Origin: Agrobacterium larrymoorei | GTDB taxonomy: Bacteria > Pseudomonadota > Alphaproteobacteria > Rhizobiales > Rhizobiaceae | Length of the DNA: 64,000 nt | NCBI RefSeq assembly: GCF_013322225.1 | Contig: NZ_JAAMFB010000027.1 | Coordinates: forward strand, 62,001-126,000 | Reading direction: 5' to 3' | In this document: positions 1 through 64,000 of the stretch, one piece after another | How positions within the stretch are numbered: position 1 is the first letter of the stretch | Layout of the letters: each line of letters begins with the position of its first letter | Made by a program: the position numbers and the translations under genes | Notes under the pieces: model-generated | Databases searched by the model: none | The model's input: only the letters and a program-made list of their open reading frames with translations | Told to the model about the DNA's origin: nothing

Positions 1-1222
1 AACCGGGGTCTTGTCTTCGATCAGAGATAGCAGGTTCTCGCCCGTCGCCGCTCTCTTCGGCTCCTGACCGGTGGCGCGGAACGTCTTGGTGATTTGGTCG
101 TCAAGATCGGTGCGATCCGTGACGATGACGATGCGCGCCGTCGCATGTGCCATCGCGATGGACTTCGCCAGCATCACCATCGTCAGGCTCTTGCCCGACC
201 CTTGCGTGTGCCACACGACACCACCCTGGCGGCGGCCTGCGGCGTCACGCTCCTCGATGCGTTTCATCAACGTCTCGATGGTCGCCACCTGCTGATAACG
301 CGCCACCTTCTTGTGGGGGCCGTCGAACAGCATATAGCGGCGTATCAGCCGCATGAAGCGCTCCGGCCGGCAGAGGCCGACGATCGTCTCATCCAAAGGC
401 GTGACGAACCGATGCTCCTCCATCAGGCCGTCATGACGCTTCATATATTGGGGCGAAATCCAGGGCCACACGCTTACCCTCGACGGTGTCGAGCGGCCGA
501 TTGACCACGTCCACCGCGAAGCCGGGCGGGTCCTCTCGTTCCTTCCACACGCTCCAGAGCTTGCGCGGCGTTCCCATGGTGCCATAGCGAGGATCATAGC
601 TGTTGGCCGACAGCAGCAGTTGGGCGGAATAGAACAGCGCCGGCACACCTTCGCCAGCCTTCTGATTGCGGATTTGCTGGCTGACGCCCTGGTCGGCGGA
701 AACGTGTGAGGCCTTGACCTCGATCATCCCCAAAGGAATGCCATTCACGAAAAGAACGAGATCGACACGGATGGTCGGCCCGCCCGCTTCACTGACGGTG
801 TACTCGCTTGCCACCTGAAATGTGTTGGCGCGCCAGTCGTTCCAGTCGATAAACTTGAAGGGCCACTCACGAGACGTGGCGCCGATGGATTGTGTAAGGG
901 CAATGCCGAGCAGCAGGTCGTCGGTCATCCGTTCGTTGGCGCGCACGACGCCCTCGGGGATGCGCTCGGCGAGTCGACGAACCGCAGCATCGATATTCGC
1001 TTCGGAGAATGGATAAGCCCGTCCATCGACATGAATGCGGTTGATCCGCGCCAGATCATCCCGGATCTGGGTTTCGAGGAACGGCAGCGTGCGCCGGCCG
1101 TCGCGCCATTGATCGGTCTCCGCCCGGGTCACGTAGCGCCAGCCGCAATTGATCAGCGTGTGCAGCGCCTGAAGCTGCGCGCTACCCGCCTCTGACGTGG
1201 TGAACTCAGGCGGTCGAGTCAA
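1..1222 (-). pseudogene. hsdR: Type I restriction endonuclease subunit R, frameshifted and cut by the window edge
   Basis: The first part (about 1222 down to 455) encodes the N-terminal nuclease region of HsdR: a PD-(D/E)XK-like core is visible in VDLVLFVNGIPLGMIEVKAS. The stretch from about 450 down to 1 continues in another frame with the helicase core, including WHTQGSGKS (Walker A of the translocase) and VTDRTDLDDQ. The switch falls at a run of four C bases near 451-454, so one extra base best explains it; without it translation stops at 431. The start is taken as TTG at 1222 because GGAGGG lies eight bases upstream. The 3' end lies beyond position 1. HsdR would cut DNA as part of a HsdR2M2S complex, but hsdM is not in the window and hsdS is broken. 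A sequencing error in the C run is possible. Confidence 0.8.
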
Positions 1223-1469
1223 TTTTATCGCCCTCCAGCGGCAAGATTGGGAGTGTGAATTGTTCCGTTTTTTCAACGCTATGAGGCGCAGAGAGCGGAA
1301 AGCATGCCGCGAAAATAGGTGTGACCCATTCAACAAAATGTTGACTTTTGGCGATTAGAGTGCATATGAACACTACGAGTTCACTGCCCATCGGCTTTGA
1401 ACCTATCGAGGCTTCGGGCGCTGAGCCAGCGTAGCAAATCAGCGCCCGCAAATCTTTTTTAGAGCGCAT
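1206..1469 (-). CDS. Hypothetical small protein between the DUF3800 gene and hsdR
   Basis: An 87-codon frame whose ATG overlaps the end of the DUF3800 gene and whose stop lies just past the hsdR start. AAGGAGG sits nine bases before the ATG, which is as good a ribosome site as any nearby. I recognise no family. The middle has a mildly hydrophobic stretch with several Cys and Ser residues. It could be a real small operon gene, or only a frame that carries ribosomes through the 237-base gap to hsdR. Codon use is not strongly biased, so this stays uncertain. Confidence 0.35.
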   Translation of the reverse strand: MRSKKDLRALICYAGSAPEASIGSKPMGSELVVFICTLIAKSQHFVEWVTPIFAACFPLSAPHSVEKTEQFTLPILPLEGDKIDSTA

Positions 1470-2147
1470 TCAGGCAATCCTCCTTGTTCCACAAAGGGGA
1501 CTGCCGGATTTTGCCAATGCTGTTGTCTGCCTCGTAGCACGTCACGAAGTTGGCCTTCAGCGTACCGTCGGCCTTCTTGCTCAGGCGGATAGCCGACTGC
1601 TGGCTGCGCCGAGCAACAAGTCGCAGAGCTGGAGAAGCGCCACTTCCGGCGATGGCAGCGACTGAACATCAGCGATGGTCGCCGACTTATTGGCATAGTC
1701 GAGGCAGCGCTTTAATACCCTGAGCCGGGTGCGGTCGCGGTTGCTCTTTAGATCGCAGAAGACGCGGTATTCGTTGAAGTCGAGAATCCAGTGGTGCAGG
1801 AGCTGGTAATAGAACTTGTAGAAGCCAAGCTCGCCATCGCCATCATGGAGCGCCAGATTGACCTGGGTTCGATCCACAGCGATGCAGCGGAAGCGCATGT
1901 CCATGCCGTAGCTCATGAACAGATCGACAAGCTCGTGATAGAAATCGGCTTTGGCCGGCGAAATCTTGGTCCACTTCGCCTCACCCCATACGCCGTGGCG
2001 TTCGCGCAGGCGCCCGATCTTCTCCTTGGCATCCTCGCGCAGCTCCGCCGGCAGCCAAAGGCTGCCGATCATCAGATAGCGGGCGCGGGGCTTGGCTGAC
2101 GTGAAAAGATCGGGTTGGGCTTCGTCGCAATAGACCTCGAACTTCAT
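1459..2147 (-). pseudogene. DUF3800 domain protein, frameshifted
   Basis: The N-terminus (MKFEVYCDEAQPD) with the downstream motifs FCDLKSNRDRTRL and QLCDLLLGA marks the DUF3800 family, whose RNase H-like fold is often found in defence and mobile loci. After LLLGAAS the frame changes near 1600-1612: the continuation LSKKADGTLKANF runs on in another frame to TAA at 1459-1461. As written, the main frame stops at 1581 after 188 residues, about 40 short. It begins inside the last codons of hsdS (ATGA overlap), so it was part of the restriction operon. Function is unknown; a nuclease-like role is only family inference. Confidence 0.72.
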
Positions 2148-2632
2148 GAGCGCCCTCCGACATTCAGCGGGCGCGGGCTCAAGGCTTCAGCATCGAAGCG
2201 CTCGTCTAGGCGCCACTCACCCGTCAGCAGTTTTTGCATCAGGCCGCGTTTTTGATTCTCTAGCAGCGCCCGATAAGCTTCTGTTTTGCGAAGTTCGAAT
2301 GCCACAGCGTTCAGGATGGTCGCGCGCTTTTCCTGCTCAGCTAGCGGCGGCACAGGGATTTCGCTTTCAAGAAAAAGCTCACGATTGAAATTCTTTCTTA
2401 CAACGCTGGCTCGCTCAGTAGAGCATGAACTTAAAATCTCTCGAAAACCCGCGGTGCGAACAAGGTGCCTAAAGTACTCTGCGGAAGCAGTTGGCTTAAA
2501 TCGAAAGACTTTGTAGTCTGGAGAAATGCATACATCGTGCTTCAAATGGCTTACTGCCACTGAGCCAAGCCAGAAATTCAAGCCACTAAGAGCGAATTCG
2601 TTCGGCTTGAGCAGTATAGAGAGGCAACGCCA
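2144..2632 (-). pseudogene. hsdS: Type I restriction specificity subunit, 3' fragment
   Basis: The readable part matches the second half of HsdS: a target-recognition end (NFWLGSVAVS, ISPDYKVFRF), then the conserved helix entry IPVPPLAEQEKRATILNAV and the C-terminal NQKRGLMQKLLTGEWRL typical of specificity subunits. Upstream of about 2632 the frame no longer looks like HsdS and runs antisense through the fseA-like gene. The 5' half, with the first recognition domain and the central repeat, has therefore been lost or replaced. Its last codons overlap the DUF3800 gene by four bases. Without a full HsdS the complex cannot select a target, so the locus is judged inactive. Confidence 0.75.
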
Positions 2633-3425
2633 ATGCTGAGTATCGACTGGCGTTCTCCGGCGGCATATAAATTTGCCAAGAGCATTTCCGCCGCCGGTTT
2701 CGCTTGGGAGTATCTTCGCCGCGACGACGAGTATCGTGGCGAGTTTCAGGCCATCATCGCGTCGCCTGAGCCAGACCCGGAGCGGCTGGAAGCTTTTGCG
2801 CTGCGGTGGGGGCTGCGATTTTCCGACCGATCCTGAAACCCCATCGGATCGGCAGACTCTATTCTGGAGCCCACACCTCCAGCCGCAGGCCATACGGCTC
2901 ATGCCGCTGGAGCACCATGATGGTGAAACCGAACCCATCGTCACGCTTGCGCATCTCGACGGTCTCGACCTCCGCCAGGCTGAGGATGGCTGGCACGGCA
3001 TCTGGCAGGCTGACGGCGTCGCGCATCAATTCTGGCTGCCCCAGGCCGCTCCCGATGCGGCGGCCTTCTATGGCACGGTCTTGCCGGCGGACGCCTTCTA
3101 CGATCTCCGCTCTCATGCGGCGCGTCGATTGGTTAAAGCAGTTCAGGGCCACGGGCCGGGGCGCGATTTCCGCGCATTGCCCGCGCAACTCAGGCAATGG
3201 CACATCCTATCTCTCCGGGCCCTCGACGCTCGGCTTCGCGGCGAAAGCTATCGTACTGTCGCCGAAGTTCTGCTAGGCTTTCGCGGCAATAAGGAGGATT
3301 TTGAGCTCGATCCGCGCAAGAACAAGGCCCGCCGTCTGATCGCGCACGGCATCAAAATGATGCGCGGCGGCTATCGACTGCTACTGCACTATCCCATCAA
3401 GCTCCCCAGTCGGAGATGGCGATAG
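2633..3425 (+). CDS. fseA: FseA-like excision activator (DUF6499 + DUF2285), needs +1 frameshift
   Basis: Two overlapping frames form one gene. Frame A (2633-2836, 67 codons) is a DUF6499 domain: WRSPAAYKFAKS, WEYLRRDDEYR, LEAFALRWGLRF. Frame B carries the rest, from PTDPETPSDRQTLFW to a C-terminal DUF2285 helical domain (LRALDARLRGESYRTVAEVLLG, GGYRLLL), but has no start of its own. Frame B is +1 to frame A. A shift on UUU-U at 2819-2822 would join RF to PTDPE and give about 263 residues. In the Mesorhizobium symbiosis island, FseA is made by +1 programmed frameshifting of the same domain pair and activates the excisionase gene rdfS; an rdfS-like gene lies at 7924. Start ATG 2633 has GAGAGG upstream. 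Plain decay by one-base loss is the alternative. Confidence 0.72.
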
Positions 3426-3489
3426 AACATCACCTCTCCACGTCTTTGCCGCAACGTTTGCACTCTCTGCCGCAGGCAACGCCCGCCGG

Positions 3490-4494
3490 TTATTGTTGAC
3501 TCGTTTGTGGTGCGTCAGCCTCGGACTTCGCCAGTGCCACTGCAGTGTCCTGCGTGTCCTCAAGTGTTGATTGAACGTCAGGGCGTACGCCGACACCCTC
3601 CCAGTTGCTTCGCGTGACTGGATTTTCAGCCCTGCCAGTCGGCACAACGACAAAGAGATCCGATCCGAGTTCATTAAGCCCGCCCGGATTCGCACCTCCG
3701 CGGGTGGCCGTGCCGACTACGATCGCCCGCCGAAGGGCTTGCAAGTCATATGCGAATTCCTCGCCAGCCGAATAGGTCTTCGGACCGACCAGAACGTAGA
3801 CCGGTTTGCCGACGTAGCGCACTGGCGTCGGCGAACTCCAGAACGATTCCGTTCTGAACGTCAACGTCCCGCGATTGCGCCAGATGAGGTCGTTGATATG
3901 GACGCGCGCACCCTGGTCGAGGAAGAAGCTCACGAGGTAGGCAACGGATGCCGGATGCCCGCCGCCATTCTCCCGCATGTCAATGATCAGCGCGGCGGTG
4001 TCTGACAAGCTGCGCATGGCCTGGTCGGCGGCCGGATTGAAAACTTCAGGCGGAACGAACCGCGTCAAATGAATATAGCCGATATTGCCGTCTAGCCGCT
4101 TCACCTCGAAACCGGCATCCTGCGGGCTCGCTGGCGTAGGCTGATTGCCGAAGGGCGAACCGAATATCACCCGCACATGACCGTCCTTCGTGATCGCCCG
4201 GAGTTGCTCCGTTAGCTGCATCGCAAACTGCGCTGGATCGGTGACGCTGCCATAGGCGTTTTCCGCCAGTGCCTTCTCCAGCGCCTCCGCCGCCTGCGCG
4301 CCCCTTTCCGGGAACACGTAGCCCTCCCGCAACTCGGCGGCGATACCACCGATCGTTTTGGCGACCGTTGCCCGATCCAAGGTTACGCTTTGCGCGGAGG
4401 CGGGAGGCACATCGGCTCGCGCCGCAAGAGTGCTTGCCGACAGTGAAATCGCCACGAGGGAGACAGTAAGGAACGATGAGTAGTTATGGGACAT
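3490..4494 (-). CDS. S41 family peptidase, exported (IRBP/CtpA-like)
   Basis: 334 residues. An N-terminal signal peptide (about residues 1-27, ending ASTLAARA) sends it to the periplasm. It has the helical N-terminal part seen in retinoid-binding-like S41 proteins and then the S41 core: IDMRENGGG near residue 173 and the nucleophile motif TYSAGEEF near 242, where Ser is catalytic and a Lys in the fold acts as base. No PDZ insert is obvious, which fits the IRBP-like branch rather than tail-specific protease CtpA. It lies alone between the fseA-like gene and a broken transglycosylase, so it is probably element cargo. Substrate unknown. Confidence 0.82.
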   Translation of the reverse strand: MSHNYSSFLTVSLVAISLSASTLAARADVPPASAQSVTLDRATVAKTIGGIAAELREGYVFPERGAQAAEALEKALAENAYGSVTDPAQFAMQLTEQLRAITKDGHVRVIFGSPFGNQPTPASPQDAGFEVKRLDGNIGYIHLTRFVPPEVFNPAADQAMRSLSDTAALIIDMRENGGGHPASVAYLVSFFLDQGARVHINDLIWRNRGTLTFRTESFWSSPTPVRYVGKPVYVLVGPKTYSAGEEFAYDLQALRRAIVVGTATRGGANPGGLNELGSDLFVVVPTGRAENPVTRSNWEGVGVRPDVQSTLEDTQDTAVALAKSEADAPQTSQQ

Positions 4495-4570
4495 TCAAAC
4501 TCTACCTCACGAAAAGAGCGCATGACGCGGATTAGATCAAAATAAGACCACGAATACGATTCGTGTATCG

Positions 4571-5226
4571 CTACTGGCAACCCTCAAGCCAAACATCCGA
4601 AAAGCCCGCAGGCACACACGCTCCGGCTGCCAGACGCTGGATACGGGCAGCGCGTTCGTCGAGCTTGGTGTCGCTTCGAACGAGATCATAAGAGGCCGGC
4701 GCTATCAGCACCGCCGCCAACCGGACAAACTCGGTTTCGGTCAGCTCGGCTGGAGGCCGCCCGTAGATCGCTGAGCTTGCCGAATGGAAGCCGACCATCC
4801 AGCCATTTGGCCCCCTGCCCATTTCCAGCGTCTCCAGCCACAGGGCAAGGATCTGCTCCTTGGAAGACGCCTCTCCAGCCCTAACGCATAACCGGTCTGG
4901 CGGATCTTGCCGATGCCGGGATGAAATTCCTCAAAGGCGAGCCGCTTGGCAGCCGATTGAGTGATGGTGGTCAGTCCAGCGCCCGGGGTGGAGAAATCAA
5001 CACCGGAATGCGTTGAGAAATTCGGGTCTTCGACCGCGAGCAGAATAGCCCTATGGGCTGCCCCCAGAGAGTCGCCGCCGCGGCCTTGAGCAATCACCGC
5101 GTCGGCACGAGCGCGCAAGCCCTCGGCATCGGATAGCGCATCCCAGTATCCCTTAGCGCCATAACCGAAAAGGCCGACCAGCAAGAGAGCAAATGCAACG
5201 CCCGCATATTTAAGTATCCGCATCAT
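4571..5226 (-). pseudogene. Monofunctional peptidoglycan transglycosylase (GT51), frameshifted
   Basis: The first frame (from 5226) has one N-terminal membrane helix (about residues 8-22) and GT51 motifs: AVEDPNFSTHSGVDF, with the catalytic Glu, and TTITQSAAKRL. After GLERRL the frame is lost; the continuation SKEQILALWLETLEMGRGPNGW runs in another frame to TAG at 4571. Restoring one base at about 4866-4868 (CTT CC to CTT TCC) joins the two. The repaired product would be about 217 residues, near the usual size of MtgA-like enzymes that polymerise glycan strands from lipid II. As written the second half, with substrate-binding helices, is not made. Confidence 0.78.
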
Positions 5227-5306
5227 TCGATCTGCATGTCCCTCAGATTGGTCTTACGTTGATTCACTCATCGAGGCTTCAGCGATTTAGATGAGTGTTT
5301 TCGCTG

Positions 5307-6101
5307 CTACTCGGTATTCAGAGGCTGACGCCAAAATATGAGAGACCCGGCTGCTACCGCCGCCAAGAGCCATGCCAGTAGTGTGGCGAAACCCGTGATG
5401 CCGTTCGACCCTTCGGCACCCGCAAAAAGCCATGCTCGCGCGGCATCGGCAGCAAAGGACGGCATGGGAACGCTGGCTATGGCAGCGCCAAAATAAGCTT
5501 GCAGGATCGAGCACGTTATCCCTACCAGAAATACTGGAACGACTGCCGCGATCATGCTCCGGAATATAATCGTGAGCGTCGCGGTAACTGCAGCAAGGGT
5601 CGCCAGTTCGAGAAAGGCGATTACAAACGCCGCACAGAGCACGAGGATACTGCCCGCTTGGACTGGGGTTCTATTGCTGGTGCCGCCGCCGAGAAAGCTA
5701 AGCGCAGTGTTGAGGATCATGTCTCCGACGACTGTCAGAACAAGACCGATGACCATGCACAGGAGGCAAACAGCGAGTTTTGCGGCGGGGAGAGGAATGC
5801 GCCCTGTCCGTGGCACGAGGTTACGCCAAGCCGAGAAGCGGTATTCGACGTAGAAGACAGAGGAAACACCGATCGCATAGAGAAGCTGTGCAATCGGATT
5901 GCCTGCGATGCCCAATGATTGCGCGGCTGACAGAAGCGCATCGGCTTGTACTTGCGGGAGGTTTCCTGATCGTAGGACGAAAAAACTCTCCAGCGCGATC
6001 TTAAGGCCGAGTGCGGCGGCAGGAACCGACAGGAACCCCCAGAATAGAATGCCCGGCTGTCGTAGAAGCTTCAGAAGCTCGGCCGAGAGTAGAGCGCTCA
6101 T
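5307..6101 (-). CDS. ABC-2 type transporter permease
   Basis: 264 residues from ATG 6101, chosen because it overlaps the ATPase stop as ATGA; an upstream in-frame ATG lies inside the ATPase gene. About six hydrophobic segments are visible (for example ILFWGFLSVPAAALGL, LAVCLLCMVIGLVLTVV, IAAVVPVFLVGITCSIL, LLAWLLAAVAAGSLIFW), as in BcrB-type permeases. With the ATPase it should form an inner-membrane exporter of the kind that gives immunity to peptide antibiotics or removes lipids. The substrate cannot be read from sequence. Confidence 0.8.
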   Translation of the reverse strand: MSALLSAELLKLLRQPGILFWGFLSVPAAALGLKIALESFFVLRSGNLPQVQADALLSAAQSLGIAGNPIAQLLYAIGVSSVFYVEYRFSAWRNLVPRTGRIPLPAAKLAVCLLCMVIGLVLTVVGDMILNTALSFLGGGTSNRTPVQAGSILVLCAAFVIAFLELATLAAVTATLTIIFRSMIAAVVPVFLVGITCSILQAYFGAAIASVPMPSFAADAARAWLFAGAEGSNGITGFATLLAWLLAAVAAGSLIFWRQPLNTE

Positions 6102-7069
6102 TGTGGCTCTCTCCGCGTTTCCGACAGGAAGACCGACTCCAGATCGGGAGTGATCCATTTTGCTTCGAATATCCGGATGTTCGCGTTTACAAGCGCGCGT
6201 ATGAGTTCAGGTGCATCGTCGCGCCCAATTCGAACATAAACTCCACCGTCACCTGCATCGGCCCGCGATGCCAAACGCTCCAGCACGGTTTGCGGTGAAT
6301 CAACGTTTATCCAAAAGCGAGCTTGGCTGTCGAGCAGGTCAGCGACTTTCCCATGCGCCGCCATTCTCCCGCTCCGCAAGATCGCGACGCGCTCGCACAC
6401 GCGCTCCACCTCGTCGAGGAGATGGCTCGAAAGCAGCACGGTGATGCCGTCCCTCTGGGCTAGATCAACGATCAGCGAACGCATTTCAAGGATGCCGTCC
6501 GGATCGAGACCGTTCGTCGGCTCATCGAGAACGATAGCGTCTGGCCGGCCGACGAGCGCGCAGCCGATCCCCAGGCGTTGTTTCATCCCCAACGAGAATG
6601 CAGCTACCTTTTTGTCCGCGGCGTAGCCGATGCCAACGCGCCGCAGAATAGGCTCTACCATTGTGGCGGACTCGTTCATCCGAGCGAACATTTCCAAGTG
6701 CTCGCGTGCGGTCAGGAATGGATAGAACGCCGGGGCCTCGATCAACATGCCAAGGCGGCGTCGCGATTCCCTGCCAGCATTTTCTCCAAATATGGAAACC
6801 GAGCCGCGATCAGGGCGCACGAGGCCAGCTATGATCCGTAGCAACGTGCTCTTGCCGGCACCGTTCGGACCCAGCAGGCCGTATACGCAGCCTTGCGGAA
6901 CACCAAGAGAAAGCCCATCGAGCGCCCTAAAGGCACGGCCTCCCCATCCAAATCTTTTCTCGACGCCCGAGACTGTAATGGCGTCTTCCTTATCTCCAAT
7001 GCTCAATAAATGATCCCGCCTCAAGCATCTCAATCCTCGTGCCGTCAATGGCGTACGGCACGAACTCAT
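6098..7069 (-). CDS. ABC transporter ATP-binding protein (BcrA-like)
   Basis: 323 residues with all ATPase motifs in order: Walker A GPNGAGKST near residue 71, Q-loop region RRLGMLIEAPAFYPFLT, signature FSLGMKQRL near 159, Walker B IVLDEPTNGLD near 180, and the H-loop in LLSSHLLDEVE. The signature has SLGMK in place of the usual SGGQ, which is typical of the bacitracin/lantibiotic exporter branch. The first 21 residues do not look conserved; TTG at 7006 with GGCGGGA seven bases upstream may be the true start. It is coupled by a four-base overlap to the permease. Confidence 0.85.
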   Translation of the reverse strand: MSSCRTPLTARGLRCLRRDHLLSIGDKEDAITVSGVEKRFGWGGRAFRALDGLSLGVPQGCVYGLLGPNGAGKSTLLRIIAGLVRPDRGSVSIFGENAGRESRRRLGMLIEAPAFYPFLTAREHLEMFARMNESATMVEPILRRVGIGYAADKKVAAFSLGMKQRLGIGCALVGRPDAIVLDEPTNGLDPDGILEMRSLIVDLAQRDGITVLLSSHLLDEVERVCERVAILRSGRMAAHGKVADLLDSQARFWINVDSPQTVLERLASRADAGDGGVYVRIGRDDAPELIRALVNANIRIFEAKWITPDLESVFLSETRREPQ

Positions 7070-7081
7070 CTTCCGGTTAGC

Positions 7082-7372
7082 CTATAAGTGATTGTTGGCA
7101 ATCTCTTGTTCGAGAATGCGTCGATAGCCTTTGTTTGCGATCCACCGGGCGCGTTCGAGGTGGCTTTCCCAGCATCGCCTCGTCTCTGCTTCATTACGGA
7201 GGGGATCGCGGTGCAGAACGATGCGCGCGACCTCCTGCCAGTCCGCGCCGTTTCGGCTGGCATCTAACAGCCGCAAATAAGTTACGTAGTGCTGTTCGTC
7301 ATAGGTCGTGATATCGGGCCCCCTGGGGGCCTCATTTTCAACATCTGGATCAAGCAGAGGCCGTTCACGCAT
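7082..7372 (-). CDS. DUF2285 domain protein (stand-alone)
   Basis: 96 residues. The core HYVTYLRLLDASRNGADW, EVARIVLHRDP, TRRCWESHLERARWI and GYRRIL has the same helix layout as the C-terminal domain of the fseA-like gene, so I place it in DUF2285, a DNA-binding-like domain common in rhizobial integrative elements. AGGG lies before the ATG. It is divergent from the XRE gene over a 134-base gap that holds direct repeats. A regulatory role in element transfer is likely by context but not shown. Confidence 0.65.
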   Translation of the reverse strand: MRERPLLDPDVENEAPRGPDITTYDEQHYVTYLRLLDASRNGADWQEVARIVLHRDPLRNEAETRRCWESHLERARWIANKGYRRILEQEIANNHL

Positions 7373-7461
7373 GAATTCTGCCCTTTTTTATCGAGAACGC
7401 GGACATAATGAAGCACTTCAGGACAACCCGATGAATAGCATGGCCTGATACGAATGGGAAT

Positions 7462-7498
7462 GATCGTTCCTAGAAGGATCGTTCCTATGCTGGTTCCT
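7462..7498. promoter_or_regulatory. Direct repeats between divergent DUF2285 and XRE genes; probable operator
   Basis: GATCGTTCCTA occurs twice, at 7462-7472 and 7477-7487, 15 bases apart, followed by a partial copy GGTTCCT at 7492-7498. The first copy also forms an imperfect palindrome (GGAATGATCGTTCC, 12 of 14 positions symmetric). They lie directly before the XRE start at 7507, where a repressor would block its own promoter. Confidence 0.5.
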
Positions 7499-7506
7499 CT
7501 TTTGTC

Positions 7507-7728
7507 ATGGATCTCAAGGAGGTCATGGCGAGGAATCTGCGTCGGATCCGCCATGATCAAAATTTGACGCAGGAAGAGCTCGCCGACCGGGCAGGCTTGA
7601 GTATGCGTTACATCGGAGCCATCGAACGTGGCGACGTGTCCGCCAGTGTCACGGTTCTTGGCCAGATCGCCGAGGCACTTGGGATCGAGCCGGGCGAATT
7701 GCTGAAGAATACCAGCGCGCCAAAGTAG
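7507..7728 (+). CDS. XRE-family helix-turn-helix regulator
   Basis: 73-74 residues, almost all one HTH_3 domain: RRIRHDQNLTQEELADRAGLSMRYIGAIERG is the helix-turn-helix, followed by the usual closing helix LGQIAEALGIEPGELL. Such small Cro/CI-like proteins control mobile-element genes. Start chosen at 7507, which has no clear ribosome site; ATG at 7525 has AAGGAGG but only two bases away. It is divergent from the DUF2285 gene and upstream of the excisionase-like gene, so it probably represses the element's lysogeny/excision switch. Confidence 0.85.
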   Translation: MDLKEVMARNLRRIRHDQNLTQEELADRAGLSMRYIGAIERGDVSASVTVLGQIAEALGIEPGELLKNTSAPK

Positions 7729-7923
7729 TCATCTAGTCATAACATGTAGCCAGACGCCCGCCGCTTCTGCCTCCTAACAGGGATTCCAGCCTGCATGCCC
7801 CGGGGTGCCGCCTGCGCATAAGTGCAAATGCGGCACGCTACCCGCCGCCGATCCCTCGCCATGGTTCGCCGTAGCCCGCTGCCACGAAGGCAGCGCGCAT
7901 CACGACGAACCAGAGGTGTCTCC

Positions 7924-8193
7924 ATGGCCAATCCATTGGCGGGCCTGCCGCCGCGTCTCCTGCGCACGCAGGAAGCCGCCCGCTTCCTCGGCATTTCCAT
8001 CCGTACCCTTGAGAAGCACCGGACCTACGGTACCCGCCCGACCTATCGAAAAATCGGCGGCCGCGTCCTCTACACGGTCCACGATCTCGAAGCCTGGACT
8101 GAAATCGGCTCCCGCAAATCTACCCGCGACATCACCGGCAGCACGGTCTTCCCCGCGCGTCCGCTGACGCCCGAAGAGCGGGGTAAGTGCTGA
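7924..8193 (+). CDS. AlpA/RdfS-like helix-turn-helix protein, candidate excisionase
   Basis: 89 residues. LLRTQEAARFLGISIRTLEKHRTYG is a MerR/AlpA-type winged helix-turn-helix and GRVLYTVHDLEAW is the usual wing end of excisionase-like proteins. Start ATG 7924 is chosen over 7822 because AGAGG lies seven bases upstream and the residues before it are an arginine-rich run with no family look. In rhizobial elements this protein class is the recombination directionality factor RdfS, which turns the integrase towards excision and is activated by FseA. It is followed after one base by the probable repA start, so it may also head a replication/transfer operon. Confidence 0.7.
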   Translation: MANPLAGLPPRLLRTQEAARFLGISIRTLEKHRTYGTRPTYRKIGGRVLYTVHDLEAWTEIGSRKSTRDITGSTVFPARPLTPEERGKC

Positions 8194-8280
8194 ATGCTGC
8201 ACGACGATCACAGCCCAGCGCAGCCGGCCGACACGAGCGAGCGCAATCACCTGCCCCCGTTCGTGGTCGCGACGGGTGAC
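8194..8280 (+). pseudogene. 5' remnant of a gene after the excisionase, probably a replication initiator
   Basis: The ATG lies one base after the excisionase stop. The first 29 codons (ending PPFVVATGD) look coding and resemble the N-terminus of RepA-like initiators that often follow this excisionase in rhizobial elements; that family call is weak. From 8281 the frame runs antisense into the integrase, so the gene has been cut by a deletion. Confidence 0.4.
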
Positions 8281-8281
8281 G

Positions 8282-9100
8282 CTAGACGTTGTGCGGCTTG
8301 GAGCGCTTCATCCGCTCCTTCGGGATCGACCACACCGCATTCTCGAAGTCGACCTCATCCCACACCGCGTCCTGCAACTCGCTCTTGCGGACCATCGTAA
8401 GCAGGATCAGCTTCAAGCCGAGCCGGATGGTCGGCAGCGTCGCCACATGCTCTAGCTGGCCGAGCATCACCCGAATTTCGGCGGGCGAGAGCGAGCGGTC
8501 CTTGGGAACGAACGTCGCGATCGACGCCGGACCGACCTCTTCGGCGGGGTTCGACACCTTTTCCCCGTGCAGCTTCGCGAAGGCGAAAACCAGCTTCACG
8601 ATGTCGCGGACATGGACCGCCGTGGCCGGCGCTCCTCGCTTCTTCACCTTGTCGCACATTGCCCGGAGATCTTCGGGTGTGATTTCCGTCAGCAGCCGAT
8701 TGCGGAACGTCGGCAGGATGTCCCGCTCGTAGATCGAGCGGCGCATCGCGCGGGTGCTTTCGGCCATCCGGTGCTCTTGCAGCCAGCGTTCGCCAAACTC
8801 GCCAAAGCTCTTTGCTTCCTTGATGCGGCGCTTCTCGCGCTGCTTCTCCTGGGCGGGTGACCGCCCTTCCTGAATCGAACGCTGTGCGTCGATCAGCTTC
8901 TCCCGCGCACGGGCCAGAGAGAGGCCCGCCGGTCCGTATCGGCCGAGGGTCAAAGTCTCGCGTCGACCGTGCATACGGTAGTCATAGCGGAACACGACGG
9001 CACCCGACGGGGTCACGACGACATACATACCGTCACGGTCAGAGACCTTATATAATTTGTCCTTTGGTTTCAGTGCCTTGATTGCCGCATCAGTAAGCAT
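8282..9100 (-). pseudogene. int: Tyrosine-recombinase integrase, C-terminally truncated
   Basis: 272 residues remain of a P4-type integrase that is usually about 400. The DUF4102 arm-binding domain (KALKPKDKLYKVSDRDGMYV, LGRYGPAGLSLARAREK) and the core-binding SAM-like domain (about residues 95-180) are present. The catalytic domain starts (LTMVRKSELQDAVWDEVDF holds the first catalytic Arg) but stops after KRSKPHNV. The HxxR motif and the tyrosine nucleophile are missing, so it cannot recombine DNA. The break coincides with the end of the repA-like remnant on the other strand, which points to a single deletion. The gene is adjacent to the guaA 3' end, the expected attachment site. Confidence 0.88.
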
Positions 9101-9292
9101 CGGACCCTCCTAGATCGTTCAAAAAACGCCAGAGAGCCTTTGAAAATACCGTCAGGCCAAAATCGACCAATCGTGATGGCAAATTATCCTTTATTCTCAA
9201 TGGAATAAGGTCGAAAAAAATACCGTCACAAGCTCTCTAAGCCATGACGGTATATGCAATTCTGCGATGTCACAAGACGGCCCATACCGTCA
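9027..9292. repeat. Five copies of ATACCGTCA at the integrase start and upstream
   Basis: ATACCGTCA is found at 9027-9035 (inside int), 9146-9154, 9220-9228 and 9284-9292, and inverted (TGACGGTAT) at 9245-9253. The copies at 9220 and 9245 face each other. Short repeats beside an integrase and its attachment site are typical arm-type sites for the DUF4102 domain; operator sites for an excisionase are the other option. Confidence 0.65.
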
Positions 9293-9419
9293 GCTCCGCC
9301 GTCGATCGCGAGGCTTGCCCGGCGATTGACGGCGAAAGATGGCGGAGAGAAAATTGTTTATTTTCAGCGTGTTATTGAGGGAAATCGGCGGCTATCGGCG
9401 GCGTCTGGGTAGGTCCGAA
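9101..9419. other. Gene-free stretch between int and guaA: element end and attachment region
   Basis: 319 bases with no credible gene. It holds three direct and one inverted copy of ATACCGTCA and an AT-rich part near 9181-9220. The junction with guaA should be the attR/attL side of the element, within or next to the last codons of guaA (near 9420-9440). I found no second copy of that gene end elsewhere in the window, so the other element end probably lies to the left of position 1. Confidence 0.5.
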
Positions 9420-10997
9420 TTATTCCCATTCGATCGTACCCGGTGGCTTAGACGTCACGTCGTAAACCACGCGGTTGATGCCCTTGACCTCGTTGATGAT
9501 GCGGGTCGCCGCACGTCCGAGGAAATTCATGTCGTAGGGATAGAAATCGGCCGTCATGCCGTCGACGGACGTGACGGCGCGCAACGCGCAGACAAAGTCA
9601 TAGGTGCGGTAATCGCCCATGACACCCACGGTTTGGACCGGAAGCAACACGGCGAAGGCTTGCCAGATCGTATCGTAAAGACCGGCCTTGCGAATTTCGT
9701 CCAGATAGATCGCATCTGCCTTGCGCAGGATATCCAGCTTCTCGCGCGTCACAGCGCCAGGGCAGCGGATCGCCAGGCCCGGACCGGGGAAGGGGTGGCG
9801 GCCGATGAAGCTCTCCGGCAGGCCAAGCTCACGACCGAGCGCGCGAACTTCATCCTTGAACAATTCGCGAAGCGGCTCAACCAGCTTCATGTTCATGCGC
9901 TCTGGAAGACCGCCGACATTGTGGTGGCTCTTGATGGTAACCGAAGGGCCTCCGGAGAAGGACACGCTTTCGATAACGTCTGGGTAAAGCGTACCCTGTG
10001 CGAGGAACGAAGGAGCGCCCTTTCCGTCTGCCGCGATTTTAGCGGCTTCCGCTTCGAAAGTCTCGATGAAGAGGCGACCGATGGTCTTGCGCTTCACTTC
10101 CGGGTCAGACACGCCAGCCAGTTCCGTCAGGAACAGATCGGAGGCATCCACATGGACGAGCGGAATGTTGTAATGATCGCGGAACATGCCGACGACCTGT
10201 TCGCTCTCGGCCTGACGCATCAGGCCGTGATCGACGTAGATACACGTAAGCTGATCGCCGATTGCCTCGTGAATAAGAACGGCCGCAACCGAAGAGTCCA
10301 CGCCGCCGGACAGACCGCATATAACGCGCTCAGAGCCGACCTGCTCACGAATTTTACGGATCATTTCGGCGCGATACGCGGCCATCGTCCAGTCGGACTT
10401 GAGGCCAACGATCTTGTGGACGAAGTTGGAAAGCAGCTTCGCGCCGTCTGGCGTATGCACCACTTCAGGATGGAACATGGTGGTGTAATAACGGCGCTCT
10501 TCGTTGATTGCGATGGCGAAAGGCGCGTTCTCGGAAGTCGCGGCCACTTCGAAGCCTGCTGGAAGCTGTGTCACGCGGTCGCCGTGGCTCATCCAGACGG
10601 GGTAACGTCCGCCGAGTTCCCAGAACCCGTCGAACAGAGGGCTAGCCTTTTTGATCTCGATATCGGCGCGGCCGAACTCCGCCGCATGGCCACCTTCCAC
10701 CGTGCCGCCGAGCTGCGTGCAAAGGGTCTGCTGGCCATAGCAGATGCCGAGGATCGGAATACCTGTATCAAATACTGCCTGAGGCGCGCGTGGGCTGCCT
10801 TCCGCCGTTACCGATGCCGGGCCGCCGGAGAAGATCACGCCCTTCGGCTGTAATTTCTCAAAGGCTTCCGCTGCGCTCTGGAACGGGTGGATTTCGCAAT
10901 AGACTCCAGCTTCACGCACACGACGCGCAATGAGCTGCGTCACCTGGCTGCCGAAATCGATGATGAGGATGCTGTCGGGATGGGCTATCTGGGTCAT
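9420..10997 (-). CDS. guaA: GMP synthase (glutamine-hydrolysing)
   Basis: 525 residues, the normal length. It converts XMP, glutamine and ATP to GMP. The N-terminal class I glutamine amidotransferase domain has the nucleophile in GICYGQQTL (Cys near residue 86) and MFHPEVVHT with the catalytic His/Glu. The ATP-pyrophosphatase domain has the P-loop [10 protein letters not shown] near 230. The C-terminal dimer domain ends PPGTIEWE, the classic intact end. Because the element reaches up to the stop codon, the gene end may be supplied by the element's attachment core. It is single, with a 5' region of about 80 bases to the next gene. Confidence 0.97.
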
Positions 10998-11080
10998 GGC
11001 GAGCCTTTAAAGAAATCCTGGGCTTTAGGCAACCGGGTATATGGCCTGAAAAGCCAGAAAACGGGCTCCTTTGCAAGCCT

Positions 11081-11719
11081 TTACACCGCAATTGCTCCAT
11101 CCTTCAAAGCGTCGCACAGCCTGTCCACCGCATCTGCCAACTTCTCATCGATCACATGCAGGTACTCCGTCCAATCACCAATGTGGTGAACATCCGCTTT
11201 GCCATCGGAAATTCCTCGAAGGCCGATTACCGGTACGTCGAAACGCTGGCTCGCGCGAAGGATCGCAAATGTTTCCATCTCGACCATGTCTGCGTTGATC
11301 AAATCATACATCGCGCCGGAGACAACATTCGCGCCCGTCGAGACCCGAGCTCCGGTAACACCGGGGATGAAAAAGGGAAGGGGTATTTCCGCAGGTAGAT
11401 CGAGGAACGGCGTGCGGCCTTTCTCGAAGCCGAACGCGGAAGCATCCATGTCGCGGTAGGATACGGAGATCGCCTGATAGACTTCTGCCTGTTCCAGCGT
11501 GCGAGACCCGGCGGAACCGAGCGAAACGACGAGGTTGGGCAAGCGATCAGCCGCTTTGAGTTCGCTTAACGTTACCGCAAGCGACACGGCAGCCTCAACG
11601 GGGCCAACACCTGTCATCAATGGGTTGAACCGCGCTTTCAGATGCGGTCCATACTCCGCATCCGCCGCCATTACGAAGAGAAGGCGTTTGCTTGCGACGG
11701 TTAGAATTTCAAAGCTCAT
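11081..11719 (-). CDS. mtnN: 5'-methylthioadenosine/S-adenosylhomocysteine nucleosidase
   Basis: 212 residues of the PNP/UDP phosphorylase fold: RLLFVMAADAEYG (acid near the N-terminus), VVSLGSAGS, MVEMETFAILRAS with the ribose-binding Met-Glu, and GLRGISDGKAD with the catalytic Asp. It splits adenine from MTA or SAH in methionine salvage. It overlaps the upstream thioesterase gene by 11 bases, so the two are co-translated. The family call is firm; the exact substrate preference is not readable, and some rhizobial members are annotated only as phosphorylase family. Confidence 0.82.
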   Translation of the reverse strand: MSFEILTVASKRLLFVMAADAEYGPHLKARFNPLMTGVGPVEAAVSLAVTLSELKAADRLPNLVVSLGSAGSRTLEQAEVYQAISVSYRDMDASAFGFEKGRTPFLDLPAEIPLPFFIPGVTGARVSTGANVVSGAMYDLINADMVEMETFAILRASQRFDVPVIGLRGISDGKADVHHIGDWTEYLHVIDEKLADAVDRLCDALKDGAIAV

Positions 11720-12167
11720 TTTCGTCGAAACCTTCGCGGCCTTTGAGCACCATCATCGTGCCTGTCATCGAGGCGATCAATTTGGCGGGGCCATCGGAAA
11801 TTGCATAGGCGCGGCCATCGGCAACGATGATGTTGCTGCCCGGCTTGGTAATCTCCCCACGAAACAGGAAGCGGTCGCCGCGTCCCGGCGACATAAGGTT
11901 GACCTTAAATTCTATGGTCAACAAGGAGGCTTCCGGCTCGATGATCGTGTAGGCGGCATAGGTGCAAGCGGTATCGAGGGCTGCCGCAATGACGCCAGCG
12001 TGCAATATGCCATGCTGCTGTGTGAGCTTGGGATGAAACGGCAGCTCGATTTCCACTAGACGATGTTCAATTCGTGAAATCTCAGCCTTGATCGCCTGAA
12101 CGACGCCCTGACGAGAGAAGCTCTTTTCTATGCGCTGGCGATAATCGCCAGGATCGGTAAATTCCAT
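11709..12167 (-). CDS. PaaI-family hotdog thioesterase
   Basis: About 152 residues from ATG 12167, which has GGCAGGGG just upstream; an in-frame ATG at 12224 would add 19 residues without family look. The hotdog core reads HPKLTQQHGILHAGVIAAALDTACTYA, where the H-G-x-x-x-A/D pattern is the PaaI active-site region, then VEFKVNLMSPGRGD. Such enzymes hydrolyse acyl- or aryl-CoA esters. Substrate unknown. It sits upstream of the nucleosidase gene in the same transcript. Confidence 0.8.
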   Translation of the reverse strand: MEFTDPGDYRQRIEKSFSRQGVVQAIKAEISRIEHRLVEIELPFHPKLTQQHGILHAGVIAAALDTACTYAAYTIIEPEASLLTIEFKVNLMSPGRGDRFLFRGEITKPGSNIIVADGRAYAISDGPAKLIASMTGTMMVLKGREGFDENEL

Positions 12168-12234
12168 TCCCCTGCCTTTCATTTTTATTGAAAATGACAT
12201 GGGGGTTAAGAGGCCGCAAGACAAGAAGGTTTCA

Positions 12235-12687
12235 TCAGTTGAGGTAGGCGATGCTCCCGTTCAGGAGCGTAGCGAAGGAGACCCATGCTGCATAAGGAAC
12301 GAATAGCCACATCGAGACACGATCCCGCCTCGAGGTTATGACGATAAAGGCGATGATGCAAATCAGCATCGGTATGATGACGATCAATGCCGCCTCCGGG
12401 CTCTGCATTCCAAAAAAGAGCGGTGACCAGAGAAAATTCAACAGCATCTGGCTAGCCCAAAGCTGCATGCGCCCGCCCATGCGACTGCTCAGCCATGTCC
12501 GGGCACCGGCGATGGCGATCATCACATAGAGAGTTGTCCAGACAGGGCCAAAAATCCAGTTCGGCGGATTGAAAAACGGCTTGTTAAGCGATTGATACCA
12601 TTCACCAGGCACAGCGTTAACGCCAATCAGAGCACCGATGGCAACGACGGCAACGATGAAAACGATATAGACGGGGGCGCGCTTCAT
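12235..12687 (-). CDS. tspO: TspO/MBR family tryptophan-rich sensory protein
   Basis: About 150 residues from ATG 12687 (MKRAPVYIVF); a start at 12723 is possible. Five membrane helices are visible, with the family signature around helix 1-2: PGEWYQSLNKPFFNPPNWIFGPVWTTLY, and Trp-rich LNFLWSPLFFGMQSP. TspO binds porphyrins and in alphaproteobacteria modulates tetrapyrrole-dependent gene expression and stress responses in a membrane setting. It lies alone between the thioesterase and the iron operon. Confidence 0.88.
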   Translation of the reverse strand: MKRAPVYIVFIVAVVAIGALIGVNAVPGEWYQSLNKPFFNPPNWIFGPVWTTLYVMIAIAGARTWLSSRMGGRMQLWASQMLLNFLWSPLFFGMQSPEAALIVIIPMLICIIAFIVITSRRDRVSMWLFVPYAAWVSFATLLNGSIAYLN

Positions 12688-12737
12688 GCCTGAACAATGC
12701 GTTGCCCGGGCGTTGGTTCCCACGCTATTTCAATAAT

Positions 12738-13829
12738 TTAGAGGTTCAAACGAACAATATGCTGGTCCCAGCTGACGTCGCTTGTTTCTGTACCGAAATG
12801 GCCGTCGTAGGAGGAGGCCACGATGCCCTTTCTTGCGGGCGCCACGCCTGCGGCTTCGTGTAATGTCACCTCTGACAGAACCCTTCCACTGTTCTCGTCT
12901 AGCGTCACAAGCGCATTGCCATTGGGCGATGTCAAACCCACTACGCCATCACGACGGTTGACTGCAATTGCGCCGACATAGTTTGCAAGTCGCATCGTTG
13001 TTTCCTGCGCCAGATCGATGAAGCGCAAGTCTTCGCCCCTGGAGAAACTGCCGACCAGCGGCGGAAGATCGTTGCGTGGTCCTTCATACTGACAGGCGAA
13101 CCAGATACGTCCGTCGCGACCGAGGTCGACGTGGCGGGTAGAAAGCTGACGCAGCTTTTCTGGAAGGCCGTGCTTCTGGAGGAGCGAGCCGGTCGTGGCA
13201 TCGAGCAGGACCAGCGATGGCTCCATAGCGTCTATGTTGAGCTTGGTGCGACCGAAATCAGGATGAGTCTCTATGCCGCCATTGGCAATCACGATCAGTT
13301 GCCCGTCTTCGCTGACAGTCATGTCGTGGGTGCCGATGCCGTGTGCATCGTATTCTCCAATGCGGCGAAAGCCGTTGCGGGCATCATAAAGACCGATGAC
13401 GCCGCGATTTCCATCGAAGTCGTTTTCACTGGCATAGAGTATAGAGCCATCCAAGGAAAACTGCCCGTGGCCGTAAAAGTGCCGGTTCTCCGGTGTGTGC
13501 ATGACGATGGGGTGCCGCCTGTTGTGCGGATGGAAAGCCATGAAGAAGGTGCCGGGCCTGCGGGCAAAGGCAACCGTCATTCCCGTCACACTGCTCGTCG
13601 TCATGCCGTGTGCCCGCTCAGGCAACGCCAGCCGGTGGATGATCTCGCCTTCTTCGCTCACCGTGGCCACGCCGTATGAGCCATCTCGAGCGCGGAAACC
13701 GGAAGCGAAAACTGCATCCGTTCTTTCCAGCGCATGGAGTGAGCGTGGCGCAAGCGAAGCCAGAAACGGCAAGCCCGCCGCCTTTATAAAGGTGCGACGA
13801 TCGATCAGAAGCCGTTTATCGCGCACCAC
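12738..13829 (-). CDS. DUF1513 domain protein, Tat-exported, last gene of iron operon
   Basis: 363 residues. The N-terminus has a twin-arginine signal (DRRTFIKAAGLPFLASLAP). The rest is a beta-propeller-like DUF1513 fold with repeated blades such as HGMTTSSVTGMTVAFARRPG, HFYGHGQFSLDGSILYASEND and TRHVDLGRDGRIWFACQYEG. It starts three bases after the stop of the imelysin-like gene. DUF1513 proteins commonly travel with imelysins and di-heme proteins, which suggests a part in periplasmic iron handling; no activity is established by the sequence. Confidence 0.82.
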   Translation of the reverse strand: MVRDKRLLIDRRTFIKAAGLPFLASLAPRSLHALERTDAVFASGFRARDGSYGVATVSEEGEIIHRLALPERAHGMTTSSVTGMTVAFARRPGTFFMAFHPHNRRHPIVMHTPENRHFYGHGQFSLDGSILYASENDFDGNRGVIGLYDARNGFRRIGEYDAHGIGTHDMTVSEDGQLIVIANGGIETHPDFGRTKLNIDAMEPSLVLLDATTGSLLQKHGLPEKLRQLSTRHVDLGRDGRIWFACQYEGPRNDLPPLVGSFSRGEDLRFIDLAQETTMRLANYVGAIAVNRRDGVVGLTSPNGNALVTLDENSGRVLSEVTLHEAAGVAPARKGIVASSYDGHFGTETSDVSWDQHIVRLNL

Positions 13830-13832
13830 AGA

Positions 13833-14957
13833 TCAGTCTCCATCCGCAAAGGAAAAGCCGGAACTGAGGCCAATCGCGCCGCCATACTGATCGTTGATGC
13901 GGTAGATCAGGTCCTTGCCGTTCAGGAGAAGGTAGTCGACCTTGGCACGCTCCTTTTCGTTGGATAGCGTTTTTTCGATGTCAGGGTCGATCGTAGTCGA
14001 CACACGCACCATGGATTTGGCGATGAAGTCGATAGAGCCGATAATGGAGCGCTGATCCGGCGGCAGAAGCTCGGACATATTTGCAGTGTGCAGCAGCGTT
14101 TGGATCGCAGTAACATTGGCGCCGATGCTCGTCCACGTCAGGCCGGAGCGCCAGTAGATCGCCGTGCGGGGAAATTTCGCGTTGTCCGGGCCTTTATAGA
14201 AGGTTTCGATCCGCTGGTCGCGGATCGCTTCGGAGCCATGAACGAAAATGCCGAGGAGCGCTACCAGCGCTTCGCGCTCGTCACGAAAAACAGGGTTGTT
14301 TGGCCCGGGTTCCTTCCAGTTTTTTGCCGTCCCATCCGGTGCGTTCCAGATTGTTGCGAGTTCAGTGCCGAGATTGGCGACGTTGCCCGCAATCGCAGCA
14401 CCGTATCGGCAACGGAAACTGTTCTTGTCCTTCAAAACGTCTTCAGAGTCGGTGCCGTAAAGCACATATTCCAAGGCACCTAACCCTTGCGCTGCAACGC
14501 TCTTGCCCTTCAGCCCATCTGCGGTCGCCACGCTCCCGTCCTTTTCGGCGAGATAGCGCTGCACCTGTTTAAGTCCGAGGCTCTTTTTATCTGGATAGTA
14601 GAGAATTCGTTCGAAGCGGCCTTGCTCGATCACCGGTCCGGTGCGCACGATCTCGATGCGTGACCATGCGTCGACCGTCTTCTCAAAGCTCGACTTCACC
14701 GCGTTTAGGCGTTCATTCGTCGGTTCAGCGCATAGCGCCTCCATGGTGTTCTCAAGTCCCCTGGCATTATCGCGAAACGCGTCATAACCGGGGCGGATAA
14801 AGCCATCGACCGCCTTTTGCAGCACGGCTCGCACCTTGACTGGATCGAGCGGGGGCGGGGGCATCAGCTCGACATCCTGCGCGAAAGCATTACTGAGGCT
14901 CAGCAGGAATGCCAACGGCACGAGGTTTTTGAGTTTTCGCATCGCGTTTTCCATCAA
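13833..14957 (-). CDS. Imelysin-like periplasmic protein (second copy)
   Basis: 374 residues with a signal peptide (KNLVPLAFLLSLSNAFA) and a helical imelysin/peptidase M75 body. Where true imelysins have GxHxxE, this one reads AAQGLGALEYVLYG: the Glu is kept but the His is replaced by Gly/Ala. A lone Cys pair (ALCAEP, FRCRYG) may form a disulfide. Its ATG overlaps the stop of the di-heme gene (ATGA). It is the IrpA-like partner of the cluster; loss of the His suggests a different ligand or a structural role. Confidence 0.82.
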   Translation of the reverse strand: MMENAMRKLKNLVPLAFLLSLSNAFAQDVELMPPPPLDPVKVRAVLQKAVDGFIRPGYDAFRDNARGLENTMEALCAEPTNERLNAVKSSFEKTVDAWSRIEIVRTGPVIEQGRFERILYYPDKKSLGLKQVQRYLAEKDGSVATADGLKGKSVAAQGLGALEYVLYGTDSEDVLKDKNSFRCRYGAAIAGNVANLGTELATIWNAPDGTAKNWKEPGPNNPVFRDEREALVALLGIFVHGSEAIRDQRIETFYKGPDNAKFPRTAIYWRSGLTWTSIGANVTAIQTLLHTANMSELLPPDQRSIIGSIDFIAKSMVRVSTTIDPDIEKTLSNEKERAKVDYLLLNGKDLIYRINDQYGGAIGLSSGFSFADGD

Positions 14958-16462
14958 AGAGACTCCAGAAATGCCAGCAAAGCCTGACGGTCGGACTTTT
15001 GCAAGGTAGCGAAGGCGTCGCGTGCTTTCTGCGATTCTCCACCATGCCAGAGAATCGCTTCAGTCAGGCTGCGTGCCCGGCCATCATGCAGATAAAAGCC
15101 GTTGCCATTCACTGCCTCGGTTAGACCAATGCCCCAGAGCGGCTGTGTACGCCATTCCTGCCCGCTTGCCTCACCCACCTGTTGCCCATCCGCCAATCCT
15201 TCACCCATGTCATGCAATAGGAAATCCGAATAGGGCCAGATCAACTGGAAAGAATGCGAGGGGTCTTTTGCATCTCGCCGCGTCACGAATTTCGGTGTGT
15301 GACAGTCGGCGCAGCCGTTCTCGTAAAATATCTTCTTGCCGCGCAGGACGGCTGGATTGCCAACGTTTCGACGTACGGGAACTGCCAGGTTTTCCGTGTA
15401 GAAGGTAACGAGATCGAGAACCGTTGAGGGAGCTTCCGTATCGCCCAGCCGTTTCTGTACGCCGTTCGGTATGGCAAGACAGTGCGGTTGTTTTTTCGTG
15501 CAGTCGCCGGAGGCGTTCGGTAACTCCGGCGTCGAAATGCCGATATCCTGTGAGAAGGCGGCGGCGGCTTGATCCCGCACGGTGGCATTTTGCGCCTTCC
15601 AGCCGAACCGGCCAAGCAAAACGCTTTCAGTCTTGTGGCCGCGCACCCAGCCAGGTTTTCCGGAAATGCCATCGCCATTGCTGTCATCAGGGTCTGCAAG
15701 CGCAAGAATGTCTTCGGCGGCAATGGCTTGTATCAGCCCGAGGCCGAGCGTTGGTTGAGCGATACGGGCGGAGAGGACGGTGTCGTGCTCCAGTGGACCG
15801 TGGTTCAGGCCGTCGATGCCGTAAGTCGGCTTGCGCAGGGTCACGACTTCTCCGTCCGAAAGCGTCACCTTCTGTTCCTGATAGGAGACCGCCAGCTTTC
15901 CCTCTGCGTCCAGCCCTGCCACTGCGAGGTTCTGAAGCTGCTGGCCGTATGTCGCATCTGGAAAATTGACGATCTTGTGCTTCCGGATCGCGGCTTCTTC
16001 ATTGGATGTGCGTGCCGGGCGCGCTAGCCGCAGCACCATGGAAACCGCATCCTCTCCAGTGAGCGGTGGTCGTCCGCGCCCATCCTTGATGTGACAGGTC
16101 TGGCAGGAGCGCGCATTGTAGAATGGCCCCAGACCGTCTGATGCTTGCGTCGAGGAAGGCGATGATACCCAAAGCTTCTGGAACAGAGCGTTGCCGAGTT
16201 TGAAATCCTGCTCACGCTCGAATGACATGTTGGCGGAGGGTTGGGAGAACGGGTCCGTTGCAGACCGCGTCGTCAAGGTTCCGGCGGGCATGGCCTCGGA
16301 TGGTTCCGGCTTCGTGAAATCGGTGGCGTGTTTGACAACTTCCAGAACGCGCTTGTGGTCGCTGGCAGAGAGATCGGAGCGCGTGCCGAATTCTGCGGCA
16401 GATAGATGGGTGCTGCAGGCGGCAGCTAATGACGTGATGAGGAGCAAACGCCAGCGTCTCAT
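14954..16462 (-). CDS. Di-heme oxidoreductase family protein (DUF1111)
   Basis: 502 residues, exported by an N-terminal signal (RRWRLLLITSLAAACSTHLSA). Two c-type heme sites are visible: SCQTCH near residue 120 and GCADCH near 390, as in the thiol-oxidoreductase/di-heme peroxidase-like DUF1111 family. In operons with imelysins it is thought to move electrons for iron reduction or oxidation during uptake in the periplasm. It lies between the two imelysin genes, coupled to the downstream one by ATGA. Confidence 0.88.
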   Translation of the reverse strand: MRRWRLLLITSLAAACSTHLSAAEFGTRSDLSASDHKRVLEVVKHATDFTKPEPSEAMPAGTLTTRSATDPFSQPSANMSFEREQDFKLGNALFQKLWVSSPSSTQASDGLGPFYNARSCQTCHIKDGRGRPPLTGEDAVSMVLRLARPARTSNEEAAIRKHKIVNFPDATYGQQLQNLAVAGLDAEGKLAVSYQEQKVTLSDGEVVTLRKPTYGIDGLNHGPLEHDTVLSARIAQPTLGLGLIQAIAAEDILALADPDDSNGDGISGKPGWVRGHKTESVLLGRFGWKAQNATVRDQAAAAFSQDIGISTPELPNASGDCTKKQPHCLAIPNGVQKRLGDTEAPSTVLDLVTFYTENLAVPVRRNVGNPAVLRGKKIFYENGCADCHTPKFVTRRDAKDPSHSFQLIWPYSDFLLHDMGEGLADGQQVGEASGQEWRTQPLWGIGLTEAVNGNGFYLHDGRARSLTEAILWHGGESQKARDAFATLQKSDRQALLAFLESL

Positions 16463-16516
16463 GAAACCTCACCGGTCCGAGCTGGCCGAGCGAACAACTC
16501 TCCTCGATCGTACCGG

Positions 16517-16606
16517 CCTTGAGCGGGGATCAAGCAGAAACGCGTCTGCGTGGCGGGAAAGACCTCCGCGATCAAGGGCTTCGTCACACTTGACCCCGGC
16601 TCAAGG
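16517..16606. repeat. Inverted repeat pair in iron operon gap (RIME-like)
   Basis: CTTGAGCGGGGATCAAG (16518-16534) and CTTGACCCCGGCTCAAG (16589-16605) are near reverse complements, and each is itself a small stem-loop with CTTGA/TCAAG arms. They frame about 55 bases in the 243-base gap between the first imelysin and the di-heme gene. The layout resembles rhizobial intergenic mosaic elements; a role in mRNA stability is possible. Confidence 0.45.
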
Positions 16607-16705
16607 CCTGGGTGGCGGGGTGGGTGGCGCTTCGGTGCACAATAGCTCTACCTATTCATCTGAAATCAGTTATGGGCCGCGCGTTCCACGCAGCCCAACC
16701 TCATC

Positions 16706-17983
16706 TCACTTGAAAACCGCATTCGGGCTATCGAGGCTGTCGGAACCCTCCAGCTGAATCTTGCCGAGGTTGAGAGCGGCAATGACGCGTTCGATTGTCT
16801 TTGTCTGGTCCAGAAGTCCATCGATGGCGGCCTGCACGGTGGCGTTGCCTTCCTTGTTGCCCTCACCGATCATCTGGTCGTAAGCCTCAACCGTCTGGGC
16901 GCGCTTTTCCATGGCGTGCATGGCATCCAGCGTCTTGTTCAGCTTGCCCTGCATTTCCGTGTCCAGCGCCTTGTCGCTCTCGGCGACCAGCTGTGAAAGG
17001 GAAGGGCCGGTCATCTTGGTGCCGTCCGCGCGGGTATATTCACCGGTATAGGCAGAGGCGATGCCGATCGCGTCGTTGAGATGCGAGTTGTAGGTGTTGT
17101 CGGAGAAGCAATCATGCTCTTCTTCGGGATCGTGCAGCAGAAGGCCGAGCTTCATGCGCTCGCCTGCAAGTTCGCCATAGGAAAGAGACCCCATGCCGGT
17201 GAGGATCGCTGTCAGACCCTTCTTCGGATCGGCTTCAACCGTGGTCGCCGCTTCTCCATCCGGTGCCCAGTTCGCGACCATCTCCTTGAGGTCCGCGACC
17301 AGCAGCGTGGACGCAGATTTCAGGTAGTCGGCGCGACGGTCGCAATTGCCGCCACTGCAGTTCTTGATGTCGTAGTCCGTGTAGGGCCGGTTTCCGGCAC
17401 CCAGACCGGTGCCGTTCAGATCCTGTCCCCACAGAAGGAATTCGATGGCGTGATAGCCCGTGGTGACGTTAGCCTCCACTTCGCCTGCCTCCGCCAGACT
17501 GCGGATCAGCTCCGGCGTGATCTTGGAAGCGTCTATGTCTTCGTCGCCGACCTTGATCTTTTTGTTGGCGATAATGTTGGCGGTGTAAAGCTCGTTCTCG
17601 TCGCTTTCCGTGCCGTAAGAGCCGTCGACGTAATCAATCAGCCCCTCGTCCAGCGGCCACGCGTTAACGCCGCCTTCCCATTCATCGACGATGGGGTTGC
17701 CGAAGCGATAGACTTCGGACTGCTGGTAGGGAACACGCGCCTTGATCCATGCCTCACGCGCAGCTTTCAGGTTTGCCTCGCTGGGTGCGGCGATCAGGGC
17801 GTCGATGGCTCTGTCTAAGGCTTCCGCAGTCGTCAGCGAGTCCTGATATTTCGCGTAAGCCAGTTCAGCATAATGTTTCACCACGGCTGCCGGATCGGTC
17901 GCAGCAGCAACGGGAAGGGCGGTGAAAGCGACTGATGCGGCAAGAAGCGCGCTACTGATGCCAATGGCGGTTTTGCGAAACAT
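16706..17983 (-). CDS. Imelysin family iron-binding protein, first gene of iron operon
   Basis: 425 residues from ATG 17983, which has GAGGAGAG upstream; an earlier in-frame ATG (18043) would precede the signal peptide. The signal FRKTAIGISSALLAASVAFTALPVAAA targets the periplasm. The body has the imelysin signature GYHAIEFLLWGQ (GxHxxE, near residue 172) and PYQQSEVYRFGNPIVDEWEGGVNAWPLD. Imelysins (ICMP, EfeO-like M75 fold) take part in iron acquisition at the outer face of the inner membrane or in the periplasm. It heads the set with the di-heme, imelysin-like and DUF1513 genes. Confidence 0.9.
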   Translation of the reverse strand: MFRKTAIGISSALLAASVAFTALPVAAATDPAAVVKHYAELAYAKYQDSLTTAEALDRAIDALIAAPSEANLKAAREAWIKARVPYQQSEVYRFGNPIVDEWEGGVNAWPLDEGLIDYVDGSYGTESDENELYTANIIANKKIKVGDEDIDASKITPELIRSLAEAGEVEANVTTGYHAIEFLLWGQDLNGTGLGAGNRPYTDYDIKNCSGGNCDRRADYLKSASTLLVADLKEMVANWAPDGEAATTVEADPKKGLTAILTGMGSLSYGELAGERMKLGLLLHDPEEEHDCFSDNTYNSHLNDAIGIASAYTGEYTRADGTKMTGPSLSQLVAESDKALDTEMQGKLNKTLDAMHAMEKRAQTVEAYDQMIGEGNKEGNATVQAAIDGLLDQTKTIERVIAALNLGKIQLEGSDSLDSPNAVFK

Positions 17984-18065
17984 GAACTCTCCTCTGCGGC
18001 CTTCCAGTAACGAGGCCGTGAAGCAGAGTTCTGAACCTTTCACAAACTTGTGTCAAACATTCTAG

Positions 18066-18082
18066 TTTAGAAGCTTTCCAAG
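18066..18082. promoter_or_regulatory. Candidate Irr (iron control element) box before the imelysin operon
   Basis: TTTAGAA-GCT-TTCCAAG matches the rhizobial iron-control-element pattern TTTAGAA-N3-TTCTAAA at 12 of 14 arm positions. It lies 83 bases before the imelysin start, a suitable place for control by the heme-responsive regulator Irr. It overlaps TTCTA-GTT-TAGAA (18060-18072), itself a palindrome. One site, so moderate support only. Confidence 0.45.
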
Positions 18083-18094
18083 TGGAATGCTTCG

Positions 18095-19384
18095 TTATGC
18101 GCCACGCTTCATCACGCAAAAGAAGAAACCATCCGTATCGGTTGTAGCGGGCGTCAAAGTCACCGTCTCACCGTCGCCTGAGTGCGGTTTTGCAACTTGC
18201 GCGCCGAAAATGCCGTTCCAGCGGTCCAGCGCGGAGTGGATCGAAAATTCGGGATTTTCTGCGCAGAAGCGGCGTACCTGACGCTCGTTTTCTTCCGGCA
18301 GTACGGAGCAGGTGACATAAAGCAACTCGCCGCCGGGCCGAACGAAGGTCTTTGCCTGATCCAGCGCTTCCGCCTGCTGCCCCACGCGTTCTTCGAGATT
18401 GCGCTGCGTCAGCCGCCACTTGGTGTCCGGCCGGCGGCGCCATGTGCCGGTGCCGGTGCAGGGGGCATCTACCAGCACTCGGTCGAATTTTTCGCGGAAT
18501 GGATTTAGGCCCGATGCGCGGTCATGAACCTGCACATTGCGGGTGCCTGCACGTTTCAACCGTTCGATGATCGGGGCCAACCGTTTGCGGTCGGCGTCGA
18601 AGGCGTGGACCTGCCCCTTGTTGTTCATGGTCGCAGACATGGCCAGCGTCTTGCCACCGCCGCCTGCGCAATAATCGAGGATTTGCTCGCCTTCCTGCGC
18701 ACCAACCAAATCGGCCACGATTTGCGAGCCTTCATCCTGCACCTCGAACCAGCCCTTCTGAAAGGAAAGCTCGGCGGTGACATTCGGCAGACGCGATGGG
18801 CCTGCACCTGCGGGAATACGAACGCCCTGACGAGCAATGCGCGTGGCTTCGGCGCCAGCGTCGTCTAATGCCCTGAGCACCTTTTCGCGGCTTGCCTTCA
18901 GCGTGTTGGCGCGAAGGTCCAGCGTCGGGCGCTCGTTGAGAGCCTGCGCCTGGGCGAGCCAGCCCTCGCCAAAAGCAGCTTCGAACGATGCCTGAACCCA
19001 GTCGGGAATGTCGCCCTGCACATGTAGAGGCGCGTTTGAAATGTCGCGGGAGGAAAAAGCCTCGATAGCGCTTTCGGAAAGAGGTGCAGGCGCAAACTTG
19101 TCGCCGTCGAATTCGGCGGTCAACTGGTCGAGGGATTTTCCCCACTGACGTAGCATCACGGCGTATCCGAGAGCGTCGGCGCTGTCGTTATCCATCATCC
19201 AGGCGTGAGAAAGTTTCATGCGAAGGGCATCGTATACGATGTTGCCGATGGCGGCCCTGTCGCCGGAACCAGCGAAACGATGCGCCAGTCCCCAGTCTTT
19301 CAGTGCATCGGCAACCGGGCGTCGACGCGCCTCGATATCTGCCAACACTTCGATTGCCCCGGCCAAACGCCCGCCTAAACGCAT
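18095..19384 (-). CDS. RsmB/NOP-family rRNA (cytosine-C5) methyltransferase
   Basis: 429 residues. The N-terminal part is NusB-like and helical; the C-terminal part is the SAM-binding Rossmann domain with LDYCAGGGGKTLAMSA near residue 235 and the two family cysteines in DAPCTGTGTWRRRPD (motif IV) and LLYVTCSVLPEENERQV (motif VI). It methylates a cytosine in RNA, most likely 16S rRNA. Start MRLGGRLAGAIEV is the natural family start. It is transcribed alone, away from RlpA. Confidence 0.88.
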   Translation of the reverse strand: MRLGGRLAGAIEVLADIEARRRPVADALKDWGLAHRFAGSGDRAAIGNIVYDALRMKLSHAWMMDNDSADALGYAVMLRQWGKSLDQLTAEFDGDKFAPAPLSESAIEAFSSRDISNAPLHVQGDIPDWVQASFEAAFGEGWLAQAQALNERPTLDLRANTLKASREKVLRALDDAGAEATRIARQGVRIPAGAGPSRLPNVTAELSFQKGWFEVQDEGSQIVADLVGAQEGEQILDYCAGGGGKTLAMSATMNNKGQVHAFDADRKRLAPIIERLKRAGTRNVQVHDRASGLNPFREKFDRVLVDAPCTGTGTWRRRPDTKWRLTQRNLEERVGQQAEALDQAKTFVRPGGELLYVTCSVLPEENERQVRRFCAENPEFSIHSALDRWNGIFGAQVAKPHSGDGETVTLTPATTDTDGFFFCVMKRGA

Positions 19385-19469
19385 TGTCTACCTCATTTTC
19401 TTGGTGCCCGGTTGGTAGACGCGAATGGCGGCGAGGGCAAGGCTTTGAGAAGAATTCCCGAATAGCCTG

Positions 19470-19838
19470 TTAGTTGGAGGCGAGAACCTCGTAGCAGACT
19501 TTTGCAGTGCCGGAGCTGATCATTCCGACTTCCCGGGCTGCTGCCTTGGACAAATCGAGCACGCGACCCTTGATGAAAGGACCACGGTCATTGATGCGAA
19601 CCACGACGGCTTTGCCTGTGCGGGAGTTCGTAACCTTGACCTTGGTGCCAAAGCGCAAGGAACGGTGCGCAGCGGTAAGTTTCGAAGGATTCATGCGCTC
19701 GCCCGAAGCAGTCTTCGAGGTCAACGCATACCATGATGCGCCGCCACAGCCATTAGCGGCATTGGCGTTAAGTGGAGCCATGAGACAACAGACGGCAATA
19801 GTTGCAGCCGCGAAAGTCTTGCGTCGGATATTCGTCAA
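19470..19838 (-). CDS. RlpA-like double-psi beta-barrel protein
   Basis: About 122 residues from a TTG at 19838, chosen because AGGGA lies seven bases upstream and it leaves a clean signal peptide ([24 protein letters not shown]). The longer frame from 19943 would put a charged tail before it. The DPBB domain is typical of Rlp[47 protein letters not shown] and [11 protein letters not shown]. RlpA proteins cut denuded glycan strands in septal peptidoglycan. No SPOR domain is present, so this is the short form. Confidence 0.82.
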
Positions 19839-20233
19839 ACTGTGCTTCCCTGATACTCGGCCAAACCCCGTTTTGAATTGCAGGCCGATTAATATGCTGA
19901 GTGTAGGGCGAGCGAAAAATGGCAAAAAATGGCCAAGAGCCAATCACGAAGTGTTACATTCTGTAATATTTGTGATCAGTCTTGGGAGACCAAATTTAGA
20001 TAGCCTTCGATGTATGTCGAAAAAATTTCTTTAGAATCAATCGGCAAGAAGAAATTCGTTGCGGATGGCGTCCAGATTGAATCACTTCACAAAAGCACAG
20101 TGAAATAATTTTCCAATTGCTGAAAAAAATCGCTCAATTTGCACATTAACGAAAGGTTAAAAGCGAAAAAGGCGATGAGAAACTTTCTAAAAAGGCGTCT
20201 TGGATGAATTTTTCATTTTGGCAAGATGAACAT
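19839..20233. other. AT-rich gene-free stretch upstream of rlpA-like gene
   Basis: 395 bases without a credible gene. It is clearly more AT-rich than its surroundings (many runs of A and T near 20100-20160) and probably carries the promoter for the RlpA-like gene. Its right end holds the stem-loop described at 20218-20249. I see no tRNA, riboswitch or known RNA. Confidence 0.5.
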
Positions 20234-20249
20234 CTATTCATCTTGCCAA
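20218..20249 (-). other. Perfect 13-bp stem-loop spanning the SDR stop codon
   Basis: TTGGCAAGATGAA (20218-20230) and TTCATCTTGCCAA (20237-20249) are perfect inverted repeats with a six-base loop, and the SDR stop codon (20234-20236) sits in the loop. No T run follows on either strand, so this is not a normal terminator; an mRNA 3'-end protector is plausible. Confidence 0.7.
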
Positions 20250-21112
20250 GCATTATCCTGCCACAGCTGGCACATCGACTTTCGGTAATCTGGAAAGCGA
20301 AAATCGAAGCCGAGATCGCGAAGTTTACGGTTCGATACGCGCTTGTTCTCCCCGTAGAAGGAGCGCGCCATGGGCGAAAGCTCGGCGGTTTCGAACGTCT
20401 GTTCCGGTGGCGCTTCATTGCCCATGATATCTGCGGCGAAAGCGACGACATCCTGCGGTGGGGCGGGTTCGTTATCGGTCACGTTGAAAATGCCACCTGC
20501 ATTCCTGCTAATCAGGAAAGTCGTTGCAGCACCAATATCCTCGACGCGAATGCGGTTGAAGACCTGGTCTTTCTTGACCAGTCGCCGCGCCGTGCCTTTT
20601 TGCAGATTGATGAAGCCGTTGCGACCGGGGCCGTAAATGCCGGAAAGTCTCAGGATGCAAAGGGGAATGTCAGCTCTCGTTGCCGCTGCCATCCAGGCAT
20701 TCTCGGCGTCGACCCTTTCCAGGGAGCGGTCGGAAACCGGCTTGCATGGCGTCTCCTCGTCTACCCATTGTCCATCGTGGTTGCCGTAAACGCCGACGGT
20801 GGACAGGTAGGCGGCCCATTTCAGGTTCGGCATCAGTGATGTGATATCACCCTCGCAAAGCCGCAATAGCGGATCGCCAGAAGCGCCGGGTGCGATGGAT
20901 TGTACGAGATGGGTGACGGTTACCAACTCGTCCCGCAGTTCCGCAGTGAGCATCGTACCGTCGAAAATGAACGGCTGAATATCGAGTGCCTGCAGCTTCG
21001 AAACATGGTCCGCGCTGCGGGTCGTTCCGCCGATCCGCGCCATGCTGCCCTGAAGATTTTTCGCGATTGCCTTGCCGGAATAACCAGCCCCGAAAATCAT
21101 CAGATGCGACAT
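20234..21112 (-). CDS. NAD(P)-binding SDR family protein (YeeZ-like)
   Basis: 292 residues from ATG 21112, one base after the queG stop. The extended Rossmann start is MIFGAGYSGKAIAKNL (GxGxxG variant). YLSTVGVYGNHDGQWVDE and RLSGIYGPGRNGF mark the epimerase/YeeZ branch of atypical short-chain dehydrogenases; the usual YxxxK catalytic pair is not intact, as common in this branch. Role unknown. It is co-transcribed after queG. Confidence 0.8.
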   Translation of the reverse strand: MSHLMIFGAGYSGKAIAKNLQGSMARIGGTTRSADHVSKLQALDIQPFIFDGTMLTAELRDELVTVTHLVQSIAPGASGDPLLRLCEGDITSLMPNLKWAAYLSTVGVYGNHDGQWVDEETPCKPVSDRSLERVDAENAWMAAATRADIPLCILRLSGIYGPGRNGFINLQKGTARRLVKKDQVFNRIRVEDIGAATTFLISRNAGGIFNVTDNEPAPPQDVVAFAADIMGNEAPPEQTFETAELSPMARSFYGENKRVSNRKLRDLGFDFRFPDYRKSMCQLWQDNAWQDE

Positions 21113-21113
21113 T

Positions 21114-22250
21114 TTATCGTCCCGCCATTTTCCATTCATCCAGCACATCCGAATCGTCTTCGGGCGCGCGAGCGGCAGCGTAAGCATTGAAGCTGGCACT
21201 GTCCATCAATCTCGATAGCGCCCATATGGCCATGCCGCGCACGTCCGGCGACGCATCTTGCGCGAGCGCCCTGCATTGATCGACAAAGCTGCTATCGCCG
21301 GAATTTCCCGCCGCAATCAAGACGTTACGGACAAACCGGTTGCGCCCGATACGTTTGACCGGAGAGCCGCTAAAGAAGCTCCGAAACGCCGCATCGTCCA
21401 AAGTCAGCAGAAAACCAATCGACGGTTCCTTTAGATCATCCCGTGCCTGAAGCTTTATTTCCGAAGCGCTTGCTGCGAACTTGTTCCAGGGGCAGGCCGC
21501 CAGACAATCGTCACATCCATAGATCCGATTGCCGATCATTGGCCGGAATTCGCGCGGGATTGGCCCCTTGTGCTCGATGGTGAGATAGGAAATGCAACGG
21601 CGCGCATCGATCTTGTAAGGCGAGGGAAACGCGCCGGTAGGGCAGGCGTCGAGACACGCCCTGCAGGAGCCGCAATTGTCGCGCTCCGCTTTGTCCAGCA
21701 GCAATTCCGCCGTGGTGAACATGCTGCCCAGAAACAGCCATGAACCATGGCTGCGGCTGACGAGATTGGTGTGCTTGCCCTGCCAACCAAGACCAGCCGC
21801 CGCCGCCAGCGGCTTTTCCATCACCGGCGCGGTATCCACGAAGACCTTGACTTCCTCGCCAGCCCGCGCGGCAAAGCGCGTTGCGATTTCTTTCAAGCGT
21901 CCTTTTATGATGTCATGATAATCGCGGTTGCGGGCATAGACGGAAATAGCTGCCTTGTCTGGCTTTTCCAGAATGCCTCGCGGGTCTTCATCCGGACCAT
22001 AGTTCAGCCCGAACATGACGACGGAGCGCACATCGCTCCATAAGGTCTTCGGACTTGCACGTCGCTCCTCTGTCTCTTCCATCCAGCCCATGGTGCCATG
22101 GAAGCCATGGTCGAGGAACTCCCGCAGACGTTCGGGGGCCAGCGGAATGGCGTCGGGCGAAGTGATGCGACATAGATCGAAGCCGAGCGCGGCCGCTTCC
22201 GAGCGGACGAAGTCCGTCAGTTTGGAAAGGCGCTTCTCTTGCTTCTCCAA
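21114..22250 (-). CDS. queG: Epoxyqueuosine reductase
   Basis: 378 residues, the usual length. It reduces epoxyqueuosine to queuosine in tRNA, using cobalamin and two [4Fe-4S] clusters. The clusters are read from CGSCRACLDACPTGA near residue 189 and CDDCLAACPWNKFA near 243. The general acid Asp sits in FVDTAPVMEK (about 137). A HEAT-like C-terminal part (VRNVLIAAGNSG, SPDVRGMAIWALSRL) binds tRNA. It follows the GST gene after a 67-base gap and is coupled to the SDR gene. Confidence 0.95.
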   Translation of the reverse strand: MEKQEKRLSKLTDFVRSEAAALGFDLCRITSPDAIPLAPERLREFLDHGFHGTMGWMEETEERRASPKTLWSDVRSVVMFGLNYGPDEDPRGILEKPDKAAISVYARNRDYHDIIKGRLKEIATRFAARAGEEVKVFVDTAPVMEKPLAAAAGLGWQGKHTNLVSRSHGSWLFLGSMFTTAELLLDKAERDNCGSCRACLDACPTGAFPSPYKIDARRCISYLTIEHKGPIPREFRPMIGNRIYGCDDCLAACPWNKFAASASEIKLQARDDLKEPSIGFLLTLDDAAFRSFFSGSPVKRIGRNRFVRNVLIAAGNSGDSSFVDQCRALAQDASPDVRGMAIWALSRLMDSASFNAYAAARAPEDDSDVLDEWKMAGR

Positions 22251-22317
22251 AGTCGTGTAGATGGTGCTTCTCCGATACGGTTAGCCGCATCGCATATATA
22301 ATGACGAAACGTCGGGA

Positions 22318-23016
22318 TCAAAAATCGAGATCGGCGTAGTGAGACGAAGGCGCAAGGCGCGGCACGCGTTCCGCAAGAAGCGGCCGGAAAGACGGACGGG
22401 ACTTGACGCGCTGGTACCATTCCTTGGCGATAGGCGCTTCCAACCAGTTGATCTCACCAAGGTAATCCAGAATGGAAACGGAAGCAGCCGCGGCAAGATC
22501 GGCGTAGCTCAGACGATCGCCGGCAAGCCATGTGCGAGAACCGGCCAACCATTCAAGGTACTTCATGTGTTGGCGAATATTTGCGCGGGCCGTACGCAGC
22601 AGCTTGGAGTCGGGTGGGCCGCCGCCCTGTGCCGTCGTCATTTGCAGTTTGTAGGCGCGCTCTCGCACCAGCGGGCGGGTAATATCGGTTTCCATTTTCT
22701 GGAGAAACCACTCCGTCAGGCGGCGTATTTCAGCACGCTGGAATGGTTCTTCCGCCAGTAGCCGCCTGTCGCGTTTCAGCACACCGTGGGTTTCGTCCAG
22801 AAATTCTGCCAGCACGTAGGGCCCACACAGAGACCGCATGTTGTCATCGACATAGACGGGCAGGGTACCCGCCGGATTTAGCGCCAGAAATTCACGCCGT
22901 TTCTCCCAAGGCTGCTCCTCAACCAGATCGGCCTGAAAACCGTATTCAGCGAGGATTAGCCGAACGAAACGAGAAGCAGTCGACATGGAGGAATGGTAGA
23001 GAGTTGGCATCGGCAC
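22318..23016 (-). CDS. Glutathione S-transferase family protein
   Basis: 232 residues. The N-terminal thioredoxin fold has the GST pattern: TLYHSSMSTASRFVRLILAEYG, with Ser in the usual activating position, NPAGTLPVYVDD (cis-Pro) and LAEFLDE. The C-terminal helical domain has LAGDRLSYADLAAAASVSILDYLG, the N-capping box region. It conjugates or handles glutathione thiols; substrate unknown. Start ATG 23016. Confidence 0.87.
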   Translation of the reverse strand: MPMPTLYHSSMSTASRFVRLILAEYGFQADLVEEQPWEKRREFLALNPAGTLPVYVDDNMRSLCGPYVLAEFLDETHGVLKRDRRLLAEEPFQRAEIRRLTEWFLQKMETDITRPLVRERAYKLQMTTAQGGGPPDSKLLRTARANIRQHMKYLEWLAGSRTWLAGDRLSYADLAAAASVSILDYLGEINWLEAPIAKEWYQRVKSRPSFRPLLAERVPRLAPSSHYADLDF

Positions 23017-23157
23017 TCTAAATTTTATGAAATGGGGGTGGGCTGTCTACTTGTGGCTAAAAAAAGCTCAAAATGCGGCGACGCCAATATTATTAGCTAT
23101 GCGGGTTTAAGACAGCTTTAACATCAGGCGTAAAACGCTTGCGGAGTGTAACTCAAT

Positions 23158-23189
23158 AAAAAAGCGCCGTTGCAAAAGCCGACGGCGCT
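23158..23189 (-). terminator. Rho-independent terminator after the small secreted protein gene
   Basis: On the minus strand AGCGCCG (rc of 23183-23189) pairs with CGGCGCT (rc of 23163-23169) around a 13-base loop, followed by a T-rich run (complement of 23156-23163). Confidence 0.8.
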
Positions 23190-23227
23190 CTGTGAAATAG
23201 TTTCAGCGCTAGAGCGCGGTGATCCGC

Positions 23228-23383
23228 TCAGTTGAGGCTGATCGAGCTGGTCGCGCAAGGATCGACGCCGTAAGCTGGAGAGCAACCCGTCTTGCCAGCT
23301 GCAACCGTACCTGGAGCCATGAACGAACCTGCCAGAACAACCAAAGCCGCACACGCAAAAAAGAGTGCGATAGACCTGCCCAT
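23228..23383 (-). CDS. Small secreted protein, 51 residues
   Basis: Start ATG 23383 is chosen for GAGAGGC upstream and because it begins a signal peptide (GRSIALFFACAALVVLAGSFMAPGTVAA); the longer frame is not supported. The mature part is only about 20 residues, with two Cys (GKTGCSPAYGVDPCATSS) that could form a disulfide. I do not recognise the family. A strong terminator directly downstream supports it as a real expressed gene. Confidence 0.65.
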   Translation of the reverse strand: MGRSIALFFACAALVVLAGSFMAPGTVAAGKTGCSPAYGVDPCATSSISLN

Positions 23384-23664
23384 TTTATACTTGCCTCTCA
23401 GACGATTAGACGGAGCGATCAACGTCGCCACGCGATGATTGTTAGGTTCGGAATATGTGACGGATGTGGCGTTTACCAATAAAGCAGCTTGCTGAACACG
23501 GGGTTAATGCGAACTCTTGTCCACAGTTGCCCTTGTGCCACGCTTTCGTTGGTTGACGACGCCATGCCCCTCAATGCCCCGGCGAAACGAATAGGGCAGC
23601 GAACATTGTCGCTGCCCTATATTGGCATAACTCATCAAAATGATTTTGGTTGCATGCCCAGTCT

Positions 23665-24645
23665 TTAGGCAGCTTTACCCGTATGGCTGAACTGTCCATT
23701 CGTTCTATAACTGACCATGTAGGACGGCAGCACGGAGGCAACGCGCACGGGCATAATACCGATTCCCGCCAAAGTCAGGCCGGATTTTTCTGCCTCGGAA
23801 GACACGATATTGTCGTGCCTCAGCATCGAAACCTGATCCACGGTCAACGGCGGGCTGATCAGCGGAATGAGCGAGGCGATCTTGCCGATCAGCGATGCGA
23901 TGCCGAATGGCAGAGTAACCAAGGGGCGCTGGCGATAGGTGGCCGTCAATACAGCCTCGAGACAGTCGCGGAAGGTCATGACGTCCTGGCCACCAAGCTC
24001 ATAAGTCGCTCCCGGCTTCAGCTTGCCATCGACGCTGCGGGCGACGGCTTCGGCAACGTCTTCGACATAAACCGGCTGGAACTTCGTCTGACCGCCGCCG
24101 ATCAATGGCAGAAAAGGCATGCGCTGCGCCATGCCGGCAAATTTGTTGAAGAAATCGTCTTCGGGTCCAAACACGATGGAGGGCCGCAGAATGACGGCTT
24201 CGGGCAGAACCGAGCGGATCGCCGCTTCGGCGCGACCCTTGGTTTTGATGTAGCCAATGGAAGAATTTGCATCGGCACCGATGGCGGAAATATGCGTCAA
24301 CGTGGCACCGGCATTCTTTGCTGCTTCCGCAACTGCGCGCGCGCCGAATTCCTGCACGGCGTCGAAGGTGTTTCGACCGCTTTCGAACAGGATACCGACG
24401 CAGTTAACGACGTGGTCGGCATCTTCGACGGCCTTGACGATCGAGTCCTTGTAACGAAGGTTTGCCTGCGCGAAGGATATCTGCCCGACATTGCCCAATG
24501 GCTGGAGGAATCCCGCGAGATCAGGACGTCTAACGGCGACGCGGATTCGATAGCCGCGCTTTGCAAGCGTGCGTACGATATGCCGCCCGACAAAACCCGA
24601 GCCGCCGAAAACCGTGACGAGAGGGGGAAGGTTGGCCAAGGGCAT
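23665..24645 (-). CDS. Complex I NDUFA9-like NAD(P)-binding protein
   Basis: 326 residues of the atypical extended SDR group. It opens with VTVFGGSGFVGRHIVRTLAKRG (GxxGxxG) and has HVVNCVGILFESGRNTF, THISAIGAD and ILRPSIVFGPEDDFFNKFA. In rhizobia this gene is annotated as a homologue of the mitochondrial complex I assembly/subunit NDUFA9. A hydrophobic segment near 236-250 (LPFGIASLIGKIASLIPLI) suggests membrane association. No catalytic YxxxK is intact except YIKTKGR, so activity is doubtful. It is alone in its transcript. Confidence 0.85.
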   Translation of the reverse strand: MPLANLPPLVTVFGGSGFVGRHIVRTLAKRGYRIRVAVRRPDLAGFLQPLGNVGQISFAQANLRYKDSIVKAVEDADHVVNCVGILFESGRNTFDAVQEFGARAVAEAAKNAGATLTHISAIGADANSSIGYIKTKGRAEAAIRSVLPEAVILRPSIVFGPEDDFFNKFAGMAQRMPFLPLIGGGQTKFQPVYVEDVAEAVARSVDGKLKPGATYELGGQDVMTFRDCLEAVLTATYRQRPLVTLPFGIASLIGKIASLIPLISPPLTVDQVSMLRHDNIVSSEAEKSGLTLAGIGIMPVRVASVLPSYMVSYRTNGQFSHTGKAA

Positions 24646-24775
24646 GGGAGGCTCCTGCGAAGCGTTGACTATTATGTTTTTTGTCTCTTAGCTCAAAGCC
24701 GCGGGGACGGGAAGAGAGAAGAGGGGCGCTTGCCAGCAAAGGTGCTTGCAAGAGTAAAAGAAGCTTTGACGCGGA

Positions 24776-25066
24776 TCAGACGCCCTCGACGATAACAATC
24801 TCCGAATCGGCGACTTCCTGGCGGATTTTCTCCGCGGCCTGATATTCTGACGAGTTGTAGCAATCGACCGCGTGCTGCACCGACGGAAATTCGATGACGA
24901 CGTTGCGCGCCCGCGCCTTGCCCTCAAGCTCAGTCATCGCGCCGCCACGCGCGAGAAAGTTCGCTTCGAAACGTTCGAAAGCGGGCTTTGCGGTGGACAC
25001 GTAGTCCTTGTAGCGTTCCGCGTCATGTACATCGACACGCGCGATCCAGTACCCTTTAGCCATCAT
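24776..25066 (-). CDS. DUF1330 domain protein
   Basis: 96 residues, a dimeric alpha/beta ferredoxin-like fold: KGYWIARVDVHDAERYKDYV, FLARGG, NVVIEFPSVQHAVDCYNSSEYQ and IVIVEG are the DUF1330 pattern. Function unknown. It begins 11 bases after pyrF and is probably in the same operon. Confidence 0.88.
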   Translation of the reverse strand: MMAKGYWIARVDVHDAERYKDYVSTAKPAFERFEANFLARGGAMTELEGKARARNVVIEFPSVQHAVDCYNSSEYQAAEKIRQEVADSEIVIVEGV

Positions 25067-25077
25067 AAACCTCCTGA

Positions 25078-25785
25078 TTATTGGTTTGCCGGAAAACTTG
25101 CCCGGAGCATTTCCTCCAGAATGGCGCGCGCTGCGGCCTTCGGGTCGTTGGCTTTGACGATCGGGCGGGCAACGACGAGGTGGCTGGAGCCGGATTTGAT
25201 GGCGTCGAATGGCGTCACGACGCGCTTCTGGTCGCCAGCATCCGCGCCGGAAGGGCGAATGCCAGGTGTGACGACAGCCATTTCCGATCCGACAATCTCA
25301 CGCGCGGCGGCAGACTCTTCAGCCGAACAGACGATACCACCCATCCCGGCTGCGCGTGCCTGCTCCGCCCGTTTCAAAACCAGTGAGCGCGCATCGCCCT
25401 GATAGCCCGCGTCAATGAGGTCGGCATCGTCCATGGAGGTCAGAACAGTTACGCCCAGCAACGTCAGGCCAGAACCTTCAGCGGCTTTCACGGCAGCGCG
25501 CATCGCTTTTGGATAGGCGTGCAGGGTAAGCATCGACATGCCCATCTTGGCGATGTTTTCGACACCGGAAGCAATCGTGTTATCGATGTCGAGCAGCTTC
25601 ATGTCGAGGAAGATTTTCTTACCGCTCTCCGCAAGCTCTTTCGCAAAACCGAGCCCACCCGCAAAGGCAAGCTGATAGCCTATCTTGTAGAAAAGAACAT
25701 CGTCGCCCAGCGTCTGGACGATTGTGTCCGCTTCCTTAACGGTTGGAACGTCCAGCCCTACGATCAGGCGCTCGCGTGCGGTCAT
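25078..25785 (-). CDS. pyrF: Orotidine 5'-phosphate decarboxylase
   Basis: 235 residues. It makes UMP from OMP, the last step of pyrimidine synthesis. The beta-barrel active site motif is [13 protein letters not shown] (Lys-Asp pair, near residue 60), with the phosphate loop [21 protein letters not shown] near 177. It starts four bases after the histidine phosphatase gene and precedes the DUF1330 gene, forming an operon. Confidence 0.94.
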
Positions 25786-25789
25786 GGTT

Positions 25790-26371
25790 TCACCCCTGCC
25801 AAGTTTCCATCGGCGTCCAGTCGCATGTCACCTTCATATCCGCAAGATTAAAACGGAAAAGATTGCCGCCACCGGGCGGTTGATCGCTGGAGCGTTTAAT
25901 GGTGTCGCGGGTCAGGTGGGATTTCAAAAGCGTGCCGACGGCTCCATGACCGACAAAGGCAATCGGCTGTGAAGGGTCGTGATTGGCAAGAACAGTCGTT
26001 ACGGCTTTGACGATTCGTGCCTGCGCGTCTACCGCCGGTTCCCACCCCTTATAGCTGGCGTGGGGGTGAGCAAAAAACCAGTCGGCTGCCCGTTCGAACT
26101 GGTCTGGCGGTAAAAAATCGGTGGCACTGCGGTCATTCTCGTGCATGTCTTCGGCTGTTTCGACCGCGATGCCGCCAACGGATGCAAGAATGCGGGCTGT
26201 TTCCAGCGCCTTGTTCTCAGTGCTGGAAACAACACGGCGTAACTGCTTCGGCCAGCTTCGCGAAGTGGCCAGCCGTGTCCGCTGGATGCCGATATCGGAC
26301 AGTCCCCATTCCGGAACAGGAATGGTGGGGTCGATGCGAACCTGCGGGTGAGTGATATAGAGCGCATACAT
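25790..26371 (-). CDS. Histidine phosphatase family protein with variant RHG motif
   Basis: 193 residues of the phosphoglycerate-mutase-like fold. The usual RHG near the start is ITHPQV (residues 6-11): the catalytic His is kept but Arg is Thr and Gly is Pro. Later motifs are better kept: [22 protein letters not shown] (acid) and [11 protein letters not shown] (second His). Loss of the first Arg weakens phosphate binding, so it may be a modified or non-enzymatic member. It lies between pmtA and pyrF with 14- and 4-base gaps. Confidence 0.8.
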
Positions 26372-26385
26372 GCGCGAAGGCTAAC

Positions 26386-26979
26386 TCAGCTGCGGGTATA
26401 GGTCCACAGCTGCGCGGGCGGAATATTGCGCACGATGAAGTCGTAATGGCGGATATGATAAAGGTGCGGCTGCGCGACGATGGGTGAGACGGCGCCGTAT
26501 GAAATCTGCATTACCGGACGTCCATGCGGAACGCGCTTCAAAAGGTCATCAAGCAGCTTGATGCGGGCGGCCATTGGAAAATTCAGCATCGGTACGGCTG
26601 AAATGACGCAGTCGAACATCTGGTCTTTCTGCTCGCCGAGCGTCTTGTCAAGATCGAAGGCATCACCATTGATGAAATTGACGCCGGGATAATTGTTCTG
26701 GAGTTGCAAGTAAAAATCGGTGGAATATTCGATGGCGGTGACATCATGAGGTTTCAGGCCGCGAGCCAGAATGGCTTTGGTAATGACGCCGGTACCAGGC
26801 CCAAGCTCCAGAACCGGGAGGCCGGAGTGCGGATTGACGATGCTGGCCATCCGTCTCGCGGTTATGCCAGAAGTGGGGACGATTGCGCCAACTTTCTTCG
26901 GCTGGCTGACCATTCCCTTGAAGAAACGTATCTCCTCATCGAACTTCTTGCCGAAGCGCTGTTTCAAACTCAATCCCAT
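26386..26979 (-). CDS. pmtA: Phospholipid N-methyltransferase (PmtA)
   Basis: 197 residues from ATG 26979 (MGLSLKQRFGKKFDEE), chosen for AGAGGGG upstream; a longer frame from 27072 has no family look. The Rossmann SAM motif is VLELGPGTGVITKAI near residue 57, and IRFFKGMVSQPKKVGAIVPTS is the start shared by the Rhizobium/Agrobacterium-type phosphatidylethanolamine methyltransferases. The enzyme makes phosphatidylcholine by three methylations at the inner membrane. Its place next to dnaN is as in Agrobacterium chromosomes. Confidence 0.85.
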   Translation of the reverse strand: MGLSLKQRFGKKFDEEIRFFKGMVSQPKKVGAIVPTSGITARRMASIVNPHSGLPVLELGPGTGVITKAILARGLKPHDVTAIEYSTDFYLQLQNNYPGVNFINGDAFDLDKTLGEQKDQMFDCVISAVPMLNFPMAARIKLLDDLLKRVPHGRPVMQISYGAVSPIVAQPHLYHIRHYDFIVRNIPPAQLWTYTRS

Positions 26980-27114
26980 CCGATTCCCCTCTTCTCCGTT
27001 TCGTGAACATTTGTGGAAACTGTGGCGATATCTTGTCTTGATGTGACGCAAACACAAAGGAAAATGTCGCAATAGGGAAATTAAATGGGTGAAGTTGTTC
27101 CTGAAACGAAAAAA

Positions 27115-27138
27115 GCCAGAGACGGTGGCGTCTCTGGC
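27115..27138 (-). terminator. dnaN terminator
   Basis: On the minus strand GCCAGAGACG (rc of 27129-27138) pairs perfectly with its inverted copy (27115-27124) around four bases, followed by a run of T (complement of 27109-27114). It lies 29 bases past the dnaN stop. Confidence 0.9.
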
Positions 27139-27166
27139 TCCTCATGCGGAATATGCTATTATTCTG

Positions 27167-28285
27167 CTATACTCTCATTGGCATCAGCACATAGAGCGCG
27201 TCATCGCCTGCCGTGTCGCGTACCAGCGTCGGGGAGCCGGCGTCAGCGAGAAGGAAGATCGCGTCTTCTCCGGACAGTTGGGCTGTGATGTCGAGCAGAT
27301 ACTTGGCGTTGAAGCCGATTTCCATCGCATCGTTTTCATAGCCGACCGCGACTTCTTCCGTCGCGCTACCGGAATCCGGGTTGTTGACTGTCAGCGTCAA
27401 CTGGCCATCGGTCAGCGCGAGCTTGACGGCGCGGCCGCGCTCCGAAGAAATGGTCGATACGCGGTCCACGGCCTTTGCGAAGCTCTGGCAATCGACGCGC
27501 ATTTCCTTGTCGTTGCCGGTCGGGATAACGCGCTGATAATCCGGGAACGTGCCATCGATCAGCTTTGAGGTCATGACGATGTCGCCAATGGTGAGGCGAA
27601 TCTTGGCGTCCGAGACTTCGATGGACACTTCCAGTTCCGGGTTGTCGACCAGCTTCTGCAACTCGCCAACGGTCTTGCGCGGAATGATGATACCGGGCAT
27701 TCCTTCAGAACCGGACGGCGCGTCCACATCGGCGCGGGCCAGACGGTGACCGTCTGTGGCAACCGCACGCAGCTTGAGGTCGCCGCCGCTTTCGATGGTG
27801 TGGAAGAAAATGCCGTTGAGATAATAACGGGTTTCCTCTGTGGAAATCGCAAACTGCGTGCGGTCGATCAGCATCTTGAGATCGGTCGCCTTCAGTTTGA
27901 AGCTGTGGCTGAAGGTGCCAGCTGTCAGATCCGGAAAGTCTGTTTCCGGCAGGCACTGCAGCGAGAATTTTGAACGACCAGATGCAACGGTCATCGAGGA
28001 ACCGTCCGGGTTTGTCGCCAACAGGACCTCTGAGCCATCCGGCAGCTTCCGGACGATTTCATAAAGCAGATGTGCGGGCACAGTAGTTGCACCAGCTTGC
28101 TCTACCATGGCCGGTGTTGCTTCGGTGATTTCCAGATCGAGGTCGGTCGCCTTCATGTCCAGATTGGCGCCGGATGCGCGCAGCAGGACGTTGGAAAGGA
28201 TCGGAATCGTGTTGCGCCGTTCCACCACGCGATGAACGTGGTTCAGCGATTTCAGAAGGTTGGACCGCTCAAGAGTAATACGCAT
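27167..28285 (-). CDS. dnaN: DNA polymerase III beta sliding clamp
   Basis: 372 residues from ATG 28285 (MRITLERSNLLKSLNHVHRV), the normal start; the frame runs 22 codons further up without coding look. Three clamp domains are present, with family motifs LLYEIVRKLPDGSEV, MLIDRTQFAISTEETRYYLNG (the start of domain II), ATDGHRLAR and the C-terminal DDALYVLMPMRV that ends in the canonical P-M-R. It holds the polymerase on DNA. It is single, with a terminator after it, and divergent from rsmI. Confidence 0.97.
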   Translation of the reverse strand: MRITLERSNLLKSLNHVHRVVERRNTIPILSNVLLRASGANLDMKATDLDLEITEATPAMVEQAGATTVPAHLLYEIVRKLPDGSEVLLATNPDGSSMTVASGRSKFSLQCLPETDFPDLTAGTFSHSFKLKATDLKMLIDRTQFAISTEETRYYLNGIFFHTIESGGDLKLRAVATDGHRLARADVDAPSGSEGMPGIIIPRKTVGELQKLVDNPELEVSIEVSDAKIRLTIGDIVMTSKLIDGTFPDYQRVIPTGNDKEMRVDCQSFAKAVDRVSTISSERGRAVKLALTDGQLTLTVNNPDSGSATEEVAVGYENDAMEIGFNAKYLLDITAQLSGEDAIFLLADAGSPTLVRDTAGDDALYVLMPMRV

Positions 28286-28542
28286 GGACACTACCGCTTT
28301 CAACCGTTGCAATCCGGGGGAGGCCGGATCGGCAAGATAGTTTCCCGGCAACTGCCGGATAATGGGACAGGCAAAATGGCAGAGTTATAAGGACAAATGC
28401 AAGAGGCGAGCAGCCGGTAGTTTCTCGAATCCGACCCAATACAGCTTGATCCACAGATAAGAATAAGAATGCGACCTTGTTCAGCCGGGCTGGATTGCCC
28501 ATAAAGACGCGAACAAAATGACGGAAATGATGGGACCAGTCG

Positions 28543-29472
28543 TTGACCGATGAAATGTTGAATAGTGCAGAACAGGCCGCCACGGGCAAGACCTTTCGCG
28601 TCGCAGGCGTTGCGGTGCCTGCAAGGCCGCTGGAAAACTCGCTCTATCTGGTGGCAACGCCTATCGGTAATCTCGGCGATATCACTTTGCGCGCACTGGA
28701 TACGCTCGCCGCCGCCGATGTCCTGGCATGCGAGGATACCCGCGTCACACGTATTTTGCTGGAGCGTTACGGCATTCGTAACCGCCCTTTCGCCTATCAC
28801 GAACACAATGCGCAGGAAGCAGGGCCAAAGCTGATCGCAGCATTGGAGGCAGGTAAATCCGTCGCCCTTGTTTCCGATGCCGGAACGCCGCTCGTCTCCG
28901 ATCCGGGTTATCGCTTAGGGCAGATGGCGCTCGAGGCAGGGTACCGGGTGGTGCCGATTCCGGGCGCATCCGCGCCACTGGCAGCGCTGGTGGGCTCCGG
29001 CATGCCGAGTGATTCTTTTCTCTTCGCAGGTTTTCTCCCCGTGAAGGATCGCGGCAAAAGGGATCGGTTGTCCGAACTCGCCAAGATTCCTGCAACGCTC
29101 ATTTTTTTTGAATCTCCGCATCGCATTGGGGCATCTGTGCGGGTGGCGGCGGAAGTGCTGGGCCATGAGCGCCGTGCCGTCGTTTGCCGCGAGCTGACCA
29201 AGACGTTCGAGGAATTCCGTCGGGGCACGCTGGGCGAGTTGGCCGCTTACTACGATGAGGATCGTGTCGTCAAAGGTGAGATCGTGCTTCTGATCGAGCC
29301 GCCATCCTATGACGAAATTCCGGATATCGAAGATGTAGAGAAGCTGTTGAAGGATTTGGTTTCGACCATGCCCGCAGCGAAGGCGGCGGCGGAAGCGTCC
29401 AAATTGACCGGTTTGCCACGAAAAGAGCTTTACCAGCGGCTGCTGGATATAAAGAACGCCGATGGTGGCTGA
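28543..29472 (+). CDS. rsmI: 16S rRNA (cytidine-2'-O)-methyltransferase
   Basis: 309 residues, TTG at 28543 or ATG at 28555 as start. It methylates C1402 of 16S rRNA. Family motifs: [18 protein letters not shown] near residue 30, [32 protein letters not shown] near 110, and FFESPHRI near 187. It overlaps the YraN gene by 11 bases, the usual rsmI-yraN pair. Confidence 0.95.
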
Positions 29473-29830
29473 GCGGCCGGGTAAAAGCAGGCGTCGTGCA
29501 GAAAGACGTGGCCATGCCGCCGAATATTGGGCGGCACTTTATCTCATGGTCAAAGGCTACCGGATTTTGGCGCTACGCTACCGCACGCCGTTAGGCGAAA
29601 TCGATCTGATCGCCCGGCGAAAAGACGTTATTGTTTTCATCGAAGTGAAGGCTCGTCGCACTGAAACCGGTGCCGTCGATGCCGTTACCTTCGCTTCCCA
29701 GCAGCGAATTCGTGCTTCTGCCGATATGTGGTTGTCGCGACGCAGGGACGCGTCGAGATTATCTTTGCGCTTCGATATTGTGGCCGTCGTGCCCCGACGC
29801 ATACCGAAACATTTCATCGACGCTTTTTGA
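29462..29830 (+). CDS. yraN: YraN family (UPF0102) endonuclease-like protein
   Basis: 122 residues. The fold is a small PD-(D/E)XK-like nuclease: [48 protein letters not shown] (E-D-E-x-K pattern) and [12 protein letters not shown]. The cellular role is not settled. It starts inside the rsmI end, so it is translated with it. Confidence 0.92.
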
Positions 29831-29893
29831 GCAAACAGCTGAGCGCACGCATTTCGCGTGGATAATTTCTTTGATGCTCTTTATGAGATCAGA

Positions 29894-29922
29894 CTGTAAC
29901 AAATCTGACATCAAACTGTAAA
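29894..29922 (+). promoter_or_regulatory. Pho box before ugpB
   Basis: Three heptamers in direct repeat with an 11-base period: CTGTAAC (29894), CTGACAT (29905), CTGTAAA (29916), separated by AAAT and CAAA. This is the layout bound by PhoB (CTGTCAT-N4 repeats) and lies 67-95 bases before the ATG of ugpB, as expected for a phosphate-starvation operon. Confidence 0.7.
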
Positions 29923-29988
29923 AGCCGCGTCACGGAACGCGCCTATTCGCATCCTCACCCAAACACAGGGCGGTAAAGGATCGAAAAG

Positions 29989-31287
29989 ATGATCAAGAAA
30001 ATTTCCATGGCCGTGATGGCCGTCAGCGTTTCCGCAACATCTTCCATGGCGGCGACCAACATCACCTGGTGGCATGGCATGGGTGGCCGTAACGGCGAAG
30101 TCATCAACGAAGTTTCGCAGAAGTTCAACGCAGCGCAGACCAATTGCGCGCTGACACCTGTTTCCAAGGGCTCCTACGAAGAAGCGCTTGCCAGCGGTAT
30201 TGCTGCTTTCCGCTCCGGCGAACAGCCGAACATTCTTCAGGTATTTGATGCCGGTGCCGCTACCATCATCAATGCCAAGGGCGCTGTCATTCCCGCTGAA
30301 GACATCATCACTAAGGCTGGTTACAAGTTCGACCGCGAAGCCTTCATTCCCGGCGTGCGCTATTTCTACGCCGCTGCCGATGGCAAGTTCGTCGGCATGC
30401 CGTTCAACTCTTCCGCCCCGATCATGTATTTCAATACGGAAGCCTTGAAGAAGGCCGGTGTTGAAGCGCCGAAGACATGGGAAGAGTTTGAAGCCGCTGC
30501 TCCGAAGCTGAAAGAAGCCGGCTTCATTCCGCTCGTTCAGTCGCAGTTGACATGGCAGTTCACCGAAAACTTCTTCTCGCGCAACAACATCCAGTTCGCC
30601 ACCAACAATAACGGTTACGACAGCGTTGTTGATACGCAGTTGAAGGTCACCGACCCGAACCTCGTCATGATGTTCGAAAAGCTGAAGTCCTGGAAGGATC
30701 AGGGCTATTTCGCTTACTACGGTGCTGGCTGGAACGATAACCAGAAGCCGTTCGAAGAAAACAAGGTTGCTTTGTGGATCGGTTCTTCCGGTTCCTTCGG
30801 CGGTCTGCAAAAGACGGCGCAGATGCCTTTCTCGGCAACTTTCCTGCCATACTGGGGCTCGATCAAGGGCGCTGGCACCAACTCCTTTATCGGTGGCGCG
30901 GCTCTCTTCGCAATGTCCGGCAAGTCCGAAGCCGAAAACAAGTGCGTGGCTGACTTCTTCCAGTTCCTGACCTCACCGGAAATTCAGAAGTTCTACCACG
31001 AAGCGACCGGTTACGTTGCCATCACGCAGGCCGCTTACGAACTGGCCAAGAAGGAAGGCTTCTACGAAAAGCAGCCTGTTGCCGAAGTGGGAATCCAGCA
31101 GCTTTCGCTTCAGAGCGGCGAATGGTCCAAGGGTTATCGCCTCGGCTTCTACCCGCAGATCCGCTCCATCATGGAACGCGAGTACGGTCGCATTTTCTCC
31201 GGTGAAGTCTCCGTCAAGGATGCTTTCGACATCATCGAGAAGGAAGGCAACGAGTTGCTTGCCCGCTTCGCCAAGACCGCTGGTTGA
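29989..31287 (+). CDS. ugpB: Glycerol-3-phosphate ABC transporter, periplasmic binding protein
   Basis: 432 residues with signal peptide KKISMAVMAVSVSATSSMAA. It matches the UgpB pattern along its length: ITWWHGMGG, KFNAAQ, SYEEALASGIAAFRSGEQPNILQV, GMPFNSSAPIMYFN, KTWEEFE, GSSGSFGGLQ, GYVAITQAAYELAKKEGFYEK and KGYRLGFYPQIRSIMERE. It collects sn-glycerol-3-phosphate, and probably glycerophosphodiesters, in the periplasm. First gene of ugpBAEC, after a Pho box, so probably induced by phosphate starvation through PhoB. Confidence 0.92.
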   Translation: MIKKISMAVMAVSVSATSSMAATNITWWHGMGGRNGEVINEVSQKFNAAQTNCALTPVSKGSYEEALASGIAAFRSGEQPNILQVFDAGAATIINAKGAVIPAEDIITKAGYKFDREAFIPGVRYFYAAADGKFVGMPFNSSAPIMYFNTEALKKAGVEAPKTWEEFEAAAPKLKEAGFIPLVQSQLTWQFTENFFSRNNIQFATNNNGYDSVVDTQLKVTDPNLVMMFEKLKSWKDQGYFAYYGAGWNDNQKPFEENKVALWIGSSGSFGGLQKTAQMPFSATFLPYWGSIKGAGTNSFIGGAALFAMSGKSEAENKCVADFFQFLTSPEIQKFYHEATGYVAITQAAYELAKKEGFYEKQPVAEVGIQQLSLQSGEWSKGYRLGFYPQIRSIMEREYGRIFSGEVSVKDAFDIIEKEGNELLARFAKTAG

Positions 31288-31310
31288 TTGATCGGCATCT
31301 GAAAAGTGGA

Positions 31311-31340
31311 CCTCCCTTCTGACGAGGGGAGGCTTTCTCT
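31311..31340 (+). terminator. Stem-loop after ugpB, probable partial terminator
   Basis: CCTCCC (31311-31316) pairs with GGGAGG (31327-31332) around 10 bases and is followed by CTTTCTCT. In ugp-type operons such a structure after the binding-protein gene lets it be made in excess of the permeases. Confidence 0.6.
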
Positions 31341-31451
31341 CCTTCAGTCATTAAGGCTCTAGGCCGAAATGACGGTGAGTAGAAGCAGTGCCGTCATGCT
31401 CGCGCTTGTCCTGAGCATCTACCTACGTTGCGGCTGTTGCAACGGGCGTGG

Positions 31452-31474
31452 ATCCTCGGGTCAAGCCCGAGGAT
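31452..31474. repeat. Palindromic intergenic repeat unit
   Basis: ATCCTCGGG (31452-31460), five bases TCAAG, then CCCGAGGAT (31466-31474): perfect nine-base arms. This kind of CGGGTCAAGCCCG hairpin recurs between genes in alphaproteobacterial genomes. Only one copy is seen in this window. It sits in the 276-base gap between ugpB and ugpA. Confidence 0.65.
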
Positions 31475-31563
31475 GACGTCGAGAATGGGCGGGAGTTCCT
31501 GCCTCAATCCGAAGGCCCCTTCCTCTACGAAGGCAAGTCTACAACAAAAAAAGGTTAGCGAGC

Positions 31564-32535
31564 GTGGCCTATACGTCTTCACAACCGCGTCCCGTCCGCT
31601 TCCTGCCGGGCTTCATCACCAGGGCGAAAAAGCCTGTGGCAACATCAGAACCCGCCAAGCGCGTGCAGTTTTCATCGTCCCTGCTGCCCTATCTGTTCCT
31701 CGCCCCGCAGCTTCTGGTGATTTTCGTGTTTTTCTACTGGCCGTCCGTGCAGGCGGTTCAGTCGTCCTTCTATCTGGAAGACCCGTTCGGCTTTGGCTCC
31801 ACCTTCGTCGGCATGTCGAATTATTCTGATGCACTGTTTAGCTCGGAATATCTCAGCATCGCCAAGTTCACCGCTGTCTTCACGGTGCTCGTCACCGTAT
31901 TTTCGCTGGGTATAGGTCTTCTTCTTGCCGTGAAAGCAGATGCGATCATTCGGGGAGCGTCGGCCTACAAGACATTGCTGATCTCGGTCTACGCCATTGC
32001 TCCGCCCGTTGCGGGCCTCATCGGCATGATGTTTTTCGATCAGCACATCGGACCCTTCGTGAAGATCGCGTCCTTCTTGGGCTGGCACATGCAGGTCGGC
32101 GTCAACTATTTCGACACGGCCTTCGCGATGGTCTTTGTGTCGGTGTGGAAGCAAATTCCCTACAACTTCATCTTCTTCCTCTCCGGTCTGCAAAGCGTGC
32201 CGGTTTCGGTGCGCGAGGCTGCCTATCTCGACTGTCGCTCTGGCCTGCGCCGGTTTTGGACGGTCATCATGCCGCTGCTGGCGCCAACAGCGTTCTTTCT
32301 ACTCATCATCAACATCACCTACGCCCTCTTCGATACCTTCGGAATCATCGACGTGATGGTGAAGGACAAGGCCGCCAACAACCCGATCACCCTTGTTTAC
32401 AAGGTGTTTCTGGACGGTTTTCGCGGCAACGATATTGGCGGGTCTTCGGCACAGTCGGTCATTCTCATGGTCGTGGTTTTCGTGCTGACGATCATCCAGT
32501 TCCGCTTCCTCGAAAAACGCATCCATTACGGTTGA
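31564..32535 (+). CDS. ugpA: Glycerol-3-phosphate ABC transporter permease UgpA
   Basis: 323 residues from GTG 31564; the first about 40 are extra compared with the usual 295, and a later start is possible. Six membrane helices, beginning LLPYLFLAPQLLVIFVFFYWPSVQAVQSSFY. The inner-membrane coupling motif EAAYLDCRSGLRRFWTVIMPLLAP is the EAA loop that meets the ATPase. EDPFGFGSTFVGMSNY is the typical UgpA periplasmic loop. Partner of UgpE. Confidence 0.93.
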   Translation: MAYTSSQPRPVRFLPGFITRAKKPVATSEPAKRVQFSSSLLPYLFLAPQLLVIFVFFYWPSVQAVQSSFYLEDPFGFGSTFVGMSNYSDALFSSEYLSIAKFTAVFTVLVTVFSLGIGLLLAVKADAIIRGASAYKTLLISVYAIAPPVAGLIGMMFFDQHIGPFVKIASFLGWHMQVGVNYFDTAFAMVFVSVWKQIPYNFIFFLSGLQSVPVSVREAAYLDCRSGLRRFWTVIMPLLAPTAFFLLIINITYALFDTFGIIDVMVKDKAANNPITLVYKVFLDGFRGNDIGGSSAQSVILMVVVFVLTIIQFRFLEKRIHYG

Positions 32536-32545
32536 GGGATTTTCA

Positions 32546-33388
32546 ATGTACAAAACCAAACCCCTCGACCATCTGGTGCTCATCCTTGGATCGCTGTTTC
32601 TAATGCTGCCGGTCGTCGTCGCTTTCATGACGTCAACGCACACGGCTGCCGAAATCCACATGAACGGCCTGGCCCTCGTTCCCGGCAACAATTTCGTCGG
32701 CACCTATGAGAAAGTGCTCACTCAGAAGGGTGGATTTACGGGCCAGGTCACCGGCCTCAACATGGTCATGAACTCGCTCATCCTTGGCATCGGATTTGCG
32801 GTGGGCAAGATCGTACTGTCGATGATGGCGGCCTACGCCATCGTCTATTTCCGCTTTCGCTTCGCCACGCTTGCGTTCTGGATCATCTTCACAACACTGC
32901 TTCTGCCGCTCGAAGTGCGTATCATGCCGTCCTATGAGGTTATGAGCAAACTGGGGCTCTTGAATTCTTATACCGGTCTTATCGTACCGCTTCTGGCATC
33001 AGCCACGGGCACATTCTACTTTCGGCAGTTTTTCAAATCTATCCCCGATGAGCTGCTGGAAGCAGCCCGCATCGATGGGGCAGGGCCTATCAAGTTCTTT
33101 ATAGACGTCATTATTCCGCTATCGCGGACCATGATGGCCGCTATCTTCATCATCATGTTCGTCTATGGCTGGAACCAGTATCTCTGGCCCATGCTGATGA
33201 CGACCGATGAGAGTTTCTTCACGTTGATGCGCGGCATCAAACAGATCCTGCAGGTCTGGGTCGGTTCGCAAATTCCCGATTACAACGAAGCTCTCGCGCT
33301 TGCAGTGCTCGCCATGCTGCCGCCGGTGATGATCGTCGTCATCTTCCAGCGCTGGTTCATCAAGGGCCTCACCGAAAGCGATAAGTAA
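32546..33388 (+). CDS. ugpE: Glycerol-3-phosphate ABC transporter permease UgpE
   Basis: 280 residues, six membrane helices. The EAA loop reads [30 protein letters not shown] near residue 170. [30 protein letters not shown] is characteristic of UgpE/MalG-type permeases. It follows ugpA after 10 bases and precedes ugpC by 11. Confidence 0.94.
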
Positions 33389-33399
33389 GGACAACGACA

Positions 33400-34506
33400 A
33401 TGGCCGAGATCGAAATCAGTCAGGTTTGCAAGGATTACACGAACGGCATCCGCGCCGTGCACGATGTGGACATCTCCATCAGGGACGGCGAATTCATCGT
33501 GCTCGTCGGCCCGTCCGGCTGTGGCAAGTCCACGCTGCTGCGCATGGTGGCGGGCTTAGAGGAAATTTCAGATGGAAAGGTCAGGATAGGTAACCGCGTC
33601 GTCAATGACGTAGAACCCGCTGACCGCGACATCGCTATGGTGTTCCAGAACTATGCCCTCTATCCACATATGTCGGTGCGCGAAAATCTGGAATACGGCC
33701 TGAAAAACCGCAAGACGCCGAAAGCGGAAATCGATGCGCGTGTGGCCGAAGCTGCCCGCATGTTGCAGCTCGAACCCTATCTGGAGCGAAAGCCGCGTGC
33801 CTTGTCCGGTGGGCAGCGCCAGCGTGTCGCTATGGGGCGTGCCATCGTGCGCAAGCCCGCTGCCTTCCTCTTTGACGAGCCGTTGTCGAACCTGGATGCC
33901 AAGCTCCGCGTCTCCATGCGTGGCGAAATCAAGCGACTGCAACGCCGTCTCGGTACGACATCGATCTATGTCACGCATGACCAGCTAGAGGCCATGACGC
34001 TGGCGGACAGGCTGGTTGTGCTGAATGCCGGCCGGATCGAGCAGATCGGCGCGCCGCTCGAGGTTTATCACAAGCCAGCCTCGACCTTTGTTGCCAGCTT
34101 CATAGGCTCTCCAGCCATGAACCTGCTGGCTGGAGAGTTGCACGTAGATCGCCTCGCCGTCGGTCCAGCGATCCTTTCTCTGAACGGCGTTGCTCCTGCA
34201 TCCGGACAGGTCACGGTCGGCATGCGTCCCGAGGATTTGCGCATAGCGAAGGCGGATGAACAGAGCATCGATTTCCGGGTCGATTACATCGAAGAGCTCG
34301 GCTCCCAGCGCCTGGTGCATGGAATGATTGGCGATCAAATGCTGACCGTTTCCCTTTCTGCGGAAATTGAGGTTTCGCAGAAGCTTTCGCTCGCCATTTC
34401 GCCGGAGAAGCTGCATTTTTTCGAAAGCGACAGTGGAAAGCGTATCGAAGGTGCGGCTGGTTCTGTTCCCGTGCAGGCCGCTCAGCCGAAGGCCATGGCT
34501 CACTAA
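33400..34506 (+). CDS. ugpC: Glycerol-3-phosphate ABC transporter ATPase UgpC
   Basis: 368 residues. Walker [10 protein letters not shown] near residue 37, Q-loop [16 protein letters not shown], signature [14 protein letters not shown] near 134, Walker [16 protein letters not shown] near 153, H-loop [14 protein letters not shown], then a MalK-like TOBE/OB regulatory domain ([24 protein letters not shown]). It powers uptake by UgpABE in the cytoplasm. The gene closes the ugpBAEC set; ugpQ is not beside it. Confidence 0.94.
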
Positions 34507-34609
34507 AAGGTACAAGCAAGCCATTCCATTAAAATTGATCCAATTTATGGAAGAGCTTTCTTACTCCGTTTGTGGTATGGCGTTCCCATTGCAAGGTTGG
34601 GGACGCAAT

Positions 34610-35116
34610 ATGGTTCTGAAGATGATGATCGCGAGTGCAGCCGCCATGGCCGCTCGCTCCGTGCCGCTAATGCCGCTATCGTCGAGTGGTGGAAAAACGG
34701 ATGCCGTGGTGTCCGCAGCTTCTCATGCGCTGGATATGCAGTCCTCGCCAATTAACCCGGACTGGATACTTGAAGGCGATCCGCAAGCGCGCATGGCAAA
34801 TCATTCCCGCAGCAATGACCGTGCTTCCTATACGGCCCTGTGGGATTGCACGGCAGGCAAGTTTCGCTGGTTCTTCGGTTGGGACGAAACTGTTCACATT
34901 CTCGAAGGCGAAGTCCATGTTACGGCTGAGGACGGCTCTATACATGTCTTGCGCGCAGGCGATGTTGCCTATTTCAAGGCGGGGACATGGGCTACCTGGC
35001 GAGTGGACCACTACGTACGAAAGGTCGCCTTCCTGCGCCGTCCATTCCCTTGGCCTATTGCCATTGCCTATCGCATCAAGAACAAACTCATCCCAGCAAA
35101 ATCACCTTCTTTCTAG
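34610..35116 (+). CDS. Cupin domain protein (DUF861-like)
   Basis: 168 residues from ATG 34610 with GGGGA upstream; ATG 34547 is also in frame. After a hydrophobic N-terminus it has the cupin_3 core: ASYTALWDCTAGKFRWFFGWDETVHILEGEVHVTAEDG and VLRAGDVAYFKAGTWATWRVDHYVRKVAFLRRP. It lies 103 bases after ugpC on the same strand but need not be in the operon. Substrate not known. The C-terminal PFPWPIAIAYRIKNK looks amphipathic. Confidence 0.78.
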   Translation: MVLKMMIASAAAMAARSVPLMPLSSSGGKTDAVVSAASHALDMQSSPINPDWILEGDPQARMANHSRSNDRASYTALWDCTAGKFRWFFGWDETVHILEGEVHVTAEDGSIHVLRAGDVAYFKAGTWATWRVDHYVRKVAFLRRPFPWPIAIAYRIKNKLIPAKSPSF

Positions 35117-35693
35117 GTGGTGTTGACGCCTAAGGTTTTTGAGCTTGTTAAGTTTGCTGCGAGTTTGACCGGGCCCGTTAAGTCAGCCAGTGGCGCTTCA
35201 TATCGACACACGAAACGCTAAAACTGTTATGTTTGTCGAAGAAACGCTCGACATCGTTACGCTCCTGTAAAGTTCGATGTTTTGGGAGCGTTGGGGGATG
35301 CTACGTTAAGTTTCTTCGGAATGACCACGTATGTTCCGGCATAGGAAACAAATGTCGCACAGATGATCAGCACCGTAGCCTCGTCGGTGCGAGCGGACCC
35401 CGGCTTTCTGGCATATACACGGCGCTTTTCATCGACATTTTAAAGACTGACAAAGTCTCCGCTAAACTCTCTATAAGATTTAACGATTCTTCGCCGGTTG
35501 AAGGTTTGGGCGAGTTGACAGTTGCTGCCTCATACCCAAACAGTAGCTTGCAACCAAGGTTCGTGCTTTTCAAACTACTCCGTTTTTACCCTGCACGATG
35601 CCTGCATTCTGCTCCCGGTAGGACCGCAGACAACCGACGACTTTATGTGGAATTCAAAAGATTTGAGGGGGAACGGCGGGGGCGAGTTCAATA
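35117..35693. other. Gene-free stretch before tRNA-Ser
   Basis: 577 bases with no gene I can support. Frames on both strands are open here but lack family look, ribosome sites and coding bias. A short frame (35322-35459) would read MTTYVPA, a stop, then about 38 sensible-looking codons, which may be a decayed gene. No RNA gene, repeat or terminator stands out. Confidence 0.4.
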
Positions 35694-35783
35694 TGGCGGA
35701 GAGGGTGGGATTCGAACCCACGATACCCTTGCAGGTATGCCGCATTTCGAGTGCGGTGCATTCGACCACTCTGCCACCTCTCC
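35694..35783 (-). tRNA. tRNA-Ser (CGA)
   Basis: A 90-base class II tRNA with CCA encoded. Acceptor stem GGAGAGG pairs with CCTCTCC; anticodon loop CTCGAAA gives anticodon CGA (codon UCG); a long variable arm precedes GGTTCGAATCC (T loop). 5' end at 35783. Confidence 0.95.
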
Positions 35784-36198
35784 GGCACGCTTTGCAGCGC
35801 GGGCCGTTCTTATCGGTGCGGCCCTGTTCGCGCAAGTGCAAAAATCATTTAAAGTGCAGATTGATGAGCAGTGCGCAGGGGGCTGGCAGAAATAGAGTTT
35901 TTGAAAACAGATATGTTTTGCGTTTTGGCCGGGTTCTTTGGGGAAAATGTGAATTCTAGTGCGCGGCAGGTGCGTTGCGGAAACCGATGCCTTGCACTTT
36001 TTTTCACTGGCGACGTTACTTACCGAAGCGATGTCATATAAAGCGCAGGAAATGAGTTTCGAGTGTGGGGTCAAAATTTCATTTATCAGCGATAATTATG
36101 TCAATCAGTCTCTCAGACCGAAAAGCGCTATTAAGAAAGGTATTAGAAGCGCTGCCAGTTGCGAGATAACGTCTAACTGGATTGATACACTTGAAAAC
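35784..36198. other. Gene-free stretch between tRNA-Ser and first tRNA-Gly
   Basis: 415 bases with no credible gene. The left part should hold the tRNA-Ser promoter. The rest is moderately AT-rich and shows no repeats or RNA fold that I can name. Confidence 0.45.
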
Positions 36199-36273
36199 TG
36201 GAGCGGGCGAAGGGATTTGAACCCTCGACCCCAACCTTGGCAAGGTTGTGCTCTACCCCTGAGCTACACCCGC
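36199..36273 (-). tRNA. tRNA-Gly (GCC), copy 1
   Basis: 75 bases including encoded CCA. Acceptor GCGGGTG with CGCCCGC (one G-U type pair), anticodon loop TTGCCAA giving GCC, T loop GGTTCAAATCC. Identical to the second copy 304 bases away. Confidence 0.95.
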
Positions 36274-36349
36274 TCATAATCCGCTGGTTCGGGGTAGATC
36301 GCTGAACCGCGGGTCGCTGCGTTGCGGCGACGGGCGCTATATCGCTCAA
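36199..36349. repeat. Direct repeat with tRNA-Gly, copy 1
   Basis: 151 bases identical to 36503-36653. It includes the whole tRNA-Gly gene and the 76 bases upstream of it (its promoter side). Confidence 0.9.
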
Positions 36350-36502
36350 CACGCCGCTAAATGCAAGAGGGGAAATGCAGTTGTTCAACATATCTTTGCA
36401 AGGGAACAATGGCTGGCTGAGGGTGTGACAGATCAACGCAGACCACCACGTTGACGGCGTTCTCAGTAATAAAATTATGGAGGTTTTTGTGCTTTGTTAA
36501 AT

Positions 36503-36577
36503 TGGAGCGGGCGAAGGGATTTGAACCCTCGACCCCAACCTTGGCAAGGTTGTGCTCTACCCCTGAGCTACACCCGC
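36503..36577 (-). tRNA. tRNA-Gly (GCC), copy 2
   Basis: Identical to the copy at 36199-36273: encoded CCA, anticodon GCC. It retains the same upstream sequence, so both should be transcribed. Confidence 0.95.
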
Positions 36578-36653
36578 TCATAATCCGCTGGTTCGGGGTA
36601 GATCGCTGAACCGCGGGTCGCTGCGTTGCGGCGACGGGCGCTATATCGCTCAA
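36503..36653. repeat. Direct repeat with tRNA-Gly, copy 2
   Basis: Second 151-base copy, 304 bases right of the first; sequence outside the repeat differs at once on both sides. Confidence 0.9.
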
Positions 36654-36827
36654 TGGGTTTTCAAATGCAACAAGGAAATGACGAAAAACCGAAGAAAAAT
36701 TTGCAGATCGCGACAAGTCTAGGAAAAGACTAGCTTTTTATGCTCTTGTATTCTGGTTTGGATTGCGAATCCCGCGCACTTTGCCTATGCAGGATAGCGA
36801 AGAAATTGAATACGGCAAAGGCGAGAT

Positions 36828-37343
36828 ATGACGACAGCAGAGCGCGCGCCCAAGACAGCGGATGATCTTTTTGCGTTTCTCGATGGCTTGGCCATAGAGC
36901 ACAAGACCACCTTGCATGAGCCAGTGTTTACCGTTGCCGAGTCGGAATCGCTGCGCGACCACATTCCCGGTGGCCACACGAAGAACCTCTTCGTCAAGGA
37001 CAAGAAGGATCAGTATTTCGTCCTTACAGTCGAGGAGAATGCGGTTGTCGACCTTAAGGTAGTTCACAAGGTGGTAGGAGCGACCAGCAAGTTTTCGTTC
37101 GGAAAGCCTGAAAAAATGCTCGAATATCTCGGCGTCATTCCCGGTTCAGTCACAGTTTTCGGCGCGATAAATGATCAGGATCGGCAGGTCACCTTCGTGC
37201 TCGACAGTGAGTTGATGGAGCACGATCTCATCAACGGACACCCCCTGACCAATGATGCGACCACGACGATTGGCCGTGGCGATCTCGTTCGCTTTCTGCA
37301 GGCAACCGGTCACGAACCGCTCATCTTGAAAGTCACCGAATAA
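36828..37343 (+). CDS. YbaK/ProX-type aminoacyl-tRNA deacylase
   Basis: 171 residues. FDLDGLAIEHKTTLHEPVFTVAES-like opening and LRDHIPGGHTKNLFVKDKKDQYFVLTV mark the ProX (ProXp-ala) branch of the YbaK fold; the Lys in HTKNLF is the conserved one. SFGKPEKMLEYLGVIPGSVTVFGAIND follows. These free-standing domains clear misacylated tRNA (usually Ala-tRNAPro). It stands alone before the thioredoxin gene. Confidence 0.88.
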   Translation: MTTAERAPKTADDLFAFLDGLAIEHKTTLHEPVFTVAESESLRDHIPGGHTKNLFVKDKKDQYFVLTVEENAVVDLKVVHKVVGATSKFSFGKPEKMLEYLGVIPGSVTVFGAINDQDRQVTFVLDSELMEHDLINGHPLTNDATTTIGRGDLVRFLQATGHEPLILKVTE

Positions 37344-37400
37344 ACCACGATCTTTGCGTCACGGCACAAACCTGAAATTTCGATGTTGGAGAGCTAGAAA

Positions 37401-38369
37401 ATGAGCGGCACGGACAATCCATACGGTGGCTCGATGGGCGGACAGATGACCGCTACGGCAAATTTCGGAGCCGCTGCGGCGGGCTCGGACTCTTCCCATA
37501 TCAAAGACACGACCACCGCAAATTTTTCCAAAGACGTAATGGACGAATCCCGTCGTCAGCCAGTGTTGGTCGATTTTTGGGCTCCATGGTGTGGTCCTTG
37601 CAAGCAATTGACGCCTGCTCTTGAAAAAGTTGTCAACGAGGCGGGGGGGCGTGTGAAGCTGGTCAAGCTGAACATCGACGATCATCCTTCCATTCCCGGC
37701 CAGTTGGGTATTCAGTCGATTCCGGCCATCGTCGCCTTCGTGGATGGCAGGCCCGTTGATGGCTTCATGGGTGCTGTGCCTGAAAGACAGATTCGCGAGT
37801 TCATCGAAAAGGTTGCCGGACCCGCAGTCGACAACCAGCAAGCGGAAATCGAGGCGGCGATGGCGGAGGCGAAGCAGCTGTTCGAAGCCGGCGACTATCA
37901 GAATGCCGCGCAACTCTTCGATGCCGTTCTGCACGCCGATCCGCACAATGCTGCGGCAATTGCAGGTATTGCAGAATGCATGGTTGCCGTTGGTCAATAT
38001 GAAGGCGCGCACGAACTCATCTCGTCGCAGCCGGAAGATGTGACGTCGGATGCAGCCGTTCAGGCGGTTTCGAAAAAACTGACTCAGTATGAGGAAGCAC
38101 GGAAGCTTGGCGATCCCGCCAGCTTGCAACAGGCGCTCGCGGCCAACCCGGACGATCATGCGTCACGTCTTAATCTTGCGAAAATCCTGAATGCTCAGGG
38201 CAATCGCGATGAGGCTGCCGAACAGTTGTTGACGATCATGCGCAAGGACCGCACATTCGAAGACGATGGCGCGCGAAAACAGCTCGTCGAGTTTTTCGAA
38301 ACGTGGGGCTTCAAGGATCCAGCCACGATTTCTGCGCGTAGGAAGCTCTCGTCCATATTGTTTTCCTGA
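37401..38369 (+). CDS. Thioredoxin domain protein with TPR tail (CnoX/YbbN-like)
   Basis: 322 residues. After about 45 flexible residues comes a thioredoxin domain with VLVDFWAPWCGPCKQL (CxxC near residue 64) and IPAIVAFVDGRPVDGF. From about 150 on, TPR-like helices follow (EAKQLFEAGDYQNAAQLFDAVL, AAIAGIAECMVAVGQYEGAHELI, SRLNLAKILNAQGNRDEAAEQL). This is the chaperedoxin CnoX layout. Unlike E. coli CnoX, which has SxxC, the active CxxC is complete, so it may act as an oxidoreductase and a holdase. Confidence 0.9.
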   Translation: MSGTDNPYGGSMGGQMTATANFGAAAAGSDSSHIKDTTTANFSKDVMDESRRQPVLVDFWAPWCGPCKQLTPALEKVVNEAGGRVKLVKLNIDDHPSIPGQLGIQSIPAIVAFVDGRPVDGFMGAVPERQIREFIEKVAGPAVDNQQAEIEAAMAEAKQLFEAGDYQNAAQLFDAVLHADPHNAAAIAGIAECMVAVGQYEGAHELISSQPEDVTSDAAVQAVSKKLTQYEEARKLGDPASLQQALAANPDDHASRLNLAKILNAQGNRDEAAEQLLTIMRKDRTFEDDGARKQLVEFFETWGFKDPATISARRKLSSILFS

Positions 38370-38508
38370 TGTCGTTGCCGAGTGCGCGCCAGCACCACAA
38401 TTAAAGTTTATAATGGGAGCTTAAAAAGGATATCGTGGTTTGTCGCGGTGACATGCCATCAAAAGCCAGAAGCGTAATGCGCATCAGAGCGGGTGAGGAA
38501 TCGATCCC

Positions 38509-39180
38509 ATGCATATCGGAAATGCAAGATATGTGAAGAACAGCGACCTTCCAGACGCGGTACCCGTTTTTCCGCTGCCCGGTGTCCTTCTTCTTCCTGA
38601 AGGACACCTTCCCCTGAATATTTTTGAACCGCGTTACCTCGCCATGTTCGATGTAGCGCTTGCATCGCATCGGTTGATCGGAATGGTTCAACCGGCTTTG
38701 CATGCGCCGGATGCCGGCAGCGATGGCGGGCCACTCAGCCCCGTCGGCTGCATTGGTCGCATTACGTCTTTTTCCGAAACAGGAGACGGGCGTTACGTCG
38801 TGTCCTTGACTGGCGTCTGTCGATTCCGGTTGCTTGAAGAGGTTGCGGGCGGGAAGCCTTTCAGGACGTTTAAACAGGCCCCATTCATGTCTGACCTGAC
38901 CGGCGAAGATGATGACGGATCCATTGATCGCGACAAACTGCTGCGTGTCTTCCGGGGGTTCCTCGACGCCAATCAACTGGAGGCGGATTGGGAAAGTGTG
39001 GAACGTGCCGGAAACAGGCTTCTGGTCAATTCTCTTTCCATGATGTCGCCGTTTGGTTCTGCCGAAAAACAAGCATTGCTGGAAGCTCCGGATCTCAAAG
39101 CGCGCGCCGACGCGCTGATCGCCATCATGGAAATCGTTCTTGCCCAAGGTGGCTCCGACAACGGAACCCTGTTGCAATGA
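38509..39180 (+). CDS. LON N-terminal (substrate-binding) domain protein
   Basis: 223 residues with only the Lon-N domain: [34 protein letters not shown] is the signature start, then [39 protein letters not shown]. No ATPase or protease domain follows. Its role is unproven; a substrate adaptor is a guess. It precedes the Trm112-like gene by seven bases and is part of the conserved thioredoxin-LonN-Trm112 run in rhizobia. Confidence 0.9.
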
Positions 39181-39187
39181 GGCTGGC

Positions 39188-39376
39188 ATGGACGAAAAGC
39201 TGAGCAATGTCGATCCGAAGCTCCTTGATCTTCTGGTCTGCCCCCTGACCAAAGGCCGTCTCTCTTATGACCGCGCTAATCACGAACTGATCTCGGAAGG
39301 CGCGAAACTTGCCTATCCAATCCGCGATGGCGTGCCAATTATGCTGATTTCCGAGGCTCGCAAGATCAAGACTTGA
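39188..39376 (+). CDS. Trm112 family protein (UPF0434)
   Basis: 62 residues from ATG 39188 with GAGG five bases upstream; an upstream in-frame ATG lies inside the LON gene. [42 protein letters not shown] is the family core, with the zinc-like Cys partly replaced. Trm112 proteins are partners of methyltransferases in eukaryotes; the bacterial role is not settled. Confidence 0.9.
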
Positions 39377-39405
39377 TGAAGTCTGGCAAAGACCCTTCAA
39401 CGCAA

Positions 39406-39439
39406 AAAGGGAGGCCCTCTGCAAAGAAGGCCTCCCTTT
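39406..39439. terminator. Bidirectional terminator
   Basis: AAAGGGAGGCC (39406-39416) and GGCCTCCCTTT (39429-39439) form a perfect 11-bp stem with A/T ends on both sides, between the plus-strand Trm112 gene and the minus-strand kdgF gene. Confidence 0.92.
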
Positions 39440-39462
39440 CATGATTTCAAGATTGTGCTGAC

Positions 39463-39804
39463 TTACAGGAACTCCGGCCTGTGTGGTGTGAAGGTGTCGA
39501 TGAGACGGCCCTTTTCCAGCGCCTTGACCCCGTGGACCAAGTCCGGCTTGACGATGAACGTACCGCCCTGCGCCAACTCCTGCTTCACGCCATCGATCGT
39601 CACCTCGAAACGGCCTTCGGCAACATAGCTTGCCTGAATGTGAGGGTGCGAATGGAGGGAGCCGACGGCCCCCGCTTCGAATGCGACCTCAACCATCATC
39701 AGTTCAGGCAGGTAGGCCATGATCCGGCGCGAAACGCCCGGCTCGGTCGGCGTCCAGTTGCCATCTTCGGCACCCACAAAAGCTCCGCTCTCGCTCATCT
39801 TCAA
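39463..39804 (-). CDS. kdgF: KdgF-like cupin, uronate ring-opening
   Basis: 113 residues, one cupin: MVEVAFEAGAVGSLHSHPHIQASYVAEGRFEVTIDG holds the metal His set (HxHxxxQ) and HGVKALEKGRLIDTFTPHRPEF the last His. KdgF opens 4,5-unsaturated galacturonate to the linear ketoacid in pectin breakdown. It lies four bases after kduI, which acts on the product, so the pair is well matched. Confidence 0.88.
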   Translation of the reverse strand: MKMSESGAFVGAEDGNWTPTEPGVSRRIMAYLPELMMVEVAFEAGAVGSLHSHPHIQASYVAEGRFEVTIDGVKQELAQGGTFIVKPDLVHGVKALEKGRLIDTFTPHRPEFL

Positions 39805-39808
39805 CTCC

Positions 39809-40651
39809 TTACTTCAGGTCGTCCATGGTGACAGGGTCGACATCGGTATAATCGACATTGTCACCGGCCATGGCCCAGATGAAGGAATAGTTCGCAGTGC
39901 CTGCACCGGAATGGATCGACCAACCAGGGGAAAGAGCGGCCTCTTCGTTCTTCATGACCAGATGGCGGGTTTCGCTTGGCTCTCCGAGAAAGTGGAAGAC
40001 GCGTGCGCTCTCGGGCAGATCGAAATAAAGATAGGCTTCCATTCGACGGTCATGGATGTGGCACGGCATGGTGTTCCATACAGATCCCGGTGCAAGGCTC
40101 GTCATGCCTACAACCAGCTGGCAGGTCTTTACGCCTTCCGGATGAATGAACTGGAAGATGGAGCGCTCGTTGCTGGTGGCCTGCGATCCAAGGTCGACAC
40201 GCTTGGCATCGTTGATGCTGATGTGTTTTGCAGGATAGGCGGCATGCGCGGGGGCGCTGAGCAGGTAGAATTTAGCCGGAGCTTCGGAAGATGCGGACGC
40301 AAAGGATACCTTCGATCCCATTCCGGCATAAACCATGTCGCGCGTGCCAGCTTCAAACGCCGTCCCATCGACAGTGACAGTGCCTGCACCGCCAATGTTG
40401 ACGACGATCAGTTCGCGGCGGTCCAGGAACGACTTGGTGCCCGTAGGCTTGATCGCTTCGAGTTCCAGCGAGCCCGAAACCGGCACGGCACCACCGACAA
40501 TCATGCGGTCGTAGTTGGTGTAGTGCAGTTGAACCGTGTCGTTTACGAACAATGGAGGCAGCAGGAAGTTTTCTCTCAACTCGTCCGTACCGAATTTCGC
40601 TGCGGTTTTCGGATCGATGGCGAAGCGGTTCGTGTAGTGTGTCTGGCTCAT
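39809..40651 (-). CDS. kduI: 5-dehydro-4-deoxy-D-glucuronate isomerase
   Basis: 280 residues from ATG 40651 (MSQTHYTNRFAID); a longer frame to 40690 starts inside the operator-like palindrome. KduI has a bicupin fold. Visible: FLLPPLFVNDTVQLHYTNYDRMIVGGAVP, DRRELIVVNIGGAGTVTVDG, MPCHIHDRRMEAYLYFDLP (zinc His/Glu) and HSGAGTANYSFIWAMAGDN. It makes 3-deoxy-D-glycero-2,5-hexodiulosonate. First gene of a kduI-kdgF operon; kduD and transport genes are not in the window. Confidence 0.93.
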   Translation of the reverse strand: MSQTHYTNRFAIDPKTAAKFGTDELRENFLLPPLFVNDTVQLHYTNYDRMIVGGAVPVSGSLELEAIKPTGTKSFLDRRELIVVNIGGAGTVTVDGTAFEAGTRDMVYAGMGSKVSFASASSEAPAKFYLLSAPAHAAYPAKHISINDAKRVDLGSQATSNERSIFQFIHPEGVKTCQLVVGMTSLAPGSVWNTMPCHIHDRRMEAYLYFDLPESARVFHFLGEPSETRHLVMKNEEAALSPGWSIHSGAGTANYSFIWAMAGDNVDYTDVDPVTMDDLK

Positions 40652-40682
40652 TTCCTGCCCAATCATATTTGTATCGAAGTCA

Positions 40683-40696
40683 TCATACATATATGA
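40683..40696. promoter_or_regulatory. Palindrome before kduI, candidate operator
   Basis: TCATA-CATA-TATGA: five-base arms with a four-base spacer, 32 bases before the kduI start. The size fits a GntR or KdgR-type repressor site. No regulator gene is adjacent. Confidence 0.45.
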
Positions 40697-40924
40697 CGTG
40701 ACAGAAAGGTGTCAATCGACTGGTAAGGGCGATTTATGGAGTGGCCAACTGAGGTCATCCCCGCAAATTCGATAATATACTATTCACAACCTTGTCTCGG
40801 TCGTCGAATTAGGGCGAGCTTCCTTAACTTATAAGATGACTTGAGCCAGGTGCATCTCGGCGTTGACAATGACTGCAGAATAAGACCAGAGTTGCGCCGA
40901 TCATTGCGTTTTGGGGGAGAGCCG

Positions 40925-43900
40925 ATGTCCATACGCGCTGTTGTGAAAGCCTCGATTTTCATTCTTGCAGCGCTAAACGGTTCTCCGCTGGCGGCACAGG
41001 ATGCTGCCCGAAAGGTCGTGACGACCCAGAACGGTGATTATTTCGGCTTTGATCTCCGCACGGAACAGAATGTTTCTCTGCAGCAATGCGAAACGATATG
41101 CATCGATGACAAGAACTGTAAGGCATTTACCTATAATCCGAAGGTGAAATGGTGTTTTCTGAAGTCCGATTACAACCAACTCAATGCTTTCCCCGGTGCT
41201 GTCGCGGGCAAGGTTGTCGAGGCGGAAGTGGAGCAGGACATTGGGGCACCCCAGCGCCTCGCCTTTGTGGACGACAGTCTCTACCAGCAGGCGCGAAGGT
41301 TGAAGTCCGCTCTTCCTGAGCCCGATGAAACGCAAGACATTCAGGTTCTTCTCTCGGCAGCACGGCGGCAGGCGGTGTCGGATATTCCGCAGGCGGTCGA
41401 AAGTTATAAGGCCGCCCTTGCTTTGAGCCCGGATGATGGAGCGCTCTGGGCGGAACTTTCATCCGTCGAGGCCCGCGTCGAAAACAATTACGAAATTCTG
41501 GGTGAATCTCCTGCCGCAGCCATCAATGCCTATCAGATGAGCCGCACCGTTAGCGCCAGAACAGAAGCCTTGAACCGGTTGGCGGAGGCTTTCTCCAAGG
41601 GGCAAAATTATCGTGCGGCGCTTAATGCCTATAAGGCCAGTCTTGCCCTTTCGGACGTAGCGGCGACCAGAGCCATTTACGAAGACCTGAAAACACGGCA
41701 AGGCTTCCGTGTCGTCAATAACACCGTCGATACCGACAGCTTGACACCCCGCGCCTGCGTTCAGTTTTCCGAACCACTGGTCAAGAATGGTGTCGATTAT
41801 TCGTCCTTCATCACGCTGGATGGCGCAGCACCCAAGGCGATCGAGGCCAAAGGCAGCGAGATTTGTGTCGAAGGTCTGACGCATGGCCAGAGATACAAGA
41901 TCGCTCTGCGCGCCGGCTTACCGTCTTCGGTCGAAGAACCTTTGGCGAAGCAGGTCGATCTCGATATCTATGTGCGTGACAGATCCGGCTCCGTTCGGTT
42001 CACCGGTGACAATTTTGTACTTCCGGGTACTGCACGCCGCGGCATTCCGCTCGTTTCCGTCAACATAGAGCGCGCCGATCTCAAGCTTTATCGCGTCGGC
42101 GATCGCAACATAACTTCGCTTCTGGCAAATTCGCAGTTCCTAACGCAAATGGATGGGTACAATGCTGAGCGGATCGAAAACGAGATCGGCGAACTCGTCT
42201 GGCAGGGCGGCATCGATATCCAGACCGAACTGAACAAGGATGTCGTTACCAGCTTCCCAGTGGATGAAGCACTTCCGGATCGCAAACCCGGCATCTACAT
42301 GCTGACCGCAGTTCCGCCCGGCACGCCGCTGGAAAACTGGGGTTCACGAGCGACCCAATGGTTTCTCGTTTCCGACACCGGCATCACGACTTATGCCGGG
42401 ACCGATGGCCTGAATGTGTTCGTACGGGCGCTGAGCAATGCCAGACCATTAAAAGGCGTTGCGTTGCAACTCCTTGCCAAGAACAATGAAGTCCTTGGCA
42501 CCGCTACGACGGATGGAGATGGGCGTGCAACTTTTTCCGCAGGCCTGATGCGAGGCTCTGCGGGCCAGTCTCCCGCCATCATAACCGCCCGTAACGGCGA
42601 TAGCGACTATGTCTTCCTTGATATGACGAGGGCCGGTTTCGATCTTTCCGACCGTGGCGTGACCGGTCGCCCCGCGCCGGGCGCCATCGACGTGTTCAGC
42701 TGGACCGAACGCGGCATTTATCGCGCTGGTGAAACCGTTCACACTGCGGCACTTGCGCGCAATATCGAGGGCAACGCCATCGAAAACCTGCCGCTTACCT
42801 TCATCTTCTCCCGGCCTGATGGCGTCGAAGATCGCCGTTTTGTCAGTGACGGCAAGGCGCTTGGCGGCCACGCAATCGATCTTGTGCTTCAGGAGAACGC
42901 AATGCGCGGGACCTGGACAATGCGGGTTTACACAGACCTCAAAGCCAGTGCGATCAGCGAAAAGTCTTTCCTTGTTGATGATTTCGTGCCTGACCGAACC
43001 GAGTTCGATCTCGCTAGCGACGAAAAGGAAATAGACCCGGCAGCGGAAACTGCGATCAAAGTCGATGGTCGTTATCTCTATGGCGCACCGGCGGCTGGGT
43101 TGGAGCTCGAGGGCGAGGTTGCGCTGAAGCCAACTCGGACAAATGCAGGATTTGACGGCTACTTTTTCGGGTTGGCCGATGAAGAGACCGAAGAAGAAAG
43201 CCGCACGACGCTCGATAACCTCCCTGCGCTGGACGAAAACGGTAAAGCGACTTTCGATGTCGAGCTTGGAGATTTGCCATCCACTACGCAATTCCTTTCC
43301 GCCAACATCACCGTTCGGATGCGGGAAGCAGGCGGACGCGCCGTGGAGCGCACATTGTCACTCCCCGTCAAATCGCAAGGCAGTATGATTGGAATAAAGC
43401 CGGAATTTTCCGGCGATCTCGCGGAAAACTCTGTTGGACGTTTCCACGTCATCGGCCTTGCATCTGATGGATCGCGACAGGCAATGAGTGGCCTGAACTG
43501 GAAGCTGATCAAGGTGGAGCGGAATTACCAGTGGTATCGCCAGGGAAATTCCTGGCGTTACGAGCCGATCGTCTACACGAAACAGGTGGAAACCGGCAGT
43601 CTCTCCGTCAATACCAGCGGCGGCGAAATTTCTGCTCCCGTTAGCTGGGGTCGTTACCGCCTGGAAGTCGAGTCTGCAGGCAATGGCGGTGCGATTTCCA
43701 GTGTTGAGTTCGATGCTGGCTGGTTTGTTTCGGCAAGCTCCACTGAAACTCCGGATGCACTGGAAATTGCGCTCGACAAGCAAAGCTACAAAATCGGCGA
43801 AACCGCAAAACTACAGATTACCTCCCGCTTTGCGGGGCAATTGATGGTAGCGGCAGGTTCGGAAAAGCTGATTTCGGTTCAGAACGTCGACATTGGTGAG

Positions 43901-46369
43901 AATGGCGGCGAGGTCGATATTGCAGTGACGGAAGAGTGGGGCGCCGGTTCCTATGTCACCGCTACTCTCTTTCGCCCCGGAGACGCACAGGAAAGCCGAA
44001 TGCCGATGCGCGCCATCGGCGTAAAGTGGCTGGCCGTCGATCCCGGCGAACGTAAGCTTTCCGTTGCCCTCGATCTGCCGAAACAGACGTTGCCGCGTCA
44101 GAAGATAAATATTCCGGTGCAGGTTACGGGGGCAAGTGCCGGTGAGAAAGCCTATGTCACCGTCGCTGCCGTCGATGTCGGCATTCTCAATCTTACACGC
44201 TACGAACCTCCAAAGCCGGATGAATGGTACTTTGGCCAGCGAAGGCTGGGACTTGAAATTCGGGATATCTATGGCCGCCTGATCGATGGCTCACTGGGCA
44301 CGACCGGACGTCTCAGAACGGGTGGGGACGGTGGGCAGGTTGCCCTTCAGGGAAGTCCGCCGAAGGAAAAACTGGTGGCTTTTTTTGCTGGACCGGTCGA
44401 ACTGGACGCACAAGGAAAGGCGACCGTCAGTTTCGATATTCCGCAGTTCAACGGAACTGCGCGTGTCATGGCAGTGGCATGGACGAAGACGGGCGTCGGT
44501 CATGCTGTCTCTGATGTCGTCATCCGTGACCCTCTGGTGGTCACTGCCAGCGCTCCGAAATTCCTCAGCCCTTCCGATGTTTCACAGTTGCGTCTCGATA
44601 TCGTCAATACGGACGGCGAGACAGGAGATTATAAGATCGACGTGACCAGCAACATGGCGGTGACGGTTGATCAGGGTGAGTTCTCGCGGACCGAAGCGCT
44701 CCAAGTCGGCGGCAAAGCTTCCTTTGCCGTTCCGCTTACCGGCGAATATCCGGGCGACGGGCTGGTCACCATTCGGTTGAGTAATGCCAGCGGATTGTCG
44801 CTGGAACAGGTGCTGACCATACCCGTGCGCCCCTCGGTTCTGCCCGTCACGACCCGGCGCAATATCAGGATCGCGCCAAACAGCAGCCTGACCATCGACG
44901 GAAATCTTCTGGCGGAAAGCATGTTGGTGGGCTCCTCCGTCGCAGTCAACGTCACCCGCTCTCCGGCCTTTGATATTCCGGCACTCGTGATGATGCTCGA
45001 CAAGTACCCTTACGGCTGCGCCGAGCAGACGACCAGCCGAGCACTGCCTTTGCTTTACACATCCGAGTTGATGAAGGAAGGCGGTGGCGCGGATGATCCC
45101 GATATCCGCAAGCGTGTTCAAGACGCAATCTACCGTGTCCTGTCATTTCAATCCACCGCTGGTAGCTTTGGCCTTTGGTCTCCGGGCGAAGGCGATCTGT
45201 GGCTGGATGCCTATATCACCGATTTCTTGACGCGGGCGCGCGAACAGTCCTTCGATGTACCAGAAGCCGCCATGGTACAGGCTCTGACCAATCTGCAAAA
45301 TGGTCTGGCCTACGACAGCAATGTCAAGGATCGCGGCAACGAGATCGCCTATTCGCTTTATGTGCTGGCGCGTAACAGAAAGGCCGCGATCAACGATCTG
45401 CGCTATTATGCCGATACTGCGTTGAACGATTTCCCCACACCACTTGCCAAGGCGCAGGTTGCCGCTGCCCTATCGCTTTATGGCGATGCGGCACGGTCGA
45501 AATCGGCCTTCGCCGCATCGCTCAGCATGGCGGTATCATCTTCTTCCGCCACGCTTGCCCGCGCAGATTATGGTTCGGCGCTGCGTGACGGCGCAGCCTC
45601 TCTGGCACTTGCCGCAGAAAGCCGCCCGGCCCCGGCTGTTGTGCCTCAGCTTATCGGCACCGTCGCCAAGGCATGGGAGGCCAAGCCTTACACAAGCACG
45701 CAGGAACAGGCCTGGATGCTTCTGGCAGCGCGCGCCGTCAAAGGCGAGGATAATGACATCCGATTGGATGTAAACGGCGAGTTGCAACAGGGTGGTTTCA
45801 GCAAAGGCATGAGTGGCGATGAACTTCTCCAGTCGCCAGTTAAAATCACCAATGCCTCAAGCGATGCCGTCACGGCGGTCGTGACCACCGTAGCACCTCC
45901 GTCGAAACCTTTGCCTGCAGGTGGCGAAGGCTTCACCATCGAAAAGACCTATTATTCGCTGGAAGGCGAGGAAGTGAATATCTCTGATGTGGAGCAGAAC
46001 CAGCGCTATGTCGTGGTCATCACCGCCACGCCGCAAAACGACTGGCAAGCGCGTATCCTGCTGACAGACCTGCTGCCTGCCGGTTTCGAGATCGACAATC
46101 CGAGCCTCGTCAACAGCGCTGAACTCGCCAATTTCGACTGGCTGCCGGAGACCGAAACGGCACACACCGAATTTCGTTACGACCGCTTTGTTGCCGCCTT
46201 CGATCGTACCGCAGGCGATAGTTCGGAAATAACGCTGGCCTATGTCGTTCGCGCCGTCACCCTCGGCACCTACGACAATCCCGCGGCAACGGTAGAGGAC
46301 ATGTATCGTCCACAATTTTCGGCCCGCACGGCGGCAAGCCGCATGGAGGTGCGCCCGGCGCAGAAATGA
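40925..46369 (+). CDS. Alpha-2-macroglobulin family lipoprotein-like giant with PAN domain
   Basis: 1,814 residues from ATG 40925 with GGGGGAG upstream; signal peptide VVKASIFILAALNGSPLAAQ. A PAN/Apple domain follows (CETICIDDKNCKAFTYNPKVKWCFLKS), then TPR-like helices near residues 140-230, many MG beta domains, and the thioester site YPYGCAEQTTS near residue 1365 (CxEQ). The C-terminal complement-component-like domain runs to the end. Bacterial A2Ms trap periplasmic proteases and guard against attack when the envelope is damaged. It overlaps pbpC by four bases. No lipobox Cys at the cleavage site, so it is probably soluble. Confidence 0.93.
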   Translation: MSIRAVVKASIFILAALNGSPLAAQDAARKVVTTQNGDYFGFDLRTEQNVSLQQCETICIDDKNCKAFTYNPKVKWCFLKSDYNQLNAFPGAVAGKVVEAEVEQDIGAPQRLAFVDDSLYQQARRLKSALPEPDETQDIQVLLSAARRQAVSDIPQAVESYKAALALSPDDGALWAELSSVEARVENNYEILGESPAAAINAYQMSRTVSARTEALNRLAEAFSKGQNYRAALNAYKASLALSDVAATRAIYEDLKTRQGFRVVNNTVDTDSLTPRACVQFSEPLVKNGVDYSSFITLDGAAPKAIEAKGSEICVEGLTHGQRYKIALRAGLPSSVEEPLAKQVDLDIYVRDRSGSVRFTGDNFVLPGTARRGIPLVSVNIERADLKLYRVGDRNITSLLANSQFLTQMDGYNAERIENEIGELVWQGGIDIQTELNKDVVTSFPVDEALPDRKPGIYMLTAVPPGTPLENWGSRATQWFLVSDTGITTYAGTDGLNVFVRALSNARPLKGVALQLLAKNNEVLGTATTDGDGRATFSAGLMRGSAGQSPAIITARNGDSDYVFLDMTRAGFDLSDRGVTGRPAPGAIDVFSWTERGIYRAGETVHTAALARNIEGNAIENLPLTFIFSRPDGVEDRRFVSDGKALGGHAIDLVLQENAMRGTWTMRVYTDLKASAISEKSFLVDDFVPDRTEFDLASDEKEIDPAAETAIKVDGRYLYGAPAAGLELEGEVALKPTRTNAGFDGYFFGLADEETEEESRTTLDNLPALDENGKATFDVELGDLPSTTQFLSANITVRMREAGGRAVERTLSLPVKSQGSMIGIKPEFSGDLAENSVGRFHVIGLASDGSRQAMSGLNWKLIKVERNYQWYRQGNSWRYEPIVYTKQVETGSLSVNTSGGEISAPVSWGRYRLEVESAGNGGAISSVEFDAGWFVSASSTETPDALEIALDKQSYKIGETAKLQITSRFAGQLMVAAGSEKLISVQNVDIGENGGEVDIAVTEEWGAGSYVTATLFRPGDAQESRMPMRAIGVKWLAVDPGERKLSVALDLPKQTLPRQKINIPVQVTGASAGEKAYVTVAAVDVGILNLTRYEPPKPDEWYFGQRRLGLEIRDIYGRLIDGSLGTTGRLRTGGDGGQVALQGSPPKEKLVAFFAGPVELDAQGKATVSFDIPQFNGTARVMAVAWTKTGVGHAVSDVVIRDPLVVTASAPKFLSPSDVSQLRLDIVNTDGETGDYKIDVTSNMAVTVDQGEFSRTEALQVGGKASFAVPLTGEYPGDGLVTIRLSNASGLSLEQVLTIPVRPSVLPVTTRRNIRIAPNSSLTIDGNLLAESMLVGSSVAVNVTRSPAFDIPALVMMLDKYPYGCAEQTTSRALPLLYTSELMKEGGGADDPDIRKRVQDAIYRVLSFQSTAGSFGLWSPGEGDLWLDAYITDFLTRAREQSFDVPEAAMVQALTNLQNGLAYDSNVKDRGNEIAYSLYVLARNRKAAINDLRYYADTALNDFPTPLAKAQVAAALSLYGDAARSKSAFAASLSMAVSSSSATLARADYGSALRDGAASLALAAESRPAPAVVPQLIGTVAKAWEAKPYTSTQEQAWMLLAARAVKGEDNDIRLDVNGELQQGGFSKGMSGDELLQSPVKITNASSDAVTAVVTTVAPPSKPLPAGGEGFTIEKTYYSLEGEEVNISDVEQNQRYVVVITATPQNDWQARILLTDLLPAGFEIDNPSLVNSAELANFDWLPETETAHTEFRYDRFVAAFDRTAGDSSEITLAYVVRAVTLGTYDNPAATVEDMYRPQFSARTAASRMEVRPAQK

Positions 46370-48447
46370 GTGGTTGGCGCAGCTTTTCACTTGGTTTTCT
46401 GCTGGCGGCATCGCTAACCGGTGCGGGCGTCTACTGCATCGATTATCTGGATCGTGCCTATCCGCCGCCACTTGGAAACGCGAGGATCGTTTCACAGGAA
46501 CTGGTCGATGTGGATGGTAATCTCCTGCGCGCCTTTGCTACGCCGGACGGCCGATGGCGGTTGAAGGTGACAGCGGATGGGGTTGATCCTCGATTTATCC
46601 AAATGCTTATCGCCTACGAAGATCAGCGATGCTACGACCATCATGGCGTCGATGCTTGGGCCTTGGGGCGTTCAGCATGGCAGTTGATGACTAACGGTCG
46701 CATCGTCTCCGGTGCGTCAACGCTTTCCATGCAGGTGGCGCGGCTAATCGAGCCGCGCGCGGACAGATCGTTCTCCGCAAAATTCCTGCAAATGCTGCGC
46801 GCCCTGCAGATTGAACGACGATTGAGCAAGACCGAAATTCTTGATCTTTATCTCAATATTGCGCCCTATGGCGGCAATATCGAAGGCGTTCGGGCCGCAA
46901 GTCTCGCCTGGTTCGGCAAGGAGCCCCGGCGACTTGAAACGGCCGAAGCCGCTCTTCTCGTTTCTCTGCCGCAGCTGCCCGAAAAACGTCGCCCGGATCG
47001 CTTTCCGCAAGCAGCCAAACAGGCCCGCGAACGGGTGCTGACCCGTCTTGCGGTCTCCAGTGTGGTTGGTGATGGAGAAGCAGAGCGAGCGTCGGTTGCT
47101 GCAATTCCACAAAGACGACTGGAGCTTCCGGCCTACGCTCCGCATCTGGCCGAGGCAGCCCGCGCCAAATTTCCCCGTCAGGTGACAGTTGCCTCGACAC
47201 TTCGTCGCGGCATCCAGAGCGAACTCGAAGCGTTGGCGCATAGCGCTGCTGATCAGATCGGGGACAAGGTTTCTGTGGCTGTCGTCATGGCCGATAGCCA
47301 CACGGGAGACATTCTCGCCGATGTCGGCTCCTCCGACTTTCTCGATACGTCCCGGCGCGGCTGGGTGGAAATGAGCCACGCCATACGTTCGCCGGGCTCC
47401 ACTCTGAAGCCGTTCATTTATGGGCTCGCCTTCGAAAACGGTCTGGTCTCGCAGGAAACCATCATCGAGGATCGTCCGGCGGATTTTTCCGGCTACAGAC
47501 CACGAAATTTCGATATGCAGTATCAGGGCGATGTTAGCATTCGGCAGGCCTTGCAACTATCCCTGAATGTGCCTGCCGTAAAACTGCTCGATGCTGTCAG
47601 CCCTGCTGCTCTCATGGTGCGCTTCAGACGCGCTGGCGTACATATGACGCTACCGAAGGCAGAGCCGCCGGGCCTTGCCATCGCGCTCGGCGGAGCAGGT
47701 TTTTCGCTGGTCGATCTCGTTCAGCTTTATGCGAGCCTAGCTAATCAGGGGCAACCGGTGAGGCTGGGCGACGGCATACGTAACGTTCCCGCAATGCTGG
47801 ATGTCGATCCTCTGCTGTCCAAATCCGCTATCTGGAATGTCAGGGATATATTGTCAGGCGTTCTGCCTCCTCTGGGCATGAAGCAACGCGGCATCGCCTA
47901 CAAGACCGGCACGAGTTACGGCTATCGCGACGCATGGTCGGTCGGGTTCGATGGCAGATACGTCATCGGGGTATGGGTGGGACGTGCGGATAACGGTGCT
48001 GTGCCGGGTATTGCGGGCTACGCGACAGCGGCACCCATTTTATTCGACGCCTTTGCGAAATCGGGCGTTCCCATCACACCGCTTCCGTCTGCACCAAGCG
48101 GAACCGTGCGCTTGGCCTATAACGACCTGCCAGCAAACCAGCGCCGTTTCAGTACCACCTCCACCGGTCTCCTATCGGCATCCCGGCGAGAAACTTCACC
48201 GTTGATCGTCTATCCACCAGAGGGCGCGCGGGTGGAACTTTCCGACCGCAACGGATCGATTTCGCCGCTCGTATTGAAATTGCAGGGAGGTCGCGCGCCG
48301 TTTCGCTGGCTTGCGAATGGAAAGCCATTGTCGGATTTGTCTCGTCGCCGTAGCAATGAGTGGACGCCAGACGGTCAGGGGTTTTCAACGCTGACCGTCA
48401 TCGATGCCGATGGCAGGGCATCCAGCGTGCGGATTTTCGTGCAGTGA
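46366..48447 (+). CDS. pbpC: Penicillin-binding protein 1C
   Basis: 693 residues. One N-terminal membrane helix (SFSLGFLLAASLTGAGVYCI), then GT51 glycosyltransferase: AYEDQRCYDHHGVD with the catalytic Glu, ASTLSMQVARL and EILDLYLNIAPYGGN. The transpeptidase has SPGSTLKPF near 343 (Ser nucleophile, SxxK), SLN near 396 and KTGTSYGYRD near 513. A C-terminal BiPBP domain ends it (LSDRNGSISPLVLKLQGGRAPFRW). The start overlaps the macroglobulin stop (ATGA). This A2M-pbpC pair is a known conserved envelope-defence set. Confidence 0.95.
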   Translation: MSGWRSFSLGFLLAASLTGAGVYCIDYLDRAYPPPLGNARIVSQELVDVDGNLLRAFATPDGRWRLKVTADGVDPRFIQMLIAYEDQRCYDHHGVDAWALGRSAWQLMTNGRIVSGASTLSMQVARLIEPRADRSFSAKFLQMLRALQIERRLSKTEILDLYLNIAPYGGNIEGVRAASLAWFGKEPRRLETAEAALLVSLPQLPEKRRPDRFPQAAKQARERVLTRLAVSSVVGDGEAERASVAAIPQRRLELPAYAPHLAEAARAKFPRQVTVASTLRRGIQSELEALAHSAADQIGDKVSVAVVMADSHTGDILADVGSSDFLDTSRRGWVEMSHAIRSPGSTLKPFIYGLAFENGLVSQETIIEDRPADFSGYRPRNFDMQYQGDVSIRQALQLSLNVPAVKLLDAVSPAALMVRFRRAGVHMTLPKAEPPGLAIALGGAGFSLVDLVQLYASLANQGQPVRLGDGIRNVPAMLDVDPLLSKSAIWNVRDILSGVLPPLGMKQRGIAYKTGTSYGYRDAWSVGFDGRYVIGVWVGRADNGAVPGIAGYATAAPILFDAFAKSGVPITPLPSAPSGTVRLAYNDLPANQRRFSTTSTGLLSASRRETSPLIVYPPEGARVELSDRNGSISPLVLKLQGGRAPFRWLANGKPLSDLSRRRSNEWTPDGQGFSTLTVIDADGRASSVRIFVQ

Positions 48448-48649
48448 AAAATGTGCCGAAGCACGGCGAGCAAACGGGCGAAGCGGCTTTGCGTTCGTGC
48501 TTCCATTCATTGGTACAGAAATCGAAATCGATTTTGTAGAGCGAGACATGAAATCGGAAAGCCGGGACCGCACCTGCGGGGCGATCCCGATTATTAAGAC
48601 AAGGCGGGATCGGAGACGTCAGGCTCACCTCCCCAATCCGGCTCCTAGC

Positions 48650-49837
48650 TTAAGAAAACGCTTCCACGCACATGGCGACACCCATGCCGCCACCTATGCA
48701 GAGTGTGGCCAGACCCTTGCTCGCGTTGCGGCGCTTGAGCTCGAACAAAAGCGTGTTGAGAATGCGCGCGCCCGATGCGCCGATGGGATGGCCGATCGCA
48801 ATCGCGCCGCCGTTGACGTTGACGATCTCGGGATCGAGCCCCAGATCTCGGACGACAGCGCAGGATTGGGCTGCAAACGCTTCGTTGGCTTCCACCAGAT
48901 CGAGTTCGTTGATAGACCAGCCCGCCTTGGTAAGCGCTCTACGTGATGCGGGGATGGGGCCTGTGCCCATGATTTGCGGATCGACGCCAGCCGTTGCCCA
49001 AGAGGCAATCCGTGCCAGCGGCTCGATACCGCGTCTTGCCGCTTCCTCTTCGGTCATCAAAAGCACGGCTGCGGCACCATCGTTAAGACCAGAGGCGTTG
49101 CCGGCCGTCACGCTGCCCTCCTTGTCGAAGGCAGGCCGCAGTCTGGACATGCTTTCGAGGGTGGCACCAGTGCGAATATATTCATCCATATCCACCGTGA
49201 GGTCACCCTTGCGACCATTGATGACAAAGGGGACGATCTCATCCCGGAAGCGCCCCTCGACTTGTGCGGCTTCGGCGCGGTTTTGCGAGCGCACGGCATA
49301 TTGATCCTGCTCTTCGCGTGTCAAATGCCATTGCCGGACGATGTTTTCCGCAGTGATGCCCATGGGGTAGCCATAAAAGGCATCGGTCAGGCCATCCGTT
49401 ACCATGGTGTCGACCATTTTCAAGTCGCCCATTTTCACACCCCCGCGAAGATGAGCGCAGTGCGGTGCCATGGACATGGATTCCTGCCCACCCGCAACCA
49501 CGATCTCTGCGTCACCTGTTGCGATCTGCTGCATGCCCAGCGCCACTGCTCGAAGCCCCGAACCGCAAAGCTGGTTGATGCCGAAGGCGGTAGCTTCCTG
49601 AGGGATGCCGGCTTTCATCGCTGCTTGCCGCGCCGGGTTCTGCCCCTGCCCAGCAGTCAGTACCTGTCCGAGAATGACTTCATCTACTTCCGATGCACCG
49701 ATACCGGCCCGCTCTAGAACAGACTTGATAACGGTTGCTCCAAGCTCATGGGCAGGCGTATTGGCAAAACTGCCGTTGAACGAGCCGACAGCAGTACGCG
49801 CGGCGGATGCAATGACGATCGATGGTCGTTTTGTCAC
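48650..49837 (-). CDS. Acetyl-CoA acetyltransferase (thiolase)
   Basis: 395 residues, normal. Nucleophile Cys in [15 protein letters not shown] near 90, catalytic His in [13 protein letters not shown] near 351, second Cys in [16 protein letters not shown] near 381. It splits acetoacetyl-CoA or condenses acetyl-CoA. It overlaps the CoA-transferase B stop by four bases, so acetoacetate is activated and then split by this unit: the end of leucine and ketone-body breakdown. Confidence 0.93.
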
Positions 49838-50499
49838 GATAGTTTTCCTCCGGTGCCGGAAATCCGCACCTCGTATTGCGCCGCGGTTTTGGCGGCGACT
49901 TCGTCTAAAGAAACCTTGTCGGCAAGCTCAATCAGGGTCATCTTCGCCGGACCTTGGCGCGCAACGTCGAAAACAGCGAGGTCCGTTATTACGAGATCGG
50001 CGACCCGTTTACCCGTCAACGGGAGGGTGCACTCGGAAAGAAGTTTCGACTCGCCTTTCGCTTCATGCTCCATCACGACGACGACACGCTTCACACCCAC
50101 CACGAGATCCATGGCTCCTCCCATGCCCTTGACCATCTTGCCCGGGATCATCCAGTTGGCCAGATCGCCGCTTTCGGAAACCTGCATAGCACCCAGGATC
50201 GACAGATCGATGTGGCCGCCACGGATCATGCCAAAGCTGTCGGCGGAGGAGAAATAGCTCGTTTTTCGCAGTTGAGTGATCGTCTGTTTGCCTGCGTTGA
50301 TAAGGTCCGCATCCTCTTCGCCTTCGAAAGGGAAGGGGCCCATTCCCAACATTCCATTTTCGCTCTGAAGCGTAACCTCGATACCCTCGGGGATGTAATT
50401 TGCGACAAGTGTCGGGATGCCGATTCCGAGGTTAACGTAATAGCCATCTTGCAACTCTCGGGCAGCCCGTGCGGCCATCTGTTCGCGCGTCCAAGCCAT
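49834..50499 (-). CDS. scoB: 3-oxoacid CoA-transferase, subunit B
   Basis: 221 residues. Family motifs: [28 protein letters not shown], and [14 protein letters not shown] with the catalytic Glu near residue 50; [40 protein letters not shown]. It moves CoA from succinyl-CoA to acetoacetate. The gene touches subunit A by one base and overlaps the thiolase gene by four. Confidence 0.92.
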
Positions 50500-51206
50500 C
50501 AGGCAACCTCCCGCTTTCTCACCGTGCGCTGCTCGATCCTTTTTTCCGTGTTTGGTACATGTACGATTTTTTGCACGAATATCCCCGGCGTATGGATCGC
50601 GTCAGGGTCAATTTCTCCAGCTGGAACAAGGTGTTCAACTTCGGCAACGGTCAGTCTGGCCGCTGTCGCCATCATCGGATTGAAGTTCCGCGCAGTTTTG
50701 CGATAGACGAGGTTTCCCTCTGTGTCGCCTTTCCAGGCGTGCACCAGCGAAATGTCGGCTATGAGGGCTGTTTCCATGACATACTCATCGTCACCGAACC
50801 GACGGACCTCTTTACCTTCGGCGACCAGGGTGCCGACACCGGTCTTCGTGTAAAATGCCGGTATTCCGGCGCCGCCGGCGCGGATGCGCTCTGCAAGTGT
50901 TCCCTGTGGATTGAATTCCAACTCTAGAGCGCCGGAGAGATATTGTTCGGCAAAAAGTTTGTTTTCACCGACATAAGACGAGATCATTTTTTTGATCTGC
51001 TTACTTTCAAGCAATATCCCGAGCCCGTAGCCGTCTACGCCAGCATTGTTCGAGATGGCAGTGAGGCCCGTTACCCCGGAAAGACGGATCGCTTCGATCA
51101 ACGTCATCGGTATCCCGCAAAGTCCGAACCCGCCTGACATGATTGTCATGCCATTGACCAATGCCCCGGACAGGGCCTGTACTGCGTCAGTGCTAACCTT
51201 TCGCAT
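50499..51206 (-). CDS. scoA: 3-oxoacid CoA-transferase, subunit A
   Basis: 235 residues. [16 protein letters not shown] near residue 21 is the CoA-binding GGxGxxG region; [21 protein letters not shown] and [22 protein letters not shown] follow. First gene of the leftward operon. Divergent from the LuxR gene over 92 bases that hold a palindrome. Confidence 0.92.
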
Positions 51207-51279
51207 GTCTCCTCCTCAACCACTCCGCTTCCCAAATCGAAGTTGCAGATATGGTAACCGTTGCCTGGGCGTTCGGTTA

Positions 51280-51295
51280 GCAGTATTTATACTGC
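51280..51295. promoter_or_regulatory. Perfect 16-base palindrome at the LuxR gene start
   Basis: GCAGTAT-TT-ATACTGC: seven-base perfect arms around TT. It ends three bases before ATG 51299 and lies 74 bases before scoA on the other strand, so its binder, most likely the LuxR-type protein itself, could control both directions. Confidence 0.6.
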
Positions 51296-51298
51296 ATA

Positions 51299-51868
51299 AT
51301 GTCGGTGAAAATCATGCCCGTCGAGACATCCACGCTTCGTTTTTCCTTGGCTGACCTGCCTGTACCCATGGTCTTTGCGACCCACCGCATCATTCGGGAT
51401 TGCAATGAAGAGTTCTTGGCTCTGTTCGGGTACGCTCGAGAAGAGTTGGTCAATAAGAGCTTTGCGCGGCTATATCCGAAACACGATGATTTTATTCGAA
51501 CAGGGCTGATGTGGAGTGCTCACCTGCCAGAAGGACGGGTCTATTATGACGAACGGATCATGACGAATGGGAGCGGTCATTCGTTCTGGTGTCAGGTTCA
51601 TGGCCGCAGTAGAAACCTGGCCGATCCATTCGCAGAGGCTCTTTACTGCTTTCAGCCCATCGCACGCTCCGTTTCGGGGGAGCGGCTGCAACTCACTGAT
51701 CGTCAGAGGCAAATCTTGGCACTCGTGGCACAAGGCAAGACAAATGCGGTGATCGCCGAAGAACTGGCGCTGTCCGTCAGAACCGTCGAGAGCCATCGCG
51801 CCAGGGTGATGAAGGCGGCTGGTATCAAGAATGCAGCGGAGTTGATCGCTCGGTTCAATAGCCTCTAG
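51299..51868 (+). CDS. PAS domain LuxR-type regulator
   Basis: 189 residues. A PAS-like sensor occupies about 15-125 (VFATHRIIRDCNEEFLALFGYAREELVNKSFARLYP), then a LuxR helix-turn-helix: LQLTDRQRQILALVAQGKTNAVIAEELALSVRTVESHRARVMKAAG. No receiver domain. If ATG 51299 is the start the palindrome would overlap the ribosome site; ATG 51314 is an alternative. Placed between the two acyl-CoA operons, it is likely their regulator. The PAS ligand may be an acyl-CoA or acid intermediate; this is inference. Confidence 0.85.
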   Translation: MSVKIMPVETSTLRFSLADLPVPMVFATHRIIRDCNEEFLALFGYAREELVNKSFARLYPKHDDFIRTGLMWSAHLPEGRVYYDERIMTNGSGHSFWCQVHGRSRNLADPFAEALYCFQPIARSVSGERLQLTDRQRQILALVAQGKTNAVIAEELALSVRTVESHRARVMKAAGIKNAAELIARFNSL

Positions 51869-51978
51869 CCGAGGCAATGTTAAAAACCAGATCTTCCCTG
51901 ATTAATGATTTGGTTCTCATGATTTTACATATCGGGATCTCGACTGTAACGTGAAGTCACGGACAGGGAGGAGAACCG

Positions 51979-53145
51979 ATGTCTGGCCTGGATTTCGCTT
52001 TGACCGACATGGCGGATCAAATCCGCGAAACGACGTCCCGTTTTGCGCGGGACCGCATTGCGCCAATCGCATCGGAGATAGACGATAAAGATCGGTTCCC
52101 GGTTGAGCTATGGCCTGAAATGGGTGCGCTCGGTCTTCATGGCATCACGGCGCAGGAGGAATTTGGTGGGCTTGCCCTCGGCTATCTGGAACATGTGGTC
52201 GCCTGCGAGGAAATCAGCCGGGCCTCAGCCTCTGTCGGTTTGTCCTATGGTGCCCATTCCAATCTTTGCGTCAACCAGATCGTGCGGTGGGGGTCTGCCG
52301 AACAAAAGCAAAAGTTTCTGCCCGGTCTGATCTCCGGCCGACATGTCGGCAGTCTCGCCATGTCGGAGGCAGGTTCCGGCTCGGATGTCGTGTCGATGAA
52401 GCTGCGTGCCGACAAGGTAGAAGGTGGCTATCGCTTGAACGGCACAAAGTTCTGGATCACCAACGCGCCCTATGCGCAGACACTGGTGGTCTATGCCAAG
52501 ACGGTTCCGGATGGCGGATCGAAGGGTATTACCGCCTTTTTGATCGAAAAGGATTTCGAAGGGTTTTCCATAGGCCAGAAGATCGACAAGGTCGGTATGC
52601 GGGGCTCGCCTACTGCCGAACTGGTTTTCAACGATTGCTTCGTGCGTGAGGAAAACGTCATGGGCCCGCTGAATGGCGGGGTGAAGGTTTTGATGTCGGG
52701 TCTGGATTACGAGCGCGTCGTACTCTCCGGCATTCAGCTTGGCATCATGCAAGCTTGTCTCGATGTGGTGCTGCCATATGTGCGGGAACGCAAGCAGTTC
52801 GGGACGCGTATCGGCAGCTTCCAACTAATCCAGGCGAAGATCGCAGACATGGTGGTCGCGCTGAATTCTGCCCGCTCCTATGTCTATACCGTCGCCAAAG
52901 CCTGCGATGCGGGGCGCACCACGCGAGAGGATGCCGCAGGCGCAATTCTGTATGCGTCTGAATCCGCAGTGAAGGTTGCCGAGCAGGCGGTGCAGGCACT
53001 TGGCGGTGCAGGTTACACCAAGGACTGGCCGGTGGCGCGTTACTGGCGGGATGCCAAACTTCTAGACATTGGTGCGGGTACCAACGAAGTGCGACGGATT
53101 CTGATTGGCCGAGAGGTGATCGGCAATGAAGGGCAAAAAGTATGA
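51979..53145 (+). CDS. ivd: Isovaleryl-CoA dehydrogenase
   Basis: 388 residues of the acyl-CoA dehydrogenase fold: [39 protein letters not shown], and [21 protein letters not shown] near 235-255. The Glu of this DYERVVL helix is the position of the catalytic base in isovaleryl-CoA dehydrogenases, unlike most family members. It makes 3-methylcrotonyl-CoA. GGGAGGAG precedes the start. It overlaps the carboxylase gene by four bases: first enzyme gene of the rightward operon. Confidence 0.92.
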
Positions 53146-54737
53146 CCCTGCTGCAAACCATGCTCGATACCGCGTCTGAAAGCTTTGCTGTCAACGCTGC
53201 CCATAATCGCGCATTGGCTCAAGAATTGCGCGGCAAGGTGGCTACGGCAGCGCTGGGTGGCCCCGAAAAACACCGTGAGCGTCATGTTTCGCGCGGTAAG
53301 CTGTTGCCGCGCGACCGTGTGCAGGGTCTTCTCGATGCTGGCGCGCCGTTTCTGGAAATAGGACAGCTCGCCGCGGGCGGCATGTATGGCGATGAGGCTC
53401 CCGGCGCTGGCATGATCGCCGGTATCGGTCGCGTTTCTGGCCGCGAATGCATGATCGTCGCGCATGATCCGACTGTCAAAGGCGGCGCCTATTATCCGAT
53501 GACGGTGAAGAAGCATTTGCGGGCGCAGGAAATAGCTTTCGAAAACCGGCTACCCTGTATCTACCTCGTTGATTCCGGCGGCGCGAACTTGCCGCATCAG
53601 GCTGAAGTATTTCCGGATCGGGATCATTTCGGGCGTATCTTTTATAATCAGGCGCAAATGTCGGCGGCGGGAATTCCGCAAATCGCCTGCGTCATGGGAA
53701 GCTGTACTGCGGGCGGGGCCTATGTGCCTGCCATGTCCGATGAAACTGTCATCGTGCGTAATCAGGGCACGATCTTTCTCGCCGGCCCGCCGCTGGTCAA
53801 GGCAGCAACGGGGGAGGTGATTTCGGCGGAAGAACTTGGCGGCGCTGAAACGCATGGCCGAAAATCCGGCGTAGTCGATCATGTTGCCGAAAACGACGAG
53901 CACGCGCTTTTCATCGTGCGGGACATCGTGGCGACGCTCAATCGTCCAAAACATATCGATATCGAAATCACGGAACCAAAGCCTCCTAAGCTTGATCCAA
54001 AAGAACTCTATGGCATCGTGCCGAAGGATGTGCGTACGCCTTATGATGTACGGGAAGTCATCGCCCGTATTGTAGACGGGTCCGAAATGCAGGAGTTCAA
54101 GCCGCTCTATGGGTCCAGCCTTGTGTGCGGTTTCGCTCGAATATGGGGGATGCCAGTCGCGATTTTGGCCAATAATGGCGTTCTGTTTTCAGAAAGTGCG
54201 CTGAAGGGAGCGCACTTCATCGAACTTGCCTGCCAGCGGCGTATTCCACTGCTTTTCCTGCAAAATATCTCCGGCTTCATGGTCGGCGGAAAATATGAGG
54301 CCGAAGGCATTGCAAAGAACGGCGCAAAGCTGGTGACGGCGGTAGCAACCGCCTCGGTCCCGAAAATCACGGTGCTAATAGGCGGCAGTTTCGGGGCGGG
54401 AAATTATGGCATGTGCGGGCGGGCTTATCAGCCGCGCTTTCTCTTCACCTGGCCCAATGCGCGCATTTCCGTGATGGGGGGCGAGCAAGCTGCGTCAGTG
54501 CTTGCAACCGTCCACCGGGACGCGGAACGTTGGACACCGGATCAGGCAGAGGCGTTCAAGGCACCGGTCCGGCAGAAATATGAGGACGAGGGCAACCCCT
54601 ATTATGCCACGGCGCGAATGTGGGACGATGGTGTCATCGATCCCATTCAAAGCCGCGACGTGTTGGGCCTCGCGCTTTCGGCGACGTTGAATGCGCCGAT
54701 ACCGGAACGCGCGCAATTCGGCATATTCCGCATGTGA
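53142..54737 (+). CDS. mccB: Methylcrotonyl-CoA carboxylase, carboxyltransferase (beta) subunit
   Basis: 531 residues, usual for MccB. Carboxyltransferase motifs: PREARL-type opening, [60 protein letters not shown] (oxyanion holes), [19 protein letters not shown]. It carboxylates 3-methylcrotonyl-CoA with biotin-bound CO2 supplied by the alpha subunit next to it. Confidence 0.92.
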
Positions 54738-54756
54738 TGATCGGGAGGATTAAACG

Positions 54757-56613
54757 GTGATTGAAAGCCTCTTGATTGCCAATCGTGGCGAAATCGCACG
54801 GCGTATCATTAAAACGGCGCGCAGGCTCGGTATCCGCACCATCGCCGTTCATTCCGATGCCGATCGCGACATGCCTTTTGTGCGTGAGGCGGACGAGGCG
54901 GTGCTGATAGGCCCTGCTGCCGCGCGCGAAAGCTATCTTCGGCAGGACCGTATCCTGGAGGCGGCTAAATCCACAGGAGCGCAGGCTATTCACCCCGGCT
55001 ATGGTTTTCTTTCCGAAAATGCCGGGTTTGCTGAGGCTGTTATGAAAGCGGAACTGGTCTGGGTGGGTGCACCACCTGAATCCATTCGCGCCATGGGGCT
55101 GAAGGATGCCGCCAAGGAAAGGATGATTGCGGCAGGTGTGCCCGTCACGCCCGGATATCTCGGTGAAGATCAGAATGCGGATCGCCTGCAAAGAGAGGCC
55201 GCGGCCATCGGGTATCCGGTGCTGATCAAGGCTGTCGCAGGCGGCGGCGGCAAGGGTATGCGGCGGGTCGATGAGCGGGGGGATTTTCAGTCGGCCCTGG
55301 CGAGTTGCAGACGTGAGGCTGCGTCTTCTTTCGGAGATGACCGGGTTCTGATCGAAAAATACATCCTTTCCCCTCGGCACATCGAAGTTCAGGTTTTTGG
55401 CGATACATTCGGTAACGTGGTCCACCTGTTCGAGCGCGATTGCTCGCTCCAGCGCCGTCATCAGAAAGTCATCGAGGAGGCACCGGCACCCGGCATGGAT
55501 ACGACGACCCGCGAAGCCGTTTGCCTGTCAGCCGTCACGGCGGCGCGCGCGGTTGACTATGTGGGTGCTGGCACCATCGAATTCATTGCAGATGCATCGG
55601 AAGGTCTTCGCGCCGACCGCATCTGGTTCATGGAAATGAACACCCGGCTTCAGGTGGAGCATCCCGTCACCGAAGCGATTACCGGTCAGGATTTGGTCGA
55701 GTGGCAGTTGCGGGTTGCATCGGGCGAGCCCTTGCCGCTGCGTCAGGACGAGTTGTTCATTAACGGTTGGGCAATGGAGGCACGGCTTTATGCGGAAAAT
55801 CCGGCCACCGGTTTCCTGCCGTCCATCGGTCGGCTCGAACATTTTCGTCTGCCGAGTGATCTGCGCGTTGACAGCGGTGTTGAACAGGGCGGCGAAGTCA
55901 CCTCCTATTACGATCCGATGATTGCCAAGTTGATCAGCCATGCACCGACCCGCCGCGAGGCGGCGCAACGACTGGCAACCGCTGCGGCAAACGTCGAGAT
56001 ATGGCCAGTGAAAACAAATGCCGCATTTCTGGCAAAGACGTTACGACAATCGGACTTCCTGAAAGGCGCAGTGGATACCGGCTTCATAGAGCGCCATTCC
56101 GCAGAGCTTGTGCCTGCATCCGAGCCTGATGATCATGTGCTGCAAGCCGCCGCAGCCGCGCTCCTGCCTCGTAACAATCGCGATCCGTGGACCGCTCTTC
56201 ATGGGTTTCGGATGAATGCCGATGTTTCATCCCGTATCAGCGTTGAAGTCGATGACAGGCCTTATCAGGTCGATTTGCGGGACACCAAAATTGCGGCCCG
56301 CACTGAAAATGGCGTTCTGTTCGTGGAGGGAGCGGCCTGGTCCTCTGGGCCTCGGCGGGCAGGCCATGCAAGTAGTGCATCCGGTGCCGCAGATGGCGCG
56401 ATCATTGCGCCCATGCCAGGCAACGTGATTGCGGTTTCGGTAGAGGAGGGGGCGAGCGTCAAGAAAGGTCAGCCGCTTGTGGTGATAGAAGCCATGAAGA
56501 TGGAACAAACCTTTAGCGCTCCGTTTGACGGTGTCGTCAGAGACCTCAAGGCAATTATGGGAACCCAGGTTGTTGAAGGCAGTCTTCTGGTTAGCATCGA
56601 GGGAGCTACATAA
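54757..56613 (+). CDS. mccA: Methylcrotonyl-CoA carboxylase, biotin carboxylase (alpha) subunit
   Basis: 618 residues, a little short of the common 650-670. Biotin carboxylase: [43 protein letters not shown] (ATP grasp), [14 protein letters not shown], then a BT-like linker and a C-terminal biotinyl domain with [12 protein letters not shown] near residue 590 (biotin Lys). It is followed without gap by maoC. Whether the enzyme is specific for methylcrotonyl-CoA rests on the ivd-mccB context. Confidence 0.91.
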
Positions 56614-57065
56614 TGGCCGGTCGTTACTTTGAAGACTGGAATGAGGGAGACCGGATCGTCCATGACATAAGACGCACAGTAACCGAGACCGATAATCTTC
56701 TTTTCTCGACGATGACCCACAATCCGCAGCCGCTTCACATCGATATCGAGGCCGCCAAGGCCAGCGAGTTCGGACAAATCCTTGTCAACGGCACCTTCAC
56801 CTTTTCGCTCATGGTTGGCCTTTCGGTGGGGGACACGACGCTAGGTACGCTGGTTGCCAATCTTGGATATGACAAACTCGTTATGCCGAAACCCGTTTTC
56901 ATCGGCGATACGATGCGTGCGGAAACCGAAGTCGCTGAGGTCAGAGAGAGCCGCTCGCGTCCCGCAGCGGGCATCGTAACCTTCCGACATGAGTTGTTGA
57001 ACCAACGCAACGAGATCGTCTGTCATTGCCTTCGCGCAGCCCTTATCCACCGGAGGCCTCGATGA
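56613..57065 (+). CDS. MaoC-family enoyl-CoA hydratase
   Basis: 150 residues of the hotdog hydratase-2 fold. The Asp/His active site is at [14 protein letters not shown] near residue 37, followed by [22 protein letters not shown]. In the M. tuberculosis cluster (Rv2499c) the matching protein hydrates (R)-methylglutaconyl-CoA and itaconyl-CoA. Coupled to mccA by one base and to the CitE gene by ATGA. Confidence 0.87.
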
Positions 57066-57922
57066 GATTGCGTTCGCTGCTGTTCGTCCCCGGTGACAGG
57101 CCAGACCGAATGGAAAAGGCGCTGGCGAGCGGTGCCGACGCCCTTATTCTCGACCTGGAGGACGCTGTGGCTCCAGAGGCGAAGGCGGCGGCGAGAGTAG
57201 CGACGGCGGCGTTTCTTTATTCTGCACCGCGCTCGCCAAAACTGTTCGTTCGCGTCAACCAGCTCGACAGTGGGTTGATCGAGGGCGATCTTTCCGCTGT
57301 TCTGGAGGCGCGGCCAGATGCGCTGGTTTTACCCAAGGCGGAGGGCGCGAAGAGCGTCGAAGCGTTGGCCGCCATGGCAAAAGACCTGCCAATTCTGCCA
57401 ATCGCCACAGAAACGCCAGCAGCGATCTTTGAACTAGGCAGCTACCGAGAGGTAGGAGGGCGTCTGATCGGTCTAACGTGGGGAGCGGAGGATCTACCAG
57501 CAGCCATCGGCGCATCGAGTGCACGAGAAGAGGACGGTCGCTACACTCCGCCTTATGAACTGGCACGGTCGCTCACCCTGTTTGGAGCACACGCCGCAGA
57601 CGTCGTTGCTATCGAAACAGTCTATCCTGCGTTTCGTGATCTGGAGGGTCTGTCGCTATATGCCAGCCGTGCTCGCCGTGATGGCTTTACCGGCATGATG
57701 GCAATCCACCCTTCGCAGGTTCCTATCATCAACGAGGCATTCACCCCCAGCGAAGAAGAACTTGCCCATGCTCACGCCATCGTTGCGGCATTCGCCTTAA
57801 ATCCGGGTCAAGGCGTTTTACAGATCAATGGCCGCATGGTCGATACGCCCCATCTTAAGAAGGCGAAGCGATTGATTGAACAGGCGAACGCCAGCTCCAG
57901 CGTTGCCAGTGCGGTGGATTGA
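57062..57922 (+). CDS. CitE-like HMG-CoA/citramalyl-CoA lyase
   Basis: 286 residues from ATG 57062, overlapping the maoC stop; 12 upstream codons in frame are not needed. [38 protein letters not shown] (metal Asp/Glu), [23 protein letters not shown] and [15 protein letters not shown] define the CitE family. In Mycobacterium, Rv2498c of this type splits (R)-HMG-CoA and citramalyl-CoA. It ends the rightward operon. Confidence 0.88.
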
Positions 57923-58075
57923 TGATGACCGTAGTTGCACCGACGCCATCGATATCCGCGAACTTCTATAAGTTGCCTATTATTTATTTTATCTCTTAGG
58001 TTGTATTTTGTTGTTGCTACGCTGACCGTTATCGAATAGGTCTATCGGTAGACGCTCATTTACGGCAGGTGCTCG

Positions 58076-58510
58076 ATGAAAAGCATTCAAGGTGAATGGA
58101 ATTTGGTGGGTTGGGAGCGCAAGACGCCCGGTCAGGATGTTGTTCTTCCCTTCGGAAAAAAGCCCAAGGGGCTTTTGATCTACGCGCCGGACAAGAGCAT
58201 GGCCGTGCAGATGATTGCAGCGGATCGCGCGCAAATCGGAACTGGAGACCCTCTAGGCGGCACCGATGCACAAAAAGCGGCGGCCTATTCGAGCAATCTT
58301 TCCTATTTCGGTCGTTACGAGGTGGAAGGTGATGTTATCGTTCACGCCGTTACCGGAAGTGCCTATCCTGATTGGTCGGGAACGGTTCAAAGGCGTTCCT
58401 TCGTTCTCGACGGAGATCGGCTGGTCTTAAAAACAATACCGGCTGCCGACGATGAGACCAGAGTTGTAAATTCTATGTTTTGGGTTCGATCCAGCGCCGA
58501 AGCCAGATGA
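58076..58510 (+). CDS. Lipocalin-like domain protein
   Basis: 144 residues, no signal peptide. The lipocalin_5 pattern is visible: IQGEWNLVGWERKTP, PKGLLIYAPDKSMAVQMI, YFGRYEVEGDVIVHAVTGSAYPDWSGTVQRRSF. Such proteins bind small hydrophobic ligands in the cytoplasm or are of unknown role. Alone between the lyase gene and the GH15 set. Confidence 0.82.
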   Translation: MKSIQGEWNLVGWERKTPGQDVVLPFGKKPKGLLIYAPDKSMAVQMIAADRAQIGTGDPLGGTDAQKAAAYSSNLSYFGRYEVEGDVIVHAVTGSAYPDWSGTVQRRSFVLDGDRLVLKTIPAADDETRVVNSMFWVRSSAEAR

Positions 58511-58743
58511 CGACCCGCGTTCAAGTGTAATCCTATTGCCGTATCCCTCATCAAGGGGGCGGATTGTTCCATCGTGACCATGATTACGGGCGGTAACGCT
58601 TAGAGATACCCGCCGGATACCCGTCCGGCTAGCCAGACATAAAAGAAGACGGGCCTTTTCGGTGTGTAGACCGATATTGGTGGTGCGTTCGCGCCTTGGA
58701 TATCCGTGCGCAGCTGGGGACGCCATAACTTTCGGAGCCTGCC

Positions 58744-60165
58744 ATGACCCACTCGGATCCGGCCTATCTCGGCCCGGCTCTTGGCGCTGCCGCGCCTGCC
58801 AGAACACCAGTATCCGCATTCTCACAAACAGATTTGTCGGTTCTGTCGCAATATTTCTTTTTGCTGATGATGCGTAACGTTACGAGTGCCGGTTTTGTCA
58901 TCGAACACCCACCGGCATCCGGTAATTTTTCGGCTCCGGGCTGCATCATCGCTGCGCCGTCCTATCCGGCCAACACTCCGGGGGTGGATCAGGACTACAT
59001 CTTCAACTGGGTGCGCGACGGAGCGATCACTGCGATAGAGATTGCGCTGGCTGAGCTCCCTCCTGCTCCCGGAGGTGGTGTTCCAAGCCTGATCGACTAC
59101 GTGAATTTTGCGGCACTGTGTCAAACCAATGCGAAGAATTCTTCGTCTGTGACGTTGGGTCACGCCTGCTTCACCGTCAGCGGCGAAGTCCGCCCGTGGT
59201 CGGAGCAGAACGACGGCCCCGCCATCCAGTCCCTTGCGATCCTCAATGCCTTCGATCAGCTGGACACTGCGACCCAGGCTCTCGGCAAGCAGATCATAGA
59301 AACAAACCTCTCCTATCTCCTGGGTGTCTACAAAGACAAGACCACCAATCTATGGGAGGAGTATGAGGGGTACTCATTTTTCTCGAGAGCGGTACAGCTG
59401 CGTTTCTTCCGGGAGATTTCCCAAAACACTATAGGCATTACCGTGCCGACCGGCGTTGCGGAGGCGACGACTTGGCTTGAAGCCCAGCTTGCCACTCACT
59501 GGAACGGTCAGCTTTACGTCAGCGTCATGGATGCGCCAACGCAGCCCGGGTACGATGCCAATATCGATATCATCTCCTCGGTCTGTTACGGCGCTATCGA
59601 TCCGACCGACACAAAGGTCATCGCCACCGCCGCCATCCTGAAACAGCAATGGGCCGATCCATCGGTATCGACCTATTTTCCCGTCAATGGCGCGGATGCA
59701 CAGCAAGGACTTGGGCCGCTGTTTGGCCGGTATCCGGGCGATCACTATGATGGCGATGTGGCGCATCCCGTTCTCGGCGGACACCCATGGGCCTTGTGTA
59801 CGGCCAATTTTGCGGAGTTCCAGTATCGCCTCGCCAGTGCAATAGAGGTAGGCGGCAAGGTTCCGCTGGACCAATTCTCAAACGGGTTCTTCGAGGACTT
59901 GGGGATTAATTCTACCAGCTCGGCAAGCGATGCGGCCGCCGCACTTCGCAGTTCCTCAGACGCAATGCTGCGGGCCATCGTCTATCACAGCGACCACTAC
60001 GAATTGAGCGAACAATTCGACGGCACCAGCGGCTATGAAAAGAGCGTCAGGAACCTGACCTGGAGTTATGCATCATTCATGTCTGCGGTCAGACACCGTT
60101 CGCTGGGCAGCAATCTTTCACGGCCCCCGGCAACCGCCAAGGCTGCGACCAAAGGTGCCGCATGA
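58744..60165 (+). CDS. Fungal-type GH15 glucoamylase homologue
   Basis: 473 residues. Glucoamylase motifs run in order: DQDYIFNWVRDGAITAIE near 85 (substrate Trp-Arg-Asp), RPWSEQNDGPAIQSLAIL near 155, LWEEYEGYSFFSRAVQ near 205 (Glu as the general acid in the fungal enzymes), NPVLGGHPW-like stretch near 340, and LSEQFDGTSGYEKSVRNLTWSYASFMSA near 420, where the Glu is the base. This is closer to fungal enzymes than to the usual bacterial GH15. No signal peptide is evident, and no starch-binding domain. CGGAG lies before the ATG. The stop overlaps the next gene by four bases. Confidence 0.88.
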   Translation: MTHSDPAYLGPALGAAAPARTPVSAFSQTDLSVLSQYFFLLMMRNVTSAGFVIEHPPASGNFSAPGCIIAAPSYPANTPGVDQDYIFNWVRDGAITAIEIALAELPPAPGGGVPSLIDYVNFAALCQTNAKNSSSVTLGHACFTVSGEVRPWSEQNDGPAIQSLAILNAFDQLDTATQALGKQIIETNLSYLLGVYKDKTTNLWEEYEGYSFFSRAVQLRFFREISQNTIGITVPTGVAEATTWLEAQLATHWNGQLYVSVMDAPTQPGYDANIDIISSVCYGAIDPTDTKVIATAAILKQQWADPSVSTYFPVNGADAQQGLGPLFGRYPGDHYDGDVAHPVLGGHPWALCTANFAEFQYRLASAIEVGGKVPLDQFSNGFFEDLGINSTSSASDAAAALRSSSDAMLRAIVYHSDHYELSEQFDGTSGYEKSVRNLTWSYASFMSAVRHRSLGSNLSRPPATAKAATKGAA

Positions 60166-60617
60166 CCAAATCTCTTCAAGCATTCATCAAAATTTCGTCT
60201 GTGCTGACCGGATATTCCGAGCTTCAGCTGGGTGCCGCAGATGTTGCGGTGACCTACCAAAGTCTGTTGGAAAGCCTTCTCCAGGCTAACATCTACGAAC
60301 GGCTGATGAGCCAGGCAGAAGCGCTGCCCGATGATGATTACGACGCTGAACGGGAGGTTGTTGCTCTCCTGATCGACCCTGTGCTTGGGCCGGTACTGCG
60401 GAACATCATTCTGGTCTGGTACACAGGCACCTGGAACACTCTTCCCGATGATTGGCGTCAGACATTTGGAATGTCTGCGCTGGACAGGACGCACGTCGTG
60501 TCTTCAAGCGCCTATAAGGGCGGTTTGCAATGGCTGGCCTCAGGCGGGCATGCCTCTGGCGCCAATCATCAAGGCTTTGGCGCATGGTCTTTCGAGCCAC
60601 GGGAGGCTCGGCTATGA
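60162..60617 (+). CDS. Sugar-dehydrogenase small-subunit-like protein
   Basis: 151 residues. The helical pattern FIKISSVLTGYSELQLGAAD, AALLIDPVLGPVLRNIILVWYTGTW matches the small (gamma) subunit of FAD-dependent sugar dehydrogenases (gluconate dehydrogenase subunit 3-like). In those it carries a twin-arginine signal and brings the flavoprotein out; here the N-terminus (MTKSLQAF) has no such signal. It overlaps both GH15 and the GMC gene by ATGA. The family call is by layout and a few motifs. Confidence 0.68.
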   Translation: MTKSLQAFIKISSVLTGYSELQLGAADVAVTYQSLLESLLQANIYERLMSQAEALPDDDYDAEREVVALLIDPVLGPVLRNIILVWYTGTWNTLPDDWRQTFGMSALDRTHVVSSSAYKGGLQWLASGGHASGANHQGFGAWSFEPREARL

Positions 60618-62410
60618 GCGAACATCCAGAGCATGATGTCGTCATCGTTGGCGCGGGCATTGCGGGGGCACTGATAAGCAAGCGCCTGACGAACAAGGGG
60701 CTAAGAGTTTTGCTGCTTGAGGCAGGGGAGGGAACGGCACTCGATGCAGCTGGATACCAGCACCACCTCGACACCTTTTATAGAGCCAGCGGTAAAGGCC
60801 CGGAATCGCCATGGCCTCCATCGAAGGCCGCTCCGCAGCCGGACACTGCCGACCTGAAGAATAATGATGGCTACTTCGTGCAGCGCGGCCCTCAACTTTA
60901 TGGCAGCAGTTATACACGGCTGGCAGGCGGTTCGACCCTGCATTTCCTTGGCGTTTCGCTCCGTATGCTGCCGGAAGACTTCAGAATGAGGAGCCTGCAT
61001 CACGTCGCCCGCGACTGGCCACTCAGCTATGATGATCTGGAGCCGTACTACTCCATGGCGGAGCATGAAATCGGGGTTTCTGCGGATGTGGAGGAGCAAG
61101 GCTATCTCGGGATCGGCTTTCGTGAGGGCTATGATTACCCGATGAGGAAGGTGCCGCTGAGCTATTCGGATGAATTTCTGGCAAAATCCGTCAATGGCAT
61201 GGACGTGAAACTGCAGGGTCAGGACTTCAGGGTCAAAATCAGGAGCTATCCGGCCGCGCGAAACTCCATTCCCCGGGGTGATTACAAGCCGGTTGGAATG
61301 ACGGCATCTGGTTTTGCCGGAATGGCTGGTGAGAGCTATCTGGGGCAACGCTGCGAGGGCAACACGGCGTGTATTCCGATCTGTCCCGTGCAGGCGAAAT
61401 ATAATGCGGGAAAGACGCTCGCCCAATGTCGCCCGGAAGGTCTGTCGCTGAAACTTCGAAGCGTCGTATCGCGGGTGTTGTTCGATCCTGCTCGCGGGGG
61501 CGTTCAAGGTATCGAGTACAAGCATTATGACGGACATATATCGTCCAGTTACACCACCCATGTCGCGCGGGGTCGCTATTATATCCTTGCCGCCCATGCG
61601 GTGGAAAATGCGAAGCTGATGCTTGCTTCAGGTATCAACGGACCCGCCGATAGCATGGGACGGACGCTGATGGACCACCCGACGCTCTATGCATGGGGAC
61701 TGGCACCGAAGGAGATCGGGGCTTATCGTGGCCCGCAATCCACTTCTGGTATCGAGGATTTGCGAGGCGGGCGCTTCCGCTCAAGACATGCCGCATTTCG
61801 CTTCGATGTCGGCAATGACGGTTGGCGCGCCGCGACAGGTGCGCCGGATAGCTTGGTCGTTCAGGCGGTGAATGGCGAAAATCGCCATGGGCGTGGCCTG
61901 CGCCAGCACTTGGAGGGCTTGCTAAGGCGGCAGTTGCGGTTTTCGATTGCTGTGGAGCAACTTCCCTTGCCGGAAAACCGCGTTAGCATCGATCCCCGCT
62001 ATCTCGATGCTCTCGGCAATCCACGGCCTGTGATCGACTATCGGATCGATGACTATACGCTGAAGGGCATGGAAGCAGCATCCAAGGTGGCGCAGAAGAT
62101 ATTCCGCAAGGCCGGTGTGGAAGACTGTACCGAAAAGACTGCGAGCAACTGGTTTCCGAGTGTCGTCCATAATGAACGAACCTTTCATTACCACGGAATG
62201 GGCCACTTTGCTGGAACGCATGCCATGGGAAGTGATCCTTCAAATTCGATTGTGGATAGGGACCAGCGGTGTTGGGAGCATCCCAACCTTTTCATGCTGG
62301 GCTCCGGCAGTTTCCCGACCATGGGCACCTCCAACCCGACACTGACATTGGCGGCACTTGCGCTGAGGACCGCCGATAATTTGCTGCAGGCCTTTCAACA
62401 GGCGGCTTGA
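60614..62410 (+). CDS. GMC-family FAD oxidoreductase with iron-sulfur motif, copy 1
   Basis: 598 residues from ATG 60614. The FAD site is HDVVIVGAGIAGALIS near residue 8. A Cys set CEGNTACIPICP near 246 has the CX5CX3CP spacing of the [3Fe-4S] cluster in FAD glucose dehydrogenases. The GMC C-terminal domain has HYHGMGHFAGTHAMG (active His region) and NPTLTLAALALRTADNLL. With the small subunit it should oxidise a sugar or glycoside, perhaps a glucoside 3-dehydrogenase; the electron acceptor is unknown and no cytochrome gene is nearby. Confidence 0.88.
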   Translation: MSEHPEHDVVIVGAGIAGALISKRLTNKGLRVLLLEAGEGTALDAAGYQHHLDTFYRASGKGPESPWPPSKAAPQPDTADLKNNDGYFVQRGPQLYGSSYTRLAGGSTLHFLGVSLRMLPEDFRMRSLHHVARDWPLSYDDLEPYYSMAEHEIGVSADVEEQGYLGIGFREGYDYPMRKVPLSYSDEFLAKSVNGMDVKLQGQDFRVKIRSYPAARNSIPRGDYKPVGMTASGFAGMAGESYLGQRCEGNTACIPICPVQAKYNAGKTLAQCRPEGLSLKLRSVVSRVLFDPARGGVQGIEYKHYDGHISSSYTTHVARGRYYILAAHAVENAKLMLASGINGPADSMGRTLMDHPTLYAWGLAPKEIGAYRGPQSTSGIEDLRGGRFRSRHAAFRFDVGNDGWRAATGAPDSLVVQAVNGENRHGRGLRQHLEGLLRRQLRFSIAVEQLPLPENRVSIDPRYLDALGNPRPVIDYRIDDYTLKGMEAASKVAQKIFRKAGVEDCTEKTASNWFPSVVHNERTFHYHGMGHFAGTHAMGSDPSNSIVDRDQRCWEHPNLFMLGSGSFPTMGTSNPTLTLAALALRTADNLLQAFQQAA

Positions 62411-62501
62411 GCCGGCCAGAAACGCCGATCCAGGACAGATTCAGATCGAATTTTTTCGAGGCCGGGCTTTTCTAGCTCGCCTGGACATAAGGGAGAATTG
62501 C

Positions 62502-64000
62502 ATGCTTTTTCCAAAATCCTCCGTGCTGGAGATGACGCCTGAAAGGGCCGCATCGGAAGATTATGACATCGTGATCGTCGGCACCGGCATATCCGGCGCG
62601 ATCATCGCAAAACAGGCGGCAGAGGCGGGAAAGCGTGTTCTCGTTCTGGAAGCGGGAAAGGGCTCCAACCGAACACTCGAAGGTTACGACGACCTGCTGA
62701 CGACATTTTATTCCGCCGCTACCCGGGATAACCAGTCGCCTTTTCCCGTTAACGCCAATGCCGACATGCCGCGCAGCCCGCGACTGCGGAAGCTCCAGCC
62801 GGGGGAAACGGATGCCTCGACCTACATCGTTCAATCCGGCCCCTATGTCAGTGACACAACCTACACCCGGATATTCGGCGGCACCACGATGCACTGGGAG
62901 GCGAAGGTTCCCCGTATGCTGCGGAGCGATTTCACGTCGCGCACGACCTATGGGCAGGGGCTGGACTGGCCACTGACACTTGAGGAGCTGGAGCCCGATT
63001 ACGTCCGTGCGGAAGAGGAAATCGGCGTCTCTGCCGATGTGGAGGCTCAGGAATATCTGGGGCAGACCTTCAGCAATGATTATGTCTTTCCCATGCGCGG
63101 CCTGCCGCTTTCCTATCTCGACCAGCAGGTCAACAATGGGATCGAAGGCACGATGGTCGAGCTTCAGGGCGAAACCTATCCCTTAAAGGTGCGCCCCTAC
63201 CCCCAGGGGCGCAACGGCATACCAAATCCTGACTACGCAGGCGGAAAAGGGTTTCGCCCCGTCGGTGCCGTCGATACGCATCAGGTGGAGGAGGGAGAGC
63301 GCTGTCAGGGTAACACCAACTGCGTTCCTCTCTGTCCGGTGCAGGCGCGCTACCACTCGGGAAAAACACTTGCCAAGGCCTTTGCGGTGGAGGCGCAGAG
63401 TGGAGAGCGCCGGGTCGAACTGCTGTCGCAGGCGGTCGCTTCCCGTGTGATCCTCGATAAAGACAGCGGCCGGATCAGCGCCATCGAGGTCAAGGTTTAC
63501 AAGGATGCGTCATCCGGCGTTCACGAGACGATAACCGTCAAGGGCAAGGTCTTCGTACTCGGCGCTGGCGCAATCGAGACCGCACGGCTGATGCTGGCGT
63601 CTGGCCTGCGCAGCACGAGCGGCCTTGTCGGACGCAACCTGATGGACCACGCCTATCTGCTCAACTGGGGTCTGATGCCACAGATTTGCGGCACCATGCG
63701 GGGTACCAGTTCGACGGGCGGCATCGTTGATCTGAGAGACGGCTCCTTCCGCCAGAAGCAGGCGGCTTTCGCCATCGATATTCACAATGACGGCTGGGGC
63801 TGGGCGACGGGTTCGCCGATGTCGGATCTCGTGGAACTCGTGGACGAGGGCAATCTCTTCGGGGCCGATTTGCGACGCGGCATGATCGATCGCGTCTCGC
63901 GCCAATTGCTTCTGGCCTTCATGATCGAGGTCATGCCGGTCGAAAGCAACCGTATCACGGTCGATCCGCAATATACCGATCCCCTCGGCAATATGAGACC
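62502..64000 (+). CDS. GMC-family FAD oxidoreductase with iron-sulfur motif, copy 2 (partial)
   Basis: At least 499 residues, open at the right edge. ATG 62502 has AAGGGAG upstream. FAD site YDIVIVGTGISGAIIAK near 24; cluster motif CQGNTNCVPLCP near 266, the same spacing as the first copy; SSTGGIVDLRDGSFR also matches it. The two share a clear overall plan but differ much, so the duplication is old. The last helix with the active His lies beyond the window. Confidence 0.9.
   Translation, partial: MLFPKSSVLEMTPERAASEDYDIVIVGTGISGAIIAKQAAEAGKRVLVLEAGKGSNRTLEGYDDLLTTFYSAATRDNQSPFPVNANADMPRSPRLRKLQPGETDASTYIVQSGPYVSDTTYTRIFGGTTMHWEAKVPRMLRSDFTSRTTYGQGLDWPLTLEELEPDYVRAEEEIGVSADVEAQEYLGQTFSNDYVFPMRGLPLSYLDQQVNNGIEGTMVELQGETYPLKVRPYPQGRNGIPNPDYAGGKGFRPVGAVDTHQVEEGERCQGNTNCVPLCPVQARYHSGKTLAKAFAVEAQSGERRVELLSQAVASRVILDKDSGRISAIEVKVYKDASSGVHETITVKGKVFVLGAGAIETARLMLASGLRSTSGLVGRNLMDHAYLLNWGLMPQICGTMRGTSSTGGIVDLRDGSFRQKQAAFAIDIHNDGWGWATGSPMSDLVELVDEGNLFGADLRRGMIDRVSRQLLLAFMIEVMPVESNRITVDPQYTDPLGNMR

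Follow-up and report, generated by a model that had tools for sequence, protein, structure and literature searches.

Comparative analysis of a 64,000-nucleotide stretch of an Agrobacterium larrymoorei contig (hereafter the window) indicates that positions 2633-3425 very probably hold a conserved fseA gene of the msi172-msi171 kind, in which a +1 slip at a UUU codon would produce the activator, within a truncated ICE. The gene encodes an FseA-family regulator, with a DUF6499 frame followed by a DUF2285 frame in +1 (Table 1). Within its frame-0 product residues 5-63 are recovered by the PF20109 (DUF6499-type) profile with an E-value of 3.3e-22, and the +1 frame, which closes with a stop codon at 3423-3425, is recovered by PF10074 (DUF2285/RovC_DNA-bd) with an E-value of 1.3e-24. 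These strong matches bear out the preliminary description, which had correctly placed the end of the DUF6499 frame at 2836 and the DUF2285 domain in +1. The AWEFLRRN-like motif of the FseA DUF6499 domain is present as AWEYLRRD in the window and in G350, a genome from another family of the same order, and as AWEYLRRN in G029. The accompanying statement that the +1 frame has no usable start was nearly right: a TTG far upstream (2673) and an internal ATG (2901) do exist, and the latter lacks a visible Shine-Dalgarno sequence and would exclude the conserved PxDP residues of the +1 frame. A search of positions 2300-3600 found no sigma-70-like promoter.

Table 1. Features of the fseA region and the adjoining element, in window coordinates
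Feature	Position	Strand	Remarks
hsdS fragment (type I restriction specificity)	2144..2615	-	antisense, directly upstream of fseA; N-terminal part missing
Remainder of native fseA leader	2616..2632	+	Shine-Dalgarno GAGAGG (2619-2624) and spacer; all upstream replaced
fseA frame 0, DUF6499 domain	2633..2836	+	67 codons; ATG 2633, TGA 2834-2836; PF20109
UGGGGG, Shine-Dalgarno-like	2807..2812	+	encodes W-G ahead of slip site; TGGGG in relatives
Candidate +1 slip site UUU-U	2819..2822	+	UUU-C in most relatives; CGA before it; TTT in 122/122 placed, 80/80 named loci
fseA +1 frame, middle region and DUF2285 DNA-binding domain	2823..3425	+	200 codons; PF10074
Cargo between fseA and qseM	3402..7106	.	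present in Stappia and, by DNA homology, Hoeflea olei
S41 peptidase	3490-4494	-	Pfam; within cargo
Transglycosylase-like fragment	4741-5226	-	match below Pfam cut-off
ABC permease-like	5307-6158	-	match below Pfam cut-off
ABC ATPase	6098-7069	-	Pfam; within cargo
QseM-like antiactivator	7082..7372	-	DUF2285 without DUF6499; PF10074 E 4.9e-8
QseC-like Xre/HTH_3 regulator	7507..7728	+	PF01381 E 1.5e-15; named by position and domain
FseA-box-like inverted repeat	7806..7835	+	TGCCGC-N18-GCGGCA; upstream of rdfS
RdfS-like recombination directionality factor	7924..8193	+	HTH_17 E 5.1e-8 (on 7822-8193)
repA-like gene, 5' end (named by eye)	8194..8285	+	374-codon frame in Stappia; cut at deletion junction
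Deletion junction	8283..8285	.	TAG common to both sides; Stappia's 22.8 kb absent
Integrase remnant, 272 aa	8283..9100	-	lacks HDLRR segment and C-terminal end of 418-aa Stappia copy
guaA	9420..10997	-	right end of element; adjoins integrase in three other genomes

The split arrangement and its predicted slip site

Searches with PF20109 were carried out in sampled and overlapping sets of 61 (relatives), 397 (order), 190 (class) and 299 (phylum) genomes, one of the searches scoring the 15 best candidates per genome only. They yielded 158 distinct DUF6499 matches, of which 152 including the window were examined, the six left out being G561 (below the cut-off) and five without a fetched locus. 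Relative to DUF6499, the DUF2285 domain, placed with a profile built from the examined loci, lay in the +1 frame in 125 of these 152, in the same frame in 17 and in the +2 frame in one, and was not found in nine. The 17 in-frame relatives are weak and distant, with DUF6499 scores of 25.6-48.2 bits, as against a median of 73.4 (range 25.0-91.1) for the +1 relatives. So among the window's nearer relatives the two-frame layout prevails, fusion being a feature of remote ones. A partly overlapping collection, found via motifs of the +1 half only and made up of 80 named loci (the top-ranking ones among 169 confirmed), contained no fused gene; in 79 of them the frame with the DUF6499 motif is set back by one base relative to that of DUF2285 and stays open as far as the junction, and the remaining one (L225) has no recognisable DUF6499. 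Among plasmids, tblastn of the +1 half matched 35 of 72,556 records, several of which are annotated as adjacent DUF6499 and DUF2285 proteins, and in one scan of viral contigs no relative was found.

The predicted slip occurs in the context CGA UUU U CC (2816-2824). The slip codon could be located in 122 of the 125 matches with a +1 split, and in every one of them it is TTT; the search pattern required Phe there, which limited the free choice to TTT or TTC, and the other Phe codons of the same genes number 640 TTC to 270 TTT. In these 122 the slip codon is followed by C 117 times and by T 5 times, and among the named loci TTTC occurs in 65 and TTTT in 15, with CGA-TTT in all 80. The TGGGG stretch is found at the same place in 115/122 placed relatives and 79/80 named loci. 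Past the slip the +1 residues are conserved from the outset, with the P-x-D-P directly beyond it showing P in 80, D in 78 and P in 80 of the 80 named loci, and P as the 4th +1 residue in 102/122 and 80/80. This comparison of relatives upholds the earlier choice of UUU-U as the slip point, and together with the prevalent +1 layout and the dN/dS in both frames (see below) it also sustains the identification as an FseA-like DUF6499/DUF2285 gene.

TTTT is present in 17 of the 82 rows of a tree from which identical halves and L234 had been dropped, and the tree, whose bootstrap values are rough and not fully settled, needs five changes to account for it. It is common to a clade of 11 sequences (support 100/99) comprising the window, Stappia sp., Hoeflea olei, two Rhizobium, Mesorhizobium, Chelatococcus, Neorhizobium, Shinella and two metagenome genomes. 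Given that it is common to the window's own clade, TTTT in the window is, on this sequence comparison, not damage. The hosts belong to several families, as would be expected if the element transfers. Re-pairing of tRNA-Phe(GAA) is less favourable on UUU-U than on UUU-C, and this counts against slippage at UUU-U.

Rates of substitution indicate that both fseA frames are coding. Between the window and G350 the dN/dS is 0.185 before the slip (frame 0) and 0.093 after it (+1), as against 1.3 and 3.9 in the respective wrong-frame controls; with G029 as the partner the two parts give 0.34 and 0.16, as against wrong-frame values of 0.78 and 2.4, making the frame-0 half of this second test the weaker one. 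On the window branch the part before the slip has 5 synonymous and 4 nonsynonymous changes, and the part beyond it 31 and 24. In the comparison with Stappia the +1 part shows 8 synonymous changes and 1 nonsynonymous one, and the frame-0 part 1 and 3, which are too few to tell; against Hoeflea olei the corresponding numbers are 21 and 9 for the +1 part and 7 and 13 for the frame-0 part.

Proposed mechanism, known systems and alternative readings

By analogy with characterised FseA, we infer frameshifting at fseA, and with it a sequence of ribosome pausing, slippage, activation and antiactivation. Close to UGGGGG, ribosomes translating the DUF6499 frame would pause, and on a minority of occasions tRNA-Phe would slip from UUU 2819-2821 to UUU 2820-2822, with +1 translation continuing through ...WGLRF-PTDPE... 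to give an activator of 263 residues. With the inverted repeat at 7806-7835 as its binding site, this product would turn on rdfS, and would itself be held in check by the QseM-like protein.

In the prfB gene a programmed +1 frameshift likewise combines a Shine-Dalgarno-like stretch with a +1 slip of the P-site tRNA. It differs in needing an in-frame UGA directly past the slip codon, whereas the position of the stop in fseA is free. One fseA relative, L125 (G128:C3:71839-71970), has UUU immediately before UGA (TTT TGA) and would resemble the prfB arrangement. RovC of Yersinia is not known to be frameshifted. The C-terminal DUF2285/RovC_DNA-bd domain of that protein is like the one in the window fseA, and a profile search of solved structures recovered RovC (PDB 6xz5, E 1.8e-6) as well as QseM (7uqt, E 0.006); the Pfam name of the domain refers to type VI secretion control, unlike fseA. 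An AlphaFold model of the read-through product (mean pLDDT 72.7, pTM 0.49, residues 63-105 below 50) has QseM as its best, weak, fold match (probability 0.92, E 0.53); the model was set aside as too weak to settle interdomain contacts.

Among the closest known counterparts is FseA (msi172-msi171) of ICEMlSymR7A in Mesorhizobium japonicum R7A, which has the same DUF6499-DUF2285 order and +1 split, and according to PMC10359603 also a UGGGGG encoding WG ahead of the site. The two systems further share qseM-, qseC- and rdfS-type partners, and the window has before rdfS a repeat that resembles the FseA box. Unlike the R7A system, the window element is truncated and has lost the native fseA leader; the UUU-U of the window clade may be a further difference. 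According to PMC10359603, a conserved +1 site divides about 61% of 4,709 FseA homologues into two frames. The window fseA fits this known split class and the kind of frameshift is already published; what is added here is the UUU-U slip-site clade, the dN/dS on both frames and the placement of the gene in an ICE remnant.

Other readings of the locus can be weighed against these observations. It could be a broken gene, in which a one-base deletion split a formerly fused one, as might be suggested by the decay of the surrounding element and by the 17 of 152 matches, distant as they are, that have both domains in one frame. The preliminary description had itself held that a clean fused gene in relatives would make this copy simply a broken one; among the close named loci, however, 79 of 80 are split alike and none of the 80 is fused, CGA-TTT is present in all of them, and both parts are constrained in their own frames, leaving breakage highly improbable. 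The four T residues of the window would be compatible with transcriptional rather than ribosomal slippage on a T run, but the relatives mostly have TTT followed by C (117/122 and 65/80) and a run of three T is too short for polymerase slippage, so that we give this reading next to no credence. Equally little can be granted to a stop-codon-driven shift at UCC-UGA (2831-2836), which had been put forward as a second slip point and draws on the prevalence of TGA as the frame-0 stop (107/122 and 78/80): since the +1 residues straight after UUU are conserved and the frame-0 stop wanders between 1 and more than 70 codons from the slip codon, the shift is placed at UUU and the earlier suggestion finds no support. 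Lastly, the two domains might be made separately, with DUF6499 as a peptide of its own and the DUF2285 protein starting from ATG 2901 or TTG 2673. The in-frame ATG at 2901 and the +1-frame ATGs ahead of the slip in 46/122 and 24/80 relatives speak for this, but the 2901 start would drop the conserved P-x-D-P past the slip and the choice of the TTT codon would be left unexplained, and we regard it as very unlikely. Such an arrangement has been argued in PMC9601964 for rihF1b/rihF1a of ICEAc in Azorhizobium caulinodans, which have the same domain pair and promote ICE transfer, and for which the authors of that source state that a frameshift is absent.

The window copy might also still function as a switch, acting in trans on some other element of its genome. 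The absence of inactivating changes in fseA, the FseA-box-like repeat, rdfS and qseM/qseC, with their frames open, would agree with this, as would five TrbE/VirB4-type matches in the genome. Against it, fseA is the sole DUF6499 match of the host genome and its leader is lost, and on balance we consider a role in trans unlikely.

The fseA leader

Position 2616, inside the fseA leader, is where the window starts to match Stappia and Hoeflea olei. In close relatives a hairpin lies immediately before the fseA start codon, with a CUCUCU paired to the Shine-Dalgarno arm; its 5' arm is gone from the window. Leaders with this hairpin include L203-L213, L215-L276 and others (e.g. L203 2740-2813). Among the 80 named loci, 71 provided leaders (nine being without a start by the rule used), which were reduced to 29 after removing near copies, and RNAalifold found the hairpin in these 29 distinct leaders. 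Their covariation is 0.298 versus 0.257 in shuffled controls (3 of 500 shuffles reach it) and their paired cells amount to 90.6% versus 88.1% (1 of 500), with pairing falling to 31-71% when the hairpin arms are shifted. Two-sided changes in the pairs of the 29 leaders show no excess (2 versus 2.1 in shuffles). Arm complementarity in 20 related leaders is modest (Fisher p 0.004); their folding z averages -1.9 and lies below -1.5 in 13 of the 20. The hairpin did not emerge from the consensus fold of an initial set of 13 leaders whose alignment was poor. By a covariance model, which scores conserved sequence as well as structure, 17 of 88 sources have the hairpin where fseA begins (E up to 0.022), four of these hits duplicating training sequences; the model gave no hit in the window.

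These comparisons provide moderate support for a leader hairpin that covers the Shine-Dalgarno sequence in close relatives and that may act as a translational lock. In 89 leaders of other subfamilies there was no hairpin signal (mean z -0.74, Fisher p 0.10). Occlusion of the Shine-Dalgarno sequence was also considered as a general trait of split fseA genes and rejected, with mean pairing in 106 leaders of 0.72 versus 0.67 shuffled. Rfam gave no match in window positions 1-12000 or in five relatives, and no mention of the hairpin was found in the literature searched, which excluded the founding 2015 PNAS frameshift paper. Overexpression of FseA is bacteriostatic in M. japonicum according to PMC10359603, and the hairpin, if real in cells, would constitute a further brake on an activator with this effect.

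The guaA-integrated element and its genes

Over window positions 2616-8285 the identity is 96% with Stappia and 95% with H. olei; the similarity to Stappia then resumes, at 81% over 8283-10985, 22.8 kb further along in that genome. The missing Stappia segment holds the rest of repA, conjugation-type frames (named by eye) and the C-terminal part of the integrase. This gap, together with the end of the left homology inside the fseA leader, implies by sequence comparison that the window holds an internally deleted guaA-integrated ICE. With 272 of 418 residues the integrase is incomplete and has lost its catalytic end, no relaxase or type IV secretion genes lie between rdfS and int in the window, and the repA-like remnant has no Pfam match. 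Judged from its sequence, then, the element is one that cannot excise via its own integrase. In Stappia, Rhizobium sp. NFR07 and Neorhizobium alkalisoli the interval from rdfS to int-guaA is longer and includes repA, and the latter two have fseA, rdfS, repA, int and guaA in the same order. They are also the nearest to the window guaA among ten named genomes, at 84% (NFR07) and 82% (N. alkalisoli), which agrees with a host in the Rhizobiaceae. In Mesorhizobium, ICEs are known to insert beside guaA (PMC8627217).

Since the native leader is lost and the element's own integrase is unable to excise it, the fseA switch has probably fallen idle, a remnant with a coding sequence that has yet to decay. 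The earlier proposal that a decayed element had kept this control thus stands for the coding sequence and the slip site but not for the leader. The hsdS fragment that directly precedes fseA matches PF01420 (E 1.7e-4) over profile positions 80-153 of 168 only, and the type I restriction gene hsdR, in window 1-1336 and L047 18021-19877, is split over two frames (HSDR_N in one and the remainder in the other). The five TrbE/VirB4-type matches of the host genome (G000:C58, C15, C18, C12) suggest that it probably harbours other conjugative elements.

A DUF2285-only gene of the qseM type lies near fseA, and the qseM-, qseC- and rdfS-like genes all have open frames and no inactivating changes, the RdfS-like protein being 91% identical in amino acids to the G350 copy. 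The cargo ahead of qseM is absent from G350, where the two homologous blocks are only 57 nt apart. The gap between fseA and qseM/rdfS measures 3.7 kb in the window and about 0.9 to 2.8 kb in L183, L189, L192, L195, L197 and L199, and looks like a recurrent insertion spot. A survey of the repeat before rdfS compared 23 loci, 20 of which had rdfS in the stretch covered; it is present with at most one mismatch in 13 of these 20 (window included), with at most two at the same place in three, and was not seen in four. As measured here the window arms are 18 apart, as against the 16 or 15 separating the hexamers of the FseA box in PMC10359603, and the window repeat is a candidate for that box.

A second FseA-box-like repeat is found near the integrase in Stappia (position 42307; L284+L293, joined 126001-173000 stretch), where it precedes a small HTH-like frame (AlpA-like by eye), and in NFR07 (L295, position 36939 of L294+L295); that of N. 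alkalisoli is diverged and misses the exact pattern. Given the repeat before the HTH-like frame in Stappia, FseA may drive two directionality factors. A broader, tentative scheme, towards which we lean somewhat less than away, is that in the guaA ICE clade the leader hairpin and the UUU-U/C slip jointly throttle FseA, which would fire both rdfS and the second directionality-factor-like promoter, the window having lost the hairpin and kept the slip. On the window branch the qseM-like gene (7082-7372) has undergone 9 synonymous and 19 nonsynonymous changes, versus 6 and 9 on that of G350, perhaps reflecting relaxed constraint in the window lineage.
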